Below are positions 1 through 64,000 of a stretch of 64,000 nt of DNA, piece after piece. Made by a program: the position numbers and the translations under genes. Numbering within the stretch: position 1 is the first letter of the stretch; each line of letters starts with the position of its first letter. The notes below the pieces were generated by a model, which searched no databases, was not told where the DNA came from, and worked only from the letters and a program-made list of their open reading frames with translations. The DNA is from Microbacterium sediminis (lineage in GTDB: Bacteria > Actinomycetota > Actinomycetes > Actinomycetales > Microbacteriaceae): NCBI RefSeq assembly GCF_004564075.1, contig NZ_CP038256.1:2604001-2668000 (forward strand). The letters run 5' to 3'.

Positions 1-2225
1 ACTTCGGCGTGAGCCTGGCGGACGAGTACGAGGACCTCGAAGAGGCCGGCGCCACCCCGGAGGCTCTCGCCGACCTCGTGAAGTCGGCCGGCGACCTCGG
101 CCCCGAGGGCCTCGACTTCGTCGCCGCGGCAAACTCGCCCACCGGCAAGCCGCTGCTCGTCGTGGGCAACGAGGTCACGGGATCGACGACCGTCTACACG
201 CTCGACGACGGCACCACCGAGGTGCAGGTCCTCACGATCAACGACTTCCACGGCCGCATCGAGGCGAACGGCGACGAGGCGGGCGCGGCCGTGCTCGCCG
301 GCGCCGTGGCCGAGTACCGCGACGCCAACCCGAACACGATCTTCGCCTCGGCGGGCGACAACATCGGCGCCTCGACGTTCACGTCGTTCATCGCCGATGA
401 CGAGCCCACGATCGACGCGCTCTCGGCGGCCGGCCTGGACGTCAGCGCCGTGGGCAACCACGAGTTCGACCAGGGCTTCGACGACCTCACCGACCGGGTG
501 ATCCCGTCGTACGGCGGCGAGGAGTTCGCGCTCGGCGCCAACGTGTACCTCAAGGGCACCAAGACCCCGGCGCTGCGCGAGTACGCGATCAAGGAGGTCG
601 GCGGGGTCCGCATCGGCTTCATCGGCACGGTGACCTCGGACACCTCCACGCTCGTGAGCCCGGCCGGCATCGCCGACATCGAGTTCGGCGACCAGCTCGA
701 GGCCGCCAACCGCGTGGCCGCGCAGATCGCCGACCAGACCGACGCGATCGTGTTGCTCGCGCACTCCGGTCCGTCGGGCAGCGACTGCGCGACCATCTCG
801 AACGAGCAGTCGGAGTACGGCGACCTGATCCGCGGCGCCTCGAGCGAGATCGACGCGATCGTCTCGGGTCACACGCACCTGCTGTACGACTGCGAGATCG
901 CCGGCCGTCCCGTGATCCAGGCCCACCAGTACGGCACGACGCTGGGCGCCCTGGACATCGTCGTGGACTCGACGACGAACGAGCTCCGCTCGATCGCCGG
1001 CTCGACCGTCGACCTCGTGGCGGACGACACCGAGGAGCCGCTGTTCCCGGCCGACCCCGAGGTGCAGCAGATCGTCGACGCCGCCTCGGCCGAGGCCGAC
1101 GTGCTCGGCTCGGTCGAGGTGGGCAAGATCTCGGGCGACATCCTCCGCGGTGGCGACCCGGCGGGATCCGACCGCGGCGTGGAGTCGACGATGGGCAACC
1201 TGGTCGCCGACGTCTACCTGTGGGCCACGAGCGAGTACGAGAACTACGGCGGCGCCGAGCCGGCGCAGATCGCGCTCATGAACCCGGGCGGTCTGCGCGA
1301 CGACCTGCTCTACGGCGAGGACGGCACGGTCACCTACGCCGACGTCGCCGCCGTGCAGCCGTTCGGCAACACGCTCGTCACGCTCGGCCTCACCGGCGCG
1401 CAGCTCGAGCAGGTGCTCGAGGAGCAGTGGCAGCCGGGCAACGAGCGGCCCAAGCTGCACCTGGGCGTCTCGGAGGGCTTCTCGTACGAGTACATCGACG
1501 ACGCCCCCGCCGGCGAGCACATCGTGTCGATGAGCTACCTGGGCGAGCCGATCGATCCGGCCGACGAGTTCCTCATCGTCACGAACTCGTTCCTCGCCTC
1601 GGGCGGCGACGGCTTCACGACGCTCGCCGAGGGCACCGGCACCGCGGACTCGGGCCTCATCGACCTGTCGGCCACGGTCGACTACTTCGAGGAGCACCAG
1701 GTGGTCGACCCCGCCCCGCTGGGCCGGGCGATCGTCTGGACGGGCGCGGAGCCGACCCCGGCACCGACGACGCCCGCCCCGACGACGCCGGGCACCGACG
1801 AGGGCGAGGCGTTCCCCGCGCCCGACCCCGACTCGCTCACCGACGCCAACCGCGGCGGCCTGACCGCTCCCGACACGGTCGCGGCCGGCGGCACCTTCAC
1901 GATGACGGTGCCGAACGCCGAGCCCGGTCAGCGCGTGGGCGTGTGGCTGTTCTCCGACCCCGTGTCGCTCGGTCAGGTGACCGTGTCGGCCGATCGCACG
2001 GTCACCGTCACCCTGCCGGCCGACGTGCCGCCCGGGGAGCACCGCGTGGCCGTCGTCGACGAGGCCGGCAACGTGCTCGGGTGGACCGAGATCACGGTCA
2101 CGGGCCTCGGCGTCACGGGTGGCGAGGTTCCCTGGGGTCTGGCCCTGGGCGCCCTCGGCCTCGTGGTCGCGGGCGGCGTGATGCTCGTGATCCGCCGTCG
2201 CACCGCCGCTCCCGTCGCGGCGTAA
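1..2225 (+). CDS. Cell-wall-anchored bifunctional metallophosphatase/5'-nucleotidase (5' end outside window)
   Basis: The reading frame is open from the window edge, so the N terminus and any signal peptide are missing; numbering here starts at the GTG at 9. The calcineurin-like metallophosphatase domain shows [11 protein letters not shown] (about residue 75), GNHEFDQG (about 148) and SGHTH (about 286), which supply the metal ligands. The 5'-nucleotidase C-terminal domain follows, with NPGGLRDDL near 425. A Thr/Pro linker (about 580-600) leads to an Ig-like module. The C terminus has LGVTGG, a hydrophobic segment and an RRR tail, which looks like an LxxTG sorting signal of the actinobacterial class E/F kind. 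The likely role is extracellular nucleotide dephosphorylation and phosphate or nucleoside scavenging. Family assignment is secure; substrate and sortase class are inferred. Confidence 0.9.
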
Positions 2226-2238
2226 GCGACCAGCGCCC

Positions 2239-2277
2239 CAGCGGCGGCTCGGCTCCCTCGGGGCCGGGCCGCCGCTG
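2239..2277 (+). terminator. Hairpin terminator after the 5'-nucleotidase gene
   Basis: The arms CAGCGGCGGC and GCCGCCGCTG pair perfectly, extended inward by TCGGC/GCCGG with one wobble pair around a short loop. It starts 14 bases after the stop codon. The T-tract is weak, as is usual in high-GC actinobacteria. Confidence 0.7.
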
Positions 2278-2312
2278 TGCGTTTGCGCGGCCGGATCGGG
2301 GAGAATGACGGG

Positions 2313-3218
2313 GTGACCTCGCCCCGCCCCCGCCCCACGTGGACTCAGGCGGTGTCGGCGCTCTTCGTCGCGGCGGCCCTGGTGATCGTCGCCTGGTGCG
2401 TCGTGTTCGCGATCCGCGCGGTGCTGCCGACCGCACCGGTGCAGGCGTTCCTGACGGCGTACCCCGGCGAGAGCGCGCTGCCGGCGTTCACCGCCCCCGG
2501 GATCCCCGCCTTCGTGTCGTGGACGCACTTCCTCAACGCGTTCTTCCTCGTGCTGATCGTGCGCTCCGGCCTGCGCTTCCGCTTCGAGAAGCGATCCGGC
2601 GGGCTGTGGACCTCGCGCCGCGTGAAGCGGCGCCGCATGTCGCTCGCCCTGTGGGGCCACCTCGCCGTCGACGTGCTGTGGCTCGCGAACGGCGTCGTGT
2701 TCGTCGTGCTGCTGTTCGTCAGCGGCCACTGGGCGCGGATCGTCCCCACGAGCTGGGACGTGATCCCCAACGCGCTGTCGGCCGCCCTGCAGTACGCGTC
2801 GCTGGACTGGCCCACGCACAACGGGTGGGTGCACTACAACGCGCTGCAGCAGCTGTTCTACTTCGCGATCGTGTTCCTCGCCGCGCCGCTGGCAGCGCTG
2901 ACCGGGTGGCGTCTCAGCGCGTTCTGGCCGGCCGCGTGGCGCTGGCTCCCCGAACGCACGGCCAAGGCGCTGCACTGGCCGACGATGCTGTTCTTCGTGG
3001 GGTTCACGATCGTGCACGTGGGGCTCGTGCTCGCCACGGGCGCGCTGCGCAACCTCAACCACATGTACGGCGGACAGGACGCCGTGAACTGGACGGGCTT
3101 CGCGGTGTTCGCCGGCACGCTCGTGCTCATGGCGTTCGGCTGGTACGCCATGCGGCGCGACGACTGGATCGCGCGCGTGGCGCGCCTCACCGGCGACGTC
3201 CGCCTGCTCGGCCGCTGA
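2313..3218 (+). CDS. Cytochrome b/b6-domain (b561-like) integral membrane protein
   Basis: About 301 residues with four to five hydrophobic segments carrying histidines placed as heme ligands: WTHFLNAFF, GHLAVDVLW, HYNALQQLFY, and LHWPTMLFF with FTIVHVGLV. This is the pattern of bacterial cytochrome b561/FdnI-like membrane subunits that move electrons between the quinone pool and a partner enzyme. GTG at 2313 is preferred over the in-frame ATG at 2277, because the earlier start lies inside the preceding terminator and adds a non-hydrophobic extension. No partner molybdoenzyme is adjacent in the window, so the electron partner is unknown. Confidence 0.8.
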   Translation: MTSPRPRPTWTQAVSALFVAAALVIVAWCVVFAIRAVLPTAPVQAFLTAYPGESALPAFTAPGIPAFVSWTHFLNAFFLVLIVRSGLRFRFEKRSGGLWTSRRVKRRRMSLALWGHLAVDVLWLANGVVFVVLLFVSGHWARIVPTSWDVIPNALSAALQYASLDWPTHNGWVHYNALQQLFYFAIVFLAAPLAALTGWRLSAFWPAAWRWLPERTAKALHWPTMLFFVGFTIVHVGLVLATGALRNLNHMYGGQDAVNWTGFAVFAGTLVLMAFGWYAMRRDDWIARVARLTGDVRLLGR

Positions 3219-3219
3219 C

Positions 3220-3560
3220 CTCGACTCGCCGCGCTGACTCCGCTCGACGAGCCGTAAGGTTCACGGCTCGTCGACCGAGCGAAGCGAGCGGAGACGGATC
3301 GAGCGGAGCGGCGCAGCCGCGGAGTCGAGATCTCTCGGCCTGTGTCTCGGCGGAGATCTCGACTCGCTGCGCTCGCTCGATCCGTCTCGGCGCCGTTCGC
3401 TGCGCTCACTCCGCTCGACGAGCCCGTGGGGTTACGGCTCGTCGAGCAGGTGGCGACACGGGCTCGTCGACCGAGCGAAGCGAGCGGAGACGGATCGACA
3501 CTTCGACGCGCTTCGCTTGCTCAGTGCAGGTCTCCGCGGCGCAGCCGCGGAGTCGAGATC
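3220..3560. repeat. Cluster of dispersed palindromic repeats (both orientations)
   Basis: The roughly 355-base gap between the cytochrome gene and rlmN is almost entirely repeat. A unit reads GGCTCGTCGACCGAGCGAAG, then GCGAGCGGAGACGGATCGAG, and ends in GGAGTCGAGATC. One unit runs from about 3264 to 3332; a reverse-oriented copy (CTCGACTCGCTGCGCTCG side) runs from 3358 to 3423; a further forward copy begins near 3463. The two flanking genes converge here, so folded repeat RNA could end transcription from both sides. No ORF with coding character is present. Confidence 0.8.
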
Positions 3561-3574
3561 GCGGCCGCGTGGGG

Positions 3575-4822
3575 TCAGGCGTTGGCCGCGGCGCGCTCGT
3601 CCTCTTCGGTCGCGACCAGCTGGCCGCACGCGCCGTCGATCTCCTTGCCGCGGGTGTCGCGGATCGTGGTGGGGATGCCGGCGTCGTTGAGGATCCGCAC
3701 GAACTCGTTCTGCGCCGCCTTCGTCGAGGCGTCCCAGACCGACCCGGGCGTCGGGTTGAGCGGGATCGGGTTCACGTGCACCCAGCCGCGGCCGCGGGCG
3801 TTGAGCTTCTCGGCGAGCATGACGGCGCGCCACGGGTGATCGTTCATGTCGCGGATCAGCGCGTACTCGATCGAGACGCGGCGGCCGGTCTTCTCGTAGT
3901 AGCCCCGGGCCGCGTCGAGGACCTCGTCGACCTTCCAGCGCGAGTTGACCGGGATCATCTCGTCGCGCAGCTCGTCGTCGGGCGCGTGCAGCGAGAGCGC
4001 GAAGGTGACGGGGATGCCCTCGTCGGTGAGCTTGCGGATGGCGGGCGCGAGCCCGACGGTCGAGATCGTGATGCCGCGGGCGCTCATGCCGAGGCCGTGC
4101 TGCTTGTCGGTCATCACGCGCACGGCGTGCATGACGCGGGCGTAGTTGGCCAGCGGCTCGCCCATGCCCATGAACACGATGTTCGTCACGCGCTCGTCGG
4201 CGTGCTCGGCCTCGCCCAGCTCGCCGGCACGGATGAGGGCGTTGGCGCGGACGATCTGCTCGACGATCTCGGCCGCCGACATGTTACGCGTGAGCCCGGC
4301 CTGGCCGGTGGCGCAGAACGGGCAGTTCATGCCGCAGCCGGCCTGCGAGGAGACGCAGAGGGTGATGCGACCGGGGTAGCGCATGAGCACCGACTCGACG
4401 AGGGCGCCATCGTGCAGCTTCCACAGGAACTTGATCGTGTTGCCGTCGTCGGTCTGCAGGCGGCGGACCTCGGTCAGCAGCGTCGGCAGCAGGCCGGCGA
4501 CGAGCTCGTCGCGGCCGTCCTTCGGCAGATCCGTCATGCGGGCGGCATCGCTCGTGTAGTGCTCGAAGTAGTGCTTCTCCAGCTGCTTCGCGCGGAAGCC
4601 CGGCAGGCCGAGCTCCTTCGCCTTCTCGACGCGCTGCTCGGCCGTGAGGTCGGCGAGGTGCACGGGCGGCTTGCCGCGCTTGGGGCTGGCGAACTGCAGC
4701 AGCGGGCGACCGGTCTCGTCCTTGGCCTGCTGCCACCCCTCGGTGCGGGGGCGCACCTGGCGCACGGCGCCGGCGGTGCCGCGCGGTTCGGGCGCGCGCG
4801 TGGTCGAGGGGGTTTCTGGCAT
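3575..4822 (-). CDS. rlmN: Dual-specificity RNA methyltransferase RlmN (23S rRNA A2503 / tRNA A37)
   Basis: This 415-residue radical-SAM enzyme installs C2-methyladenosine at A2503 of 23S rRNA and at A37 of some tRNAs, in the cytoplasm. The radical-SAM cluster motif is CGMNCPFC inside [18 protein letters not shown], followed by GMGEPLANY, the SAM-binding GEP-type motif. Downstream family signatures include the [13 protein letters not shown] and IPVNSRW regions and a C-terminal RDTRG stretch around the second conserved cysteine ([11 protein letters not shown]). The ATG at 4822 is followed by a short basic, low-complexity N-terminal extension. The length is slightly above the usual 350-400 residues because of that extension. 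Confidence 0.96.
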
Positions 4823-4946
4823 GTGACCAGGGTATCGGGAGCGTCTGTGCGAATGCCGGTGCCGGCCGCCCGGCGGCGCGGCCGGGTTTTGGAGATCGGG
4901 AACAGCGGTGTGGCGCGCGCCCGGGCCCGCCCGACAGGATGGGCGG

Positions 4947-5954
4947 ATGCGCGATGAAGCCCTCCCCTTCCGACTCGAACTCGGCGCCCGCGATGGATCG
5001 CCCGCGGGGATCGCCCAGGCGGCCCGCTTCGCCGAGGAGCACGGCTACGACGGCGTGCAGGCCCCGGAGACCCAGCACGATCCCCTCATCGGATGCGCCG
5101 TGGCCGGGGCCGCGACGGAACGGGTGCGCCTGGCCACCGCGATCACGGTCGCGTTCGCCCGCAGCCCCATGACCCTCGCGATGACCGCGAACGACGTGCA
5201 GCTCGCCACCGGGGGACGCTTCGCGCTCGGCCTGGGTTCGCAGATCCAGGCGCACATCGAGAAGCGGTTCTCAATGCCCTGGTCGGCGCCCGTCCCCCGC
5301 ATGCGCGAGTTCATCGGCGCCCTGCGCGCGATCTGGGACTCCTGGGCCACCGGCGAGCCGCTGCGCGTGCGAGGCGAGAGCTACCGGCACACCCTCATGA
5401 CGCCGTTCTTCAGCCCCGGCCCCAACCCCCACGGCAACCCCGACGTGTGGCTCGCGGCGGTGGGCCCGGCGATGACGCGGCTGGCCGGCGAGGCCGCCGA
5501 CGGGTTCGTCGCGCACGCATTCACGACGCGCGAGTACCTCGTCGATGTCTCGCTGCCCACGCTCGCCGAGGGCGCGGCGCGCTCGGGCCGCGAGACCCCC
5601 GCCGTGATCGTCCAGCCGTTCGTCATCGCCGCCGACGACGAGGCGTCGCGTGCCACGCAGGAGGCGTCGGTGCGCCAGCAGATCGCGTTCTACGGATCGA
5701 CGCCCTCCTACCGCGGCGTGATGGAGCGCCACGGCTGGGAGGACGCCGCCGACCGGCTGCACGCGGCCTCCAAGCGCGGCGAGTGGAAGACGATGGCCGC
5801 CGAGATCACCGACGACATGCTCGACGCGTTCGCCGTCGCCGGCACGCCCGCGCAGGTCAGGGCCGGCCTCGCAGCGCGCTTCGGCGGCATCGCCGACACC
5901 GTGTGCGTGAACGCGCCGGCCACCCCCGAGGAGCTCGCCGGCATCGCCCGCTGA
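4947..5954 (+). CDS. LLM-class (luciferase-like) oxidoreductase, probably F420-dependent
   Basis: About 335 residues forming a luciferase-like TIM barrel. The opening strand [11 protein letters not shown] is followed by [14 protein letters not shown], the [21 protein letters not shown] region and [10 protein letters not shown]. The sequence resembles actinobacterial F420-dependent LLM subfamilies (the TIGR03617 type is my best guess), but LLM proteins can also use FMN, so the cofactor is inferred. The ATG at 4947 is chosen because the family's first beta strand begins just after it; upstream in-frame codons are low-complexity. It is monocistronic and faces away from rlmN. Together with fgd and fbiC nearby it adds to the F420 theme. 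Confidence 0.85.
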
Positions 5955-6102
5955 TCGCGCGGGAGCCGACGCCGAGTTTCGGCGAACTCTCAGGGTCCGG
6001 ATAGGATGACGCGGTCCGCTCTGCGATCCAGAGCCGCCGCAACAGCCCGACCGCCACGCTCCCCGGAGCGCCGGCCATCCGTCCCCAACGAGGAGGACAG
6101 CC

Positions 6103-7416
6103 ATGTCCGTGCAACAGGACCACAAGCCCAAGTGGAAGATCATCGGACCCGGATTGGTGGTGGCCGCCACCGGCGTGGGCTCCGCCGACATGGTCGCGAC
6201 GCTCGTCGCCGGCTCCAACTACGGCTACATGCTGCTGTGGGCGGTCGTGCTCGGCGTGATCCTCAAGATCGTCCTCGTCGAGGGCGCGGGTCGCTACACG
6301 GTCGCCACGGGCAAGACGATCTTCGAGGGCTGGCGCACGCTGGGCCGCTGGCCGGTCTGGTACTTCGCGCCGTACATCGTCATCTGGGGCTTCGTCTACG
6401 CCGCGAGCGCCATGAGCTCGACCGCGATGCCGATCGCCGCGCTGCTGAACGAGGTGCCTGCCTTCGAGGGCACCGTCTTCGTGGAGCTGTGGCCGTGGGC
6501 GATCATCACGGGCCTGCTCGGCTTCGTGCTCGTGTGGTTCAACCGGTACAAGACGTTCGAGAAGATCACCGCCGCCCTCGTGGGCCTCATGTTCATCACG
6601 ATCGTGGTGCTCGCGTTCATCGCGGCGCCGAACGTGCTGAACGTGCTCAGCGGCCTCGTCCCGCTGCTGCCCGAGGGTGACAACGCCATCTTCTACACGC
6701 TGGGCCTCGCCGGCGGCGTCGGCGGCACGATCACCCTCGCCGCGTACGGCTACTGGCTGCGCGAGAAGGGCTGGGACAAGCCCCAGTTCATGCGCGTCAT
6801 GCGCATCGACAACACGATGGCGTACGTCGTCACCGGCATCTTCGTCATCGCGATGCTCATCGTCGGCGTGGAGGTCGTGCAGGCGGCCGGCGTGGCGATC
6901 CAGTCGGGCGACGCCGGTCTGCTCGACCTCGACCGCGTGCTGCGCGAGCGCTACGGCGACTTCCTGGGCATCTGGTTCCTCATCGGCTTCTGGGCCGCCG
7001 GCTTCTCGTCGGTGCTCGGCGTGTGGAACGGCGTCTCGCTGATGTTCGCCGACTTCATGGGCAACGTCACGGGCAAGGGATCGGACCACCCCGACTCGCG
7101 CCTGGACGGCAAGTGGTTCCGCGCCTACCTGATCTGGCTCACCTTCCCGCCCATGATCCTCGTCGTGCTGACGGGCATCTTCGGGGTGGCGCAGCCGTTC
7201 TTCCTCGTGCTGCTGTACGGCGCGCTCGGCGCGCTGTTCATGCCGTTCCTGGCGATCACGCTGCTGCCGATCCTCAACACCGACCGCGTGCCGCGCGAGT
7301 ACCGCAACCGCTGGCACACCAACACGGCGCTCGTCATCACGACGGTCGTGTTCGTGGCGCTCGGCATCTACCAGCTCATCAACGCGCTCAAGCCGCTGTG
7401 GGAGACCGCCGGCTGA
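6103..7416 (+). CDS. Divergent Nramp-family divalent metal transporter homologue
   Basis: 437 residues with about eleven membrane helices. It has Nramp architecture: an IGPGLVVAATG opening helix, the LKIVLVEGAGRYTVATGKTI loop that matches the Nramp consensus transport segment, and GLAGGVGGTI in the helix 6 region. The canonical metal-binding motif DPGN in helix 1 is replaced by GVGSAD, and the MPH-type motif in helix 6 by TLAAYGY. Substrate is therefore not predictable by analogy with MntH; magnesium or another ion, or a small organic substrate, is possible. A good ribosome site (GAGGAGGAC) lies 6 bases before the ATG, and a UUCG-capped terminator follows. Confidence 0.85.
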   Translation: MSVQQDHKPKWKIIGPGLVVAATGVGSADMVATLVAGSNYGYMLLWAVVLGVILKIVLVEGAGRYTVATGKTIFEGWRTLGRWPVWYFAPYIVIWGFVYAASAMSSTAMPIAALLNEVPAFEGTVFVELWPWAIITGLLGFVLVWFNRYKTFEKITAALVGLMFITIVVLAFIAAPNVLNVLSGLVPLLPEGDNAIFYTLGLAGGVGGTITLAAYGYWLREKGWDKPQFMRVMRIDNTMAYVVTGIFVIAMLIVGVEVVQAAGVAIQSGDAGLLDLDRVLRERYGDFLGIWFLIGFWAAGFSSVLGVWNGVSLMFADFMGNVTGKGSDHPDSRLDGKWFRAYLIWLTFPPMILVVLTGIFGVAQPFFLVLLYGALGALFMPFLAITLLPILNTDRVPREYRNRWHTNTALVITTVVFVALGIYQLINALKPLWETAG

Positions 7417-7433
7417 TCCGCGTCGCCGCCCCC

Positions 7434-7467
7434 GGGGCCGCGCTCGTCTTCGGACGGGCGCGGCCCC
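7434..7467 (+). terminator. UUCG-tetraloop hairpin terminator after the Nramp-like gene
   Basis: GGGGCCGCGC pairs with GCGCGGCCCC; inside, CGTC pairs with GACG around a TTCG loop, giving a near-perfect 15-pair stem. It begins 18 bases after the stop codon. The C(UUCG)G cap makes it unusually stable. Confidence 0.8.
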
Positions 7468-7506
7468 GTCGCGTTCGGGCGCCGTCCCGCCGCGTAGCCT
7501 GGAGCG

Positions 7507-8166
7507 ATGGCCGAGGCGTTCCCCGCGACGATCGCCGCGCGGATGGATCACGAGCTCGAGATCCGCAAGTCGCGGTTTCTGTGCCACCTGCAGCCGGTCG
7601 CCTCGGTGGCCGAGGCCGACGCGTTCATCGCCGCCATGCGCAAGGAGTTCTGGGACGCCCGCCACAACTGCACGGCGATGATCACCGGCGTGCGCGGCGA
7701 TCAGGCGCGGTCGTCGGACGACGGCGAGCCCTCCGGCACCGCCGGCGTGCCGATGCTCGAGGTGCTGCGCCGCCGCGGCATGACCGACGTCGTCGCGGTG
7801 GTCACGCGCTACTTCGGCGGGATCAAGCTGGGCGCCGGCGGCCTGGTGCGCGCCTATGGTCAGGCGGTGTCGGAGGCGCTCGATCGGGCGGCGATCGTGC
7901 ACCGACGATCGCTGACGCGCGTCTCGATCGCCGCCCCGCACGCCGACGCGGGACGGCTCGACAACCTGCTGCGCGACTGGGCCGGCGCGCACGACGCGGT
8001 CGTGGGCGATCCGGAGTACGGATCGGTCGCGACGCTCACGGCCTGGGTCCCCGAGGACGAGCTCGAGCGGCTGCGCGACGACCTCGCCGCCTGGACGGCC
8101 GGGGGCGTGACGCCCGCCGTCGGTGAGGTGCGGATCGTCGACGTGCCGGCGCCGGCCTCGCGCTGA
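7507..8166 (+). CDS. YigZ/IMPACT family protein (UPF0029)
   Basis: 219 residues. The N-terminal UPF0029 domain carries the family hallmark DDGEPSGTAGVPMLEVLRR, then VVAVVTRYFGGIKLGAGGLV and RAYGQAVSEAL. The C-terminal half resembles the DUF1949 domain common in this family. E. coli YigZ has an IMPACT-like fold and a proposed nucleic-acid or translation-linked role; the biochemical function remains unclear. The ATG at 7507 gives the expected start a few residues before the conserved HELEIRKSRF segment. It appears to be transcribed alone. Confidence 0.92.
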   Translation: MAEAFPATIAARMDHELEIRKSRFLCHLQPVASVAEADAFIAAMRKEFWDARHNCTAMITGVRGDQARSSDDGEPSGTAGVPMLEVLRRRGMTDVVAVVTRYFGGIKLGAGGLVRAYGQAVSEALDRAAIVHRRSLTRVSIAAPHADAGRLDNLLRDWAGAHDAVVGDPEYGSVATLTAWVPEDELERLRDDLAAWTAGGVTPAVGEVRIVDVPAPASR

Positions 8167-8240
8167 CGCGAGGGGAATCGCCCGAGGCGAGGGGGATTCC
8201 CGCCGGATGGTCGGATCTCGCGCGAAAGCCCTCGGCTCCG

Positions 8241-8296
8241 GCGGCAGGGAGCGGGCTCGGGCGGCAGGGAGCTGGCCCGGGCGGCAGGGAGCGGGC
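8241..8296. repeat. 20-bp tandem repeat, about 2.8 copies
   Basis: Three head-to-tail copies of a unit beginning GCGGCAGGGAGCGGGCTCGG, at 8241-8260, 8261-8280 and 8281-8296, with a few substitutions. It lies between the convergent yigZ-like and ykoC genes, just beyond the ykoC stop codon. No protein or RNA function is evident. Confidence 0.8.
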
Positions 8297-8309
8297 CGAT
8301 CGGCGCCGC

Positions 8310-9095
8310 TCAGGACGGGCCGAGGATGAAGTTCCACGAGCCGGTCGCGACCGCGGCGGCGACGGCGATGCCGGAGATGAGCGCGCCGGCCGCGATCAGC
8401 GCCCACTCGCGCCCGCCCCACGGCGAGGTGCGCGCCCAGGTCCGCTCGACCGGAGCGCCGAACCCCCGTGCCTCCATCGAGGTGGCGAGCGTGGAGCCGC
8501 GCCGGATGGCGAGGACCACGAGCGCAAACGCCATGCCCAGCAGGCGCCGCGCCCGCCCGGTGTCGGCGACGCCGCGGGCGCGGCGCGCCACCTCGAGCTC
8601 GCGCCAGTCGTCGACGAGCAAGCCGATGAGGCGCATGCCGCCGAGCGCCCCCAGCACGAAGCGAGCCGGCAGCCGCACGCGCTGCGAGAGGGCGTCGGCG
8701 AGGTCGGTGGGATCGGCCGTCGCGAACAGCGCGATGCCCGGCAGGGCGATCGCGAGCACGCGGAAGACGGTGGCGACGGCGAGCGCGAGCGAGCCGTCGG
8801 TGATCCGCACGAACAGCCACTCCACGTACACGGTGCCCTCGGCCTGCCCGTACAGCGCGATCGTGACCCCCGCGAGCGGTGCCGCGATCCACACCGGCAG
8901 GGTGCGCATCCAGAACTGACGGCCCGTCAGGCCCGCCGCGAGAAGGAGCGGGATCTCCAGCGCGAGGGCCACGGCGGCCGAGACCGAGTCGATCGTGAAG
9001 ACGAGCGGGAACGCGATGACGAGCGCGGCGGCGAGCTTGGCGGCCGGGTTGGCCGCCGCGATGGGGCCGCGCGGCGGCGGAACCGACGGGATCAT
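8310..9095 (-). CDS. ykoC: ECF transporter T component, YkoC-like (thiamine precursor uptake)
   Basis: 261 residues, membrane-embedded coupling subunit of an energy-coupling-factor transporter. Hydrophobic segments occur at AAKLAAALVIAFPLVFTID, AVALALEIPLLLAAG and around VFRVLAIALPGIALFA. The cytoplasmic coupling helices show ARRARGV and the SMEARGFG signature that EcfT uses to contact its ATPases. Its start overlaps the stop of the ATPase gene by four bases (ATGA). Gene order S-A-T behind a TPP riboswitch matches the ykoEDC type, so the cargo is probably hydroxymethylpyrimidine or thiamine. Confidence 0.88.
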   Translation of the reverse strand: MIPSVPPPRGPIAAANPAAKLAAALVIAFPLVFTIDSVSAAVALALEIPLLLAAGLTGRQFWMRTLPVWIAAPLAGVTIALYGQAEGTVYVEWLFVRITDGSLALAVATVFRVLAIALPGIALFATADPTDLADALSQRVRLPARFVLGALGGMRLIGLLVDDWRELEVARRARGVADTGRARRLLGMAFALVVLAIRRGSTLATSMEARGFGAPVERTWARTSPWGGREWALIAAGALISGIAVAAAVATGSWNFILGPS

Positions 9096-10576
9096 CGCCC
9101 CGGCTCCGCGAGCGAGAGGCTCCGCGCGTGGAGGGCCTCGAGCACATCGGCGTCATGCGTGATCGCGACGATCCCCACCCCGGGCGCATCGCCCGCGCCG
9201 TCGCGCACCGCTGCGATGATCGCGACCAGTTCGGCCCACGTGCGCGCGTCCTGCCCGAACGTCGGCTCGTCGAGCACCATCACCCGCGGGCGCGTGGCGA
9301 GCATCGCGGCGACCGTGAGGCGCCGCTTCTCGCCCCCGGAGAGCGTGTGGGGGTTCGCCTCCGCCAGCGCCGACAGGCGCAGGCGCTCGAGCAGCTCCCC
9401 CACGCGCGCCGCGATCTCGGCCTCGGGCAGCCCGAGCGCCCGCGGCCCCACCTCGAGCTCCCGGCGCACCGTCGTGGCCAGCAGCTGGTGCTCGGGCGAT
9501 TGCAGCACGGTGCCGATGCGGGTGAGCAGCTGCCGCGAGGTCCAGCGGATCGGCGCGGCTCCGGCATCGCCCGCCACGCCGGCGGACGCCCTCACCTCGC
9601 CCGCGGCGGGGGGCAGCAGACCCGCGAGGGTGCGGCCGAGCGTCGACTTGCCGGCGCCGTTGGGACCCACGATGCCGAGCACCTCGCCGGCACGCACCTC
9701 GACGTCGAGCGGGCCGGCCACGGCGCGGCCCCGTACGCGGGCGACCTCGAGCGCCCGCCCGGTGACCAGGGTCTCGCCCGGTGCGGATGCGGGGTGCGCG
9801 GGATGCCGGGGCGGGATGCCGGGCACCCAGACCCCGCGCTCGGCGAGCTGCGGTCCCCGGGCGCCGAGGACCTCGGCGGGCGGACCATCGGCGATCACCG
9901 CCGGCTCGTCGTCGCCGGCCCCGAGCACCACGATGCGATCGACGATCGGCAGCCACACGTCGACGCGGTGCTCGACGACGACGAGGGTCGCGCCCGTGCG
10001 GTTGAGCACGCGGCCCACGGCGTCGCGCACCTCGGCCACCCCGGCCGGGTCGAGGTTGGCGGTGGGTTCGTCGAGCAGCAGCAGCCCCGGCCGCATGGCC
10101 AGGGCGCCGGCGAGCGCGAGCCGCTGCTTCTGCCCGCCCGACAGCGCGGAGGTCGAGCGGTCGAGGGGAACGTCGAGGCCCACGAGGTCGAGGGCCTGCC
10201 GCACGCGCGGCCAGATCTCGTCGCGCGGCACGCCGAGGTTCTCGCAGCCGAACGCGACGTCGTCGCCCACGCGCGCCAGCACGGCCTGGGCGTCGGGGTC
10301 CTGCTGCACGAGGCCCACGCGCCCCCGGGCGGATGCGGGCTCGCGGCCGTCCACGCGCAGGGCGCCCTCATGCTCACCCTCGTCGTCGCCACCCAGCACC
10401 CCCGCGAGGGCGTGCAGCAACGTGGACTTGCCCGAGCCGCTCGCACCCAGCAGGAGCACGCGCTCACCCGGCTCGATGCGCAGGTCGAGCCGCCGTGCCG
10501 CCCAGCGCAGACGCGTCGCGTACCGCCAGCCCCAGCCGGCCGCCTCGACGGCGGCGGGGACCGTCGAGGCGGGCAC
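9092..10576 (-). CDS. ykoD: ECF transporter double ATPase, YkoD-like
   Basis: About 494 residues holding two ABC ATPase domains in one chain. Domain 1 has GASGSGKST, LSGGQKQRLALAGAL and LLLLDEPTANLD. Domain 2 has GPNGAGKST, LSGGEKRRLTVAAML and VMVLDEPTFGQD, where the FGQD ending is typical of EcfA subunits. It powers uptake by the S and T subunits. Start is uncertain: GTG at 10576 leaves 20 bases after the ykoE stop and precedes the first conserved strand by about 25 residues; no ATG is available. The long open frame further upstream is antisense-like shadow coding across ykoE and is not used. Confidence 0.9.
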   Translation of the reverse strand: MPASTVPAAVEAAGWGWRYATRLRWAARRLDLRIEPGERVLLLGASGSGKSTLLHALAGVLGGDDEGEHEGALRVDGREPASARGRVGLVQQDPDAQAVLARVGDDVAFGCENLGVPRDEIWPRVRQALDLVGLDVPLDRSTSALSGGQKQRLALAGALAMRPGLLLLDEPTANLDPAGVAEVRDAVGRVLNRTGATLVVVEHRVDVWLPIVDRIVVLGAGDDEPAVIADGPPAEVLGARGPQLAERGVWVPGIPPRHPAHPASAPGETLVTGRALEVARVRGRAVAGPLDVEVRAGEVLGIVGPNGAGKSTLGRTLAGLLPPAAGEVRASAGVAGDAGAAPIRWTSRQLLTRIGTVLQSPEHQLLATTVRRELEVGPRALGLPEAEIAARVGELLERLRLSALAEANPHTLSGGEKRRLTVAAMLATRPRVMVLDEPTFGQDARTWAELVAIIAAVRDGAGDAPGVGIVAITHDADVLEALHARSLSLAEPGR

Positions 10577-10596
10577 CGGACCGGGCGTCGTCCCGC

Positions 10597-11226
10597 TCAG
10601 ACGCGCTTCCCGGCGGCGCGGCCGGCGGCGAAGCGGTTCAGCGCCCCGGTCGCCGCAAGACCCCGCACGATCGCCCAGCCGCCGAGGCCGGCGATGACGA
10701 GCCCCGACACCGTCGTCGACGCGATGTACACCGTCGTGAACAGGGCGTCGGCGCCGGGGTACCAGTTGATCCGGTCGTTGATGCCACCGCCCAGGCCGGC
10801 CGCCGCACCCGCGAGGAGCGCGACGGGCAGGCGGAACGAGGCGTAGAGGAAGAGGGCGAAGATCAGCTCGGCGCCCAGGCCCTGCACGAGACCCGACACG
10901 ATCGTGAGCGGGCCCCACTGGTTGCCGACGAGCGCCGAGATGACCGCCGCGAGCAGCTCCGTGTAGAGCGCGGCGCCGGGCTTGCGGATGACGAGACCGC
11001 CGATCACGCCGGCGATCAGCCACGGCCCGGCCATCAGACCGCCCAGGCCCGGCAGCAGCGCCCCGATGAGGTCGCCCGGCAGCTCGTAGCCGACGTTCCA
11101 GATCAGGAAGATCACCGAGCAGGCGACGCCGATGACGCTGGCGACGACGATGTCGACGACCCGCCACGTGAAGCGGCGGGACGGTGCGCCCGAGGTGGTT
11201 TCCGGCACGGACGTGGACGTGTTCAT
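10597..11226 (-). CDS. ykoE: ECF transporter S component, YkoE-like
   Basis: 209 residues with five to six membrane segments. It provides substrate specificity for the ECF importer. The sequence shows the YkoE-type pattern: a charged N terminus, FTWRVVDIVVASVIGVACSV, then GLMAGPWLIAGVIGGLVIRKPG and LVGNQWGPLTIVSGLVQGLG. The TPP riboswitch directly upstream supports thiamine or its pyrimidine precursor as cargo. A strong ribosome site (GGAAGG, on the minus strand near 11240) lies between the riboswitch and the ATG at 11226. First gene of a three-gene operon with ykoD and ykoC. Confidence 0.9.
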   Translation of the reverse strand: MNTSTSVPETTSGAPSRRFTWRVVDIVVASVIGVACSVIFLIWNVGYELPGDLIGALLPGLGGLMAGPWLIAGVIGGLVIRKPGAALYTELLAAVISALVGNQWGPLTIVSGLVQGLGAELIFALFLYASFRLPVALLAGAAAGLGGGINDRINWYPGADALFTTVYIASTTVSGLVIAGLGGWAIVRGLAATGALNRFAAGRAAGKRV

Positions 11227-11235
11227 TCTGTCTAC

Positions 11236-11325
11236 CTTCCTTCGCTGGCATGACCCAGATCAGGTTCGACGGTCGAAGCGTTGGCCGCTTCCTCTCAGCC
11301 CGGCTCACGGGCTCCCGTGGGATGT
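11236..11325 (-). promoter_or_regulatory. TPP (thiamine pyrophosphate) riboswitch
   Basis: On the minus strand the conserved THI-box parts are present in order: CCCACGGGAGCCC, then GGCTGAGAGGAAGC (the CUGAGA pyrimidine-sensing core), and ACCTGATCTGGGTCATGCCA with AGCG (the pyrophosphate helix). These lie 10-100 bases upstream of ykoE. The purine-rich ribosome site directly abuts the last helix, which favours control at translation initiation, with thiamine pyrophosphate switching expression off. Confidence 0.95.
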
Positions 11326-11419
11326 GTTGCGTCCACTGTAGATCTCCGGCGCCCGATGACAAAGCGCGCGGCGGCGAGGATCGACGTGGCTCCAAGGCGA
11401 GCCGGGGTAGCGTAGGCGG

Positions 11420-13126
11420 GTGGCAACCGACGACCTCCCCCGGGCGACCCCGGTCGGCGCCCGTCGTCCCGAGTCCGGGGCGGAGGATGCGCCCCCGCCC
11501 CCCTCGCGTCGCGCCCTGCGCCGTGCGCGCGAACGCGAGGCCGGCGCGCAGCGCGAGCTGATCGCCGCCCGCCAGGATCACGCGGCGGCCGTGCGCGGCA
11601 TCGTGAGCGAGCGGGTGCGTCCGGCCGCGATGGTCGAGGCCCGCCCCCGCGCGGAGGCGTTCGAGCGCCCCACCCGCGGCGGATCGGTCGCACCGCCCGC
11701 CGACGCACCCGCCGCCGACGCACCCGCCCCCGAGGCGCCCGCCGCCGCGGAGGCCCCCGAGCCCCGGCGATCCCCCCTCGACGCTCCCCCCAGCGCGCCG
11801 ACCCCGCTCGGCTGGGTCGATCCCGCCGCGGTCGCGGCCCGCACCTCCGACGGCACGTTCTCGACGGCGCCCCATCGCGTCGTCGCCGGCGACCTGCTGC
11901 CCGCCCGTCGCCGCGCGTCGGCGGCGCTGCTCGCCCCCGTCGCGACGGCCGGCGCCCTCGCCCTGGCCTACACGGCGACGTGCCTGCTCTGGCCGCTCGC
12001 CGCGGTGGCCCCCACCGTGACCGCCCGCGGCGTGCAGGTGGCGCCCGGGCCGGCGCTGTCGATCACCTGGCCCGCCGAGGGCACGGCGGCGATCGCCCCG
12101 CTCGGACTGCTCGACCAGACCGCCACCGACTCGGCCGACGTCATGTCGATGGCGAGCATCACCAAGCTCGCCACGGTGCTCATGATCCTGGAGCGCCTGC
12201 CGCTCGAGCCGGGCGAGCAGGGCCCGTCGTACACGTTCACGTGGGACGACTATCAGGACTACCTCTACAACTACCTCTGGACCGGGCAGTCCTCGCTCGA
12301 CGTCCCCGTCGACGGATCGCTCACCGAGTACCAGATGCTCGAGGGCATCCTGCTCGGCTCCGCCAACAACTACGCCGATCGCATGATGCGCGAGGTGTGG
12401 GGATCGCAGGAGGCCTTCGCCGCGGATGCCGCCGCCTGGCTCGAGCGCAACGGGTTCACCGCCACGACGATCGTCGGCCCCAGCGGCATCGAGCGCGAGA
12501 ACGTCTCCACCTCCGCCGAGGTGCTGCGCCTGAGCCAGCTCGCCCTCGAGCACCCGGTCATCGCCGAGATCGTCGCCAAGAAGGAGACGACGCTCCCCGG
12601 CAACGACGAGCCGGTGGCGAACTCCAACCCCCTCATCAACGACGAGGGCGTGGTCGGCGTCAAGACCGGCACATTCCTCGACTCGTACAACCTCGCCACG
12701 GCGAAGCAGGTCGACATCGGCGGCGAGACCGTCACCGTCGTCGCCTCGGTCATGGGCCAGCCCGACGCCGAGACGCGCGAGGCCGTGAGCCGCCAGCTCA
12801 TCGCCGCCGCCGAGGCGTCGCTGCAGCCCACGACCGTGATCCCCGCCGACACCGTCGTGGCCTCGGTGCAGACCGAGTGGGGCGCGAGCGCCGACATCGT
12901 CACGGCCGACAGCGCCACGCTCTCGCTCTGGAACGGCGCCGTCGCGGCGACCGATCCGTCGGTGGACGACGTGCTCGGCAAGCTGCAGTCGGAGCAGGTG
13001 GGCACGCTCTCCGTCACCGGCTCGTTCGCCGAGGAGGAGATCGCGCTGGAGCTCACCGACGACATCGCGGCGCCGAGCCTGTGGTGGCGCCTCACGCACC
13101 CGCTGCAGCTGTTCGGCCTGCGCTGA
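11420..13126 (+). CDS. D-alanyl-D-alanine carboxypeptidase (peptidase S11)
   Basis: 568 residues. A 170-residue Pro/Ala/Arg-rich N-terminal part is followed by one membrane segment (LLAPVATAGALALAYTAT) and an extracytoplasmic penicillin-binding fold. The catalytic motifs are SITK (SxxK, in MASITKLATVLMI), SANNYAD (SxN) and VKTGTF (KTG). The enzyme trims the terminal D-Ala from peptidoglycan stem peptides. The GTG at 11420 gives a type II membrane orientation instead of a cleavable signal peptide, which together with the long disordered cytoplasmic leader is unusual for S11 enzymes. It diverges from the thiamine operon. Confidence 0.9.
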   Translation: MATDDLPRATPVGARRPESGAEDAPPPPSRRALRRAREREAGAQRELIAARQDHAAAVRGIVSERVRPAAMVEARPRAEAFERPTRGGSVAPPADAPAADAPAPEAPAAAEAPEPRRSPLDAPPSAPTPLGWVDPAAVAARTSDGTFSTAPHRVVAGDLLPARRRASAALLAPVATAGALALAYTATCLLWPLAAVAPTVTARGVQVAPGPALSITWPAEGTAAIAPLGLLDQTATDSADVMSMASITKLATVLMILERLPLEPGEQGPSYTFTWDDYQDYLYNYLWTGQSSLDVPVDGSLTEYQMLEGILLGSANNYADRMMREVWGSQEAFAADAAAWLERNGFTATTIVGPSGIERENVSTSAEVLRLSQLALEHPVIAEIVAKKETTLPGNDEPVANSNPLINDEGVVGVKTGTFLDSYNLATAKQVDIGGETVTVVASVMGQPDAETREAVSRQLIAAAEASLQPTTVIPADTVVASVQTEWGASADIVTADSATLSLWNGAVAATDPSVDDVLGKLQSEQVGTLSVTGSFAEEEIALELTDDIAAPSLWWRLTHPLQLFGLR

Positions 13127-13135
13127 GCCGCCCCG

Positions 13136-13282
13136 GTCGTCGAGCGGAGTCCGAAGCGCGAAGCCGCGACGACTGAGCGAGCGGAGCGAGCCGAAAACCG
13201 TCGCGACGGTTTCGACTCCGCGCCTGCGGCGCTCCGCTCAACCCGTCTCGGCTCGCTTCGCTCGCTCGACGACCCGTCGGGG
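13136..13282. repeat. Inverted pair of dispersed repeats with central palindrome
   Basis: Two copies of the dispersed repeat face each other around the perfect 18-base palindrome AAACCGTCGCGACGGTTT (13195-13212). Left half: GTCGTCGAGCGGAGTCCGAA and GAGCGAGCGGAGCGAGCC. Right half: CGACTCCGCGCCTGCGGCG and CTCGCTTCGCTCGCTCGACG. It fills the gap between two convergent genes and could act as a two-way terminator. Confidence 0.8.
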
Positions 13283-15301
13283 TCAGACCTCGGCGACCGG
13301 CTGGGCCGACTGCTCCTCGATGTCGGCGTCGGCGTGCTCGAACTGGCTCTGGTACAGCCGCCAGTACGCGCCCTCGCGGGCGATCAGCTCGTCGTGCGTG
13401 CCCTGCTCGACGATGTCGCCGTGCTCCATCACGAGGATGAGATCCGCGTCGCGGATCGTCGAGAGCCGGTGCGCGATCACGAACGACGTGCGTCCCTCGC
13501 GCAGGGCCGCCATCGCCTTCTGCAGCAGCAGCTCGGTGCGGGTGTCGACGGAGCTCGTGGCCTCGTCGAGGATCAGCACCTGCGGCCGGCGCACGAACGC
13601 GCGCGCGATCGTGATGAGCTGGCGCTCGCCCGCCGACACGTTGGCCGCGTCCTCCTCGAGCACCGTGTCGTAGCCGTCGGGCAGCGAGTGCACGAACCGG
13701 TCCACGTAGGTCGCCTCGGCCGCGGCCTGGATCTCGTCGTCGCTCGCGCCCTCGTTGCCGTAGCGGATGTTGTCGCGGATCGTGCCCGCGAACAGCCACG
13801 GGTCCTGCAGCACCATGCCGGTGCGCGAGCGCAGGTCGCCGCGCGTCATCTCGCCCGTGTCCTGCCCGTCGAGCAGGATCGCGCCGCCGTCGAGCTCGTA
13901 GAACCGCATCAGCAGGTTCACGAGCGTGGTCTTGCCGGCGCCGGTCGGGCCCACGATCGCGACGGTGTGACCCGGCTCCACGCGGAACGACAGGTCGCGG
14001 ATGAGCGGCTGGTCGGGCGCGTACGAGAAGGCCACGTTGCGGAACTCGATCACGCCGTCGCCGTCGGCGGGAGCGGTCGGCGCGTTCTCGGCGTCGGGCT
14101 CCTCCTCGTCCTCGTCGAGCAGCGCGAACACGCGCTCGGCCGAGGCCGTGCCCGACTGCACGACCGGCAGCATGCCGCCGAGCTCGGTGAGCGGCTGGGT
14201 GAACTGCTGCGAGTACTGCACGAAGGCCTGCACGTCGCCGATGCGGATCTGGCCGCTGGCGACCATGATGCCGCCGAGCACCGCGATGCCGGCGTACGTG
14301 AGGTACCCGACGAACTGCATCGACGGCATCATGATGCCCGAGAGGAACTGCGCCTTGAACGAGGCCTCGTACAGCTCCTCGTTCTCGACCTGGAACGCGT
14401 CGGAGACCGCCTTCTCGCGGCCGAACACCTTGACGAGCGCGTGACCCGAGAACGACTCCTCCACGCGCGAGTTGAGGCGGCCGACCTTCTTCCACTGCGT
14501 CTGGAACGCCTTCTGCGACTTCGGGCCGATCACGCCCATGATCACGCCGATGAGCGGCAGCGACACGAGGGCGACCAGGGCGAGCTGCCACGAGATGGAG
14601 AACATCATGCCCACGACGCCGATCACCATGAGCAGCGACGTGATGGCCCCCGAGAGCGACTGCTGCAGCGTCTGCGTCATGTTGTCGACGTCGTTGGTGA
14701 CGCGGCTGATCAGCTCGCCGCGCTGCACGCGGTCGAAGTAGCGCAGCGGCAGGCGGTGGATCTTCGCCTCGATCTGCTCGCGCACCCGGAACATCGTGCG
14801 CACCATGACCACGTTGATGATGTAGCCCTGGATCCACTGCAGCAGCGCGCCCACCACGTAGACGGCGATCGCCCACATGATGACGGTGCGCAGCGCCTCG
14901 AAGTCGATGCCGCTGCCGGGCTGGAAGCTCTGCATGGCCGCGACCATGTTGGCGAAGTCCTGCTGGCCCGCGGCCTCGAGCGCCTCGACGACCTGCTGCT
15001 GCGTCATGCCGGCGAACTGATCGCCGATGAGCAGGCCCACCGCGCCCTCGAAGACGACGTTGGTCGCCTCGCCGAGGATCTTCGGACCCGCCACCGAGAG
15101 CACCACGCCGATGGCGCCGAGCAGGGTCGCGAAGCCGAACACCCAGGCGTACGGCCGCAGCAGCCCGATGAACCGCAGGAAGCTGGGCCAGAAGTTCTGG
15201 GGCTTGCCGCCCAGCGCGCCGGGCTCGAACCCGCCCGAGGCGATCATGGCCTCCTGCGCCTGGAGCTCCTCCTCGCGCGAGTCGATCTGCACGTCGCTCA
15301 C
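13283..15301 (-). CDS. ABC exporter half-transporter, subunit 2 (fused membrane and ATPase domains)
   Basis: 672 residues: six-helix ABC type-1 exporter domain followed by an ATPase domain. Walker A is GPTGAGKTT and Walker B ILDEATSSVD, with the catalytic glutamate present; but the signature reads VSAGERQ in place of the usual SGGQ. Membrane segments include FGFATLLGAIGVVLSVAGP and SLLMVIGVVGMMFSISW. A loop-rich insert (VGLLIGDQFAGMTQQQVVEA) lies between helices 1 and 2. Its GTG start overlaps the stop of the upstream partner gene by four bases. The pair probably forms a heterodimeric multidrug- or lipid-type exporter; cargo cannot be told from sequence. Confidence 0.92.
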   Translation of the reverse strand: MSDVQIDSREEELQAQEAMIASGGFEPGALGGKPQNFWPSFLRFIGLLRPYAWVFGFATLLGAIGVVLSVAGPKILGEATNVVFEGAVGLLIGDQFAGMTQQQVVEALEAAGQQDFANMVAAMQSFQPGSGIDFEALRTVIMWAIAVYVVGALLQWIQGYIINVVMVRTMFRVREQIEAKIHRLPLRYFDRVQRGELISRVTNDVDNMTQTLQQSLSGAITSLLMVIGVVGMMFSISWQLALVALVSLPLIGVIMGVIGPKSQKAFQTQWKKVGRLNSRVEESFSGHALVKVFGREKAVSDAFQVENEELYEASFKAQFLSGIMMPSMQFVGYLTYAGIAVLGGIMVASGQIRIGDVQAFVQYSQQFTQPLTELGGMLPVVQSGTASAERVFALLDEDEEEPDAENAPTAPADGDGVIEFRNVAFSYAPDQPLIRDLSFRVEPGHTVAIVGPTGAGKTTLVNLLMRFYELDGGAILLDGQDTGEMTRGDLRSRTGMVLQDPWLFAGTIRDNIRYGNEGASDDEIQAAAEATYVDRFVHSLPDGYDTVLEEDAANVSAGERQLITIARAFVRRPQVLILDEATSSVDTRTELLLQKAMAALREGRTSFVIAHRLSTIRDADLILVMEHGDIVEQGTHDELIAREGAYWRLYQSQFEHADADIEEQSAQPVAEV

Positions 15302-17025
15302 GACGCCACTCCCATCTGCGACTCGACGATCTCGCGATACGTCTGGCTGGTCTCGAGCAGTTCCTCGTGCGTGCCGAGGCCGACCATGCGGCCGTCCTCG
15401 AGCACGACGATGCGGTCGGCATCGGTGATCGTGGACACGCGCTGGGCGACGACGATCTTGGTCACCTCGGGCAGCTCGCGCCACAGCGCCTGGCGCAGCC
15501 GGGCGTCGGTGGTCAGGTCGAGCGCCGAGAACGAGTCGTCGAAGACGAGGATGTCGGGCTGGTGCACGATCGCCCGCGCGATCGCCAGGCGCTGGCGCTG
15601 GCCGCCCGACACGTTGGTGCCGCCCTGCGAGATCGGGCTGTCGAGCTGCTCGGGCTTCTCGCGCACGAAGTCGGCCGCCTGCGCGATCTCGAGCGCCCGC
15701 CACAGCTCCTCGTCGGTGGCGTCCTCGCGACCGAACCGCAGGTTCGAGGCGATCGTGCCGCTGAACAGGAACGGGCGCTGCGGCACGAGGCCGATGCCGC
15801 GCCACAGCACGTCGAGATCGGCCTGGCGCACGTCGACGCCCTGCACGCGCACCGTGCCGGCCGTGGCGTCGAACAGGCGCGGGATGAGCGAGACGAGCGT
15901 GGTCTTGCCGGCGCCCGTCGAGCCGATGATCGCCACGGTCTCGCCCGGCTCCGCCCGGAACGAGATGCCGGTGAGCACGGGCTGGTCGGCGCCGGGGTAG
16001 GTGAAGCCCACGCCGTCGAACTCCACCGAGCCGGGCCGCGGCATCTCGCGCACGGGATCGGCGGGCCGCGTGAGCGTGCTCTGGCTCTCGAGCACCTCGC
16101 CGATGCGGTCGGCCGACACGGCCGCGCGCGGGATCATGATCGCCATGAAGCTGGCCATCATGACGCCGCCGAGGATCTGGCCGACGTACTGCATGAAGGC
16201 GAAGATCGTGCCGATCTGGGTGTCGCCGGTGTTCACCTCGAACGCACCGAACCACACCACGGCGACGACCGTGACGTTGAGCACCAGCATGACGAGCGGG
16301 AACATCAGCACGAACAGCGAGCCGACCTTGCGGCCGACGACCATGATGTCGAGGTTGGCGAGCCGGAAGCGCTCCTCCTCGATCGCCTCGCGCACGAAGG
16401 CCCGCACGACGCGCACGCCGGTGAGCTGCTCGCGCATGACGCGGTTGACCGCGTCGAGCTTGCCCTGGTAGCTGCGGAACAGCGGCACCATGCGGCCGAT
16501 CACGAGACCGGCGAGGATGAGCAGCACGGGGATCGAGACGCCGAGGATCCAGCTGAGCCCCACGTCCTGGCGCAGCGCCATGATGATGCCGCCGATGGCC
16601 ATCATGGGCGCCATGACGAGCATGGTGGCGCCCATCATCGCCAGCATCTGCACCTGCTGCGCGTCGTTCGTGTTGCGGGTGATGAGCGAGCCGGCGCCGA
16701 AGTGCGACACCTCGCGCTCGCTGAAGCCGCTCACGCGCTCGAAGACGTCGCGGCGCACGTCGCGACCCATGCCCATGGCGGCGCGCGCGGCGCAGAAGGT
16801 GGCGAGGATGCCGGCGACGATCTGGCCGAGCGCGACCAGCAGCATGAGCAGGCCGGTGCGGATGATGTAGCCCACGTCGCCGGTGGCGACGCCCTGGTCG
16901 ATGATGGCGGCGTTGAGCGTGGGGAGGTACAGCGCGGCGAGCGCCGAGGCGAGCTGGAACACCAGCACGCCCACGAGCATGAGGCGGTAGCGCGTGAGAT
17001 AGCGGACGAGGAGCTTTCCGAGCAC
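15298..17025 (-). CDS. ABC exporter half-transporter, subunit 1 (degenerate Walker B)
   Basis: 575 residues with an N-terminal exporter membrane domain and a C-terminal ATPase. Walker A is GSTGAGKTT, the signature is canonical VSGGQRQRLAIARA, but Walker B reads ILVFDDSFSALD, with aspartate where the catalytic glutamate should be. This complements the partner's altered signature: the two defects fall in the same composite nucleotide site, as in TM287/288-type and other asymmetric heterodimers. The ATG at 17025 begins MLGKLLVRYLTRYR, leading into helix 1. First gene of a two-gene operon. Confidence 0.92.
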   Translation of the reverse strand: MLGKLLVRYLTRYRLMLVGVLVFQLASALAALYLPTLNAAIIDQGVATGDVGYIIRTGLLMLLVALGQIVAGILATFCAARAAMGMGRDVRRDVFERVSGFSEREVSHFGAGSLITRNTNDAQQVQMLAMMGATMLVMAPMMAIGGIIMALRQDVGLSWILGVSIPVLLILAGLVIGRMVPLFRSYQGKLDAVNRVMREQLTGVRVVRAFVREAIEEERFRLANLDIMVVGRKVGSLFVLMFPLVMLVLNVTVVAVVWFGAFEVNTGDTQIGTIFAFMQYVGQILGGVMMASFMAIMIPRAAVSADRIGEVLESQSTLTRPADPVREMPRPGSVEFDGVGFTYPGADQPVLTGISFRAEPGETVAIIGSTGAGKTTLVSLIPRLFDATAGTVRVQGVDVRQADLDVLWRGIGLVPQRPFLFSGTIASNLRFGREDATDEELWRALEIAQAADFVREKPEQLDSPISQGGTNVSGGQRQRLAIARAIVHQPDILVFDDSFSALDLTTDARLRQALWRELPEVTKIVVAQRVSTITDADRIVVLEDGRMVGLGTHEELLETSQTYREIVESQMGVAS

Positions 17026-17141
17026 GGGATCTCCGGATCAGACGGTGGGAGGCGCACCCGACGGGGCACCGTCCGATGCTGTCACGGACCGCCGACATTC
17101 GTACAGGGAGGAAACCCCCCCGTCCGCTCAGGGCGGAACCA

Positions 17142-17180
17142 TTCGCCGGAATGCGCCGGTCAGCGCGATATTCCGGCGAA
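17142..17180 (-). terminator. Inverted repeat downstream of the LLM gene
   Basis: TTCGCCGGAAT (17142-17152) and ATTCCGGCGAA (17170-17180) pair perfectly over 11 bases with a 17-base loop. It lies just past the stop of the minus-strand LLM gene and upstream of the exporter operon, so it probably ends LLM transcription. Confidence 0.55.
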
Positions 17181-17184
17181 CGGC

Positions 17185-18015
17185 TCAGGCGATGCCGACC
17201 TCCTCGGCGATCGCGGCGAGCGAGCCGATCGGATCGTCGCCGAGCGCCTGCACCGACACGTGGTCGGCGCCCGCGTCGAGGTGCGCGCGCAGGCCCGCCG
17301 CGGCGTCGGCCGGGGTCGGGTTCGCGGCGACGAGGTCGATGAGCGCGTCGCTGCCGCCGTTGTCGATCTCGGCCGGGTCCACGCCGAAGCGGACGAGCGC
17401 ACCCGTGTAGTTCGACAGGCCGAAGTAGCGCTTGAGGTAGCGGCGGGCGACCTCGCGGGCGGCGTCGCGGTCCATCCCGACGGCTACCTTGAGCTCCGGG
17501 GCGAGCAGCGCATCGCCGAGGATCGTGCGCGCGTGCGCCGTGTGGGCGGGAACGGTGAGGTACGGGTGGGCGCCGAGCGTGCGGTCGGCGGCGAGCGCGA
17601 GCGTCTTGTCGCCGAGCGCCGCCAGGAGCAGCTGATCCTTCCGCAGCCCCTCGGCCTCGAGCACGTCGAGGTACGCGCGCAACGAGGCCAGCGGCCGCAC
17701 GCGCTCCGGCGTCGCCTCGCGGTGGCCCGAGCCGATCCCCAGCACGAAGCGCCCCGGATGACGCGCCTCGATGCGGTGGAAGGACGCGGCGACCTCGGTC
17801 GCGACCTCCTTCCAGATGTTGACGATGCCGGTGGCCACGACGATCCGCTCCGTCGCGTCGAGCGCCCGCTCGACGACGGTGAGATCGCCGCTCGGCGAGC
17901 CGCCGATCCAGAGCGTGCCGTAGCCGAGGCGCTCCACCTCCGCGGCGAAGCGCTCGTCGACACCCGATTCCCAGCGCCAGGCGCCGTAGGTTCCGAAGTC
18001 CGTGATGCTCGTCAT
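17185..18015 (-). CDS. LLM-class oxidoreductase, probably F420-dependent (TIGR03620-like)
   Basis: 276 residues, a luciferase-like barrel. Features: FGTYGAWRWESGV start, RLGYGTLWIGGSPSGDL, RIVVATGIVNIW and RHPGRFVLGIGSGHRE. This short form resembles the F420-dependent TIGR03620 type described in actinobacteria; the substrate is unknown. Its ATG overlaps the stop of the upstream hydrolase gene by four bases, so the two are co-transcribed. The partner could hint at a role in branched-chain acid or fatty acid metabolism, but that is only context. Confidence 0.85.
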   Translation of the reverse strand: MTSITDFGTYGAWRWESGVDERFAAEVERLGYGTLWIGGSPSGDLTVVERALDATERIVVATGIVNIWKEVATEVAASFHRIEARHPGRFVLGIGSGHREATPERVRPLASLRAYLDVLEAEGLRKDQLLLAALGDKTLALAADRTLGAHPYLTVPAHTAHARTILGDALLAPELKVAVGMDRDAAREVARRYLKRYFGLSNYTGALVRFGVDPAEIDNGGSDALIDLVAANPTPADAAAGLRAHLDAGADHVSVQALGDDPIGSLAAIAEEVGIA

Positions 18016-19100
18016 CGTTCCTCTCCTTCGTCGGTCCACAGCGGCACGGGCGCCCGGTGCGCGAACGCCTCGTCGATCATGTCGTCGACAACCCCCTCGA
18101 GGGTGGCGGGATTCCATCGGGGGGAACGATCCTTGTCCACCACCTGCGCGCGGATCCCCTCCGCCATGTCGGGCTGGGTGCGCACGAACCACGACACGAG
18201 CCCGTACTCCTGCGCGAGGGCGGCGCGCAGGTCGGGCAGCTCGCGGGCGCGCCGCACCGCGCGCAGGGTCACCGCGAGGGCGAGCGGCGCGCGCTGCACG
18301 AGCTCGGCGTGCACCGCCGACGGGGTGATCTCGCCGTCGGTCTCGGGCATCGCGCGCAGCCGCTCGAGGATCTCGGCCACGGTCTCGCCCGCGAACGCCT
18401 CGTCGATCCAGGGGCGCGCCCGCTCGATCGGCCCCGGCTCCATCGTCTCGTCGAACAGCAGCACGAGCTCGTTCGGCGTGGCGGGATCGGCCCGCGTCTC
18501 GAGCGCGTGGGCGAGGTCCGGCAGGTGGGCGGCGGGGACGGCATGGTCGGCGAGCCCGCAGAGGATCGCGTCGGCGGCGCCCATCGTCCAGCCCGTGAGC
18601 GCCAGGAACTCCCCCAGCCGGCCGGGAGCGCGTCCGAGCAGCCACGTGCCGCCGACGTCGGGGGTGAAGCCGATCCGCGTCTCGGGCATCGCCAGCCGCG
18701 AGCGCTCGGTGACCACGCGGACGCTGCCGTGCGCGGAGATGCCGATGCCGCCGCCCATCGTCACGCCGTCCATGAACGCCACGAACGGCCGCGGGTACTC
18801 GTCGATCGTGGCGTTGAGGAGGTACTCGCCGCGGAAGAACTCCTCCACCGCGTCGAATCGGCCGGCCACGATGTGCTCGCGCAGCAGGCGCACGTCGCCG
18901 CCGGCGCACAGCCCGCGATCGCCCACGCCGTCGAGCAGCACGAGGTGCACATCGGCGTCGTCGCGCCACGCGTCGAGCGCCGCCAGCATCGAGCGGACCA
19001 TGTCGATGTCGACCGCGTTGATCGCCTCGGGCCGGTTCAGGGTGAGGCGGCCGACGCCGTTCCGCCTGGCTCGGAGCACGCGATCGGAGGTCACGTGCAC
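18012..19100 (-). CDS. Enoyl-CoA hydratase/isomerase family, 3-hydroxyisobutyryl-CoA hydrolase-like
   Basis: 362 residues of the crotonase fold. Family marks include LTLNRPEAINAVD, the oxyanion-hole CAGGDVRLL and DGVTMGGGIGISAHG, and PETRIGFTPDVGGTWLL, which places the usual hydrolase Glu/Asp pair. The extended C-terminal half (DEAFAGETVAEILERL and the LVSWFVRTQPDMAEGIRAQV stretch) is characteristic of 3-hydroxyisobutyryl-CoA hydrolases of valine breakdown, which are longer than simple enoyl-CoA hydratases. Start is GTG 19100 or GTG 19094. Upstream gene of a two-gene operon with an LLM oxidoreductase. Confidence 0.88.
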   Translation of the reverse strand: MHVTSDRVLRARRNGVGRLTLNRPEAINAVDIDMVRSMLAALDAWRDDADVHLVLLDGVGDRGLCAGGDVRLLREHIVAGRFDAVEEFFRGEYLLNATIDEYPRPFVAFMDGVTMGGGIGISAHGSVRVVTERSRLAMPETRIGFTPDVGGTWLLGRAPGRLGEFLALTGWTMGAADAILCGLADHAVPAAHLPDLAHALETRADPATPNELVLLFDETMEPGPIERARPWIDEAFAGETVAEILERLRAMPETDGEITPSAVHAELVQRAPLALAVTLRAVRRARELPDLRAALAQEYGLVSWFVRTQPDMAEGIRAQVVDKDRSPRWNPATLEGVVDDMIDEAFAHRAPVPLWTDEGEER

Positions 19101-19204
19101 ACGTTACCCGGCGCGCCCGGGGCGCGTTCCTGCGTGCGGGATCAGGCGTTCCCGCGCCGTTTCCGACAAGATGGATGCGAATGCATCATGACGAGGGGGG
19201 CCGG

Positions 19205-21136
19205 ATGGCCGACGGTAAAGTGCTCGAGTTCAACGGGGTGACGAAGATCTTCGGTGACGTCGCCGCCGTCTCAGACCTCAGCGCACGCATCGAGCCGGGC
19301 TCGGTGACGGCTTTCCTCGGGCCGAACGGTGCCGGCAAGACCACGACGCTGCGCATCCTGCTGGGGCAGCTGAAGCCCACCAGCGGCCAGGCCACGATCG
19401 GCGGCGTGCCGTTCGCGAAGATCGCCTCGCCGGCCCGCGTGGTCGGCGCCGTCGGCGAGAACGGCGCGTCGTTCAAGCCGCGCCGCACCGCGGTCAAGCA
19501 CCTGACGTCGGTGGCCCGCCACAACGGCATCGCCACCTCGCGCGTGCGCGAAGTGCTCGACCTGGTCGGCCTGGCCGACGTGGCCGACATGCGCATCGGC
19601 GGCTACTCGCTCGGCATGCGCCAGCGCCTCAGCGTGGCGCAGGCTCTGCTCGGCGACCCGGGCGTGCTCGTGTTCGACGAGCCGGCGAACGGGCTCGACC
19701 CCGAGGGCATCCGCTGGATGCGCCTGCTCATGCGCAGCCTGGCCGACGAGGGCCGCACGGTGCTGATGTCGTCGCACCTGCTGCCCGAGGTCGAGCAGAT
19801 CGCCGACAAGATCCTCATCATGTCGAACGGCAATCTCGTCTTCGACGGCGGGATCGAGGTGCTCGCCGACGTGCAGGGCCCGGTCGTGGCCGTGGACTCA
19901 CCCGACCGCGAGGCGCTCACGCGCCTGCTGCGCGAGAACGGCCTCGAGTTCGAGGTGCTGCGCTCGGGCGTGAACGTGCACGGCTCGTCGGCCGAGGCGA
20001 TCGGCACGCTCGCCGCCGCCTCCGGCGTGGCGCTGTCGACCCTGCATCAGCGCGGGCCGTCGCTCGAGGACGTCTTCCTCGATCTCGTCAGCGGCCGCCG
20101 CACGCAGCAGACGGCCGCGATCGATGTGTCCGCCGACGTGACCCCCGTCCCGGCCGAGCGTGCCCCCGAGCCCACGGGCGACCCGGACGCCGAGGTCGAC
20201 CTGTCGGCCGCCGCCGGTACCGGCGCGGTGGCGGGCCTGGCGGGTGCCGCCGTCGTGGCGGCCGCCGCCGACGCGACCGACGACATCGAGCCGCTTCCCG
20301 GCGCCGACGCCGCGAGCGTCGTGAACTACCCCGCCGCGGCCGACGCGGAGGACGAGGACGGCGAGGCCGAGGACGAGGCCGACGGCGAGGCCGAGGACGA
20401 GGCCGACGGCGAGGAGCGCGCGGCCGACGAGGAGCAGGCGACCGAGGCCGAGGCCGAGCTGCCCGCCGGCTACAGCTTCGCCGACGCGCTCGCGGAGGCC
20501 GAGGCCGCGGAGCCCGCCGCCGAGCCCGCCGCCGAGGAGAATCCCACCGAGGAGACTCCCACCGAGGAGACTCCCACCGAGGAGACTCCCGCCGAGGAGA
20601 CCCCGGCCGAGGCTCCCGCCGAGCCCATCGCCGAGCAGCCCGCGGCCGAGCGGGCCTCGGACGACGATCTCGGGGCGAGCCCGTGGGCCGTCGGGCCGAG
20701 CTTCGCCGATCGGCTGGGCGGCGCCGCCGAGGCCCCGGCCGGCGACGAGCCGTTCGAGGCCGAGGCCGTGCCGAGCCACCTGCTCGAGACGCAGGCGATG
20801 GACCTGATCGACGCCGAGCCCGCCGCCGAGGCCGCCCGCGACGACGCCGCGGAGCCCGAGGGCGAGCACGCGCGGCCCGAGGGCGAGGACGCCCGCCCCG
20901 AGGGCGACGCCCGCGACGAGGCCATCAGCACGGCGCCGGAGGGCGAGGAGCCCGAGCCGACGACGCAGGAGATCGCGTTCACGTCGTTCGTGGAGTCATT
21001 CGAGGGCGAGCCGGATCACACCGGCGAGGTCGAGGTCATCGAGGGCGAGATCGTCGAGGAGCAGGACGCGCCGCACGACGCCCCGGCCGAGGAGGGCGCG
21101 GCGCCCTCCGGCGACGACGAGCGCCGCGACTACTGA
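19205..21136 (+). CDS. ABC-2-type transporter ATPase with about 340-residue acidic low-complexity tail
   Basis: 643 residues. The first 300 form a drug/ABC-2-type ATPase: GPNGAGKTT (about residue 39), the signature YSLGMRQRLSVAQAL, VLVFDEPANGLDPEG, and a C-terminal LEDVFLDLVSGRR. The rest is Glu/Ala/Pro-rich and probably disordered, with a 24-bp repeat (EDEADGEA units near 20350-20415) and four 15-bp repeats coding for EETPT-like units (20540-20600). No permease gene is adjacent, so the membrane partner is elsewhere or absent. The ATG at 19205 has a strong GAGGGGGG ribosome site; the upstream in-frame ATG at 19175 lacks one. Confidence 0.88.
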   Translation: MADGKVLEFNGVTKIFGDVAAVSDLSARIEPGSVTAFLGPNGAGKTTTLRILLGQLKPTSGQATIGGVPFAKIASPARVVGAVGENGASFKPRRTAVKHLTSVARHNGIATSRVREVLDLVGLADVADMRIGGYSLGMRQRLSVAQALLGDPGVLVFDEPANGLDPEGIRWMRLLMRSLADEGRTVLMSSHLLPEVEQIADKILIMSNGNLVFDGGIEVLADVQGPVVAVDSPDREALTRLLRENGLEFEVLRSGVNVHGSSAEAIGTLAAASGVALSTLHQRGPSLEDVFLDLVSGRRTQQTAAIDVSADVTPVPAERAPEPTGDPDAEVDLSAAAGTGAVAGLAGAAVVAAAADATDDIEPLPGADAASVVNYPAAADAEDEDGEAEDEADGEAEDEADGEERAADEEQATEAEAELPAGYSFADALAEAEAAEPAAEPAAEENPTEETPTEETPTEETPAEETPAEAPAEPIAEQPAAERASDDDLGASPWAVGPSFADRLGGAAEAPAGDEPFEAEAVPSHLLETQAMDLIDAEPAAEAARDDAAEPEGEHARPEGEDARPEGDARDEAISTAPEGEEPEPTTQEIAFTSFVESFEGEPDHTGEVEVIEGEIVEEQDAPHDAPAEEGAAPSGDDERRDY

Positions 21137-21519
21137 CCCGCGGCGCCGGCGAGGTCGTCGGGCACCTCATCGAGGCGCAGCGCCTTCGCGAGGGCGACCC
21201 CGTGCCGCGTCGTGATGATGACGCGCGAGTACTCCTCGCCGTCCTCCAGCTCGATCACGACGCCGTCGCGCTTGCGCTCCCGCACCGCCACGAAGTCCTT
21301 GCCCGTCGAGGCGCGCCACGTGCCGATCGCGACGATCCCCGGCAGGAACGTGCCGGGGGCCCGCACGCCGCGGATCCACGTCCACGGGTCGTCGGTCAGC
21401 TGCACGCGGCGGATCGCCGACCGCTCGATCGTCAGCCCGTGCTTGCGGAGGGCGAGCGCTCGCTCGATCGGAGACAGCACGATCTCGAGCTGAGTCTGAT
21501 CAAGGAGCAGCGTGACCAT
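21130..21519 (-). CDS. Conserved-looking hypothetical protein, 129 aa
   Basis: No family recognised with confidence. The sequence alternates short beta-type strands: LDQTQLEIVLSPIERALAL, TIERSAIRRVQLTDDPW and KDFVAVRERKRDGVVIELED. This pattern is like a small PH-like or beta-barrel domain predicted to sit in the cytoplasm. No signal peptide or membrane segment. Its 3' end overlaps the end of the ABC ATPase gene by seven bases, tail to tail. The codon pattern is typical of the neighbourhood, so the gene is probably real. Confidence 0.7.
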   Translation of the reverse strand: MVTLLLDQTQLEIVLSPIERALALRKHGLTIERSAIRRVQLTDDPWTWIRGVRAPGTFLPGIVAIGTWRASTGKDFVAVRERKRDGVVIELEDGEEYSRVIITTRHGVALAKALRLDEVPDDLAGAAGQ

Positions 21520-21622
21520 GACCCCATCCTGTCACCCTCGTCGCGGTCCCGCACCCGGCGTCCACCGCGGCCGGGGCGGCCTCCGCGGCGCCGCCGAGCC
21601 GCCACGGTGAGAGACTGAAGCG

Positions 21623-24103
21623 GTGACCCTGATCGATCCGGTTCCCGCCGTCGCGCCGGCGCTGGAGCGCGCCGCCCGGGGCGAGCGACTCGACGTCGAC
21701 GACGCGCTCGCGCTGCTGTCGACCGAGGGCGCGGAGGCCGCGCGCGTGCGCGAGCTGGCCGCCCGCATGCGCGACGAGGGACTCGCGGCCGCCGGCCGTC
21801 CCGGCGTCATCACGTACTCGCGCAAGGTGTTCATCCCGCTCACCACGCTGTGCCGGGATCGCTGCCACTACTGCGTGTTCGTCGACACCCCGGGCCAGCT
21901 GCTCAAGAAGCACAAGCCCACGTACATGTCGGAGGAGCAGGTGCTCGCCGTCGCGCGCCGCGGCGCCGCGATGGGCTGCAAGGAGGCGCTGCTCACCCTC
22001 GGCGACCGCCCCGAGGACCGCTGGCCGGAGGCGCGGGCGTGGCTCGACGAGCACGGCTACGCGTCGACGCTCGAGTACGTCGGTGCCATGGCCCGCCTCA
22101 TCACGGCCGAGACGGGCCTGCTCGCGCACCTGAACCCCGGCGTCATGTCGCCGGCCGAGCTCGAGATGCTCCGGCCCACCGCCCCGTCGATGGGCGTCAT
22201 GCTCGAGACCACCTCGCGCCGCGTGTTCGAGGAGCCGGGCCAGGTGCACTACGGATCGCCCGACAAGGATCCCGCGGTGCGCCTGAAGCTCCTCGCCAAC
22301 GCCGGCGAGGCGAGGATCCCGTTCACGACCGGCATCCTCATCGGGATCGGCGAGACCCTCCGCGATCGCGCGGAGTCGATGATCGCCCTGCGCGATGCCG
22401 CCGAGCGCGGCGGGCATATCCAGGAGATCATCGTCCAGAACTTCCGCGCCAAGCCCCGCACGGCCGCCGCCGGCGCCCCGGATGCGTCGCTGCGCGAGTA
22501 CGTGGCCGCCGTGGCCGTGACGCGCCTCGTGATGGGGCCGCGGATGCGCGTGCAGGTGCCGCCCAACCTGTCGGATCCGACGGAGTTCGGCCTGCTCGTC
22601 GAGGCGGGCATCGACGACTGGGGTGGCGTCTCGCCGCTCACGGCCGATCACGTCAATCCCGAGCGCCCGTGGCCGCACCTCGACGACCTCGCCGCGGCGA
22701 CGGCGGCGCTCGGCTTCACGCTGCGCGAGCGCCTCACGGCACATCCGGAGTACGTACGCGATCCGGAATGGATCGATCCCGCGCTGCGCCCGGCGGTCCT
22801 CGCCCTCGCCGGTGCGGACGGTCTGGCGGTGGAGGGGCTGCGCCCCCAGGGCTCGTCGACCGACGCGAGTGACGCGAACGCAGCCGAGACGGGTCGAGAG
22901 GAGGCGCGCCGAGGTCACGACGCCGCGCCGGTCATCACCTCCGGCTCCACCGGCCTGATCGCCGCGGTGATCGATCGCGCCGCGCAGGATCCGTCGTCGC
23001 TCGACGACGCCGAGTGGGAGCGGCTGCTGCTCGCGACGGGCGACGACCTCGAGGCGCTCGTCCACACGGCCGACGACGTGCGCCGCTACACCGTCGGCGA
23101 GGCCATCAGCATCGTGGCCAACCGCAACGTCTCCTCGTCGGCGTTCCGCTCGGCGGGCGGCGGCGCGGCGACCGTGCGCGCCGCGGGCCTGCAGCAGGAC
23201 GGCGAGGCGTACGACCTCGCGCAGCTGGCCGACGCCGTGCGCGACGCGTGGGACCTCGGCCTGAGCGAGCTGTGCGTGCAGGGCCCGATCGATCCCGCCG
23301 AGTCGCCCGAGGCCTACCTCGACATCGCCCGCGCGGTGAAGCATGCCGCGCCCGGCATGCACCTGCACGCGTACCGCCCGCAGGACGTCGTGGACCTCGC
23401 CGACCGCTCCGGTCTCGGCCTGGCCGGGGCGCTCACCGCGCTGCGCGAGGCGGGCGTCGACTCCGTGCCGGGCACGGGGATCAAGCTCGCGAGCGAGCGG
23501 GTCCGGGGCCTCCTCGCGCCCGGCGACCTGGAGATCGATCGCTGGATCGAGGCGATCACGGCCGCGCACGAGGCGGGCTTCTCGTCGACGTCGGTGATGT
23601 TCTACGGGCACGTCGAGACGGCGGGCGAGCGGATCGCGCACCTGCGCACGCTGCTGGGCATCCAGGCGCGCACGGGTGGCTTCGCGGAGTTCGTGCCCAT
23701 CCCGCTGCCCGGCCCGGCCGGCGGCGTCGGCCTGCTGGCCGATCGCTCACCCGTCGACGAGCACCGCGCGATGGTCGCGGTCTCGCGCCTCATGCTCGGC
23801 GAGACGATCCGCCACATCCAGATCCCGTGGACGCGCCACGATCGCGCCACGACGGCCGAGCTGCTGCGCAGCGGCGGCGACGACCTGGGCGGCACGCTGC
23901 TCGACGGCCGCGTGCTGCCGCGCGCGGGCATCGAGGCCGGGCAGGAGCTGCCGCTGGCCGAGGCCCGCCGCCTCGCGCAGCGCCTGTTCCGCCCGCTGCG
24001 CCTGCGCACCACGACGTACGGCGAACCCACGGCCGAGCGCAAGGCCGCCGCGGAGGCCGGTGCGGCGGGCTCGGCGGCCGCGCGAGGCGGGTCGGCGCCG
24101 TGA
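21623..24103 (+). CDS. fbiC: FbiC-type F0 synthase (CofG-CofH fusion) with cysteine-less CofH half
   Basis: 826 residues. FbiC makes F0, the deazaflavin core of F420, from tyrosine and a flavin precursor using two radical-SAM domains. The CofG half is intact: CRDRCHYC gives C77, C81, C84, and NLSDPTEFG and DDWGGVSPLT follow. The CofH half (about 435-826) keeps family sequence (NRN, DAWDLGLSELCVQGPIDP, MFYGHVETAGERIAHL, GGDDLGGTLLDG), but the CxxxCxxC motif is absent: R509, G513 and A516 stand in its place. The linker (about 410-432) is derived from a dispersed repeat. GTG start at 21623. The stop overlaps the next gene. The CofH half should be unable to bind an iron-sulphur cluster. Confidence 0.88.
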   Translation: MTLIDPVPAVAPALERAARGERLDVDDALALLSTEGAEAARVRELAARMRDEGLAAAGRPGVITYSRKVFIPLTTLCRDRCHYCVFVDTPGQLLKKHKPTYMSEEQVLAVARRGAAMGCKEALLTLGDRPEDRWPEARAWLDEHGYASTLEYVGAMARLITAETGLLAHLNPGVMSPAELEMLRPTAPSMGVMLETTSRRVFEEPGQVHYGSPDKDPAVRLKLLANAGEARIPFTTGILIGIGETLRDRAESMIALRDAAERGGHIQEIIVQNFRAKPRTAAAGAPDASLREYVAAVAVTRLVMGPRMRVQVPPNLSDPTEFGLLVEAGIDDWGGVSPLTADHVNPERPWPHLDDLAAATAALGFTLRERLTAHPEYVRDPEWIDPALRPAVLALAGADGLAVEGLRPQGSSTDASDANAAETGREEARRGHDAAPVITSGSTGLIAAVIDRAAQDPSSLDDAEWERLLLATGDDLEALVHTADDVRRYTVGEAISIVANRNVSSSAFRSAGGGAATVRAAGLQQDGEAYDLAQLADAVRDAWDLGLSELCVQGPIDPAESPEAYLDIARAVKHAAPGMHLHAYRPQDVVDLADRSGLGLAGALTALREAGVDSVPGTGIKLASERVRGLLAPGDLEIDRWIEAITAAHEAGFSSTSVMFYGHVETAGERIAHLRTLLGIQARTGGFAEFVPIPLPGPAGGVGLLADRSPVDEHRAMVAVSRLMLGETIRHIQIPWTRHDRATTAELLRSGGDDLGGTLLDGRVLPRAGIEAGQELPLAEARRLAQRLFRPLRLRTTTYGEPTAERKAAAEAGAAGSAAARGGSAP
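22848..22901 (+). repeat. In-frame copy of the dispersed repeat inside fbiC
   Basis: Begins GGGCTCGTCGACCGA and ends GAGACGGGTCGAG, the two best conserved ends of the intergenic repeat, with a diverged middle. It encodes the CofG-CofH linker (GSSTDASDANAAETGREE). The reading frame is kept. Confidence 0.7.
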
Positions 24104-25545
24104 CGACGGTCATCGTCGGCGCCGGTTTCGCCGGGATCGCCGCCGCGATCGCGCTGGCCCGGCGCGGGATCGACGACGTCGTGATCCTCGAGCGCGCCGA
24201 CGCCGTCGGCGGCACGTGGCGCGACAACACGTATCCCGGCGTCGCGTGCGATGTGCCGTCGCACCTGTACGGCCTGGAGACGCACCCGTGGCCGGCGTGG
24301 TCGCGCGCCTTCGCCCCCGGCGACGAGATCCGCGCGTATCTCGAGCACGTCGTGCGGACCGAGGGGCTGGAGGATCGGCTCCGCCTGGGCACCGCGCTCA
24401 CCGGCGCGCGCTGGGACGGCGGCGCGTGGCGCGTGCGCACCTCGGCCGACGAGGAGCTGGTCGCCGACCACCTGATCCTCGCGTGCGGCCGGCTCACCGA
24501 TCCGAAGATCCCGTCGATCCCGGGCCTGGAGTCATTCCCCGGCCCCCTGTTCCACTCGGCGCGCTGGCGCCACGACGTCCCCGTCGCCGGGCGGCGGGTC
24601 GCCGTCGCCGGCACGGGCGCGAGCGCCGTGCAACTCGTGCCCGAGCTCGTGCGCCGCGGCGCCGAGGTCGTGCTGCTGCAGCGCACGCCCGCGTGGATCG
24701 TGCCGCGCGGCGATCGCCCGCACACCGAGGCCGAGATCGCGCACTGGCGCGACGATCCCGCGGCGCTGCGGGCCCTGCGCGACGAGCTCTACACCGAGGG
24801 CGAGGCGCGCTTCGCGTCGCGCTCGGGCGACCCGATCGCCGCCGCCGAGGCGCGCGCCCTCGCGCAGGCCCACCTCGAGGCGCAGGTGCCCGATCCGCGG
24901 CTGCGTGCCGCCCTCACGCCCGACTACGCGTTCGGCTGCCGGCGGGTGCTGCTGAGCGACGACTTCTACCCCGCCATCGCGTCCGGCGCGGCGCGGCTCG
25001 TGCCGAGCGCCCTCGCGGAGGTCGATGGCGACACGCTCGTAGCCGCCGACGGCACGCGGCACGAGGCGGATGTGCTCGTGCTCGCCACCGGGTTCGAGGC
25101 GGCGCGCCAGCCGTACGCGCGGCTGGTGACCGGCGAGCACGGCACCACGCTCGACGCGCACTGGTCGGGCGGCTACACGGCGGCCGCGTCGACGCTCGTG
25201 CCCGGGTTCCCGAACCTCTTCGTGCTCGGCGGCCCCAACGCGGCGCTGGGACACAACTCCGCCGTGCTCATCCTCGAGGCCCAGGCGGCGTTCGCGGCCG
25301 AGCTCGTCGCCGCCGGCCGCCCGATCCGCGTCACGCCGGAGCAGGAGGCCCGCTCCACCGCCGAGGTCGATGCGCTCGCGGCCGGCACCCCGTGGCTCAC
25401 CGGCGGCTGCCACAGCTGGTACGTCGACGAGCGCAGCGGCCGCCTCACGCTGCTCTGGCCCGGCACGGTCGCCGCCTTCCGCGAGCGCCTCGATCGCCTC
25501 AAGAACGCCCTCATCCCCGTCACCGCAGACCAAGGAGCATCATGA
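24100..25545 (+). CDS. Flavin-containing monooxygenase, Baeyer-Villiger-like, within the F420 operon
   Basis: 481 residues. FAD-binding Rossmann motif GAGFAGIAAAIALARRG, the BVMO-style fingerprint FPGPLFHSARW (FxGxxxHxxxW), second nucleotide motif GTGASAVQLVPEL for NADPH, and the late LVLATGFEAARQ motif. Such enzymes insert oxygen into ketones or hydroxylate nitrogen or sulphur substrates using FAD and NADPH. GTG start overlaps the fbiC stop and its own stop overlaps the fgd start, so it is translationally coupled inside the F420 operon. It has no known role in F420 synthesis; substrate unknown. Confidence 0.87.
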   Translation: MTTVIVGAGFAGIAAAIALARRGIDDVVILERADAVGGTWRDNTYPGVACDVPSHLYGLETHPWPAWSRAFAPGDEIRAYLEHVVRTEGLEDRLRLGTALTGARWDGGAWRVRTSADEELVADHLILACGRLTDPKIPSIPGLESFPGPLFHSARWRHDVPVAGRRVAVAGTGASAVQLVPELVRRGAEVVLLQRTPAWIVPRGDRPHTEAEIAHWRDDPAALRALRDELYTEGEARFASRSGDPIAAAEARALAQAHLEAQVPDPRLRAALTPDYAFGCRRVLLSDDFYPAIASGAARLVPSALAEVDGDTLVAADGTRHEADVLVLATGFEAARQPYARLVTGEHGTTLDAHWSGGYTAAASTLVPGFPNLFVLGGPNAALGHNSAVLILEAQAAFAAELVAAGRPIRVTPEQEARSTAEVDALAAGTPWLTGGCHSWYVDERSGRLTLLWPGTVAAFRERLDRLKNALIPVTADQGAS

Positions 25546-26555
25546 CCGTTCCCCTCCGCTTCGGCTACAAGGCCTCCTCCGAGCAGTTCGGGCCGCGCGA
25601 GCTGCTCGACTACGCGGTGCTCGCCGAGGAAGTCGGCTTCGACTCGGTCTTCCTCAGCGACCACCTCCAGCCGTGGATGCACGAGGGCGGGCACGCGCCC
25701 GCGACGCTGCCGTGGCTCGGATCGGTCGGCGAGCGCACGTCGCGCGTGCTGCTGGGTACGTCGGTGCTCACGCCAACGTTCCGCTACCACCCGGGCGTCA
25801 TCGCGCAGGCCTTCGGCACGCTCGGCGCCATGTACCCCGGTCGCATGATCCTCGGCGTCGGCACGGGCGAGGCCCTCAACGAGGTCACGCTCGGCCTGCA
25901 GTGGCCCGAGCCGCCCGAGCGCTTCCAGCGCATGAAGGAGTCGATCATCCTCATGCGCAAGCTGTGGGAGGAGGATCGCGTCACCTACGAGGGCGACTAC
26001 TACGCGGTCCACAACGCCACCATCTACGACAAGCCGGCCCAGCCGATCCCCGTGTACATCGGCGCCTCCGGCCCGGCCGCCACGCGCCTGGCGGGCCGCA
26101 TCGGCGACGGCTGGATCACGACGAGCGGCAAGGACCCGGCGCTCTACAGCGACAAGCTCATCCCCGCGTTCGAGGAGGGCCTCGACAAGGGCGGGCGCAG
26201 CCGCGACGACGTCGACACGATGATCGAGGTCAAGGTCTCATTCCGCCACGATCGCGAGAAGGCCCTCGAGAACACGCGCTTCTGGGCGCCGCTCGCCCTC
26301 ACCCCGGATGAGAAGACCGGCGTGCACGACCCGATGGAGATGCAGCGCCTCGCCGAGGAGCTTCCGATCGAGCGCGCCGCCTCGCGCTTCATCGTGAGCG
26401 ACGACGTCGAGGAGCACATCGCGGCGATCGAGCAGTACCTGTCGCTCGGCTTCCGTCACCTCGTCTTCCACGACCCCGGCCACGACCAGGAGGCCTTCCT
26501 GCGCCTGTACGGCGAGGAGGTGCTGCCGCGCCTGCGCGAGCGGCACGGGGCGTGA
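25542..26555 (+). CDS. fgd: F420-dependent glucose-6-phosphate dehydrogenase
   Basis: 337 residues, matching the usual 336 of mycobacterial Fgd1. It oxidises glucose-6-phosphate to 6-phosphogluconolactone while reducing F420, and is the main source of F420H2 in actinobacteria that have it. Seen: RFGYKASSEQFGPRELLDYA, SVFLSDHLQPWMHEGGHAP, TSVLTPTFRYHP, GRMILGVGTGEALNE and SGPAATRLAGRIGDGWITTS, all close to the family. Ribosome site CAAGGAG lies just before the ATG at 25542, which overlaps the upstream stop by four bases. The downstream cofC start overlaps its stop. Confidence 0.95.
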   Translation: MTVPLRFGYKASSEQFGPRELLDYAVLAEEVGFDSVFLSDHLQPWMHEGGHAPATLPWLGSVGERTSRVLLGTSVLTPTFRYHPGVIAQAFGTLGAMYPGRMILGVGTGEALNEVTLGLQWPEPPERFQRMKESIILMRKLWEEDRVTYEGDYYAVHNATIYDKPAQPIPVYIGASGPAATRLAGRIGDGWITTSGKDPALYSDKLIPAFEEGLDKGGRSRDDVDTMIEVKVSFRHDREKALENTRFWAPLALTPDEKTGVHDPMEMQRLAEELPIERAASRFIVSDDVEEHIAAIEQYLSLGFRHLVFHDPGHDQEAFLRLYGEEVLPRLRERHGA

Positions 26556-27316
26556 GCGGCCGCGGTCGCCGAGCGGAGGCCGCGCAGCGGCCGGAGCCGA
26601 GGTCCTGGAGCGTCGTCATCCCGGTCAAGCCGGCGGCGATCGGCAAATCCCGCCTCGCGGTGCCGGGCGTCGATCGCGAGGCCCTCGCCCGCGCGATCGC
26701 CCTCGACACGATCGCCGCCGCCTCGCGCGCGCGCCTCGTGGCCGAGGTCGTGGTGGTGACCAACGACGCCGACGTGCGGGCGGCGATCGCCCGCGCCGGT
26801 GGTTTCGACTCCGCGCTTCGCGCTCCGCTCAACCCGTCTCCATTCCGCGCTTCGCGCTCCCGTCGACGAGCCGTGGGGGATCAGGCGTCGTCGAGCGAGC
26901 ACGGCGAGCCGCGACAGGCGACGGCCGCGACGGTCCGGGCGGTGGCCGACCCGGGGACGGGGCTCAATGCCGCGATCGCGGCGGGGCTCGCGGCCGCCAC
27001 CGGCCCCGCCCGCGCGGCGCTGCTCGGCGACCTGCCGGCGCTGCGGCCCGGCGACCTCGACGACGCCCTGCGGCGGGCGACGGGCCCCGCGGCGGTGGCC
27101 GACGCGGACGGCACCGGCACGACCCTGTTCGCGCACGCCGAGGCCGATCTGCTGGCGTTCGGCGCCGACTCGTACGCGCGCCACCTCGCGGCCGGGGCCG
27201 TGGCGCTCGACGTGGACCCCGCCAGCACCCTGCGGCACGACGTCGACACGGCCGCGCAGCTCGACGCCGCCCGCGCCCTCGGCCTGGGCCCTCGCACGGC
27301 GGCGCTGCTGCCGTAG
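26552..27316 (+). CDS. cofC: 2-phospholactate/phosphoenolpyruvate guanylyltransferase CofC/FbiD with repeat-derived insert
   Basis: 254 residues. CofC/FbiD activates phosphoenolpyruvate (or 2-phospholactate) with GTP for transfer to F0 by FbiA. Motifs: IPVKPAAIGKSRLA (nucleotide binding), AEVVVVTNDADV, ADPGTGLNAAI, ALLGDLPALRPGDL, ADADGTGTTLF and LRHDVDTAAQLDAAR. An extra stretch of about 40 residues (86-126) between the NDADV strand and the PDPG-type motif has no family counterpart and is encoded by a copy of the dispersed repeat. Activity is plausible if the loop tolerates it. GTG start overlaps fgd; last gene of the operon. Confidence 0.88.
   Translation: MSGRGRRAEAAQRPEPRSWSVVIPVKPAAIGKSRLAVPGVDREALARAIALDTIAAASRARLVAEVVVVTNDADVRAAIARAGGFDSALRAPLNPSPFRASRSRRRAVGDQASSSEHGEPRQATAATVRAVADPGTGLNAAIAAGLAAATGPARAALLGDLPALRPGDLDDALRRATGPAAVADADGTGTTLFAHAEADLLAFGADSYARHLAAGAVALDVDPASTLRHDVDTAAQLDAARALGLGPRTAALLP
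26808..26895 (-). repeat. In-frame copy of the dispersed repeat inside cofC
   Basis: Reverse-orientation copy: TTTCGACTCCGCGCTTCGCG, then CTCCGCTCAACCCGTCTCC, a second arm CCGCGCTTCGCGCTCCCGTC and the end GACGAGCCGTGGGG. It matches the intergenic copies at 13209-13275 and 63272-63342. The frame is open across it. Confidence 0.75.
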
Positions 27317-27400
27317 CGGCCGGAATCCCGCGGGGAATACGGTAGGCCCAGCGGGACGGCGATCCGATCGGATCGCGCCGCCTTGATCTGGGAGTGCACC

Positions 27401-27946
27401 ATGGCCGGCCTCAACGACATCCTGAAGAACCTGCCGATCGACGAGATCGCCGGCAAGCTCGGCGTCGATCCCGACACGGCGAAGGCCGGCATCATCGAGG
27501 GCGGCCAGACGATCCTCAGCGGCCTGCACAAGGAGACCGAGACCGAGCAGGGCGCGCAGTCGCTCCAGGAGGCCCTGAAGAAGCACGCGGGCGAGAAGAA
27601 GGTCGCCTCCGTCGACGAGATCGACGAGGAGGACGGCAAGAACATCCTCGGCCACATCTTCGGCGGCAAGCAGGACGAGGTCGCCTCGACGCTGACCGCG
27701 TCGGACAAGACCACGGGCGGCATCGACTTCGGCAAGCTGCTGCCGTTGCTCGCGCCCATCATCATGAACTTCGTCGCCAACCAGAAGAGCGAGAAGGAGA
27801 AGGAGTCCGGCGGCGGCTTCGACCTCGGCGGGCTGCTCGGCGGGATCCTCGGCGGCGGATCGACCCAGGGCGGATCGCGCTCGGGCGGCATCGACCTCGG
27901 CTCGATCGGCGACCTCATCGGCGGATTCTTCGGCGGCAAGCGGTAG
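27401..27946 (+). CDS. DUF937-like protein with glycine-rich tail
   Basis: 181 residues. The N-terminal half (ILKNLPIDEIAGKLGVDPDT, the GQTILSGL segment) resembles DUF937 proteins, small bacterial proteins of unknown function. The middle has IDEEDGKNILGHIFGGKQDEV, and the tail is rich in Gly, Ser, Asp and Leu (GGLLGGILGGGS, GDLIGGFFGGKR). No signal peptide; probably cytoplasmic. A palindromic stretch (GATCCGATCGGATC, about 27361-27374) sits just upstream and might stop read-through from cofC. ATG at 27401 is preferred over an earlier in-frame codon. Function unknown. Confidence 0.8.
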   Translation: MAGLNDILKNLPIDEIAGKLGVDPDTAKAGIIEGGQTILSGLHKETETEQGAQSLQEALKKHAGEKKVASVDEIDEEDGKNILGHIFGGKQDEVASTLTASDKTTGGIDFGKLLPLLAPIIMNFVANQKSEKEKESGGGFDLGGLLGGILGGGSTQGGSRSGGIDLGSIGDLIGGFFGGKR

Positions 27947-27953
27947 CCGAGCG

Positions 27954-28001
27954 CACGCACGAGGGGCCCGCGATCATCGGATCGCGGGCCCCTCGTGCGT
28001 G
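27954..28001. terminator. Perfect 22-bp-stem bidirectional terminator
   Basis: Positions 27954-27975 and 27980-28001 are exact reverse complements around the 4-base loop ATCG. It lies between two convergent genes (stop at 27946 and stop at 28004) and can fold on either strand. Confidence 0.92.
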
Positions 28002-28003
28002 GG

Positions 28004-28891
28004 TCAGCCGGCGGGCGTGAACGGCGGGGTCACGCCGGCGGCGTACTCCGGGGCCGGCAGGAGGGTGTCGGTGGCGCCGTCGCGGATCGCGCGGAGGGCC
28101 TCCTTGATCTCCGCGGCGTTCTCGGGCACGGGCAGGCCGCACGCGGCGAGCTCGGAGTCGAACTCGAGCGTGAGGCGCGTCTTGCCGGCGGCCACGGCCT
28201 CGGCGGTCGTGCCCGTGCTCGCGGCGGTGCTCGCGTTCGTCACATCGGGCACCTCGGCGCACACGTGGTACACGCCGCCGCCCTCGACCCAGACGACCTC
28301 GTCCTCGCCGAGGATCTGGATGACCGTGGACTGATCGGCGGTGTACTCCTCGACCGAGGACGGGTTGAGGTCGATACCAAGCGCGATCGCCGCGACGGCG
28401 ATGACGCCGCCGATGGCGCCGGCGATGCCCTTCTGCGACTTCGACATGTCCTTGTTCATGAGGACGAGGATGATCAGCGGCACGAACGCGATCACGGCGA
28501 CGATGGCGCCGAGCTGGTTCTGCACGAAGAAGCGGACCGTGTCGGACTTGCGGGCCGGGTCGAGGCGGTTGGCCTTCTTCCACAGCTGCGAGCCGATGAT
28601 CGACAGGGCGCCGATCACGACGAACGCCACGAGGAGGCTGATGAACGCCCACTGCGGGAACTCGTAGGTGACCTCGTGCGCCTCGAGCAGGCCCGTCTCG
28701 TCGTCGCGGACGATCCCCTCCTGGCCGACCGGAACGCGCTGGCGCAGCAGCCAGAAGATCGCGACGGCCTCGAGCGCGATCGCGACGATCCACAGCACCC
28801 ACGACACGATCCGCAGCGTCGTCGCCTGCTTCTTCGACGCCTCCGTCGGCTTCCACTCCGCCGGAGCGGCCGCGGTCTTGTTCTCTGCCAT
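28004..28891 (-). CDS. Hypothetical membrane protein, 295 aa
   Basis: Four predicted membrane segments: VSWVLWIVAIALEAVAIFWL, WAFISLLVAFVVIGALSII, LGAIVAVIAFVPLIILVL and the GAIGGVIAVAAIALGI segment. A cytoplasmic lysine-rich N terminus leads in, and an extracytoplasmic C-terminal domain of about 120 residues (VEEYTADQSTVIQILGEDEV onward) contains two cysteines (HVCAEV, AACGLP) that could form a disulphide. I do not recognise the family; similar proteins are common, uncharacterised, in Microbacteriaceae-like genomes. A GAGGGG ribosome site precedes the ATG at 28891. Confidence 0.8.
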   Translation of the reverse strand: MAENKTAAAPAEWKPTEASKKQATTLRIVSWVLWIVAIALEAVAIFWLLRQRVPVGQEGIVRDDETGLLEAHEVTYEFPQWAFISLLVAFVVIGALSIIGSQLWKKANRLDPARKSDTVRFFVQNQLGAIVAVIAFVPLIILVLMNKDMSKSQKGIAGAIGGVIAVAAIALGIDLNPSSVEEYTADQSTVIQILGEDEVVWVEGGGVYHVCAEVPDVTNASTAASTGTTAEAVAAGKTRLTLEFDSELAACGLPVPENAAEIKEALRAIRDGATDTLLPAPEYAAGVTPPFTPAG

Positions 28892-28937
28892 GGGTTCCCC
28901 TCGCTCAACGCCTGATCGGCGGATCGAGCATATCGGT

Positions 28938-28960
28938 GCCGCGTGACCCCGTCACGCGGC
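28938..28960 (-). terminator. Hairpin terminator after hemL
   Basis: GCCGCGTGAC, loop CCC, GTCACGCGGC: a perfect 10-bp stem, eight bases beyond the hemL stop codon on the minus strand. Confidence 0.75.
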
Positions 28961-28967
28961 GGGGAGC

Positions 28968-30284
28968 TCAGGCCGCGGCGGCCGCCTTCGCGGCGGCGGG
29001 CAGCGCGTCAGCGATGCGCGCCAGGGCCTCCGCGTCGTGCGCGGCGGTGAGGAACCAGGCCTCGAAGATGCTCGGCGGGAGGTTGACGCCCGAGGCGAGC
29101 ATCGAGTGGAAGAACGGCGTGAAGCGGAACGCGTCCTGCGTCTTCGCCTCCTCGTACGACACGGGCTTGCGATCGAGGAAGGCGAGGCCGAAGAGGGTGC
29201 CGACGCGCGGGATCGTGTGCGCCACGCCCTCCGCGGTGAGCGCCGACGAGAGGGCGTCGATCACGGTCGTCGCCGCCGCGTCGACCGCGGCGTACACCTC
29301 GGGGGTGGCCAGCTCGAGCGTGGCGATGCCCGCCGCGACCGACAGGGGGTTCCCCGACAGCGTTCCCGCCTGGTACACCGGACCGACCGGCGCGAGGTAC
29401 TCCATCACCGCGCGCTTGCCGCCCAGCGCCGCCAGGGGCATCCCGCCGCCGATCACCTTGCCGAACGTGATGATGTCGGGCTCGTAGTCCTCGCCGGCCT
29501 CGACCTGCAGGCCCCACATGCCGGCGGGGTGCACGCGGAACCCGGTGAGCACCTCGTCGAGGATCAGCAGGGCGCCGGCCGCATGCGCGATCTCGGCGAG
29601 CGTGCGGTTGAAGCCGGCCGGCGGCTCGACGACGCCCATGTTGGCGGGCGCGGCCTCGACGATGATCGCCGCGATCCGCTCGCCGTGCGCCGCGAAGGCC
29701 GCGCGCACCGCGTCGAGGTCGCCGTAGGGCACGACGAAGGTCTCGGCCGCGACCCCCGCGGGCACACCGGCCGTGCCGGGCAGCGCGAGCGTGGCGACGC
29801 CCGAGCCGGCCGCGGCCAGGAGCCCGTCGGAGTGGCCGTGGTAGTTGCCGTCGAACTTCACGAGCAGGTCGCGGCCCGTCACGCCGCGGGCGAGGCGGAT
29901 CGCGGTCATCGTCGCCTCGGTGCCGGTGGAGACGAGGCGCACCTCCTCGACCGGCTTGAGCCCGCCGGCCTGCACGCGATCGGCGACCAGCTGCGCGAGG
30001 CGCACCTCGCCCTCCGTCGGGGCACCGAAGGACAGCCCGCGGGCGGCGGCGTCCTGCACCGCCGCAACGACGTCCGGATGGGCGTGGCCCAGCAGCGCCG
30101 GGCCCCACGAGGCCACGAGATCGACGTACTCGCGACCGGCCGCGTCGGTGACGTACGCGCCACGCGCGGAGGCGAGGAAGCGGGGCGTGCCGCCGACCGA
30201 TCCGTACGCCCGGACGGGGGAGTTCACGCCACCGGGGATGACGTCGCGGGCGTGGGCGAACAGTTCGTCGTTGCGATCGGCCAT
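28968..30284 (-). CDS. hemL: Glutamate-1-semialdehyde 2,1-aminomutase
   Basis: 438 residues, PLP enzyme converting glutamate-1-semialdehyde to 5-aminolevulinate, the second step of the C5 heme pathway after HemA. Seen: [63 protein letters not shown] and the PLP lysine in [20 protein letters not shown] 30284 is preceded by GGAGG and begins at the conserved NDELFAHA helix. It is separated from the rest of the heme cluster by an IS element and a small membrane gene, and probably has its own promoter. Confidence 0.96.
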
Positions 30285-30337
30285 GCCTCCATTCTCCCGC
30301 GCCCCGCCTGGGCGCCGGCCCGTCGGCGTGCCGCCCC

Positions 30338-30416
30338 GGTCTCGGCTCCGCCGCTTCGCGGCTGCGCTCGACCCGTCTCCGCTCCGGCGCTTCGCGCCTC
30401 CGGTCGACGAGCCTTG
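30338..30416 (-). repeat. Dispersed repeat copy upstream of hemL
   Basis: Reverse-orientation unit: GGTCTCGGCTCCGCCGCTTC, CTGCGCTCGACCCGTCTCCG, then GGTCGACGAGCC at the end. It lies between hemL and the IS element, where hemL control signals would be expected. Confidence 0.75.
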
Positions 30417-30449
30417 ATGCTTGCAGCAGACCGCGCGCGGCCCGCTAGC

Positions 30450-31503
30450 TGTAGTTCCCCGACACGTTGTGAACGTGTGAGCTGAGGCGAGGGCCTCCGG
30501 GACGATGTGGGTTACCACACTCACTACGTCACAACGGAGGCCCTCGTGACTCACGCTAACGCTCCCTTGACGCCGGAAGGGCGTCGTCGCCTCGCATCCG
30601 CGATCGTCGATGCCGGTTGGACGATCCGGCGGGCAGCGGAACGGTTCAACTGCTCGCCCGCGACCGCGTCGAAGTGGGCCAAACGCTACGCCGCGGGCGA
30701 GCCGCTCACCGACAGGTCGTCACGGCCGGTGTCGTCGCCGCATCAGTTGTCACGGCGCACGGAGCGGCGGATCATCGCGTTGCGGTTCACCCGCCGTTGG
30801 GGGCCTCACCGGATCGCGTATCACCTGCGCCTGGCTCGCTCGACGGTCGGGCGGGTCCTGGCCCGCTACGGGATGCCGTTGCTCAAGCACCTGGACCGGT
30901 TCACCGGACTGCCGGTCCGCAAGCCCAAACCGATCCGTTACGAGGCGTCGCGGCCGGGCGAGCTGGTCCATGTCGACATCAAGAAGCAGGGGCGCATCCC
31001 CGAAGGCGGCGGGCACCGCGCCCTCGGCCGGGCAGCAGGCAACCGGGACCGACAGCGCGGTGTCGGCTACGCGTTTGTCCACAACGCGATCGACGACCAC
31101 TCCCGGTTGGCGTATTCGGAGATCCTCGATGACGAGCGCAAGGAGACGGCTGCAGCGTTCTGGATCCGCGCCCGCGCGTTCTTCGCGGATGCGGGGATCA
31201 CGGTCACTGCGGTGATGACGGACAACGGCGCCTGCTACCGCTCACATGCCTTCCGAGATGCGCTCGGCAATGGAGTGAAGCACCGTCGAACGCGGCCCTA
31301 CCGGCCGCAGACGAACGGGAAGGTCGAGCGCCTCAACCGCACCGCCGAGGACGAATGGGCATACGCCCGCTTCTACCCGAACGAATCGACCCGCATCGAG
31401 GCGTTCCCGGCCTGGCTGCATCACTACAATCACCACCGACCCCACACCGCCCTCGGCGGCCAGACCCCGGCCTCACGCGTTCACAACCTCACGGGGAACT
31501 ACA
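30450..31503 (+). mobile_element. Intact IS481-family insertion sequence, 1054 bp
   Basis: Imperfect terminal inverted repeats start TGTAGTTCCCCG on both sides, with TTGTGAACG continuing a few bases in. Flanks are GCTAGC at 30444-30449 and 31504-31509, consistent with a target duplication at the NCTAGN sites known for IS481-type elements. A single DDE transposase fills it. The ends and frame are intact, so it may still be active. It sits nine bases upstream of the next gene's conserved-looking start. Confidence 0.92.
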
Positions 31504-31508
31504 GCTAG
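30546..31508 (+). CDS. IS481-family DDE transposase
   Basis: 320 residues from GTG 30546. N-terminal helix-turn-helix: [20 protein letters not shown] and [18 protein letters not shown]. The rve integrase core carries the three acidic residues: D in [17 protein letters not shown] in [16 protein letters not shown] in [17 protein letters not shown]. It cuts and rejoins the IS ends. The stop codon TAG (31506-31508) lies outside the element, in the duplicated CTAG target, so termination is supplied by the insertion site. It belongs to the IS, not to the heme cluster. Confidence 0.94.
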
Positions 31509-31518
31509 CATGCGGGGC

Positions 31519-32088
31519 ATGACGGTCGATCGCGGAACGCCGCTCTCGTCGACGCGCGACCCTGTGGCGTTCTGGCTCGCAATCGCCTCGACGGTGCTGC
31601 TCGTCTTCGCGGTGTTCAACCTCGTGCAGACGGCCATGGTGCCCACTCGCTGGGCGGGCGTCGTGCTGTGGGCGATCGCGGCCGTCGCGTACGCCGCGCT
31701 CGGGATCGTGTTCTGGGCGAGCGCGCGAGCGACGGTGTGGATCGAGGACGGCCGGGTGATCCGCGGCGGCGTCTCCGGGCGACACGGACGCCCGGTCGCG
31801 CGCGGCGCGTTCGGCTGGTCGCTGCCCGTGACCCCCGGGCTCGCGCCCGAGGTGCGCACGCTCCTCGGACGGCCCTACCTCGTACTCGCGCAGTCGGACC
31901 GAACGGACCCGGTCGCCGCACTGCGCGAGACGCCGCGGGCCGATCGCTCCCTGGCGCAGCTCGAGGTCGTCGCTCGGCAGAGCGGCGGCTGGCTCAGTCG
32001 CGCGTTCCTCTGGCACCGCACCCCGCCGCGGTCGGCGATCGCACCGCTCGACCCCGCGGCGGTCGATTGCGTGCGCGCCGCGCTCTGA
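31519..32088 (+). CDS. Hypothetical small membrane protein downstream of the IS
   Basis: About 189 residues from ATG 31519 (ATG 31510 is three codons earlier). Two membrane segments, VAFWLAIASTVLLVFAVFNL and GVVLWAIAAVAYAALGIVFW, are followed by a basic soluble domain with TVWIEDGRVIRGGVSGRHGR and GAFGWSLPVTPG. It resembles two-helix proteins with a PH-like cytoplasmic domain, but I do not recognise a family. The IS ends a few bases upstream. TAGCAT (31506-31511), placed 7 bases before ATG 31519, could be a -10 for a leaderless transcript whose -35 has been displaced by the IS. Confidence 0.65.
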   Translation: MTVDRGTPLSSTRDPVAFWLAIASTVLLVFAVFNLVQTAMVPTRWAGVVLWAIAAVAYAALGIVFWASARATVWIEDGRVIRGGVSGRHGRPVARGAFGWSLPVTPGLAPEVRTLLGRPYLVLAQSDRTDPVAALRETPRADRSLAQLEVVARQSGGWLSRAFLWHRTPPRSAIAPLDPAAVDCVRAAL

Positions 32089-32104
32089 GGGCGGCGGGCG
32101 GCGG

Positions 32105-33088
32105 TCAGAGCTCGGCGCGGAGCCAGCGGGCGGCCTCGACCGCCCAGTAGGTGAGGATCGCGTCGGCGCCGGCGCGGCGGATGCCCAGCAGCGACTCCTG
32201 GATGGCGGCGCGGCGGTCGATCCATCCGTTGGCGGCGGCGGCCTCGATCATCGAGTACTCGCCCGAGACCTGATACGCCCACACGGGGATGTCGACGGCG
32301 GCGCGCACCTCGGCGAGCACGTCGAGGTACGGGCCGGCGGGCTTGACCATGACGATGTCGGCGCCCTCCTCGGCGTCGATCACCGCCTCCTTCACGCCCT
32401 CGCGCCCGTTGCCCGGGTCGAGCTGGTAGGTGCGGCGATCGCCCTTCAGCTGCGAGTCGACGGCCTCGCGGAAGGGACCGTAGAACGCGCCGGCGTACTT
32501 GGCCGCGTAGGCGAGGATCAGCGTGTCGGTGAATCCGGCGGCGTCCAGCTCGCCGCGGATCACGGCCACCTGGCCGTCCATCATCCCGCTCAGGCCCAGC
32601 AGCGCCGAGCCGGCCTGCGCCTGCGCGACGGCCATCGCGGCGTAGCGCTCGAGCGTGCCGTCGTTGTCGACCGATCCGTCGGGCGCGAGCACGCCGCAGT
32701 GACCGTGATCGGTGAACTCGTCGAGGCACAGATCGGTCTGCACGACGAGCGCGTCGCCGACCTCGGCCGCGACGGCCGCGGTGGCGACGTTGAGGATGCC
32801 GTCGGGGTCGTCCGCGCCGGAGCCCACGGCGTCGCGCACCGCGGGCACGCCGAAGAGCATGACGCCGCCCACGCCGGCCTCGGCCGCCTCGGCGACGGCG
32901 CGACGCAGCGAGTCCAGGGTGTGCTGGTGCACGCCGGGCATCGACGAGATCTCGACGGGCGCGTCGATCCCCTCGCGCACGAACAGGGGCAGCACGAGCT
33001 GCGACGGCACGAGATGCGTCTCGCGCACGAGGCGGCGGACGGCGGGCGACTGCCGCAGGCGGCGGGGACGGTGCGTGGGGAAGCTCAC
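32105..33088 (-). CDS. hemB: Delta-aminolevulinic acid dehydratase (porphobilinogen synthase)
   Basis: 327 residues. It joins two 5-aminolevulinates into porphobilinogen. The Schiff-base lysines lie in [17 protein letters not shown] and [11 protein letters not shown]. The metal-site region reads [14 protein letters not shown]: two of the three cysteines of the zinc-type site are kept and the middle one is aspartate, a mixed pattern that I recall from other actinobacterial HemB. GTG start at 33088 overlaps the hemD stop by four bases. Last gene of the hemQ-hemC-hemD-hemB run. Confidence 0.95.
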
Positions 33089-33942
33089 GAGGATCGCTCC
33101 GGGTTCGAGCCGGCGATCACGGCGTTCGGGCCGGTGTCGGCGATGGCCAGCGCCGCGCTCGTCGGCGGCGGGACGGGGATGCCGGCGAGGCTGTCGATGA
33201 GCGACTCGATCGTCTGCGCCGGCGCGACCACCTGGATTGGCAGGCCGACGCGCTCGGCGTCGCGCGCCGTGCGGGGGCCGATGGCCGCGATGATCGTCTG
33301 GTCGGGGATCACGGGGAACTGCTCGCGCACCTGCTCGGCGACCGATCCGCTCGTGACGAGGATCGCGTTGATGCGGCCGTTGTCCACGTCGCGCGCGACC
33401 CGCTCCGACGCGGGCACGCCGATCGTGCGGTAGGCCACCACGCTGCGCACGTCGTGCCCGGCCTTCTGCAGGGCGACGGTGAGCACCGGCTTGGCGATCT
33501 CGCTGCGCAGCGTCAGCACGCGACGCGGCTCGCTCTCGGCCTGGATCATCTGATGCGCCAGCCCGGCCGCGGAGTTGTCGATCTCGGGCACGAGGTCCAC
33601 GCGGTAGCCGACCGCCTGCAGCGCGGCGGCGGTGGTCTCGCCCACGGCCGCGACCTTCGTCGTCTCGGGGATCGTGGCCTGGTAGGCGTAGAGCACGTCG
33701 ACCGTCGTGGCGCTCGTGACGGTGAGCCAGTCGAACTGCCCGGCGGCGAGGTCGGCGATCGCGGACTCGAGCGCGGCGGCGTCCTCGGTCGGGGCGAAGT
33801 TGATCAGCGGGGCGACCACGGGGACCGCACCCTTGGCGCGCAGGGTCGCCGCGACGCCGTCGCCCCACGGTCCTCCGCGGGGTACGAGCACGCGCCAGCC
33901 CGCGAGGGGCTTGGGCGCCTTGGCTGAAGTCTCTGCAGTCAT
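33085..33942 (-). CDS. hemD: Uroporphyrinogen-III synthase
   Basis: 285 residues. HemD closes hydroxymethylbilane with inversion of ring D, giving uroporphyrinogen III. The family is poorly conserved, but the two-lobed pattern is clear: [69 protein letters not shown] and [19 protein letters not shown] Pro-rich C-terminal tail of about 35 residues is extra. It overlaps hemC upstream and hemB downstream by four bases each, so the three are translationally coupled. Confidence 0.93.
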
Positions 33943-34970
33943 AGAGTGGAGGGCCCCGAGATGAGCTCGGATGCGCCGGCCGCAAGCAGCCGACGCGCGA
34001 TCTCGTGTCCGATGTCGCTGGCGCGCGGGGTCGCGCCGGGCGCGTCACCGTCGGCGCTGCCTGAGTCCCGACTATACCCCTCGGCACCCGCAGCGGAAAT
34101 CGTCCCGATCAGCACATCCTCATCCGTCGCGACCGTCTGCGCGGGATCGGCGCCGAGCACGTCGGCCCGCACGCGCATCCGATCGCCGTCGAGGAACGCG
34201 TGCACGCCGACGGGAGCGTGGCAGCCCGCCTCGATGCCGGCGAGGATCGTCCGCTCCACCTCCTGCGCGTAGCGGGTGACCGGATCGTCCAGGCGGCGGA
34301 GCGCCTCGAGCAGCGCGGGCGCGGCATCGGCGCGGGTCTCGACGGCGAGCACGCCCTGACCGGCCGCCGTGGGCCAGGCCACGAGATCGCGGGGCTCGAC
34401 GTGCAGGTCGATGTCGGCGCCCAGGCGGCTCAGACCCGCGGCGGCGAGCACGATCGCGTCGAGCTCGCCGTCGCGCACGCGCGCCATGCGCGAGTCGACG
34501 TTGCCCCGCAGGTCGTGGATCTCGACCCCCGGGTTGGCGGCGCGGACCTGCGCGATGCGGCGCGGGGATCCCGTGCCCACGCGGGATCCGGCCGGGAGGT
34601 CCTCCAGGCGGGTGCCGTCGCGGGTGATGATCACGTCGCGGGCGTCGGCACGGCGCGGCGTCGCCGCGATCACCAGCCCGGGCGCCGGCGCGGTGGGCAG
34701 ATCCTTGAGGGAGTGCACGAGCAGATCGCACTCGCCGGCCAGCAGGGCCTCGCGCAGGCGGGTCGCGAACACCCCGGTGCCGCCGAGCGAGGCCAGCGAT
34801 GCGCGGGTGGTGTCGCCCTCTGAGACGATCTGCACGAGCTCGACGCGGCGGCCGGTGACGGCCTCGAGATCGCGCGCCACCATGCCCGACTGCGCCATGG
34901 CCAGCGCGCTGCGGCGCGTGCCCAGGCGGATGACGTCGGGCAGCCCGGCTGCCGATCCCGCGTCGGTCAC
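33939..34970 (-). CDS. hemC: Hydroxymethylbilane synthase (porphobilinogen deaminase)
   Basis: 343 residues. It polymerises four porphobilinogens onto a dipyrromethane cofactor. Motifs: [64 protein letters not shown] and the cofactor cysteine in [15 protein letters not shown]. The C-terminal domain holds a loop insertion rich in Gly/Ser/Asp ([19 protein letters not shown]) not seen in short homologues. GTG start (34970) overlaps the hemQ stop; the stop overlaps hemD. Confidence 0.95.
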
Positions 34971-35668
34971 TGCAGGACTTCCGGGATCTCGTCGAGCGTG
35001 ATCCGGCGTCCGGTGAAGAACGGCACCTCCTCGCGCACGTGACGGCGCGCCTCGGTGTAGCGCAGGTCGCGCATCATGTCGACGAGGTCGGTGAGCTCAT
35101 CGGACTCCATCGGCAGCATCCACTCGTAGTCTCCGAGCGCGAAGGCCGCCATCGTGTTGGCCACGACGCCGCGGAACGCGGCCCCCTTGCGGCCGTGGTC
35201 GGCGAGCATCGAGCGCCGCTCCTCGTCGGGCAGCAGGTACCACTCGTAGCTGCGCACGAACGGGTAGACCGTGAGCCAGCCCTTCGGCGCGATGCCGCGC
35301 AGGTAGCCCGGCACGTGGCTCTTGTTGAACTCGGCGTCGCGGTGCACCGACATGCCGTTCCAGGTGGGAAGCAGGGGGCGCAGCAGCTCGGTGCGACGCA
35401 GGCGCCGGACCGCCTTCTGCAGATCCTCGGCGACGGGCCCGTGCAGCCAGACCATGAGATCGGCGTCGGCGCGCAGCCCGCTCACGTCGTAGAAGCCGCG
35501 GACCGTGACCCCCTGGTCGGCGAGCAGCGTCACGATGTCGGCCAGCTCCGTCGGGTCGCTCTCGGTGACCGGCTCGGCCGGGTTGCGGCGCCAGACGGCG
35601 AAGAGGCTGTAGTCGTCGCCGGAGCGCTCGGGGGCATCGGCCTGGGGACGGGGCTGGATCTGCACCAT
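34967..35668 (-). CDS. hemQ: Coproheme decarboxylase HemQ/ChdC (chlorite dismutase family)
   Basis: 233 residues. HemQ/ChdC decarboxylates coproheme to protoheme, the final step of the coproporphyrin-dependent route of Actinobacteria and Firmicutes. Seen: YSLFAVWRRNP, ADLMVWLHGPVAEDLQ, NKSHVPGYLRGIAPKGWLTV, YPFVRSYEWYLLP (the catalytic tyrosine region in actinobacterial forms), MLADHGRKGAAFRGVVANT with the heme-ligand histidine, and FALGDYEWMLPMES. It leads the hemQ-hemC-hemD-hemB operon and lies 48 bases after the three-gene envelope operon, so read-through is possible. Confidence 0.93.
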   Translation of the reverse strand: MVQIQPRPQADAPERSGDDYSLFAVWRRNPAEPVTESDPTELADIVTLLADQGVTVRGFYDVSGLRADADLMVWLHGPVAEDLQKAVRRLRRTELLRPLLPTWNGMSVHRDAEFNKSHVPGYLRGIAPKGWLTVYPFVRSYEWYLLPDEERRSMLADHGRKGAAFRGVVANTMAAFALGDYEWMLPMESDELTDLVDMMRDLRYTEARRHVREEVPFFTGRRITLDEIPEVLQ

Positions 35669-35716
35669 GCCGCCATTCTCCCACCCGCAGGTGGGAGCGC
35701 GCCGGGCTCCTCCCGG

Positions 35717-35992
35717 TCAGTGGCGCTTGCTCAGCAGCGCCGCGACGCCCCACACGGCGGCGCCCACCGCGACCGCGACGGCCACGGCGGCGGCCGCGGC
35801 GACCGCGGGCTTGCGGCGCGCGAACGACTTCGCCTCGGCGACCTTGCGCTCGGTGGCCTCGGCCGCGCGGGCGGGCAGGTTCGCCTTGTGCTCGATCGCC
35901 GCCAGCGCGGCCTTCAGCTCCGCGCGGGCGAGCTCCACCTCGTCGCGGATGCCGCTGGGCACGACCGTCTTGGGCAGGGCGTCAGAACTCAT
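35717..35992 (-). CDS. DUF3618-like small membrane protein
   Basis: 91 residues. A coiled amphipathic N-terminal part (VELARAELKAALAAIEHKAN) is followed by an Ala/Val-rich membrane helix (AVAAAAAVAVAVAVGAAVWG) and a basic tail. This is the layout of DUF3618 proteins, which often sit beside phage-holin-superfamily (DUF1469) and YtxH-like genes in actinobacteria. Its start overlaps the preceding gene by 11 bases. Function unknown; envelope or membrane-stress link is inferred from the neighbours only. Confidence 0.8.
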   Translation of the reverse strand: MSSDALPKTVVPSGIRDEVELARAELKAALAAIEHKANLPARAAEATERKVAEAKSFARRKPAVAAAAAVAVAVAVGAAVWGVAALLSKRH

Positions 35993-36404
35993 CGGCGAAC
36001 TCCTTCACGATGCCGGCGTCCTTCTTCACGGACGTGGCCGGGCTCTCGAGCTTCTGGATCTTGCGCACGTGCCGCACGTAGCCCCACAGGGCGGCGAGCA
36101 CGGCGAGCACGATGCCGATCACCACGACGATGAGCGCCGCCACCCACAGCGGCATCCACAGGTCGAGCAGGATCACGAAGAAGGCGAGGAACGCCGGGAT
36201 GGTCCAGAACAGGAAGAAGAGGGCCACGATCGCGAAGACCGCGGTGAGGCCGCCGTGCTTGACGAGCTGGCCGACGTAGCCCTTGACCGCACGGACCTCG
36301 GCCTTGACGAGGTTCGAGACGAGCTCGGGCAGGTCGCCGATCAGCGTGAAGAGCCCGTCGTCGGCGCGGTCGCGCAGCGGCGACCGCGTGGTCCGCTCCG
36401 TCAT
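35982..36404 (-). CDS. Phage holin family (DUF1469/Actinobacterial holin-X-like) membrane protein
   Basis: 140 residues. Two tightly spaced membrane helices (GLTAVFAIVALFFLFWTIPA and VAALIVVVIGIVLAVLAALW), preceded by an amphipathic segment (LPELVSNLVKAEVRAVKGYV) and followed by a charged tail. This is the pattern of the holin-superfamily 6/DUF1469 proteins found on actinobacterial chromosomes, which are not phage genes despite the name. Second gene of a three-gene operon; overlaps both neighbours. Confidence 0.82.
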   Translation of the reverse strand: MTERTTRSPLRDRADDGLFTLIGDLPELVSNLVKAEVRAVKGYVGQLVKHGGLTAVFAIVALFFLFWTIPAFLAFFVILLDLWMPLWVAALIVVVIGIVLAVLAALWGYVRHVRKIQKLESPATSVKKDAGIVKEFADEF

Positions 36405-36724
36405 CGCTTGTCCGCGGCCTTCTTCACGTCGTCGACCGTGTCCTCCGCCTCATCGATCGCGGCGTCGAGTTTCTGGCCGGGGGTGCCGGCGGTCGAGGTC
36501 ACGGTCTTGACGACCTTGACCGCGCCGTCCCACGCGAGGCGCGGCACCTTCATGGCGCCGGAGGCGGCGAGGTCCTTCACCCGGGCCACCTGCTCCTGCA
36601 CCGGCTCGAGGTTCCACACCTTCTGCGCCTGCGTCTTGATCTGCTCATAGCGCGCACGACCCGCCCGGGTACCGAGCACGTAGCCCGCGCCGAGGCCGAT
36701 CACGAGTCCCACCTTGCCCCTCAT
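36401..36724 (-). CDS. YtxH-like small membrane-associated protein
   Basis: 107 residues. N-terminal hydrophobic glycine-rich helix (MRGKVGLVIGLGAGYVLGTR) with the short basic motif AGRARYEQI that YtxH-domain proteins show, then a long amphipathic helical region (VQEQVARVKDLAASGAMKV, DAAIDEAEDTVDDVKKAADK). Probably anchored in the membrane with a cytoplasmic helical tail. The ATG at 36724 is preceded by GAGGAGA; longer upstream frames are shadows. First gene of a three-gene operon, transcribed away from hemY. Confidence 0.82.
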   Translation of the reverse strand: MRGKVGLVIGLGAGYVLGTRAGRARYEQIKTQAQKVWNLEPVQEQVARVKDLAASGAMKVPRLAWDGAVKVVKTVTSTAGTPGQKLDAAIDEAEDTVDDVKKAADKR

Positions 36725-36821
36725 CAGGGTCTCCTCACGTCGTCGGGTGCGTGCGTCCCACGATAGCCCGCGCATGTTTCCGACGCATTCCCGTTGCGGA
36801 ATCTGACGGAATGGCTCACAA

Positions 36822-38378
36822 TCAGTCGTTTGCGTCCGGCTCGTCGGCCCACAGCGCCACGCGACGCAGCCGGTCCGCCTCCGCGATCGCGTCGGGCACC
36901 ACCTGCGCGAGGCCGGTCCCGGCCAGCCAGGCGCCGGCCGCACCGAGCCCGGTGACGCCCCGGATGGCGTCTCGCGCCGCGCGGGCGTCGTCGCGGCGGC
37001 CGATGGTGGCGGCCGGCTGCGACTGCGTGAACCGCGCGAGCGCGAAGCCGCGCAGCTGCTCGCGGCGCAGCGGCACGCCGAGCAGCCGCCCGGCCTGGTC
37101 GAGCGCCCGCTCGGCCGCGGCGTCGTCGCTGAGGCCCCGGGTGGCCGGCTCGGAGCCCTGTGCGCCGAACGAGACGCGCACCACGTGGCGGCCCGGCCCG
37201 GCGGCGTCCCTCACCCAGCCCCACTTGGCCGTGGCGTGCGTGAGGGCCTTGGCGGTGAACGATCCGGGCACCGTGAGCACGCCCGTGCCGCGCGGGGCGG
37301 CGTCGAGCTCCGGGGCGTCGAGCACGAGCGTGGCGACGTGCACCACGGGGCCCGGGCGCGGCGGCTCGGGCGCCAGCCCCGCGGCGTGCGGGGCGATGAG
37401 GCGACGGGCGGCGTGCTCCTCGGTGGCGACGAGCACGAGGTCGAACCGCTCCGGCGCCTCCGGTGCGGCGGGTTCCGGCGCGGGCGCGGCGGGCTCGGCG
37501 GGCTCCGCGGCGGCGGGCTCGGGGTGGGCCGACTCCGCGGCGGCGGGCGTCACGATGCGCCAGCCGTCCTCCTCGCGCGCCAGCTCGGTGACGGGTGAGG
37601 CCGTGCGGATCCGCACCCCGGCGTCGGCGAGCGCGGCGGCGAGCGCCTCGATCAGCCGGCCCATACCGCCCCGCAGCCCCTCGACGGCCGATCCGGGGGC
37701 GCCGGCCTTCTGCGCCCGCTCGTGCAGCAGCAGGTCCACGGCGCCCAGCAGCGAGCCGGTCTTGGTGAGCGCGCCGTTGAGGCCGGGGGCGGCCACGTCG
37801 GTGTCGATGTCGTCGGGATCCGCGGAGTAGACGCCGTTCGTGACGGGCGCGACGAGCCGATCGAGCACCGTCCGCCCGAGGCGGGTGCGGACGAGGTGGC
37901 CCAGGCTGCGATCGCGGCCGATCGTAAGGACGGGCCGGACGCGATCGAGGTACGCGCGCCAGGCGCCCGACCAGCCGATCACCCGGCGCACGTCGACCGC
38001 GAACGGATTGGCCGGGATCCCGAGGATGCCGCCGACGGGCAGAGGCGCGGCGCCTCCGCCGGGCAGGCCCGCGACCCAGGCGCCGCCGGCGCCCGTGCCG
38101 GGCTCGACGACGAGATCGGCGATCCCGAGATCGTCGATCAGCGCGCGGACGTGTCCGCCGCGCGTGGCGTAGCTCTCGGCGCCCAGGTCGAGCGCGAGGC
38201 CCGCGACCTCGCCCGATCGCACGGCCCCGCCGAGCCGATCATCGGCCTCGAACAGCGTGACCGACATGCCGACCTTGGCGAACTCGCGGGCGGCGACGAG
38301 GCCGCCGATCCCGCCGCCGATCACGGCGACCCGCGTCGCGGCGGCCCGCTCGTGCAGCAGCCCGAGGTCCTCGGTCAT
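36822..38378 (-). CDS. hemY: Coproporphyrinogen III oxidase (HemY/CgoX type flavoprotein)
   Basis: 518 residues. FAD-dependent oxidase that makes coproporphyrin III in the coproporphyrin route (HemY is also annotated as protoporphyrinogen oxidase). Motifs: VAVIGGGIGGLVAAREFAK and FEADDRLGGAVRSGEVAG (FAD binding), LDLGAESYATRGGHV, GVYSADPDDIDTDVAAPGL, LRGGMGRLIEALAAALADAG, and WLAGTGLAQVVPDAIAEAD at the end. A Pro/Ala/Glu-rich stretch of about 30 residues (near 290-320) is an unusual insert. The ATG shares one base with the hemE stop (TGATG), so the pair is coupled. Confidence 0.92.
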   Translation of the reverse strand: MTEDLGLLHERAAATRVAVIGGGIGGLVAAREFAKVGMSVTLFEADDRLGGAVRSGEVAGLALDLGAESYATRGGHVRALIDDLGIADLVVEPGTGAGGAWVAGLPGGGAAPLPVGGILGIPANPFAVDVRRVIGWSGAWRAYLDRVRPVLTIGRDRSLGHLVRTRLGRTVLDRLVAPVTNGVYSADPDDIDTDVAAPGLNGALTKTGSLLGAVDLLLHERAQKAGAPGSAVEGLRGGMGRLIEALAAALADAGVRIRTASPVTELAREEDGWRIVTPAAAESAHPEPAAAEPAEPAAPAPEPAAPEAPERFDLVLVATEEHAARRLIAPHAAGLAPEPPRPGPVVHVATLVLDAPELDAAPRGTGVLTVPGSFTAKALTHATAKWGWVRDAAGPGRHVVRVSFGAQGSEPATRGLSDDAAAERALDQAGRLLGVPLRREQLRGFALARFTQSQPAATIGRRDDARAARDAIRGVTGLGAAGAWLAGTGLAQVVPDAIAEADRLRRVALWADEPDAND

Positions 38379-39409
38379 CACTCGCCGTCCGCGTGCACCA
38401 GCTCGACGATGCGCGTCAGCACCGCCGGATCCGTCTCGGGCGGGACGCCGTGCCCGAGGTTGACGATGTGGGCGCGGGCCGCGCGGCCGCGGCGCAGCAC
38501 GTCGCGCACGTGCGCCTCGAGCACCGGCCACGGGGCGCCCACCAGCGCGGGATCGATGTTGCCCTGCAGCGTGACGTCGGGGCCCACGATCGCCGCGGCC
38601 TCGTCGAGCGGCAGTCGCCAGTCCACGCCCACCGCCGACGCGACCCCGCCGAGGCGCATGTCGGCCAGGAACGGCCCCGTGCCGACACCGAAGTGGATGA
38701 CGGGCACGGGCAGGTCCGTCACCGCCGCGGTCGAGTGCGGCGCGATGAACGCGCGGAACGCCGCGGGCGCGAGCGATCCCGCCCACGAGTCGAACAGCTG
38801 CACCGCCTGCACGCCCGCGTCGATCTGCGCCCCCAGGAAGGCGCGCGACACCTGGGCGAGCCAGCCGGCCAGCCGGTGCCAGGAGTCGGGATCGGCGTGC
38901 ATCATCGCCCGCGCCCGCAGGTGCTCCTTGGAGGGGCCGCCCTCGACGAGGTAGGCCGCGAGGGTGAACGGCGCGCCGGCGAAACCGATGAGGGGGGTCT
39001 CGCCGAGCTCGGCCACGGTCAGGCGCACGGCCTCGCGGATCGGCTCCGCCGCGGCGGCGACCTCGGCCGGGTCGATCGCCGTCAGCCGCGCGACGTCGTC
39101 GGCCGTGCGGATCGGGGCGGCGAAGACGGGGCCGCGGCCCGGCTCGATCTCGACCTCGACGCCGGCCAGGCGCAACGGCACCACGATGTCGCTGAAGAAG
39201 ATGCCCGCATCGACCCCGTGGCGGCGCACCGGCTGCAGGGTGATCTCGGCCGCGAGATCCGGCGTGAGGCACGCGTCGAGCATGCGCGTGCCGACGCGCA
39301 GCTCGCGGTACTCCGGCAGGGAGCGTCCCGCCTGACGCATGAACCAGACGGGAGCGACCTCGGGGCGGTCGCCGTTCAGCGCGCGCACCAGCGCGGAAGT
39401 GTGAGCCAT
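38378..39409 (-). CDS. hemE: Uroporphyrinogen decarboxylase
   Basis: 343 residues. HemE removes four carboxyls from uroporphyrinogen III to give coproporphyrinogen III. Motifs: [17 protein letters not shown] with the conserved arginines, [52 protein letters not shown] and [18 protein letters not shown] 39409 ([10 protein letters not shown]) is preferred over ATG 39418, as homologues begin near it. It leads the hemE-hemY operon and diverges from hemA. Confidence 0.95.
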
Positions 39410-39474
39410 GGCCCCCATTCTGGTCGCGCCCGCCGAGGGATCCCTGTGCCCACGGAGCGGGCGGGCGCGGGGCG

Positions 39475-39493
39475 CCAGGTGAGGGCACCCTAA
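39475..39493. promoter_or_regulatory. Possible DtxR/IdeR-type iron box between hemE and hemA
   Basis: CCAGGTGAGGGCACCCTAA matches 13 of 19 positions of the consensus TTAGGTTAGGCTAACCTAA, counted by eye. It lies in the control region shared by divergent hemE and hemA. Thirteen matches can occur by chance, so this is only a candidate. Confidence 0.35.
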
Positions 39494-39527
39494 TCATGAA
39501 TCACTCAGAAAAAGATTCGACGGGCTG

Positions 39528-39533
39528 TAGAAT
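39528..39533 (+). promoter_or_regulatory. Candidate -10 element for hemA (leaderless)
   Basis: TAGAAT in an AT-richer stretch of the divergent region. It ends eight bases before GTG 39542, as expected for a leaderless transcript starting at that codon. No clear -35 box is seen. Confidence 0.45.
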
Positions 39534-39541
39534 CGGTGATC

Positions 39542-40822
39542 GTGCTGCTGTGCGTATCCGCGAGTCACAAGACCGCTCCGTTCGATCTGCTCGAACGGCT
39601 CTCCTCGCACGCCACGCCGATCGCGCCGCTCATCGCCGAGAAGGATCGCATCGACGGCGCCGTCGTGCTCTCCACCTGCAACCGCGTCGAGGCCTACCTC
39701 GATGTGCCCGCGCACGCCGAGATCGAGGGCGTCACCGCGGCGCTCGAGGCGATCCAGGCCGCGACCGGCGTGAGCCCGACCGAGCTCGAGGGCGCCTACG
39801 AGGTCAAGGCCGGCGGCCGCGTGGCCGAGCACCTGTTCGCCGTCGCCTCGGGCCTCGAGTCCGTCGTGATCGGCGAGGGCGAGATCGCCGGACAGGTGCG
39901 CCGCGCCCTCGACGACGCCCGCGCCTTCGAGGCGACCTCCCCCGAGCTCGAGCGCCTCTTCCAGCGCGCCACCGAGACGCAGAAGGGCGTCAAGAACGCC
40001 ACCGCCCTCGGCCGGGCCGGCCGCTCGCTCGTGCGCCTCGCGCTCGAGCTGGCCGACAGCCGCATCGCCGACTGGACGACGCAGCGCACGCTGCTCATCG
40101 GCACCGGCGCGTACGCCGCGGCCACGATCGCCGCGCTGCGCGATCAGGGCGTGACCGACATCACCGTGTACTCGCCGTCGGGCCGGGGCGAGAAGTTCGC
40201 TCTCAAGCACGCCATCGCGTGGGTCGACGACGACGCCTTCCCGGCGGCCGCGGCGACCTCGGACCTCGTCGTCACCTGCACCTCGCGCGAGGAGCCGGTC
40301 GTCACCGTCGAGCTGCTGCAGCGCGGCGGCTACGCCGGCAGGGGCTTCGTGATCGATCTGGGCCTGCCCCGCAACGTCGCGCACGAGGTGGGCGAGCTCG
40401 AGGGGATGACCCTGCTCGATCTCGAGACGATCCGGCTGCACGCCCCGCTCGAGGAGCTGCGCGCCCACGACGACGCCCGCCGCATGGTCCGCGACGCCGC
40501 CGCCAAGTTCCACCTCGTCGGCCGCGAGCAGAGCGCGGCCCCCGCGATCGTCGCCCTGCGCGAGCTCGTCTTCGAACTGCTCGACGCCGAGATCGACCGC
40601 GCCAAGGGTCGCGGCGACGACGAGCGGATCGAGCAGGCGCTGCGCCACATGGTCGGTCGCCTGCTGCACACGCCCACGGCCCGCGCGCGCGAGCTGGCGG
40701 CGCAGGGCCGCGCCGACGACGTCTTCGACGCGCTCGAGACGCTCTTCGGCGTCGACGCGCGCCCCGCCGCCGCGGCCACGGACGCCCCCGCCTGCCCCTT
40801 CACCGGCAACGCCTCCGCCTGA
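39542..40822 (+). CDS. hemA: Glutamyl-tRNA reductase
   Basis: About 426 residues. HemA reduces glutamyl-tRNA to glutamate-1-semialdehyde, the committed step of the C5 heme pathway. Seen: LLCVSASHKTAPFDLLERLS, catalytic cysteine in VLSTCNRVEAYL, SGLESVVIGEGEIAGQVRRA, LIGTGAYAAATIAALRDQGV in the NADPH domain, FVIDLGLPRNVAHEVG, and the C-terminal dimerisation helices (RHMVGRLLHTPTARARELAA). GTG 39542 is chosen because family members begin with the LLC strand; GTG 39536 is two codons earlier. Diverges from hemE-hemY. Confidence 0.95.
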   Translation: MLLCVSASHKTAPFDLLERLSSHATPIAPLIAEKDRIDGAVVLSTCNRVEAYLDVPAHAEIEGVTAALEAIQAATGVSPTELEGAYEVKAGGRVAEHLFAVASGLESVVIGEGEIAGQVRRALDDARAFEATSPELERLFQRATETQKGVKNATALGRAGRSLVRLALELADSRIADWTTQRTLLIGTGAYAAATIAALRDQGVTDITVYSPSGRGEKFALKHAIAWVDDDAFPAAAATSDLVVTCTSREEPVVTVELLQRGGYAGRGFVIDLGLPRNVAHEVGELEGMTLLDLETIRLHAPLEELRAHDDARRMVRDAAAKFHLVGREQSAAPAIVALRELVFELLDAEIDRAKGRGDDERIEQALRHMVGRLLHTPTARARELAAQGRADDVFDALETLFGVDARPAAAATDAPACPFTGNASA

Positions 40823-40831
40823 GCCCCCCCG

Positions 40832-41110
40832 GGCCCGTCGACCGGAGGCGGCGCAGCCGCCACAGTCGCGCTCGCGGCCCTCTCGCCCGCGCTCCGTCGG
40901 ATCACCCGCGCCGGCGTCGGATCGTTGCCCCGCCGGTCGGATCATCCGCCCCACCGGTCACCACCAGCCCCACGAATCCGCCGACACAAGCCCGCGCTCC
41001 GACATCCGCGCGACCCTTTCTCGGCCTGAACCCTTCGGGCTCGTCGACCGAAGGCGGCACAGCCGCCGCAGCGAAGACGGATCGAGCGCAGCGAAGCGGA
41101 GTCGAGATCT
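40832..41110. repeat. Dispersed repeat copies in the hemA-aminotransferase gap
   Basis: The 430-base gap holds a short copy at about 40832-40872 (GCCCGTCGACCGGAGGCGG) and a fuller copy at 41035-41110 (GGGCTCGTCGACCGAAGGCG, GACGGATCGAGCGCAGCGA, GGAGTCGAGATC). The fuller copy lies between the two arms of a longer direct repeat described separately. No coding sequence is evident. Confidence 0.7.
40905..41015. repeat. Direct repeat, copy 1 (about 111 bp; copy 2 at 41120-41230)
   Basis: Begins CCCGCGCCGGCGTCGGATCG and ends CCGCGCGACC; copy 2 begins and ends the same way at a constant offset of 215 bases, with the middle (GTCACCACCAGCCCCAC, CCGCCGAC, GCTCCGACA) shared and the rest diverged. The short motif GTCGGATC recurs inside. 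Function unknown. Confidence 0.7.
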
Positions 41111-41119
41111 CAGCCCTCG

Positions 41120-41230
41120 CCCGCGCCGGCGTCGGATCGGAAACCCGCGCACCGCATCACCTGCCCCACCCGTCACCACCAGCCCCACAGATCCGCCGAC
41201 GCAACCGCCCGCTCCGACACCCGCGCGACC
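41120..41230. repeat. Direct repeat, copy 2
   Basis: Second arm of the 111-base direct repeat, ending 24 bases before the aminotransferase start codon. Its end may therefore overlap that gene's promoter. Confidence 0.7.
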
Positions 41231-41254
41231 GCACGACCCTGCGAGACTGAATCG

Positions 41255-42451
41255 GTGAAGGTCTCCCAGCGGTCCGAGGTTCCGGCGTTCGAGGTCATGC
41301 GGATCCTCGATCGCGTCGCCGAGCTGCGAGCGGAGGGCCGCGACGTCGTGTCGCTGTGCGCCGGCGAGCCCTCCGGCGGCGCGCCCGCGGCCGTGCACGA
41401 GCGGGCGATCCGGGTGCACGCCGATCGAGAGCCCCTGGGCTACACGCCCGCGCTCGGCATCCGCGCGCTGCGCGAGGCGCTGGCCGGGCACTACGCCCGG
41501 TGGTACGGGCTCGCGCTGGACGCGCAGGAGGTGGCGATCACCACCGGCTCGTCCGGCGCCTTTCTGCTCGCCTTCCTGTCGGCGTTCGAGCACGGCGATC
41601 GCGTGGCGCTCGCCCGGCCCGGCTACCCCGCCTACCGCAACATCCTGCGCTCGCTCGGGTGCAAGGTCGTCGAGTTGGACTGCGGCCCCGAGGTCCGCTT
41701 CCAGCCCACGCCGGAGCAGCTCGACGCCGCCGTCGCCGAGGGCGGCCCCATTGCCGGGCTCGTGATCGCCTCGCCCGCCAACCCGACCGGCACGATGATC
41801 AGCCGCGACGAACTCGAGGCGCTGACCGCCTGGTGCCACGCGAACGACGTCCGCCTGATCAGCGACGAGATCTATCACGGCATCGCGTACCCCGAGGATC
41901 CCTCCGCACCCGGCGCCCGCGGGACGAGCGCCTGGGAGCTCGATCGATCGGCGATCGTCGTCTCGTCGTTCTCGAAGTACTGGGGCATGACGGGCTTCCG
42001 GCTGGGCTGGATGCTCGTGCCCGACGGCCTGCGGCCCCGGGTCGACGCGCTCGCCGGCAACCTCGCGCTGTGCCCTCCCGCGCCCGCGCAGCTCGCGGCC
42101 GTCGCGGCGTTCACCGAGGAGTCGTACGCCGAAGCCGAGACCCGTGTCGAGGAGTTCGCCGCCTCGCGCGCCCTGCTGCTGAGCCGCATCGACGTGCTCG
42201 GCTGGGGCACGGTCGCGCCCGCCGACGGCGCGTTCTACGTCTACGCCGACATCGCTCCGCGCCTCGGCGCACACCCGGATTCGTCGGCCTGGTGCGCGGC
42301 GCTGCTCGAGGAGGAGGGCGTCGCGATCGTCCCCGGCGCCGACTTCGACGCGGTCGCCGGCCGTACCTTCGTGCGCCTCTCGCTCGCCGCCGGTCCCGCC
42401 GCCGTCGCGGAGGCGATCGATCGGATCCTGCGGTTCCAGTCTCGGCTCTGA
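41255..42451 (+). CDS. PLP-dependent aminotransferase, class I/II (AspC-like)
   Basis: 398 residues, fold-type I aminotransferase. Seen: DVVSLCAGEPSGGAPAAVH, LGYTPALGIRALREALAGHY, ITTGSSGAFLLAFLSAF, ARPGYPAYRNILRSLG, IASPANPTGTM, RLISDEIYHGIAYP, the PLP lysine in VVSSFSKYWGMTGFRLGWM, and the C-terminal arginine in RTFVRLSLAAG. Amino acid specificity cannot be read from sequence; aspartate or aromatic aminotransferases are closest in style. GTG start at 41255. The next gene starts 26 bases after its stop, so both may be transcribed together. Confidence 0.9.
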   Translation: MKVSQRSEVPAFEVMRILDRVAELRAEGRDVVSLCAGEPSGGAPAAVHERAIRVHADREPLGYTPALGIRALREALAGHYARWYGLALDAQEVAITTGSSGAFLLAFLSAFEHGDRVALARPGYPAYRNILRSLGCKVVELDCGPEVRFQPTPEQLDAAVAEGGPIAGLVIASPANPTGTMISRDELEALTAWCHANDVRLISDEIYHGIAYPEDPSAPGARGTSAWELDRSAIVVSSFSKYWGMTGFRLGWMLVPDGLRPRVDALAGNLALCPPAPAQLAAVAAFTEESYAEAETRVEEFAASRALLLSRIDVLGWGTVAPADGAFYVYADIAPRLGAHPDSSAWCAALLEEEGVAIVPGADFDAVAGRTFVRLSLAAGPAAVAEAIDRILRFQSRL

Positions 42452-42476
42452 CCAGCCCGCGCGAGAGAATGGACGC

Positions 42477-43046
42477 ATGGCCCTTCACATCACCGGAGAC
42501 ACCGCCGCCGACACCCTGCTGACCGAGAACCCGCTGGCACTGCTGGTCGGCATGCTCCTCGATCAGCAGGTCGCCATGGAGACCGCCTTCGCGGGCCCCG
42601 AGAAGATCCGCGAGCGGATCGGATCGGTCGACGCCGCGACGATCGCCGGGTACGACCCCGAGGCGTTCACCGAGGCCTTCAAGGAGTCGCCGGCGGTGCA
42701 CCGGTTCCCGGGCTCGATGGCGGGCCGCGTGCAGGCGCTGTGCCAGGCACTGGTCGACGAGTGGGGCGGCGATGCGGCCGCGCTGTGGACGCAGGGCGAC
42801 CCCGATGGGCCGACCGTGCTGAAGCGTCTGAGGGCGCTGCCGGGCTTCGGCGAGCAGAAGGCGAAGATCTTCCTCGCGCTGCTGGGCAAGCAGTACGGGT
42901 TCACGGGCGACGGCTGGCGCGAGGCCTCGGCGCCGTACGGCGAGGAAGGCTCGTTCCGCTCGGTCGCCGACATCGTCAGCCCCGAATCGCTGACGAAGGT
43001 CCGCGAGCACAAGAAGGCGATGAAGGCGGCAGCGAAGGCCTCGTAA
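42477..43046 (+). CDS. HhH-GPD-type base excision DNA repair protein
   Basis: 189 residues. The helix-hairpin-helix is LRALPGFGEQKAKIFLALLG, and the N-terminal part (NPLALLVGMLLDQQVAMETA) matches the small actinobacterial HhH-GPD family. The expected catalytic aspartate position is not obvious after the hairpin (YGFTGDGWREASAPYGEEGS has an Asp but in a shortened segment), so glycosylase activity is uncertain. ATG at 42477. Cytoplasmic. It precedes a SatD-like regulator but a distinct operator-like region separates them. Confidence 0.85.
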   Translation: MALHITGDTAADTLLTENPLALLVGMLLDQQVAMETAFAGPEKIRERIGSVDAATIAGYDPEAFTEAFKESPAVHRFPGSMAGRVQALCQALVDEWGGDAAALWTQGDPDGPTVLKRLRALPGFGEQKAKIFLALLGKQYGFTGDGWREASAPYGEEGSFRSVADIVSPESLTKVREHKKAMKAAAKAS

Positions 43047-43070
43047 TCCGGGATCCTTGCGCCCAACGGC

Positions 43071-43115
43071 ACAAGCTGCGAGACTTGAGCCTGCAAGCTC
43101 AGTCTGAAAAGCTTG
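43071..43115. promoter_or_regulatory. Operator-like repeats upstream of the SatD-like gene
   Basis: CAAGCT occurs at 43072 and again at 43094, 22 bases apart (two helical turns). Between and around them are CTTGAGC (43084-43090) facing GCTCA (43097-43101), and AAGCTTG (43109-43115). The region is AT-richer than its surroundings and ends 24 bases before the ATG. Likely binding sites for the encoded HTH protein; inferred from position. Confidence 0.55.
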
Positions 43116-43139
43116 ATCCCCGGAGCGCAAGGAGCGGCG

Positions 43140-43736
43140 ATGTTCGTGCTCACGATCGATCAGCGCAACAGCCAGGCGGGTACGGATCTCGTGCCGACCG
43201 CGATCGACACGATCGAACGCGTCGGTGGGACGGCCCTCGCCCTGCCCCCCGAGCGCACGGCCGGCGACGAGATCCAGGCACTCATCGCCGGAGCCCCCGC
43301 CGCCCTCGCCCTCGCGCTCGCGCTGAGCCGCGCCGGGACCTGGAGCGTGGGCCTCGGCGCCGGAGCCGTCGACACCCCGCTGCCCGAGGTCGTGCGGGCG
43401 GCCCGCGGCGACGCGTTCCTGCATGCCCGCGACGCCGTGGAGCGCGCGAAGAGCACGCCGCTGCGCCTCGCGATCGAGGGCCCCGACGCCGAGGCGGCCG
43501 CCGATGCCGAAGCGCTGCTGCGGCTGCTGCTCGAGCTGCGGGATCGCCGCACCGACGAGGGCTGGGAGATCCACGACCTGCTTGCGACGGGCCTCACGCA
43601 GCGCGAGGCGGCGGCCGAGCTGGGGATCACCGAGAGCGCGGTCAGCCGGCGGGTGCGGGTCGCGGGCCTGCGCACGGAGGAGGCGGCGATCCCGGCCCTC
43701 GCCCGGGTGCTGGGAGCCCTCGACCCCGACGCGTGA
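43140..43736 (+). CDS. SatD-family-like regulator with C-terminal helix-turn-helix
   Basis: 198 residues. The N-terminal domain (MFVLTIDQRNSQAGTDLVP, the PPERTAGDEIQALI segment, LALSRAGTWSVGLGAGAVDT) resembles SatD proteins, whose role is unknown. The C-terminal part is a clear helix-turn-helix: LTQREAAAELGITESAVSRR. The gene is followed closely by a membrane protein gene, matching the SatD-plus-membrane-partner pairs seen in other bacteria. ATG 43140 has GGAGCGG upstream. It probably regulates its own promoter through the repeats described above. Confidence 0.8.
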   Translation: MFVLTIDQRNSQAGTDLVPTAIDTIERVGGTALALPPERTAGDEIQALIAGAPAALALALALSRAGTWSVGLGAGAVDTPLPEVVRAARGDAFLHARDAVERAKSTPLRLAIEGPDAEAAADAEALLRLLLELRDRRTDEGWEIHDLLATGLTQREAAAELGITESAVSRRVRVAGLRTEEAAIPALARVLGALDPDA

Positions 43737-43788
43737 CCCGCCGCCCGCTCCCGCGGCCATGTCCGCCGCCCGTGACACACTGATCGGC

Positions 43789-44370
43789 ATGCAGCTCGCC
43801 GACAGCCTGCCGGGCGTGATCCTCGGCGCCGCGCTCGTGCTCGTGATGGGCGCGGCGCTCGTGCTCATCCTCGTGCGGCGCGATCGGCCGGCGACGGCGG
43901 CCCTCCTGACGGCGGCGATCCTCATCGTTCTCTCCCTCATCGCGGTCGCGATCGCGCCGTGGCACGTTCCCCTCCCGCTCGTCGCCCCGCTCGCGGTACT
44001 GGGCACCGCCGTCGCGGTGCTCGGTGGCGACCCCGTCGCCCGCCGGGTGCTCGCGATCGCCTCGGACGACGGCGTGCGCGAGGGCCCGCACGGCGGCATC
44101 CTCCTGCGCGCGCCGGCGGGCACCGGCGGAGCGGGTCCAGAGGTGATGCGCGGCGGGGTGACGATCGGCTACCTCGAGCGGGTCGCGGCGGCGCTGGCCC
44201 TCGTCGTCGGCTATCCCGAGGCGATCGCCGTCGTCGTGGCCGTCAAGGGCATCGCGCGCTTCACCGAGCTGGGAACCCCGGAGGCGCGCGAGCGCTTCAT
44301 CATCGGCACGCTCGCGAGCCTCGGCTGGGCGTGCGTGGCCGCGGCGATCGTGCGCCTCGCGATCGCGTAA
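43789..44370 (+). CDS. Membrane protein, partner of the SatD-like regulator
   Basis: About 193 residues from ATG 43789 (an in-frame ATG at 43759 would add ten residues). Four to five membrane segments: VILGAALVLVMGAALVLIL, ATAALLTAAILIVLSLIAVA, PLPLVAPLAVLGTAVAVLGG, VAAALALVVGYPEAIAVVVA and a final one at LASLGWACVAAAIVRLAIA. No transport or enzyme motif seen. A short soluble loop contains PHGGILLRAPAG. It lies 52 bases after the regulator gene. Function unknown. Confidence 0.75.
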   Translation: MQLADSLPGVILGAALVLVMGAALVLILVRRDRPATAALLTAAILIVLSLIAVAIAPWHVPLPLVAPLAVLGTAVAVLGGDPVARRVLAIASDDGVREGPHGGILLRAPAGTGGAGPEVMRGGVTIGYLERVAAALALVVGYPEAIAVVVAVKGIARFTELGTPEARERFIIGTLASLGWACVAAAIVRLAIA

Positions 44371-44376
44371 CGCCGC

Positions 44377-45350
44377 TCAGGCGCCGTCCCACCAGCGCAG
44401 GATGCGCAGCGCGGTGAACGTGAGCCACGGCGACGGCTGCCCCGGCTCGACGTCGGCGTGGAACCAGACGCGTCCGGGCAGGCGGTGATCCACCGCCCAG
44501 GTGCCGTCGTCGCGGCGCTTGCCGCGCAGCAGATCGATCGCCTCGGAAAGGCGCGGGTCGGGCTCGTGGCCGTCGTGCAGGTGGGCCGCGCGGAAGTAGT
44601 CGAGCGCGCGGATCGCCGTGTAGGCGGCGCGGCCCGGGCTCATGAAGACGCCGACGTACGGCACGACCGGACGCCCCTCGGCGAGCGTGCTCAGCAGCCG
44701 GCGCTCCAGCAGGTACTCCTTGGCGCGGTGCCGCGCCTCACGCAGCTGCGGGGTGCCGCCGGTGGCCCGCTCGTGATCGAGCAGCCGAACAGCCCGTTCA
44801 GGGTCGACTCGACCGAGGCGCGCGTGGAGCCCTCGATCCACTCGCAGTTCCAGCCGCCCTCGGCCATCTGGTGGTCGGCGAACCACTGCGCGAGCGCCGA
44901 CATGTCGCGCCCCAGCCACAGGCCGTTCGAGAGGGTCCACGAGTTGATGCACACGTCGACCTCGCCGCCCCAGTACGGCAGGTCGTCGTACTCCCATCGC
45001 ACCGCGCGCTCGATGCGATCGGCCGTATCGCCGAGCACCGCGGCGTCGACGCCCCACTCGCGCAGCGCGCTGAGGCTCCAGGTGGTGGCGACCCACGGCT
45101 GGCCCTCGCCGGACCCCGTCGCCTCGGACGGATCCCAGCCCTCACCGGGGAAGAAGGCGCCGCGCGCCCAGGTGCCCTCCGGATCCTGCCGCGCCAGCAG
45201 CCGCGCCGCCATCCCCTCGGTGGCGACGCGCTCGCGAGTGGCGCGCCACGTGGCCTGCGGCGCATCGAGCAGATCGCGCTCCACCTGCCACCGCAGCGCC
45301 GGATCGGTGCGGCTCATCCACTCGAGGATCGCCGGCGCGGTCTCGGTCAT
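44377..45350 (-). pseudogene. Frameshifted squalene-cyclase/prenyltransferase-repeat-like protein
   Basis: The N-terminal part (MTETAPAILEWMSRTDPALR to ASVESTLNGLFG) and C-terminal part (LLDHERATGGTPQLREARHR to ALRILRWWDGA) are in different frames; the shift falls at about 44775-44790 and is repaired by one extra base. Together they form a single alpha/alpha-barrel protein of about 324 residues with QW-like repeats (AEGGWNCEW, DGTWAVDH). Such proteins are common uncharacterised relatives of squalene-hopene cyclases. It could be a true pseudogene or a sequence error. ATG at 45350. Confidence 0.8.
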
Positions 45351-45402
45351 ACCCGCACGCTAGTTCGTGGCGGGCGACATTTCGATGGCGTGAGGCGGGC
45401 GA

Positions 45403-46020
45403 TCAGAAGGTCTGGTCGAGGCCCGCGAAGAACGCCGCGTGCTCGCCGTCGACGCCGTACATCTCGCGCACGATCCGCTCGGCCTCGTCGGCGTCGCGGT
45501 CGACGAGCGCGCCGGCCAGCCGCTCGTGCTGCGCGCGCAGCACCATCGCGTACTCGGCGAACGGGAAGTGGCGCACGACCCACTGCACCGAGTAGAGCAG
45601 GTCACTGCGCAGGCAGAAGTTGCTGTTGCCGCAGACCTCGATCATGAAGTCGTTGAAGGCGCGGTTGGCCTCGTGGTAGGCCTCATCGTCGGTACCCGAG
45701 GCGGCGACCTTGCCGAGCAGCGCGAGCGCCGTCTCGGCCTGCTCGTCGGTCATCCGCTTCGTCGCGAGGCGGATGATCGATCCATACAGGTAGCCGGCGT
45801 GCTCCATCGTCTCGCGCACGCGCTGCGGCGTGAGCTCGGCGACGCGCGTGTAGCGGCTCGCCGCCATCTCGATCAGGCCGGCTCGCTCCAGGCGCTGCAG
45901 CGCCTCGCGCACGGGCATGCGCGAGACGCCGAGCTGATCGGCGAGGTCCTGATCGCGCAGCGACTGTCCGGGGGCGAGCTCGCCCTGGACGATCGCGTCG
46001 GCGAGACGCACGAACACCAT
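45403..46020 (-). CDS. GntR-family transcriptional regulator (FCD/FadR subfamily)
   Basis: 205 residues. N-terminal winged helix-turn-helix: VRLADAIVQGELAPGQSLRD, then QDLADQLGVSRMPVREALQR and LERAGLIEMAASRYTRVAE. The C-terminal FCD-type helical domain follows (YHEANRAFNDFMIEVCGNSN, the RHFPFAEYAMVLRAQHERL region), with His/Asp positions that bind a metal and small acid ligand in this family. ATG 46020 is chosen; a TTG at 46071 would extend it by 17 residues. It lies downstream of glyS on the same strand. Its target is not evident. Confidence 0.9.
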   Translation of the reverse strand: MVFVRLADAIVQGELAPGQSLRDQDLADQLGVSRMPVREALQRLERAGLIEMAASRYTRVAELTPQRVRETMEHAGYLYGSIIRLATKRMTDEQAETALALLGKVAASGTDDEAYHEANRAFNDFMIEVCGNSNFCLRSDLLYSVQWVVRHFPFAEYAMVLRAQHERLAGALVDRDADEAERIVREMYGVDGEHAAFFAGLDQTF

Positions 46021-46223
46021 GTCGGACAGGCGCTGCGGCTGAGGGGTGTCAAGGGCGAGGAGCGCGGACAAGGGAGGCCTCCGTGGGTGCAGAGTGTGGC
46101 AGCGGCGCGCGAGGGTTCGGGTGCTTTCGCGCGATGTCGCACGCCCGGGGGAGCGTATATCGACGAAGCTCGATCGTACGCTCTCGGTGGCCTGGTCCGC
46201 TAGGGTTCCCGGATAGTTGTGGG

Positions 46224-47612
46224 TCAGGCGCCCTTGAGTCGGTCGGCGAGGTAGGCGCTCAGGCCCTCGAGCGGCACGCGCTCCTGCGCCATGCTGTCGC
46301 GATCGCGCACCGTGACCGCCTTGTCGTCGAGGGAGTCGAAGTCGACCGTGACGCAGAACGGCGTGCCGATCTCGTCCTGGCGGCGGTAGCGGCGGCCGAT
46401 CGCGCCGGCGTCGTCGAAGTCGACGTTCCACGATCCGCGCAGCTCGTCGGCGACCTCGCGGGCCAGCGGCGACAGGCGCTCGTTGCGGCTGAGCGGCAGC
46501 ACCGCCACCTTCACGGGCGCGAGGCGCGGGTCGAGGCGCAGCACGGTGCGCACGTCGGTGCCGCCCTTGGCGTTGGGCACCTCCTCCTCGGCGTACGCGT
46601 CGACGAGGAACGCCATCATCGAGCGGGTGAGGCCGAACGACGGCTCGATCACGTACGGCACGTACTTCTCGCCGGAGGCCTGGTCGAAGAAGGCGAGGTT
46701 GCCGGCGCCGGAGTGCTCGATGTGGTTGGAGAGGTCGAAGTCCGTGCGGTTGGCGATGCCCATGAGCTCGCCCCAGCCCTTGCCCTGGAAGCCGAACTCG
46801 TACTCCACGTCGATCGTGCGATCCGAGTAGTGCGCGCGCTCGCCATCGGGCACGTCGAGCTTGCGCATGTGCGACGGGTCGATGCCGAGATCGACGAACC
46901 AGTTCCAGCACGCGTCGACCCAGTGCTCGAACCACTCGGCGGCCTCGGCCGGCGGCACGAAGTACTCGATCTCCATCTGCTCGAACTCGCGGGTGCGGAA
47001 GATGAAGTTTCCGGGCGTGATCTCGTTGCGGAACGCCTTGCCGACCTGGCCGACGCCGAACGGCGGCTTCTTGCGGCTCGCGGTGACGACGTTGGCGAAG
47101 TTCACGAAGATGCCCTGGGCCGTCTCCGGGCGCAGGTAGTGCAGGCCGGACTCATCGTCGACGACGCCGAGGTAGGTCTTCACCAGTCCGCTGAACGACT
47201 TCGGCTCGGTCCACTGGCCGCGCGTGCCGCAGTCCGGGCAGACGATGTCGGCCATGCCGTTCTCGGGCTCGCGGCCCTTCTTGGCGACGAACGCCTCGAT
47301 GAGGTGATCCTCGCGGTGGCGCTTGTGGCACTGCAGGCACTCCACCAGCGGGTCCGTGAACGTCGCCACGTGACCCGAGGCCTCCCACACCTTCGTCGGC
47401 AGGATCACCGAGGAGTCCAGGCCGACCATGTCGCCGCGACCGCGCACGAAGGTCTGCCACCACTGGCGGCGGATGTTCTCCTTGAGCTCCGTGCCGAGGG
47501 GGCCGTAGTCCCACGCCGACCGCGATCCGCCGTAGATCTCTCCCGCCTGGAAGACGAACCCGCGGTGGCGGGCGAGGCTGATCACCTTGTCGAGACGGGA
47601 CTGTTCGGCCAC
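46224..47612 (-). CDS. glyS: Glycine--tRNA ligase (homodimeric)
   Basis: 462 residues, class II synthetase of the alpha2 type. Seen: [38 protein letters not shown], a zinc-ribbon-like CLQCHKRH and CPDCGTRG pair, [20 protein letters not shown] (motif 2), and [20 protein letters not shown] (motif 3). The GTG at 47612 is the family start; the open frame upstream is not conserved. A Cys pair plus second Cys pair as seen here is normal for this type. It diverges from the GHL10-like gene. Confidence 0.96.
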
Positions 47613-47872
47613 GGTGGCTCCAATGGTCGGGAGTGGATCGGATGGCCCGGAATCGGGCGCCAGAGCGGTGGGTGCCGCCACCCCAATCCTAATCCGCGCG
47701 TGCCGGACGGATTCCCGAGTGCCGACGTGCCGCCCACGCCCGCCCTCGCGACGCGGGCGCACCCGGGAACGGCCTTCCGCGGATCCGATGAAAACCTCTA
47801 CCGCAATATGTCGCAAGTCCGTAAAGTCTTTCCCAATCGGCCCCACGGGCACCCCGATCGAGGAGACCAGCA

Positions 47873-49492
47873 ATGACGCACCCCGCCCCCGTCGCGATCC
47901 CCCGCCGCGGCTTCCTGACCCTCGCCGCCGCCGGCGTCGCCGGCTCGGCGCTCACCGTGACCGTCGGATCCCTCACTCCCGCCGGTGCGGCGCCCCTCGC
48001 CCCGGCGAGCGCAACGACCGCGATCGGCGCGCACCGGAAGCGCGAGCTGCGCGCCATGTGGATCGCGACCGTCGTCAACATCGACTGGCCCTCGCGCACG
48101 GGCCTTCCCGCCGAGACGCTCCAGGCCGAGCTGCGGCACTGGCTCGACTTGGCCGTCGAGATGAACCTCAACGCCGTGTTCTTCCAGGTGCGGCCCACCG
48201 CCGACGCGTTCTTCGAGAGCCCGCTGGAGCCGTGGTCGAAGTACCTCACCGGCACGCAGGGCCGCCACCCCGGCTTCGACCCGCTCGCCTTCGCCGTCGC
48301 CGAGGCACACGCCCGCAACCTCGAGCTGCACGCCTGGTACAACCCCTACCGCGTGTCGATGGACACCAACGCCGCCGCGCTCGTGCCGGAGCACCCGGCG
48401 CGCGTGCACCCCGAATGGGTGTGGGCGTACGGCGGCAAGCTGTACTTCGATCCGGGCATCCCCGCCGCGCGCGAGCACATCTACGCCGCGATCCTGCACT
48501 CGGTGGCGAACTACGACCTCGACGGCGTGCACTTCGACGACTACTTCTATCCGTATCCGGTTGCGGGGCAGACGATCCCCGACGCCCATACCTTCGCCGA
48601 GCACGGCGCGGGCTCCGCCGACATCGCCGCCTGGCGCCGCGACAACGTCGACACCTTCGTGCGCGAGATCTCGCAGCGCATCAAGCAGACCAAGCCGTGG
48701 GTCAAGTTCGGCATCTCGCCGTTCGGCATCTGGCGCAACAAGGCGACCGATCCGCGGGGCTCGGAGACGAGCGGGTCGCAGTCGTACGACGCGCAGTACG
48801 CCGACACCCGCAAGTGGGTGCTCGAGGGCTGGCTCGACTACATCAACCCGCAGATCTACTGGCAGTTCGGCCTCGCCGTGGCCGACTACCTCAAGCTCGC
48901 GCCATGGTGGGCCGAGGTCGCCGCGCAGTCGGGCACGCAGCTGTACATCGGCGAGGCGACGTACAAGGTCACCAGCGGGGTGTTCACCGATCCGCGCGAG
49001 CTGACCAACCACGTCGCGCTGGGCAAGGAGCTCACCGCCGCCGGCACCCCCGTGCACGGCCACGTCTGGTACTCGGCGAACCAGATCCCCAAGGCCGACG
49101 CCCTCAACGGCGCGATGGCCGCCGTCGTGGCCGATCACTACCAGCGCCCCGCGCTCGTGCCGGCGATGCCGCACCTGCCCGGCACCGCCGTACGCGAGCC
49201 GGTCCTGGCCGAGGCCGTGCGCACCGATGCGGGCGTCGCGCTGAAGTGGCTCGACGCCGGCCCGAAGCCGACGCGCGCCACGTCGTTCGCGATCTACCGG
49301 GTCGAGGGATCCGCGAGCGCGATCGAGATCGAGGATGGCGCGAACCTCTGGGCGACGGTCCGCACGAGCGGCGTCGTGGAGCAGTTCTTTACCGACACGA
49401 CGGCCGAGCCGGGCCGTGCGTACACCTACGTCGTCACCGCGCTCGACCGCCTCTGGAACGAGTCCGCCCCGAGCCGCGCGAAGCGGGTCTGA
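47873..49492 (+). CDS. Tat-exported glycosyl-hydrolase-like GHL10 (YngK/DUF187) family protein
   Basis: 539 residues. A twin-arginine signal ([18 protein letters not shown]) is followed by a GHL10-type TIM barrel: [62 protein letters not shown] with acidic residues near the presumed active site, [11 protein letters not shown] and [12 protein letters not shown]. The last 90 residues form an Fn3-like domain. It is probably a secreted carbohydrate-active protein, perhaps acting on cell-wall or plant glycans; the substrate is unknown for most of the family. ATG 47873 with GAGGAGA upstream. Confidence 0.9.
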
Positions 49493-49523
49493 GCCCGGGC
49501 GGCTGCACTCCCGACGCGCCACC

Positions 49524-49960
49524 ACGGGCTCGTCGACCGGAGTGAGCGAAGCGAACGAAGCGGCGGAGTCGAGGCCTGGAGGGTTCGACCCCGAGCTCTC
49601 GACTCGCTTCGCTCGCTCGAGCCGTCTCCGCTCGCTTCGCTCGGTCGACGAGCCCGCGTGGTTGGTGCTCGTGGTCGGCTGCAAGCCTCACGGCTCGTCG
49701 ACCGAAGCGGCGCAGCCGCGGAGCGGAGACGGGCCGAGCGCAGCGCCGGAGGCGCGGAGTCGAGGCCTCGCGGGTCCAACCCCGCGCTCTCGACTCGCTT
49801 CGCTCGCTCGAGCCGTCTCCGCTCGCTTCGCTCGGTCGACGGGCCCGCGTGGTCGCACTCCTGACGCGCCACACGCGCCGCTGGCTCGTCGACCGGAGGC
49901 GCGCAGCGCCGGAGCGGAGACGGGTCGAGCGGAGCGCCGGAGGCGCGGAGTCGAGGCCGA
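49524..49960. repeat. Array of about five dispersed repeat copies
   Basis: The 517-base gap between the GHL10-like gene and the next LLM gene is mostly repeat. Units occur around 49524-49574 (+), 49595-49655 (-), 49690-49765 (+), 49787-49852 (-) and 49880-49955 (+), each with GGCTCGTCGACCG or its complement at one end and GGAGTCGAGGCC at the other. The last 50 bases before ATG 50010 hold no repeat and could carry the LLM promoter. Confidence 0.8.
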
Positions 49961-50009
49961 ACGACCGCACCCCCGCACGCTGGGCCCGGCGGCGTGCGAG
50001 GATCGCGGC

Positions 50010-50798
50010 ATGGCCCTTCCGACGATGGCGGTCACGTTCCGCCCGCAGCTGCCGCCCGAGCGCCTCCACGATGTCGTCACCGCGGCCGATCAGGCGGGGA
50101 TCGACGAGCTCTGGCTGTGGGAGGACTGCTTCCTCGAGGGCGGCATCGCCACCGCCTCGGCCGCGCTCGCTCGATCGGAGCGCGTGCGGATCGGACTCGG
50201 GCTGCTCCCCGTGCCGCTGCGCAACCCGGCGCTCGCGGCGATGGAGCTCGCCACGCTCGAGCGCCTCGCGCCCGGCCGCGTCATCGCGGGCTTCGGGCAC
50301 GGCGTGCTCGACTGGATGGGCCAGGTCGGCGCGCGCGTCGCCTCGCCGCTGACCCTGCTACGCGAGTATGTGACCGCCGTGCGATCGCTGCTGGAGGGCG
50401 GCACGGTGGACGCGGCCGGACGCTACGTGTCGCTGCGCGATGTCGCGCTCGACTGGCCGCCGGCGGCCGCGCCGCAGCTGGTGATCGGCGCCACCGGCCC
50501 CAAGACGCTGCGCCTGGCCGGCGAGCTGGGCGACGGCGTGGTGCTCTCGGGCGGCACCTCGCCCGACGACGTGCGCGCCGCGCGCGCGATCATCGACGAG
50601 GGCTACGCCGCCTCCGGACGCGACGGCCGCTCGCGCGTCACGGTGTACGTGCCGGTGGACACCACCCTGCCGCGTCTGGCCGATCACCTGCGCGAACGCG
50701 CCGCCGCGTACGGCGACGCCGGAGCGGACGCCGTCTCGTTCGAGGCGCCCGCGGACTCCCCCGATCCGAGGCCGATCATCGACGCGCTGGCCGGCTGA
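50010..50798 (+). CDS. LLM-class oxidoreductase, probably F420-dependent
   Basis: 262 residues, short luciferase-like barrel: MAVTFRPQLPPERLHDVVTA, DELWLWEDCFLEGGI, RVRIGLGLLPVPLRNPALAA, GRVIAGFGHGVLDWMGQVG, LVIGATGPKTLRLAGELGDG and VVLSGGTSP. The LWEDCFLEGG style is typical of actinobacterial F420-linked LLM enzymes, though FMN use cannot be excluded. No signal peptide. It converges with the YdeI-like gene. Substrate unknown. Confidence 0.86.
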   Translation: MALPTMAVTFRPQLPPERLHDVVTAADQAGIDELWLWEDCFLEGGIATASAALARSERVRIGLGLLPVPLRNPALAAMELATLERLAPGRVIAGFGHGVLDWMGQVGARVASPLTLLREYVTAVRSLLEGGTVDAAGRYVSLRDVALDWPPAAAPQLVIGATGPKTLRLAGELGDGVVLSGGTSPDDVRAARAIIDEGYAASGRDGRSRVTVYVPVDTTLPRLADHLRERAAAYGDAGADAVSFEAPADSPDPRPIIDALAG

Positions 50799-50801
50799 AC
50801 C

Positions 50802-51473
50802 TCACGCGGTCGCCGCGCGGGCGGCCTCGGCCGCGCGGGGCAGCCATGCCGGGGGCTTGCCGGGACGCTGGGGCGGCACGAGCAGGCCCGCCTCGCTGTC
50901 GGCGACGAGCTGGCGGGCGCGGCGCTCGCGCGTGGCCTCCTGCGCGGCCGAGGCGATCCAGTGCCGCACGGCCTTGCGGTAGCCCGGCGCCGCCTCGGCG
51001 AGGAACGCGACAGTGCCGGGCGAGGCGTCGATGATCGCCTGCAGCCGGGGATCCAGCTCGGCCTCGCCGCTCTCGTGCGAGTACACGCCGCTGCGCTCCG
51101 GCGCTCGGCGCTCGAACGCCGCGAGCCCGGCCGGGTGCATCCGGCCCTCGGCGGTGAGACGCTCGACGTGGTCGATGTTGACCCGCGACCAGATGCTGCG
51201 CGGCTTCCGCGGCGTCCAGCGCTGCCGGCGCCGGTCGTCGTCGATCGGCTGCGAGACCGAGTCGATCCACCCGAAGCACAGTGCCTCGAGTACCGCGTCG
51301 GCCCATGTGAGGCCGCGATCGGGCACGTGCGCCCGGCGCAGCTCCATCCACAGCTCCGGCGCGGTGTCGTGATGCCGCTCGAGCCACGCGCGGAACTCGG
51401 CGGCGTCGCGGAAGAACCGGGCCGGTCGCTCGGCGCTGCCGGCCGCGGTGCCGGGCTCGTCGTCGTGGCTCAC
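50802..51473 (-). CDS. YdeI/OmpD-associated family protein
   Basis: 223 residues. The family core is visible: PARFFRDAAEFRAWLERHHD, ELWMELRRAHVPDRGLTWAD, AVLEALCFGWIDSVSQPIDD, RQRWTPRKPRSIWSRVNIDH and VERLTAEGRMHPAGLAAFER. The C-terminal half has the second YdeI domain. The family is linked to bacteriocin tolerance in some bacteria by genetic work, but the biochemical role is unknown. GTG start at 51473. It diverges from the MFS gene and ends four bases from the LLM gene stop. Confidence 0.9.
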   Translation of the reverse strand: MSHDDEPGTAAGSAERPARFFRDAAEFRAWLERHHDTAPELWMELRRAHVPDRGLTWADAVLEALCFGWIDSVSQPIDDDRRRQRWTPRKPRSIWSRVNIDHVERLTAEGRMHPAGLAAFERRAPERSGVYSHESGEAELDPRLQAIIDASPGTVAFLAEAAPGYRKAVRHWIASAAQEATRERRARQLVADSEAGLLVPPQRPGKPPAWLPRAAEAARAATA

Positions 51474-51651
51474 GCGATCAGCCTGCCACCCGCCACCGAC
51501 ATCGCCGCGATCCCGCGCAGATCTGCGTTGCCGCGCAGCCAACGCCGCGATCTGCTGCGCGGAATCGCCGATCTGCGCCGGAACGCCGCGGACGAGGGGT
51601 GTATCGGCATCTCGGAGCCGGGTGTCCCCGGCCGCCGATAGGGTGAAGCAC

Positions 51652-53094
51652 GTGAGTGATGCGGCGGACAGAAGGCGGTTGTCCCGCACCACCCCCAAGT
51701 GGCTCACGGTGTTCGCCCTCGCGTTCACCGGCCTGACCTCGGCGTACATGTTCACGCTCGTCGTGCCGATCCAGTCGGAGCTGCCCGAGCTGCTCGACGC
51801 GTCGCGCCAGGACACGGCCTGGGTCGTGACGATCACGCTCCTCGTCGCCGCCTGCGCCACGCCGATCTCCGGTCGCCTGGGCGACATGTACGGCAAGCGC
51901 CGCATCGTGCTCATCCTCATCGGGTTCCTGCTGCTCGGCTCGATCGTCGCCGCGCTCTCGCCCAACATCGTCGGCCTGATCATCGGCCGCGGGCTGCAGG
52001 GGGCGACGACCGGCGTGATCCCGCTCGGCATCGCGATCATGCGCGACGTGCTGCCCCCGGCCCGACTGGGCACGGCGGTGGCGCTCATGAGCGCCACGAT
52101 GGGCGTGGGCGGCTCGCTCGGCATGCCCGTGAGCGCGTGGGTCGTCGAGAACCTCGACTGGCACGCGCTGTTCTGGATCGCGGCCGGCCTCGGCATCGTC
52201 GCCGCCGCGCTCGTGGTCGCCTTCGTGCCGCCGAGCGTGCTGCGCGCGCCGGGGCGCTTCGATGTGCCCGGCGTGATCGGTCTGACGATCGCGCTCAGCG
52301 GCATTCTGCTGGCGATCTCGCGCGGCAGCGACTGGGGCTGGCTCTCGCCCGCCACGCTCGGCGCGGGCCTGGGCGGCGTCGCGGTGCTGCTGCTGTGGGG
52401 CTGGTACCAGCTGCGCACGCCGGAGCCGCTGCTCGATCTGCGCGTGGCCGCGCGGCCGGCGGTGCTCTTCACGAACCTCACCGCGATCTGCATGGGCTTC
52501 GCGCTGTTCGGCTCGAACGTGACGCTGCCGCAGATGCTCGAGCTGCCGGCCGGCACGGGCTCGGGCTTCGGGCTCGGGGTGTTCGAGACGGCGCTGATCG
52601 TCATGCCCGCTGGTCTCATCATGATGCTCATCTCGCCGCTGTCCGGCTGGCTCGAGCGCGTGCTGGGCCCGCGCATCATGCTCTCGGCCGGCACCGGCTT
52701 CGTCGCGCTGTCGTACGTGTACCTGCTGCTGTGGAACGACCACGTGGCGCACCTGTTCATCGCCAACCTCATCGTCGGCGTCGGGATCGGCCTGAGCTTC
52801 GCGGCGATGCCGATGCTCATCATGCGCTCGGTGCCCGCGGCCGAGACGGGGGCGTCGAACGGCATCAACGCGCTCGCGCGATCGCTCGGCACCTCGACGG
52901 CCTCGACCGTGATGGCCGCCGTCCTGGCCGCGATGGTCGTGGAGTACGACGGCGTCGCCGTGCCCACGCTCGACGCGTTCCTGCTGTGCTTCTGGCTCGG
53001 CGCGATCACCGGGGCGGCCGCCTGCCTGCTGTCGCTGTTCATCCCGCGGCGGCCGCCCGTCGAGGCGCACCCCTCGGTGCCGGCCCGGGGCTGA
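51652..53094 (+). CDS. MFS transporter, DHA2-like drug/proton exporter
   Basis: 480 residues with about 14 membrane helices, fitting the DHA2 (14-TM) drug antiporter group. Motif A in the first half is GRLGDMYGKRR; the motif-C-like GVGGSLGMPVSAWVVE follows; late helices contain IANLIVGVGIGLSFAAMPML and ALARSLGTSTASTVMAAVLA. Substrate unknown, probably a toxic small molecule. GTG start at 51652. Its stop codon is directly followed by the stop of the convergent hydrolase gene with no space for a separate terminator. Confidence 0.9.
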   Translation: MSDAADRRRLSRTTPKWLTVFALAFTGLTSAYMFTLVVPIQSELPELLDASRQDTAWVVTITLLVAACATPISGRLGDMYGKRRIVLILIGFLLLGSIVAALSPNIVGLIIGRGLQGATTGVIPLGIAIMRDVLPPARLGTAVALMSATMGVGGSLGMPVSAWVVENLDWHALFWIAAGLGIVAAALVVAFVPPSVLRAPGRFDVPGVIGLTIALSGILLAISRGSDWGWLSPATLGAGLGGVAVLLLWGWYQLRTPEPLLDLRVAARPAVLFTNLTAICMGFALFGSNVTLPQMLELPAGTGSGFGLGVFETALIVMPAGLIMMLISPLSGWLERVLGPRIMLSAGTGFVALSYVYLLLWNDHVAHLFIANLIVGVGIGLSFAAMPMLIMRSVPAAETGASNGINALARSLGTSTASTVMAAVLAAMVVEYDGVAVPTLDAFLLCFWLGAITGAAACLLSLFIPRRPPVEAHPSVPARG

Positions 53095-53868
53095 TCAGCC
53101 GAGGGGGAGCAGCTCGGGCGATGGCTCGGCGCGGGCGAGCCAGTGGGCCAGCACGCGGTGGAACAGCTCCGGATCCTCGGCGCTCCAGACGTGGTGCATC
53201 CGCGGCACGATCGCGGCCGTGCCCCGCGGCGCCGGCCCGGCCACATCGGGCAGGGCGTCACGCACCTGCCGCGGCTCCCGCTCCCCCGCCAGTACGAGCA
53301 GTGGGGCGGTGAGGGCTCCGAGGCCCGCGAGCGCGGCGGCGGGGAGCCCGTCGTACACCTGGCGGGTCATGCGCCGGGCCGACGCGCGATCCGTGCCCAG
53401 CCCGGTCTCGACGAACGCCGGCACCGCGTCGGCCGGCAGCCGGAACGCGCGCGCGAGCCCGCGCCAGTAGCCGGCGCTGCCCCACAGCGCGATCTGCGCG
53501 AGACCCGACACGCGCGTGAGGCCCCCGACGCCGCGCACCGCCGCGCCCGTGACGAGGCCGCGGCGCACGACGTCGGGGTGCCGCGCGCACAGCAGTGCGC
53601 CGAGCACGCCGCCGAGCGAGAGCCCCACGATGTGCGCGCGCCCTCCGGCGCCCCGCTCGCGCACGATGCCGGCGAGGTCGTCGGCCACCGTCTCGAGGTC
53701 GGTCCACGGCACCCCGGCCGATGCGCCGAAGCCCGGGAGGTCGGGCACGATCGCGTGGTACTCCGGCAGGGCCTCGGCCTGCGCCGTCCACATCCAGCCC
53801 GCCACGCTCCCACCGTGCAGGAACAGGATCGACTCCGCCGCGCCGGCGTGGTGCTCCTCGATGTGCAT
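53095..53868 (-). CDS. Alpha/beta hydrolase
   Basis: 257 residues. Oxyanion segment LFLHGGSVAGWMW, the nucleophile elbow GLSLGG, VPDLPGFGASAG after strand 4, and a late histidine in PRMHHVWSAEDPELFH with the acid in an APLLVLAGEREPRQ context. It looks like an esterase or C-C bond hydrolase; no substrate can be named. Its ATG shares a base with the padR-like gene stop (TGATG), so it is coupled to the regulator and probably controlled by it. Confidence 0.88.
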   Translation of the reverse strand: MHIEEHHAGAAESILFLHGGSVAGWMWTAQAEALPEYHAIVPDLPGFGASAGVPWTDLETVADDLAGIVRERGAGGRAHIVGLSLGGVLGALLCARHPDVVRRGLVTGAAVRGVGGLTRVSGLAQIALWGSAGYWRGLARAFRLPADAVPAFVETGLGTDRASARRMTRQVYDGLPAAALAGLGALTAPLLVLAGEREPRQVRDALPDVAGPAPRGTAAIVPRMHHVWSAEDPELFHRVLAHWLARAEPSPELLPLG

Positions 53869-54377
53869 CACAGCTCCCCCTCCACCTCGTCGAGCCACGC
53901 GAGCTCGGCCTCCAGATGCCGCAGGCCGTGCCGCAGCGTCGCGCCGCGCAGGCGCTCGGCGAGCGAGCCGTCCGGCTGTGGGATCGCCCGGAGCGCGGCC
54001 AGGCGCGCCTCGGCGAGCGCCCGCCGCTGACGCAGCAGATCGCGCGCCACCTCGGGCCCCTCCCGGCCGGCGAAGAAGACGCGGGCGAGGAACGGATCGC
54101 GGTCGCGCTCGTCGTCGAGCGGCGAGGCGAGCCAGGCCGACAGGGCCCGGCGACCGGCCTCGGTGATGCGGTGCTCGCGCCGATCGGGGCGCCCCTCCTG
54201 GGGGATGACGGTCACCTCGACGGCGCCGTCGTCGACGAGCTTGGCCAGCGTGCGGTAGATCTGCGCCTGGTCGGCGGCCCAGAAGTGCGCGACGGAGTTG
54301 TCGAACGACTTCTTGAGGTCGTAGCCCGACATGGGGGCGAGATCGAGGAGCCCCAGCACCGCATTTGTAAGTGACAT
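53868..54377 (-). CDS. PadR-family transcriptional regulator
   Basis: 169 residues. The winged-helix start is canonical: LTNAVLGLLDLAPMSGYDLK, AADQAQIYRTLAKLVDDGAV, and the EHRITEAGRRALSAWL segment. The C-terminal helical arm (VARDLLRQRRALAEARLAAL) supplies dimerisation. PadR proteins usually repress their own gene and neighbours until a ligand binds. A perfect 13-bp inverted repeat overlaps its start codon. It forms an operon with the alpha/beta hydrolase downstream. Confidence 0.92.
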   Translation of the reverse strand: MSLTNAVLGLLDLAPMSGYDLKKSFDNSVAHFWAADQAQIYRTLAKLVDDGAVEVTVIPQEGRPDRREHRITEAGRRALSAWLASPLDDERDRDPFLARVFFAGREGPEVARDLLRQRRALAEARLAALRAIPQPDGSLAERLRGATLRHGLRHLEAELAWLDEVEGEL

Positions 54378-54408
54378 GTCTCATATATGAGCACACATAT
54401 ATGAGACA
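54377..54408. promoter_or_regulatory. Palindromic operator of the PadR-type regulator
   Basis: TGTCTCATATATG (54377-54389) and CATATATGAGACA (54396-54408) are exact reverse complements with a 6-base spacer. The site abuts the PadR start codon on the minus strand and is strongly AT-rich against a GC-rich background. It contains ATATAT-like -10 sequence placed for a leaderless start, so a bound regulator would block initiation. Confidence 0.8.
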
Positions 54409-54503
54409 CCGCAAGAGAGTCGAGGTGGTCGCTTCATCTCCGGCCGCTGACGCGGCCTCCGTTCAGCAACCGGGGGGGGAGCAGCATCCCCGCTCGGAGC
54501 GGC

Positions 54504-54549
54504 CCCGTTCAGCAACCGGCGGGGGAGCATCCGCCGGTTGCCGAACGGG
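54504..54549 (-). terminator. Hairpin after the secreted isomerase gene
   Basis: CCCGTTCAGCAACCGGCG (54504-54521) pairs with CGCCGGTTGCCGAACGGG (54532-54549), with one mismatch in 18 and a 10-base loop. It lies beyond the stop codon at 54561 on the minus strand. A partial copy of its left arm (CCGTTCAGCAACCGG) occurs about 45 bases further on. Confidence 0.75.
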
Positions 54550-54560
54550 GGCGCGGGCCC

Positions 54561-55700
54561 TCAGCCGCGGAGGGCGGCGAGGTTGTCGTACGAGACGGCG
54601 GCGTTGTCCAGCGATGCGGAGGCGGACGGCGCCGGGTACGAGCCGGCGTTGTCCTGCTCGTACATCGAGTGGTGGTGGCCCTTCGCGCCGATGCGCCGGT
54701 AGAACGTGGCGTAGTCGATGTCGCCCGTGCCGAAGGGGACCATGTCGTAGCCGTTGGCGCTGGCGGTGTTGATCCGGCCGTCCTTGGCGTGGAACAGCGG
54801 GAAGCGCTGCGTCTGCGCCGCGACGACGGCCGCCGGATCGAAGATCGACGTCACCTGCGACCCGTCGGGCGCCGTGTAGGTGCGGTGCTTGTACTGCGCC
54901 ACGTGCGCCCAGTAGATGTCGAGCTCCAGGTAGACGTACGCCGGATCGGTGTGGGCGAGGAACCACTCGAGCCGCCGGATGCCCGACGAGCGGGTCGGCC
55001 GGCCCTGAGAGTCGAGCGGTCCGCTGTCGAGCAGGAAGCTGTACGCCACGTCGTGGTTGTGCGTGTACAGCTTGAGCCCGTGGCTCGCCGCCCGCTCCCC
55101 GAGCAGGTTCCACCGGTCGGCCGCGGCCTGCCAGTCGGCCACGTAGGCGCTGCCCGTCGGGTCGCTGCCCGTGCCGATGTGGTCGAGCCCGAGGATGTTG
55201 GCCACCTCGCAGGCCTGATCGAACGCCGCCAGCGTCGCGTCGGTGAGGGTCGACGGGATGCTGCCGTGGTTGCCCTGCGCGCGCAGCCCGTTGTCGTCGA
55301 GCCACGTGCGCAGCAGGTGCGCGCCGGCGACGTTGTTGACGTTGCCGCCCTCCGCGTTCGCGTGCTGGCCGAAGCCCGCGAACTCCACCTGCTGGTACCC
55401 CATGCCCGACAGCGCCTCGAACACGCGCCGGAATCCCGACGGCAGGTCGGTCGTCGCCGGGTCGCGCGAGATCGCGTCGCGCACCGTGTAGAGGATGATG
55501 CCGCGGCGCGGCGGCGGCACGAGCACGCCGTTCGGCCCGGTGGGCTTCACGCCCGCGTGGGCGGCGCCGGCGCCGCCGAGGCCGAGGACCGCCGCGGCGG
55601 CCATGCCGGTCGTCGCCGCGAGCAGCTGGCGCCGGTTGAGACCGAGGCGGCCGCCGAGTGCGCGCGCGTCCTCCTGGGCCCGGTGAGTGAGTTCATCCAT
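54561..55700 (-). CDS. Tat-exported TIM-barrel sugar isomerase/epimerase
   Basis: 379 residues. N-terminal twin-arginine signal: NRRQLLAATTGMAAAAVLGL. The mature part is an AP-endonuclease-2-type TIM barrel: RRGIILYTVRDAISRDP, ALSGMGYQQVEFAGFGQHAN, GLKLYTHNHDVAYSFL, DPAYVYLELDIYWAHVAQY and RFPLFHAKDGR, with His/Glu/Asp placed for a divalent metal. Export is unusual for the family, which is mainly cytoplasmic. With the neighbouring oxidoreductase this may act on extracellular (for example 3-keto) sugars; that is inferred. Last gene of the sugar operon. Confidence 0.85.
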   Translation of the reverse strand: MDELTHRAQEDARALGGRLGLNRRQLLAATTGMAAAAVLGLGGAGAAHAGVKPTGPNGVLVPPPRRGIILYTVRDAISRDPATTDLPSGFRRVFEALSGMGYQQVEFAGFGQHANAEGGNVNNVAGAHLLRTWLDDNGLRAQGNHGSIPSTLTDATLAAFDQACEVANILGLDHIGTGSDPTGSAYVADWQAAADRWNLLGERAASHGLKLYTHNHDVAYSFLLDSGPLDSQGRPTRSSGIRRLEWFLAHTDPAYVYLELDIYWAHVAQYKHRTYTAPDGSQVTSIFDPAAVVAAQTQRFPLFHAKDGRINTASANGYDMVPFGTGDIDYATFYRRIGAKGHHHSMYEQDNAGSYPAPSASASLDNAAVSYDNLAALRG

Positions 55701-55767
55701 CGTGTGCTCCTTTGCACGGGGCCCTGAAGGGGGATGGCAGGCGATCGGCCAAGGCCCGGAACCGAAC

Positions 55768-55806
55768 GACGTGGTCTCGACTCGCTGCGCTCGCTCGACG
55801 AGCCAG
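55768..55806 (-). repeat. Short dispersed repeat copy between the two isomerase genes
   Basis: GGTCTCGACTCGCTGCGCTC continuing to GCTCGACGAGCC is one half-unit of the family. It lies in the 111-base gap within the sugar operon. Confidence 0.65.
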
Positions 55807-55811
55807 CGGCG

Positions 55812-56816
55812 TCAGCGCGCGGAGAAGGCCGAGTCGAAGGCCGCCGCCGACGGCTCGTACGACGACATGCGCCGCACGAATGCGAGCGCCTCGGGGGCGC
55901 CGACGAGCCTGTCCATGCCCGCGTCCTCCCACTCGACCGAGAGCGGGCCGGCGTAGCCGATCGCGTTGAGCATGCGGAACGCGTCCTCCCACGGCACGTC
56001 GCCGTGGCCGGTCGAGATGAAGTCCCAGCCGCGCCGGGGATCGGCCCACGGCAGGTGCGACGAGAGGCGGCCGTTGCGGCCGTTGGTCAGGCGCTTCTTC
56101 GTGTCCTTGCAGTGCACGTGGTAGATCCGGTCCTGGAAGTCCCAGAGGAACGCGACGGGGTCGAGGTCCTGCCACACCATGTGCGACGGGTCCCAGTTCA
56201 GGCCGAACGCCTCGCGGTGCCCGATCGCCTCGAGCGCGCGCTTGGTGGTCCAGTAGTCGTAGGCGATCTCGGACGGATGCACCTCGTGGGCGAACCGGAC
56301 GCCGACCTCGTCGAACACGTCGAGGATCGGGTTCCAGCGGTCGGCGAAGTCCCGGTAGCCCGCCTCGACCATCTCGTCGGTGGCGGGCGGGAACATCGCC
56401 ACGTACTTCCAGATCGACGACCCGGTGAAGCCCGTCACGGTCTTCACGCCGAGCGCCGCGGCCAGGCGCGCGGTGTTCTTCAGCTCCTCGGCGGCGCGCT
56501 GCCGCACGCCCTCCGGGTCGCCGTCGCCCCACAGCTCGTCCGAGACGATGGCGCGGTGCCGCTCGTCGATCGGGTCGTCGCAGACCACCTGCCCCTTGAG
56601 GTGGTTGGAGATCGTGAACACCTTCAGGCCGTTGCGCTCGAGGATGTCGAGCCGGTCCTGCACGTAGGCGTCGTCGTCCCAGCGGTTCGGATCGAGATGA
56701 TCGCCCCAGCAGGCGATCTCGAGCCCGTCGTAGCCCCATTCCCCCGCGAGCCGGGCCACCTCCTCGAACGGCAGGTCGGCCCACTGGCCCGTGAACAGCG
56801 TGATCGGTCGCGCCAT
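55812..56816 (-). CDS. Cytoplasmic TIM-barrel sugar phosphate isomerase/epimerase
   Basis: 334 residues without signal peptide. Seen: [103 protein letters not shown] and [12 protein letters not shown]; the His/Glu/Asp residues form the expected metal site. Proteins of this type isomerise or cleave keto-sugars in inositol- and levoglucosan-like pathways. It lies 19 bases after the oxidoreductase gene, in one operon. Exact substrate unknown. Confidence 0.88.
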
Positions 56817-56835
56817 CGCTCCCTCTCCTTCTCTC

Positions 56836-58014
56836 TCAGTCGTCGTCGACCGCGGTCCAGGCCGCGTCTCGTGCGGCGCTGCGCTCGACCGCGTCGAGCA
56901 CGCGCTGCACGTGCAGTCCCTCATCGAATCCGGGCTCGGGATCGGACCCCGCGGCGATCGCGTCGACGAGGTCCTTCACCTGGTGGCTGAAGCCGTGCTC
57001 GTAGCCGAGCATGTGCCCCGCCGGCCACCACCCCTCAAGATACGGATGGCCGGGCTCCGTGACGATGACCCGCGCGAAGCCCTGCTCGGTGGCGGGCGCC
57101 GTGCGGTCGTAGAGCCACAGCACATTGAGATCCTCGAGGTCGAAGGCGATCGCGCCCTCGGTGCCCGAGACCTCGACGCGCAGCTCGTTCTTGCGCCCGG
57201 TCGCGAAGCGCGTCGCCTCGAAGCTCGCCAGCACGCCGGAGTCCAGGCGGCCCGTGAAGATCGCGAGGTCGTCGACGGTGACGTCGCCGAGCTCGTCGCC
57301 GCCCACGCCCGCGATGCCGCTGCGCTCGGTCTCGACGGGCCGCTGCCGCACGATCGTCTCGAGCACGCCCGTGACCCGCGTCACCCGCTGCCCCGTCAGG
57401 AACTGCACGAGATCGACGGCGTGGCCCCCGATGTCGCCGAGCGCCCCCGAGCCGGCCAGGTCCTTCTGCAGCCGCCACGACAGCGGCGCCTTCGGATCGA
57501 CGAGCCAGTCCTGGCGGTACGCGGCCCGCACCTGCTGCACGGTGCCGATGCGCCCGGCCGCGATGAGGTCGCGCGCGTGGGTGAGCGCCGGCACGCGCCG
57601 GTAGGTGAAGCCGAGCATCGAGCGCACGCCCCGCTCGCGCGCCGCGCGGGCGGCCGCCGCCATCACCTCGGCCTCGGCGACCGTGTTGGCGAGCGGCTTC
57701 TCGCACAGCACGTGCTTTCCCGCCTCGAGCGCGGCGATCGCGATCTCGGCGTGCGAGGAGCCGGGCGTGACGATGTCGATCACGTCGATGTCGTCGCGCG
57801 CCACCACCTCCCGCCAGTCCGTCGCCGCCTCCGCCCAGCCCCACTTCGCGCGGGCGGCCTCGACGGCCTCGGCATCGCGGCCGACGATCACCGCCATCTC
57901 CACGCCGCGGGGAAGGTCGAACACGCGCGGCGCGGTGCGCCAGGCCTGCGAGTGCGTGGCCCCCATGAACCCGTACCCGATCATCGCGACCCGCAGTGCG
58001 CCGGTCTCGGTCAT
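56836..58014 (-). CDS. Gfo/Idh/MocA-family NAD(P)-dependent sugar oxidoreductase
   Basis: 392 residues. Rossmann start [20 protein letters not shown], then [40 protein letters not shown] (the EKP motif with catalytic lysine) and the [20 protein letters not shown] segment with the conserved Asp/His pair. The long C-terminal beta-domain is typical of sugar or inositol dehydrogenases. It probably oxidises an imported sugar, perhaps at C3. It sits 76 bases after the binding protein gene and 19 bases before the isomerase gene. Confidence 0.92.
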
Positions 58015-58090
58015 GCTGTCTCCTCCTGGTCTCGTCGTCGTGTCGTGGGGCGGTGCCGGGGCGGCCGCTGGCGGCCCCGGCACCGGCGCA

Positions 58091-59143
58091 TCACGACTCG
58101 AACGCGAGGTCGATGTAGTCCGCGACGTTCTCCTTCGTCACCACGGGCGCATCCAGCACGATCCGGTACGGCACGCTCGGCGTGACGAGGTCGCTCATGG
58201 TCTTGCCCTGGGCGATCAGTCGGGCCAGCGCGATGCCGTCGGCGGCCTGCGTGGAGGGGTAGATGACCGTGGCCTTGATGACGCTGTCGTCGGCCTCGAT
58301 CCGGTCCATCATGTTGACGCTGCCGGCGCCGCCCACGAGGAAGAACTCGTCGCGCCCGGCCGCCTCGATCGCGGCGAGCACGCCGACGCCCTGGTCGTCG
58401 TCGTGGTTCCATACGGCGTTGAGCTGCGGGTTGGCCGACAGCAGCTGCGAGGCGGCCGACTCGCCGCCCGCCACCGTGAAGTCGGCGGCCACGCGCGGCC
58501 CGACCTCGAGGCCGCACTCGGCGAGCCCGTCGGCGAAGCCCTGCGAGCGGTCCTGGGTGAGCGGGAGCGAGTCGATGCCGGCGATCTCGCCGATGATCGC
58601 GTCGCTCTGGTCGCCCAGCTGCTCGCAGATGTAGCGGCCGGCGCTCACGCCCATGCCGTAGTTGTCGCCGAGGATCGTCACGCGCGAGCCGGCCGGGTCC
58701 GAGAACTCGCGGTCCACGTTGATGACGGGGATCCCCGCGTCCATGGCGCTGATGGCGACCTGCGTGAGCGCGGCGCCATCCGTCGGCAGCAGCACGATCG
58801 CGTCGACGCCCTCGTTGATGAACTGCTCGACGGCCGCGATCTGCTGGTTGGCGTCGTTGGTGCCCTCCGCCTGACGCAGCTCGACGTCGTCGAACGACTC
58901 CGCGGCCGCGAGGGCCCCGGAGTTGATGGCGCCGAGCCAGCCGTGGTCGGCCTCGGGTCCCGACCAGCCGATCACGACGGTGTCGCCCGTGGCGGCGTTC
59001 TCGTCGGAGCTCGTGCCCTGGTCGACGACGTCCTCCTCGCCCTCCGTCCCATCGCTCGTGCATCCGGCCAGCAGCCCGATGGCCGCGATCGCCGCGACGC
59101 CGAAGACGACGGAACGCGATGCGCGCGTGCGCAGTGTCCGCAT
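58091..59143 (-). CDS. Sugar ABC transporter substrate-binding lipoprotein (RbsB-like)
   Basis: 350 residues. Lipoprotein signal with lipobox LLAGC (residue about 28). The mature part is a periplasmic-binding-protein-1 (ribose/galactose/inositol type) fold: VVIGWSGPEADHGWLGAINS, EGVDAIVLLPTDGAAL, GIPVINVDREFSDPAGSRVT, SQGFADGLAECGLEVG and WNHDDDQGVGVLAAIEAAGR. A strong AAGGAGGA ribosome site precedes the ATG at 59143. It diverges from the ABC ATPase gene, and together with the permease forms a CUT2-type importer. Confidence 0.93.
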   Translation of the reverse strand: MRTLRTRASRSVVFGVAAIAAIGLLAGCTSDGTEGEEDVVDQGTSSDENAATGDTVVIGWSGPEADHGWLGAINSGALAAAESFDDVELRQAEGTNDANQQIAAVEQFINEGVDAIVLLPTDGAALTQVAISAMDAGIPVINVDREFSDPAGSRVTILGDNYGMGVSAGRYICEQLGDQSDAIIGEIAGIDSLPLTQDRSQGFADGLAECGLEVGPRVAADFTVAGGESAASQLLSANPQLNAVWNHDDDQGVGVLAAIEAAGRDEFFLVGGAGSVNMMDRIEADDSVIKATVIYPSTQAADGIALARLIAQGKTMSDLVTPSVPYRIVLDAPVVTKENVADYIDLAFES

Positions 59144-59248
59144 GATTCCTCCTTGAATGTGATGCAGAAGTCCAGCGCCGCCGCCTCGCCTCATGCATCC
59201 CCCGGACGCGACCGCGCTGTCGAGGTCAAGCTAACAGAGGTCGATCCG

Positions 59249-59281
59249 GCTGTACAGCTTTTGTCTTCGATCCGACAGAAG
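59249..59281. promoter_or_regulatory. Candidate operator in the divergent sugar-locus promoter region
   Basis: The perfect 10-bp palindrome GCTGTACAGC (59249-59258) is followed by CTTTTGTC and GACAGAAG (59258-59265 and 59274-59281), an 8-bp inverted repeat with one mismatch and 8-base spacer. Both lie between the binding-protein and ATPase genes, upstream of a minus-strand TAGCTT box. A likely target of the ROK regulator encoded at the end of the locus; inferred. Confidence 0.5.
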
Positions 59282-59371
59282 TGAGATCCGCGGCATGCTG
59301 GCGCCATTCCGCGGATCGCGGTGGGAAGGGTCGGCGGAAGATCGCCTCTCGCCCTGCGCTGATCGACGTGT

Positions 59372-59377
59372 TATGTT
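59372..59377 (+). promoter_or_regulatory. Candidate -10 element of the sugar ABC operon
   Basis: TATGTT, preceded by TG (extended -10 style), ends seven bases before the GTG start at 59384. This spacing fits a leaderless transcript. No strong -35 box is visible. Confidence 0.4.
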
Positions 59378-59383
59378 CTCGAC

Positions 59384-60904
59384 GTGATCAAAGATGACCA
59401 CCAGCCGTCATTACTGCAGATGCACGGCGTCACCAAGAACTTCGGCCCCGTGCGGGCCCTGCGCGGCGTGGACCTCGAGGTGCACGCCGGCGAGGTGCAC
59501 TGCCTGCTGGGCCAGAACGGCGCGGGCAAGTCCACGCTGATCAAGACGCTCGCGGGCGTCCACCAGCCCGACGAGGGCGAGATCCTCTGGAACGGCGAGC
59601 CGGTCTCGATCGCCGATCCGCAGGGGGCCATCGCGCTCGGCATCGCCACGATGTACCAGGAGCTCGACGTCGTCGACGACCTGACGATCGCCGAGAACAT
59701 CTTCCTCGGGCACGAGCTCTCGCGCGGCGGCGTGCTGCGCCGCGGCGATGCCGCCCGCGAGACGCGCGCCCTGCTGGCGCGGCTGGGCCACGCCTCGCTC
59801 TCGCCGCACACGGAGGTGGGCGCGCTCAGCGCCGCCGAGAAGCAGATCGTGAGCATGGCGCGGGCGCTCTCGCACGACATCCGCCTCATCGTCATGGACG
59901 AGCCGTCGGCCGTGCTCGACTCGGGCGAGGTCGAGAAGCTGTTCGCGGTGATCCGCGAGCTCACGGCGCAGGGCATCGCGGTGATCTACATCACCCACCG
60001 CCTCGAGGAGATCCGCCAGATCGGCGATCGCATCACGGTGCTCAAGGACGGCGCCAGCACGGCGGTGAACCTGCCCGTGGCCGAGACCCCGACACCCGAC
60101 CTCATCCGCCACATGACCGGGCGAACGGTCGAGAACGTCTTCCCCGCGCGCACGGGCGTGCCCGCGGCCGCGCCCGAGCTGCTCGAGGTCGAGGGGCTGG
60201 GGCGCGACGGCGAGTTCGACGACGTGTCGTTCACCGTGCGGGCGGGCGAGATCGTCGGGCTCGCGGGCCTGGTGGGCTCCGGGCGCTCCGAGATCCTCGA
60301 GACGGTCTTCGGCGCGCGCCGCTCCGACCGCGGCACGGTGCGCGTCGCGGGTCGCCCCCTGCCACGGGGCTCGGTGCCCGCCGCCGTCGCGGCCGGCATG
60401 GGACTGAGCCCCGAGGAGCGCAAGTCGCAGGGCCTCGTGCTGGACGAGCCGGTGTTCCGCAACATCACCCTCGCGTCGTTCGGGCGCGAGGCGCGCGGCG
60501 GCTGGCTGCGCGAGGACGCCGAGCGGCGCATCGCCTCGGAGCAGATCGCGGCGATGGAGCTGCGCCCGTCCAACCCCGACCTGCCCGCCCGGGCGCTGTC
60601 GGGCGGCAACCAGCAGAAGATCCTGCTGGCGCGGTGGCTCGTGCAGGGCAGCCGGGTGCTGCTGCTGGACGAGCCGACCCGCGGCGTCGACGTGGGCGCC
60701 CGCAGCGAGATCTACGGGCTCATCCGCGCCCTCGCCGATGCCGGCACCGCCATCGTCATCGTCTCCAGCGAGATCGAGGAGGTCCTCGGCCTCGCCGACA
60801 CCGTGCTCGTCGTCGCCGACGGACACGTCCTGACCACTCTCCCCGCCTCCGAGATCGACGAGCACGGTGTGCTCGATCTCGTCATGAAAGGAACGGCCGC
60901 GTGA
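59384..60904 (+). CDS. Sugar ABC transporter double ATPase (RbsA/MglA-like)
   Basis: 506 residues with two ABC domains. Domain 1: GQNGAGKST, a modified signature ALSAAEKQIVSMARALS, Walker B LIVMDEPSAVLD. Domain 2: LVGSGRSEI in place of a Walker A (typical of the second half in RbsA-type proteins), signature LSGGNQQKILLARWL, Walker B LLLDEPTRGVD. It energises CUT2 sugar import with the permease that follows. GTG start at 59384. Its stop overlaps the permease start by four bases. Confidence 0.93.
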   Translation: MIKDDHQPSLLQMHGVTKNFGPVRALRGVDLEVHAGEVHCLLGQNGAGKSTLIKTLAGVHQPDEGEILWNGEPVSIADPQGAIALGIATMYQELDVVDDLTIAENIFLGHELSRGGVLRRGDAARETRALLARLGHASLSPHTEVGALSAAEKQIVSMARALSHDIRLIVMDEPSAVLDSGEVEKLFAVIRELTAQGIAVIYITHRLEEIRQIGDRITVLKDGASTAVNLPVAETPTPDLIRHMTGRTVENVFPARTGVPAAAPELLEVEGLGRDGEFDDVSFTVRAGEIVGLAGLVGSGRSEILETVFGARRSDRGTVRVAGRPLPRGSVPAAVAAGMGLSPEERKSQGLVLDEPVFRNITLASFGREARGGWLREDAERRIASEQIAAMELRPSNPDLPARALSGGNQQKILLARWLVQGSRVLLLDEPTRGVDVGARSEIYGLIRALADAGTAIVIVSSEIEEVLGLADTVLVVADGHVLTTLPASEIDEHGVLDLVMKGTAA

Positions 60905-61911
60905 GCGCGCAGACCACCACCCCCACCGGGCACGTCGAGGTGCCGTCGGCCCGCCGTCTCTTCTCCGGATCCGCCGGGCGCAACGTCGGACTCGTGCTGG
61001 CCCTGCTGGCGATCGTCGCGGTGGGCATGATCACCGCGTTCGACACGTTCGCGAGCTTCAGCAACGCGCTCGTCATCCTGCGCCAGGCCTCGATCATCGG
61101 CGTCATCGCGATCGGCATGACGTTCGTGATCATCGCCGGCGGCATCGACCTGTCGGTCGGCGCGGTGATGGCGCTCGCCTCGGTCGTGGCGTCGATCACC
61201 GTGGTCCAGGATCTCGTCGACGCCAGCCACTGGATCCTCATGGTGCTGCTCGCGCTGCTGATCGGGCTGGGCGCGGGGCTGATCAACGGCATCGTCGTGG
61301 CCTACGGCAAGGTGGCCGCGTTCATGGCGACCCTGGCGATGCTCGTCGGCGCCCGCGGCCTGGCCGAGATCATCGCGAACAACCGCACGCTCGTCGTCTC
61401 GGACCGCGAGTTCCTGCGGGTGATGAACGTCGACCTGCTCGGCGTGGACATCCTCATCTGGATCTTCGCCCTCGTCGCCGCCGGCGGCTGGGTGCTGCTC
61501 AACCGCACCACGTTCGGCCGCCGCACGGTGGCGATCGGCGGCAATCTCGAGGCCGCGCGGCTCGCGGGCATCGCGGTCAAGCGCCACATCATGTGGCTCT
61601 ACGCGCTGTCGGGCGTGCTCGCCGGCGTCTCGGCGATCATGATCCTCGGGCGCACCAACGCGGGCACGTCGACGCACGGCAACCTGTACGAGCTCGACGC
61701 GATCGCCGCCGTCGTGGTGGGCGGCACGCTGCTCAGCGGCGGCCGCGGCTCGATCATCGGCACAGTGTTCGGCGTGATGATCTTCGCGACCTTGCAGAAC
61801 GTGTTCGTGCAGAACAACATGCCGTCGTCGCTGCAGGCGGTCGCCAAGGGCGTGATCATCGTCATCGCGGTGCTGCTGCAGCAGCGCTTCGCCGCCCGCC
61901 AGCGGCGCTGA
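60901..61911 (+). CDS. Sugar ABC transporter permease (RbsC-like)
   Basis: 336 residues, about ten membrane helices. Family marks: ASIIGVIAIGMTFVIIAGGI with DLSVGAVMAL after it, GAGLINGIVVAYGKVAAFMA, TTFGRRTVAIGGNLEAARLA, the EAARLAGI coupling-type segment, and GGTLLSGGRGSIIGTVFGVM. It forms the channel of a CUT2-type importer for ribose-, inositol- or similar sugars. GTG start at 60901 overlaps the ATPase stop. Followed after 93 bases by the ROK gene. Confidence 0.93.
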   Translation: MSAQTTTPTGHVEVPSARRLFSGSAGRNVGLVLALLAIVAVGMITAFDTFASFSNALVILRQASIIGVIAIGMTFVIIAGGIDLSVGAVMALASVVASITVVQDLVDASHWILMVLLALLIGLGAGLINGIVVAYGKVAAFMATLAMLVGARGLAEIIANNRTLVVSDREFLRVMNVDLLGVDILIWIFALVAAGGWVLLNRTTFGRRTVAIGGNLEAARLAGIAVKRHIMWLYALSGVLAGVSAIMILGRTNAGTSTHGNLYELDAIAAVVVGGTLLSGGRGSIIGTVFGVMIFATLQNVFVQNNMPSSLQAVAKGVIIVIAVLLQQRFAARQRR

Positions 61912-61944
61912 CGCCCCGATGCGGCTTCCGCCGGCGAGCGGGCA

Positions 61945-61979
61945 TATGATCGCGTAGTCGCGTCGGAAGTCCCGCGACT
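61945..61979 (+). promoter_or_regulatory. Promoter and overlapping operator of the ROK regulator gene
   Basis: TATGAT (61945-61950), a near-consensus -10, is followed at once by AGTCGCG (61956-61962) and CGCGACT (61973-61979), a 7-bp inverted repeat with a 10-base spacer over the expected transcription start. This arrangement suits repression, perhaps by the ROK protein itself. Confidence 0.5.
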
Positions 61980-62004
61980 TTGGTCCCGATGAAGGGTCGA
62001 CCCT

Positions 62005-63183
62005 ATGGCAGATCCCCCCACCGGGCGAGCGGACGTCAGCCAGCTGTTCCAGCTGCTGCGCGACGGCCGGCCGCGCACGCGCGCCGAGCTGTCGAAGTCG
62101 ACCGGGCTCGCCCGCTCCACGGTGACGGGCCGCGTCGACGAGCTGCTGCGCCTCGGGCTCATTACCCCGGTGGGCGAGGCCGCATCGACGGGCGGCCGGC
62201 CGCCGTCGCAGTTCGCGCTCAATCCGGGCGCGAAGGTGGTCATCGCCGCCGACCTCGGCGCCTCGCACGCGACCGTCGCCCTCGCCGACCTCACCGGCGA
62301 GCTGCTCGCCGAGCACGCCGAGCCGCTGCCGATCGACCTCGGCCCCGAGCCCGTGCTGACCTGGGTCGTCGACGGCGCGCGCGCCCTGCTCGAGCGCACG
62401 GGCCGCTCGGAGCGCGACGTGGCGGCGATCGGGATCGGCCTGCCCGGCCCGGTCGAGCATTCGACCGGCCAGCCCGTGAACCCGCCGATCATGCCGGGCT
62501 GGGACCGCTTCGACGTGCCGGGCTGGATGCGCGAGCACCTCGACGTGCCCGTCCTCGTCGACAACGACGTCAACATCAGCGCGCTCGGCGAGCGGGCGTT
62601 CGCGTGGCCCGGGACCGAGCACTTCATGTTCGTCAAGGTGGCCACGGGCATCGGCGCCGGCATCATCTCGGACGGCCTGCTGCAGCGCGGCGCGCAGGGC
62701 ACCGCGGGCGACATCGGCCACGTGCGTGCCGCGCGCGACGTGGACGTGCCCTGCCGCTGCGGCAACCACGGCTGCCTCGAGGCCCTCGCGGCCGGGCCCG
62801 CGATCGCCCGCACGCTCGCGGCGCAGGGCCTGGACGCGCGCACGGGGAGCGACGTGGTGGAGCTCGTCAAGCGCGGCGAGCTCGCCGCGATCCAGGCCGT
62901 GCGCCAGGCCGGGCGCGACATCGGCGAGGTGCTCACGACCGCCGTGAGCCTGATCAACCCCTCGGTCATCGCGATCGGCGGGTCGATGGCGCGCGTGAGC
63001 GAGCACCTCATCGCCGGCGTGCGGGAGATCGTCTACACCCGCTCCTCGCCTCTGGCGACCGAGCACCTCGCGATCGTGCAGTCGGCCGCCGGCCGCAGCG
63101 CCGCCGTGCGTGGGGCGGCGATCCTCGCGGTCGAGCACGCCCTCAGCCCCGAGGGCCTCGCCCACGCCTTCGCCCCGCGCTGA
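62005..63183 (+). CDS. ROK-family transcriptional regulator
   Basis: 392 residues. N-terminal winged helix-turn-helix: LFQLLRDGRPRTRAELSKST and GLARSTVTGRVDELLRLGLI. The C-terminal ROK sugar-kinase-like domain has VIAADLGASHATVALADLTG, VDNDVNISALGERA, ATGIGAGIISDG, GDIGHVRA and the zinc motif CRCGNHGCLEALAAG. It probably senses the sugar or a phosphate of it and represses the ABC and catabolic operons; in ROK repressors the kinase-like fold binds the inducer. ATG 62005 with GAAGGG upstream. Confidence 0.93.
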   Translation: MADPPTGRADVSQLFQLLRDGRPRTRAELSKSTGLARSTVTGRVDELLRLGLITPVGEAASTGGRPPSQFALNPGAKVVIAADLGASHATVALADLTGELLAEHAEPLPIDLGPEPVLTWVVDGARALLERTGRSERDVAAIGIGLPGPVEHSTGQPVNPPIMPGWDRFDVPGWMREHLDVPVLVDNDVNISALGERAFAWPGTEHFMFVKVATGIGAGIISDGLLQRGAQGTAGDIGHVRAARDVDVPCRCGNHGCLEALAAGPAIARTLAAQGLDARTGSDVVELVKRGELAAIQAVRQAGRDIGEVLTTAVSLINPSVIAIGGSMARVSEHLIAGVREIVYTRSSPLATEHLAIVQSAAGRSAAVRGAAILAVEHALSPEGLAHAFAPR

Positions 63184-63271
63184 GGCGGGTGCGGGGTCGC
63201 TTCGTCTCCGCGGCTCCGCCGAAGCGCCGGAGATGAAGCGCCCAGCTTGAGCCGCCCGCATGGGCGCGAAC

Positions 63272-63492
63272 GGTCTCGACTCCGCGCCTTCGACGCTCCG
63301 CTCGACCCGTCTCCGCTCGCTTCGCTCGGTCGACGAGCCCGGGCCGTCACGGCTCGAGCAAGGAGGGACCCCGTTCAGCACCCGATCGGTGCGACTCGCT
63401 CGGTCAACGAGCCCGGGCGATCACGGCTCGTCGACCGGAGCGGCGAAGCCGCGGAGCGGAGACGGCTCGAGCGAGCGCAGCGAGTCGAGAGC
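63272..63492. repeat. Dispersed repeat cluster between the ROK gene and the last gene
   Basis: The 324-base gap contains a reverse unit at about 63272-63345 (GGTCTCGACTCCGCGCCTTC, TCGACCCGTCTCCGCTCGC, GGTCGACGAGCCCGG), a fragment near 63385-63416, and a forward unit at 63422-63492 (GGCTCGTCGACCGGAGCGGC, CGGAGACGGCTCGAGCGAGC, GAGTCGAGAGCGC). It separates two convergent genes. The first 85 bases (63184-63270) contain a CCGCGGCTCCG-type hairpin but no gene. Confidence 0.8.
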
Positions 63493-63507
63493 GCACGCCC
63501 CCGCGCG

Positions 63508-64000
63508 TCAGGCCTGGACGAAGAGGTAGCCGCGCTTCGGGTCGAAGCCGGCGATCGCGAGACCGCGGTTGAGGAGGACGCCCATCTCGCGGCGCACGCG
63601 CATGCGCCACTCCTGGGCCTCGGCCGGGGCCTCGAGCCGCAGGTGCTCGATGTTGTCGGGGATCTCGAGCGTCGCCTGCACGGCGTCATCGGCCGGCGGG
63701 GAGGCGATGTCGGCCAGCGCCCACTTCACGTCGAGGCGGTCGCTCTCGTCGCCCGCGTCGCCGCCGCCGAAGATGCCGTACTGGTTCACGGCGTAGCCCG
63801 TCACGCGGGCGCCCAGCACGGTCAGATAGAAGTGCGCGTTGCGCGAGACGAGCGGATCGAACGTCCAGGTGATGTTGCCCACGTCGCGGGCGAGGGCCCA
63901 CTGGCGCTGATGCTCCTTGAGCTCGCGCCCCCAGCCGCGGCCGCGGAACTCCGGCAGGAGCGCGGTGATGTGCGAGTGCATCGAGCGCGAGCTCGGCGGC
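63508..64000 (-). CDS. Acetyltransferase-like protein (COG3375-type GNAT), 5' end outside window
   Basis: At least 164 residues are visible; the frame stays open to the window edge (PPSSRSMHSHITALLPEFRG). The acetyl-CoA-binding motif is FRGRGWGRELKEHQRQWALA, then VGNITWTFDPLVSRNAHFYL and LGARVTGYAVNQYGIFGGGD. This resembles the uncharacterised predicted GNAT acetyltransferases of COG3375. The C terminus ends AGFDPKRGYLFVQA. Substrate unknown. True start is upstream of the window's right end. Confidence 0.8.
   Translation of the reverse strand, partial: PPSSRSMHSHITALLPEFRGRGWGRELKEHQRQWALARDVGNITWTFDPLVSRNAHFYLTVLGARVTGYAVNQYGIFGGGDAGDESDRLDVKWALADIASPPADDAVQATLEIPDNIEHLRLEAPAEAQEWRMRVRREMGVLLNRGLAIAGFDPKRGYLFVQA

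Follow-up and report, generated by a model that had tools for sequence, protein, structure and literature searches.

The F0 synthase of Microbacterium and its relatives is predicted to lack the iron–sulfur centre in one of its two halves, and this cysteine-free form of CofH (hereafter CofH*), together with an adjoining candidate oxygen-using flavin enzyme, points to an unrecognized way of making F420. In the reading we favor, with a probability of roughly 0.6, CofH* and a neighboring Baeyer–Villiger monooxygenase (BVMO) jointly take the place of the radical-SAM reaction that opens F0 synthesis, F0 presumably being the product and the BVMO presumably serving the CofH step. An earlier, sequence-only reading of this DNA had listed several options for a CofH half without its cysteines; a lineage that makes F0 differently is now the best supported of these, given a constant BVMO neighbor and the lack of any other CofH above cut-off in this genome or in 80 others. 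The BVMO gene, directly downstream of the synthase gene, had passed without remark in that reading.

The window, i.e., the whole 64,000-nucleotide stretch of Microbacterium sediminis DNA that was analyzed, comes from a 2.92 Mb genome that is 99.99% complete. Its synthase gene, fbiC*, starts on GTG and encodes 826 amino acids, whose full set of cysteines is C77, C81, C84, C119, and C551. The CofH half, which starts near residue 460, thus contains a single cysteine (C551), which bears out the claim that all three of its radical-SAM cysteines have been lost. N500-R501-N502, beginning at 23120, is followed by VSSSAFRSAGGGAATVRAAGLQQDGEAYDL; when the protein is aligned with 63 canonical FbiC proteins, the first cysteine of the CofH motif falls on R509, as had been proposed, while the two further sites proposed, G513 and A516, correspond by spacing only, the columns of the second and third motif cysteines being gapped in 65/72 and 71/72 Cys-free sequences. 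Neither a CxxxCxxC nor a looser cysteine triad was found in the CofH half of any of 72 distinct Cys-free proteins, and an alternative triad was rejected on this count. Scored against NCBIfam models with curated cut-offs, FbiC* reached 458.1 bits with the CofG model (TIGR03550, cut-off 213.35), in agreement with the intact CofG centre (C77, C81, C84) described earlier. With the CofH model (TIGR03551, cut-off 374.1), the CofH half alone scored 261.8 bits and the whole protein 292.9 bits over two stretches, and with the FbiC/CofGH model (NF006687) the whole protein scored 939.3 bits, below the cut-off of 1018. As controls, five canonical actinobacterial CofH halves scored 521.6–532.5 bits with TIGR03551 and four other Cys-free ones 265.0–319.1 bits, i.e., the CofH cut-off separated the two classes in 9/9 cases. 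Lacking the cluster motif and scoring below the curated cut-off, CofH* is classed by its sequence outside the radical-SAM CofH family; without the cysteines, it would offer no ligands for a [4Fe-4S] cluster.

Table 1 Positions in the window of fbiC*, its sites of interest and the adjoining genes
Feature	Positions	Strand	Basis
fbiC*, fused CofG (radical SAM intact) and Cys-free CofH* half	21623..24103	+	ORF, profile scores, Cys positions
CofG cluster motif C77-x3-C81-x2-C84, intact	21851..21874	+	residues 77–84 converted to bases
NRN and remodelled loop in place of the CofH CxxxCxxC	23120..23200	+	alignment, model
R585, class switch	23375..23377	+	Ser in 63/63 canonical, Arg in 72/72 Cys-free
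K621, class switch	23483..23485	+	Glu in 63/63 canonical; Lys in 68 and Arg in 4 of 72 Cys-free
Partner gene, predicted type-I BVMO, 481 aa	24100..25545	+	homology, fingerprints
fgd, F420-dependent glucose-6-phosphate dehydrogenase	25542..26555	+	459.9 bits, cut-off 420
cofC (fbiD) homologue	26552..27316	+	95.1 bits, just below cut-off 105

The CofH half has been remodelled alike in nearly all Cys-free proteins. Between 72 Cys-free and 63 canonical proteins (identical rows and the window itself were dropped before the 72 were reached), residues 585 and 621 switch by class (Table 1), the canonical-invariant D665 and E762 are replaced by E and G in 72/72 Cys-free proteins, the likewise invariant A619 and K635 by G and D in 70/72, and the second Gly of C-x-QGG is gone. 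Among the 10 readable Cys-free rows from the order-level search, R585, E665, and G762 recurred in 10/10 and residue 621 was basic in 9/10, the exception (L144) perhaps being misaligned. Retained in CofH* are R501, N502 (71/72), H580, H582, P586, P616-G617-T618, W641, H649, Y661-G662, H673, Q733, W736, and D754, among others. By the general rules of the radical-SAM fold, which we assume apply here, the changed sites include the cluster loop, the strand-2 GGE-like segment, and the strand-4 ribose position; we infer that SAM use may have been lost and much of the substrate barrel retained, with basic residues gained in what is probably the SAM site. An AlphaFold2 model of residues 459–804, built from 41 aligned sequences (mean pLDDT 87.3, pTM 0.87, but pLDDT < 50 for residues 517–526 of the former cluster loop), was closest among solved structures in Foldseek to the aminofutalosine synthase MqnE (TM 0.81–0.82), then to HydE, biotin synthase, and other radical-SAM enzymes. 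In this predicted model, CofH* retains the CofH/MqnE-type barrel fold, and the earlier observation that the rest of the domain is well kept is upheld by the barrel and by homology along its length.

We then evaluated how far the Cys-free form extends. A CofH-half query matched 189/366 same-genus genomes and, at the family level, 96/398 genomes from 28/85 genera. A plasmid collection gave 74 matching records, every one at <60% identity; the nearest named FbiC relative among the matches listed was that of Microbacterium sp. Marseille-Q6965, 84% identical in the best segment. Loci were read for 30 of the 189 matching same-genus genomes and for 30 family-level loci. A first set of 58 loci (L003–L060, L003 being the window itself) included 47 Cys-free loci and 11 with cysteines, and the CofG motif was intact in 56/58 (L036 is masked, and L039 has an ORF without CofG). 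The named loci, taken as the best 80 of 576 confirmed stretches, comprised 28 Cys-free and 52 with cysteines, with the CofG motif in 80/80; their Cys-free members came from Microbacterium, Frigoribacterium sp. JB110, Diaminobutyricibacter, Salinibacterium xinjiangense, Millisia brevis, Arthrobacter sp. MYb23, and further relatives. An order-level search (30 loci from 63 matching genomes) added 11 Cys-free loci and 19 with cysteines. Overall, 86/168 fetched loci were Cys-free, a proportion that is not a frequency since loci were picked by similarity to CofH*, and that draws on three overlapping, hence not independent, sets with the window included. All 33 same-genus loci with cysteine status read (of 189 matches) were Cys-free.

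The partner gene starts on a GTGA that overlaps the fbiC* stop, and its best solved relatives are steroid (4ap3, E = 3.2e-54), cyclohexanone (5m0z), and phenylacetone (1w4x, E = 1.5e-49) monooxygenases. The patterns [AG]GxWxxxx[FY]P[GM]xxxD and FxGxxxHxxxW, which we take as type-I BVMO fingerprints, occurred in 39/39 and 38/39 partner proteins, respectively; at the [PD] position that follows W in the second, the BVMO of the window has Arg. Asp51 (39/39) and Arg282 (38/39, the remaining row being gapped) are presumably the counterparts of BVMO catalytic residues. On homology and fingerprints together, the partner is identified as a putative type-I BVMO.

This gene adjoined the Cys-free CofH in 85/86 loci, the contig ending there in the other. 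Specifically, it lay downstream in 46/47 first-set Cys-free loci (the remaining contig stops 130 bp past the match), in 28/28 named Cys-free loci besides the window (among the best 80 of 576), either directly or one gene later, and in 11/11 order-level Cys-free loci. The same pairing was seen genome by genome: out of 366 same-genus genomes, 186 contained both CofH* and BVMO matches, three a CofH* match only, and five a BVMO match only. The three with CofH* only were G201 (E = 4e-4, 59% complete), G292 (E = 8e-4), and G270 (E = 6e-43, 85% complete), and the BVMO-only matches were weaker (E = 1e-61 to 2.5e-102) than those in the 186 (E ≤ 1.9e-113). For 80 of the listed pairs, the two matches shared a strand, and the distance from the CofH* end to the BVMO start ran from −42 to +206 bp.

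The association also persists where the synthase is split. Of the 11 order-level Cys-free loci, eight have a CofH* unfused to CofG and still adjoined by the BVMO gene. In five 20-kb regions (L174–L178), a 4-bp overlap joins the CofH* and BVMO genes, with CofG encoded separately on the opposite strand and adjoined by CofC in four of the five. As the unfused CofH* remains paired with the BVMO, CofH* is linked more closely to the BVMO than to CofG, which weakens the earlier suggestion that the CofH half has become a structural or regulatory partner of CofG. Pairwise distances correlate at 0.94 between BVMO and CofH* (23 loci) and at 0.93 between CofG and CofH*, indicating that the genes were inherited together. 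In some lineages, CofH* and the BVMO are separated by an alpha/beta-hydrolase-like gene, which in one locus (L181) is fused to the BVMO; the nucleophile Ser of this hydrolase is retained in 4/7 cases, lost in two, and ambiguous in one.

These neighborhoods bear directly on the alternative in which CofH* is a mere scaffold: the missing step would fall to a non-homologous enzyme encoded elsewhere, or F0 would be imported, and the BVMO would have an unrelated, though co-regulated, role. Within the genus, uptake of F0 is conceivable, since 18/366 same-genus genomes have CofD and no FbiC match; however, both CofG and CofH* are retained, which would be superfluous for uptake alone, CofH* keeps its BVMO neighbor when split from CofG, and a BVMO was found beside 0/82 canonical CofH loci (0/11 in the first set and 0/19 at the order level, within 1.5 kb, and 0/52 among the named loci, within up to 10 kb as read by a home-made gene caller that recovered FbiC in 50/52). 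We therefore regard the scaffold or uptake alternative as unlikely.

The F420 genes noted earlier are present, and they speak to the identity of the product. Each junction in the series fbiC*, BVMO gene, fgd, and cofC is a 4-bp overlap, with fgd overlapping the BVMO gene at ATGA and the cofC homologue overlapping fgd at GTGA. In the same genome, CofD (308 bits, cut-off 257.45) and CofE (226.4 bits, cut-off 180.65) exceed their thresholds, as does Fgd. CofG, CofH*, and the BVMO could instead make another deazaflavin or a different tyrosine- or pyrimidine-derived compound, with CofC, CofD, CofE, and Fgd adapted to it. A uniformly remodelled CofH* with a new enzyme partner is what a new product would need, but Fgd, CofD, and CofE all score above F420-family cut-offs and CofD is matched in 185/189 genomes with a CofH* match, making a change of product quite improbable in our estimate. 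A second, intact CofH making F0 from elsewhere in the genome, i.e., the separate CofH that the sequence-only reading had considered, fares worse: the sole full-length match of the CofH model in this genome is fbiC* itself, below cut-off (the CofG half matches weakly), and no CofH above cut-off was detected among 80 other genomes that gave CofH*-like matches, 30 of them with the cysteine region read and the others assigned to CofH* by similarity, whereas canonical controls exceeded the cut-off in 5/5 cases. We hold a second CofH to be very improbable.

Next, we considered origin and selection. In a tree of CofG halves (133 rows, two of 135 having been removed for short CofG halves), one branch separates Cys-free from canonical proteins with an SH-aLRT of 99, and a more careful tree of 62 rows, with near-copies thinned out, gave the same split (bootstrap 100, SH-aLRT 95). 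These trees give CofH* a single origin. Median dN/dS was 0.39 for CofH* and 0.34 for canonical CofH halves, against 0.25 for CofG halves beside CofH* and 0.33 for those in canonical FbiC, with one CofH* pair reaching 1.04; these are Nei–Gojobori estimates, rough for such GC-rich and distant pairs. The ratios indicate that CofH* is under purifying selection, though under slightly weaker constraint than the CofG half of the same protein. This slight relaxation is the one point in favor of a sequencing error or the decay of a dying gene, a possibility we reject as negligible, because the same loss recurs in 72 distinct proteins and across three locus sets (the 86/168 Cys-free loci, the check on relatives that the sequence-only reading had called for, argue against an isolated error), the class switches are uniform, the median dN/dS is 0.39, and the operon is conserved across genera.

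How CofH* and the BVMO might jointly replace the radical-SAM step can be outlined by comparison with the canonical reaction. As described in a 2021 review, CofH abstracts a hydrogen from the amine of tyrosine, which leads to fragmentation to a p-hydroxybenzyl radical, and this radical adds to ribityl-diaminouracil before an oxidation (PMC8498797). By our own reasoning, the net outcome would equal alkylation by a p-quinone methide. We propose, tentatively and at somewhat below even odds, an oxygen-dependent, non-radical formation of the first C–C bond of F0, in which an ester made by the BVMO yields a p-quinone methide and the cluster-free barrel uses it to alkylate ribityl-diaminouracil. The BVMO would insert oxygen into a tyrosine-derived 4-hydroxybenzyl ketone, most simply 4-hydroxyphenylpyruvate (or 4-hydroxyphenylacetaldehyde), and the resulting 4-hydroxybenzyl ester would eliminate oxalate or formate to give the p-quinone methide. 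Within the CofH* barrel, this could alkylate C5 of 5-amino-6-ribitylaminouracil, giving the same adduct as CofH forms via the p-hydroxybenzyl radical; CofH* would hold the pyrimidine and steer the addition, with R585 and K621 as possible binding residues for the anionic ester or the leaving group. The intact radical-SAM CofG half would then close the ring to F0, CofC, CofD, and CofE would complete F420, and Fgd would reduce it. Both the BVMO substrate and the intermediates are putative and drawn by analogy: two papers report that phenylacetone monooxygenase (PAMO) converts phenylacetone to benzyl acetate (PMC3404926) and has been applied to substituted phenylacetones (PMC10840651). N-hydroxylation of tyrosine by the flavoenzyme, our initial idea, was ranked second to BVMO chemistry because the partner has BVMO fingerprints. 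Two counter-points can be raised: with CofG still a radical-SAM enzyme, the oxygen independence of the old route is not gained, and CofH* is the less constrained half of its protein (dN/dS of 0.39 vs 0.25).

According to the 2021 review (PMC8498797), every F420 producer studied makes F0 by a single, universal mechanism that uses two radical-SAM domains. In the large group of aerobic actinobacteria described here, one of these domains is predicted to be cluster-free and has a constant oxygenase neighbor. If the joint replacement by CofH* and BVMO is correct, this would be a second route to F0 and a clear example of non-radical chemistry on a radical-SAM fold, a radical-SAM enzyme converted to polar alkyl transfer by gaining a flavoenzyme partner, and the route could possibly be useful for F420 production in other hosts. 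It would also illustrate that annotation by FbiC homology can mask a different pathway. The “universal” mechanism is now directly testable, with two genes. In a laboratory strain of Streptomyces venezuelae, loss of fbiC is reported to abolish autofluorescence (PMC12282290). The sequence-only reading knew of no description of this form, and likewise neither a Cys-free CofH nor a BVMO in F0 synthesis was described in the titles or abstracts of the open-licence PMC papers listed.

Taken together, these observations place the system next to three known ones. Like FbiC and the CofG + CofH F0 synthase (NF006687, TIGR03550, TIGR03551), FbiC* has the same fusion, an intact CofG, and a homologous CofH-type barrel; unlike them, its CofH half has no cluster motif, falls below both the CofH and CofGH cut-offs, and combines fixed, class-specific replacements with a BVMO neighbor. 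MqnE (6xi9, 6xig) is the best structural match of the CofH* model and the sole sequence match of CofH* among solved structures, but it has Glu at the site of K621 and, we presume, bears a radical-SAM cluster. The partner resembles the type-I BVMOs that are its best solved relatives (4ap3, 5m0z, 1w4x) in having both fingerprints and the aligned Asp51 and Arg282, and differs from them in being shorter (481 vs ~540 amino acids) and in being found beside CofH*. CofH* would thus hold a position in the pathway like that of CofH, from outside the radical-SAM family.

The gene fbiC*, which fuses CofG with the form of CofH lacking the radical-SAM cysteines (CofH*), was present together with its partner Baeyer-Villiger monooxygenase (BVMO) gene in a member of the Gordoniaceae, Millisia brevis (L089). 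In the CofG-half tree, the CofG half of this locus sits on a long branch among Microbacterium rows, a placement that makes horizontal transfer possible. The same-genus genomes G361 and G318 each contain a pair of strong CofH* matches located on separate contigs. In G361 each member of the pair has a BVMO match next to it; in G318 at least one does. Separately, 18 of the 366 same-genus genomes (e.g., G017, G059, G100-G102, G113, G210, G335, and G336) showed a CofD match without an FbiC match, and these may rely on F0 uptake or an unknown F0 synthase.

At seven relatives' loci, CofH* and BVMO are separated by an alpha/beta-hydrolase-like gene (L086, L088, L091, L180, L182, L183, and L181, where it is fused to BVMO; L181:7252-9246). 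At L086 and L183 the hydrolase-like protein has lost its nucleophile Ser.

Within the window, the unnamed 129-residue protein had no matches in Pfam or NCBIfam and recurs in 13 of 29 Cys-free neighbourhoods. The first two luciferase-like oxidoreductases listed score above the cut-off for the F420-dependent subfamilies TIGR03617 and TIGR03620.

Other genes in the window.
Feature	Position	Strand
Further luciferase-like oxidoreductase	4947-5954	+
Further luciferase-like oxidoreductase	17185-18015	-
Unnamed 129-residue protein	21130-21519	-
Further luciferase-like oxidoreductase	50010-50798	+

At five loci (L084, L087, L088, L091, and L125), the fbiC* and BVMO genes adjoin a cluster that, with gene names assigned by eye from the sequences, includes a dihydropyrimidinase-like and a luciferase-like gene and, in most cases, also an ABC transporter together with additional catabolic genes.
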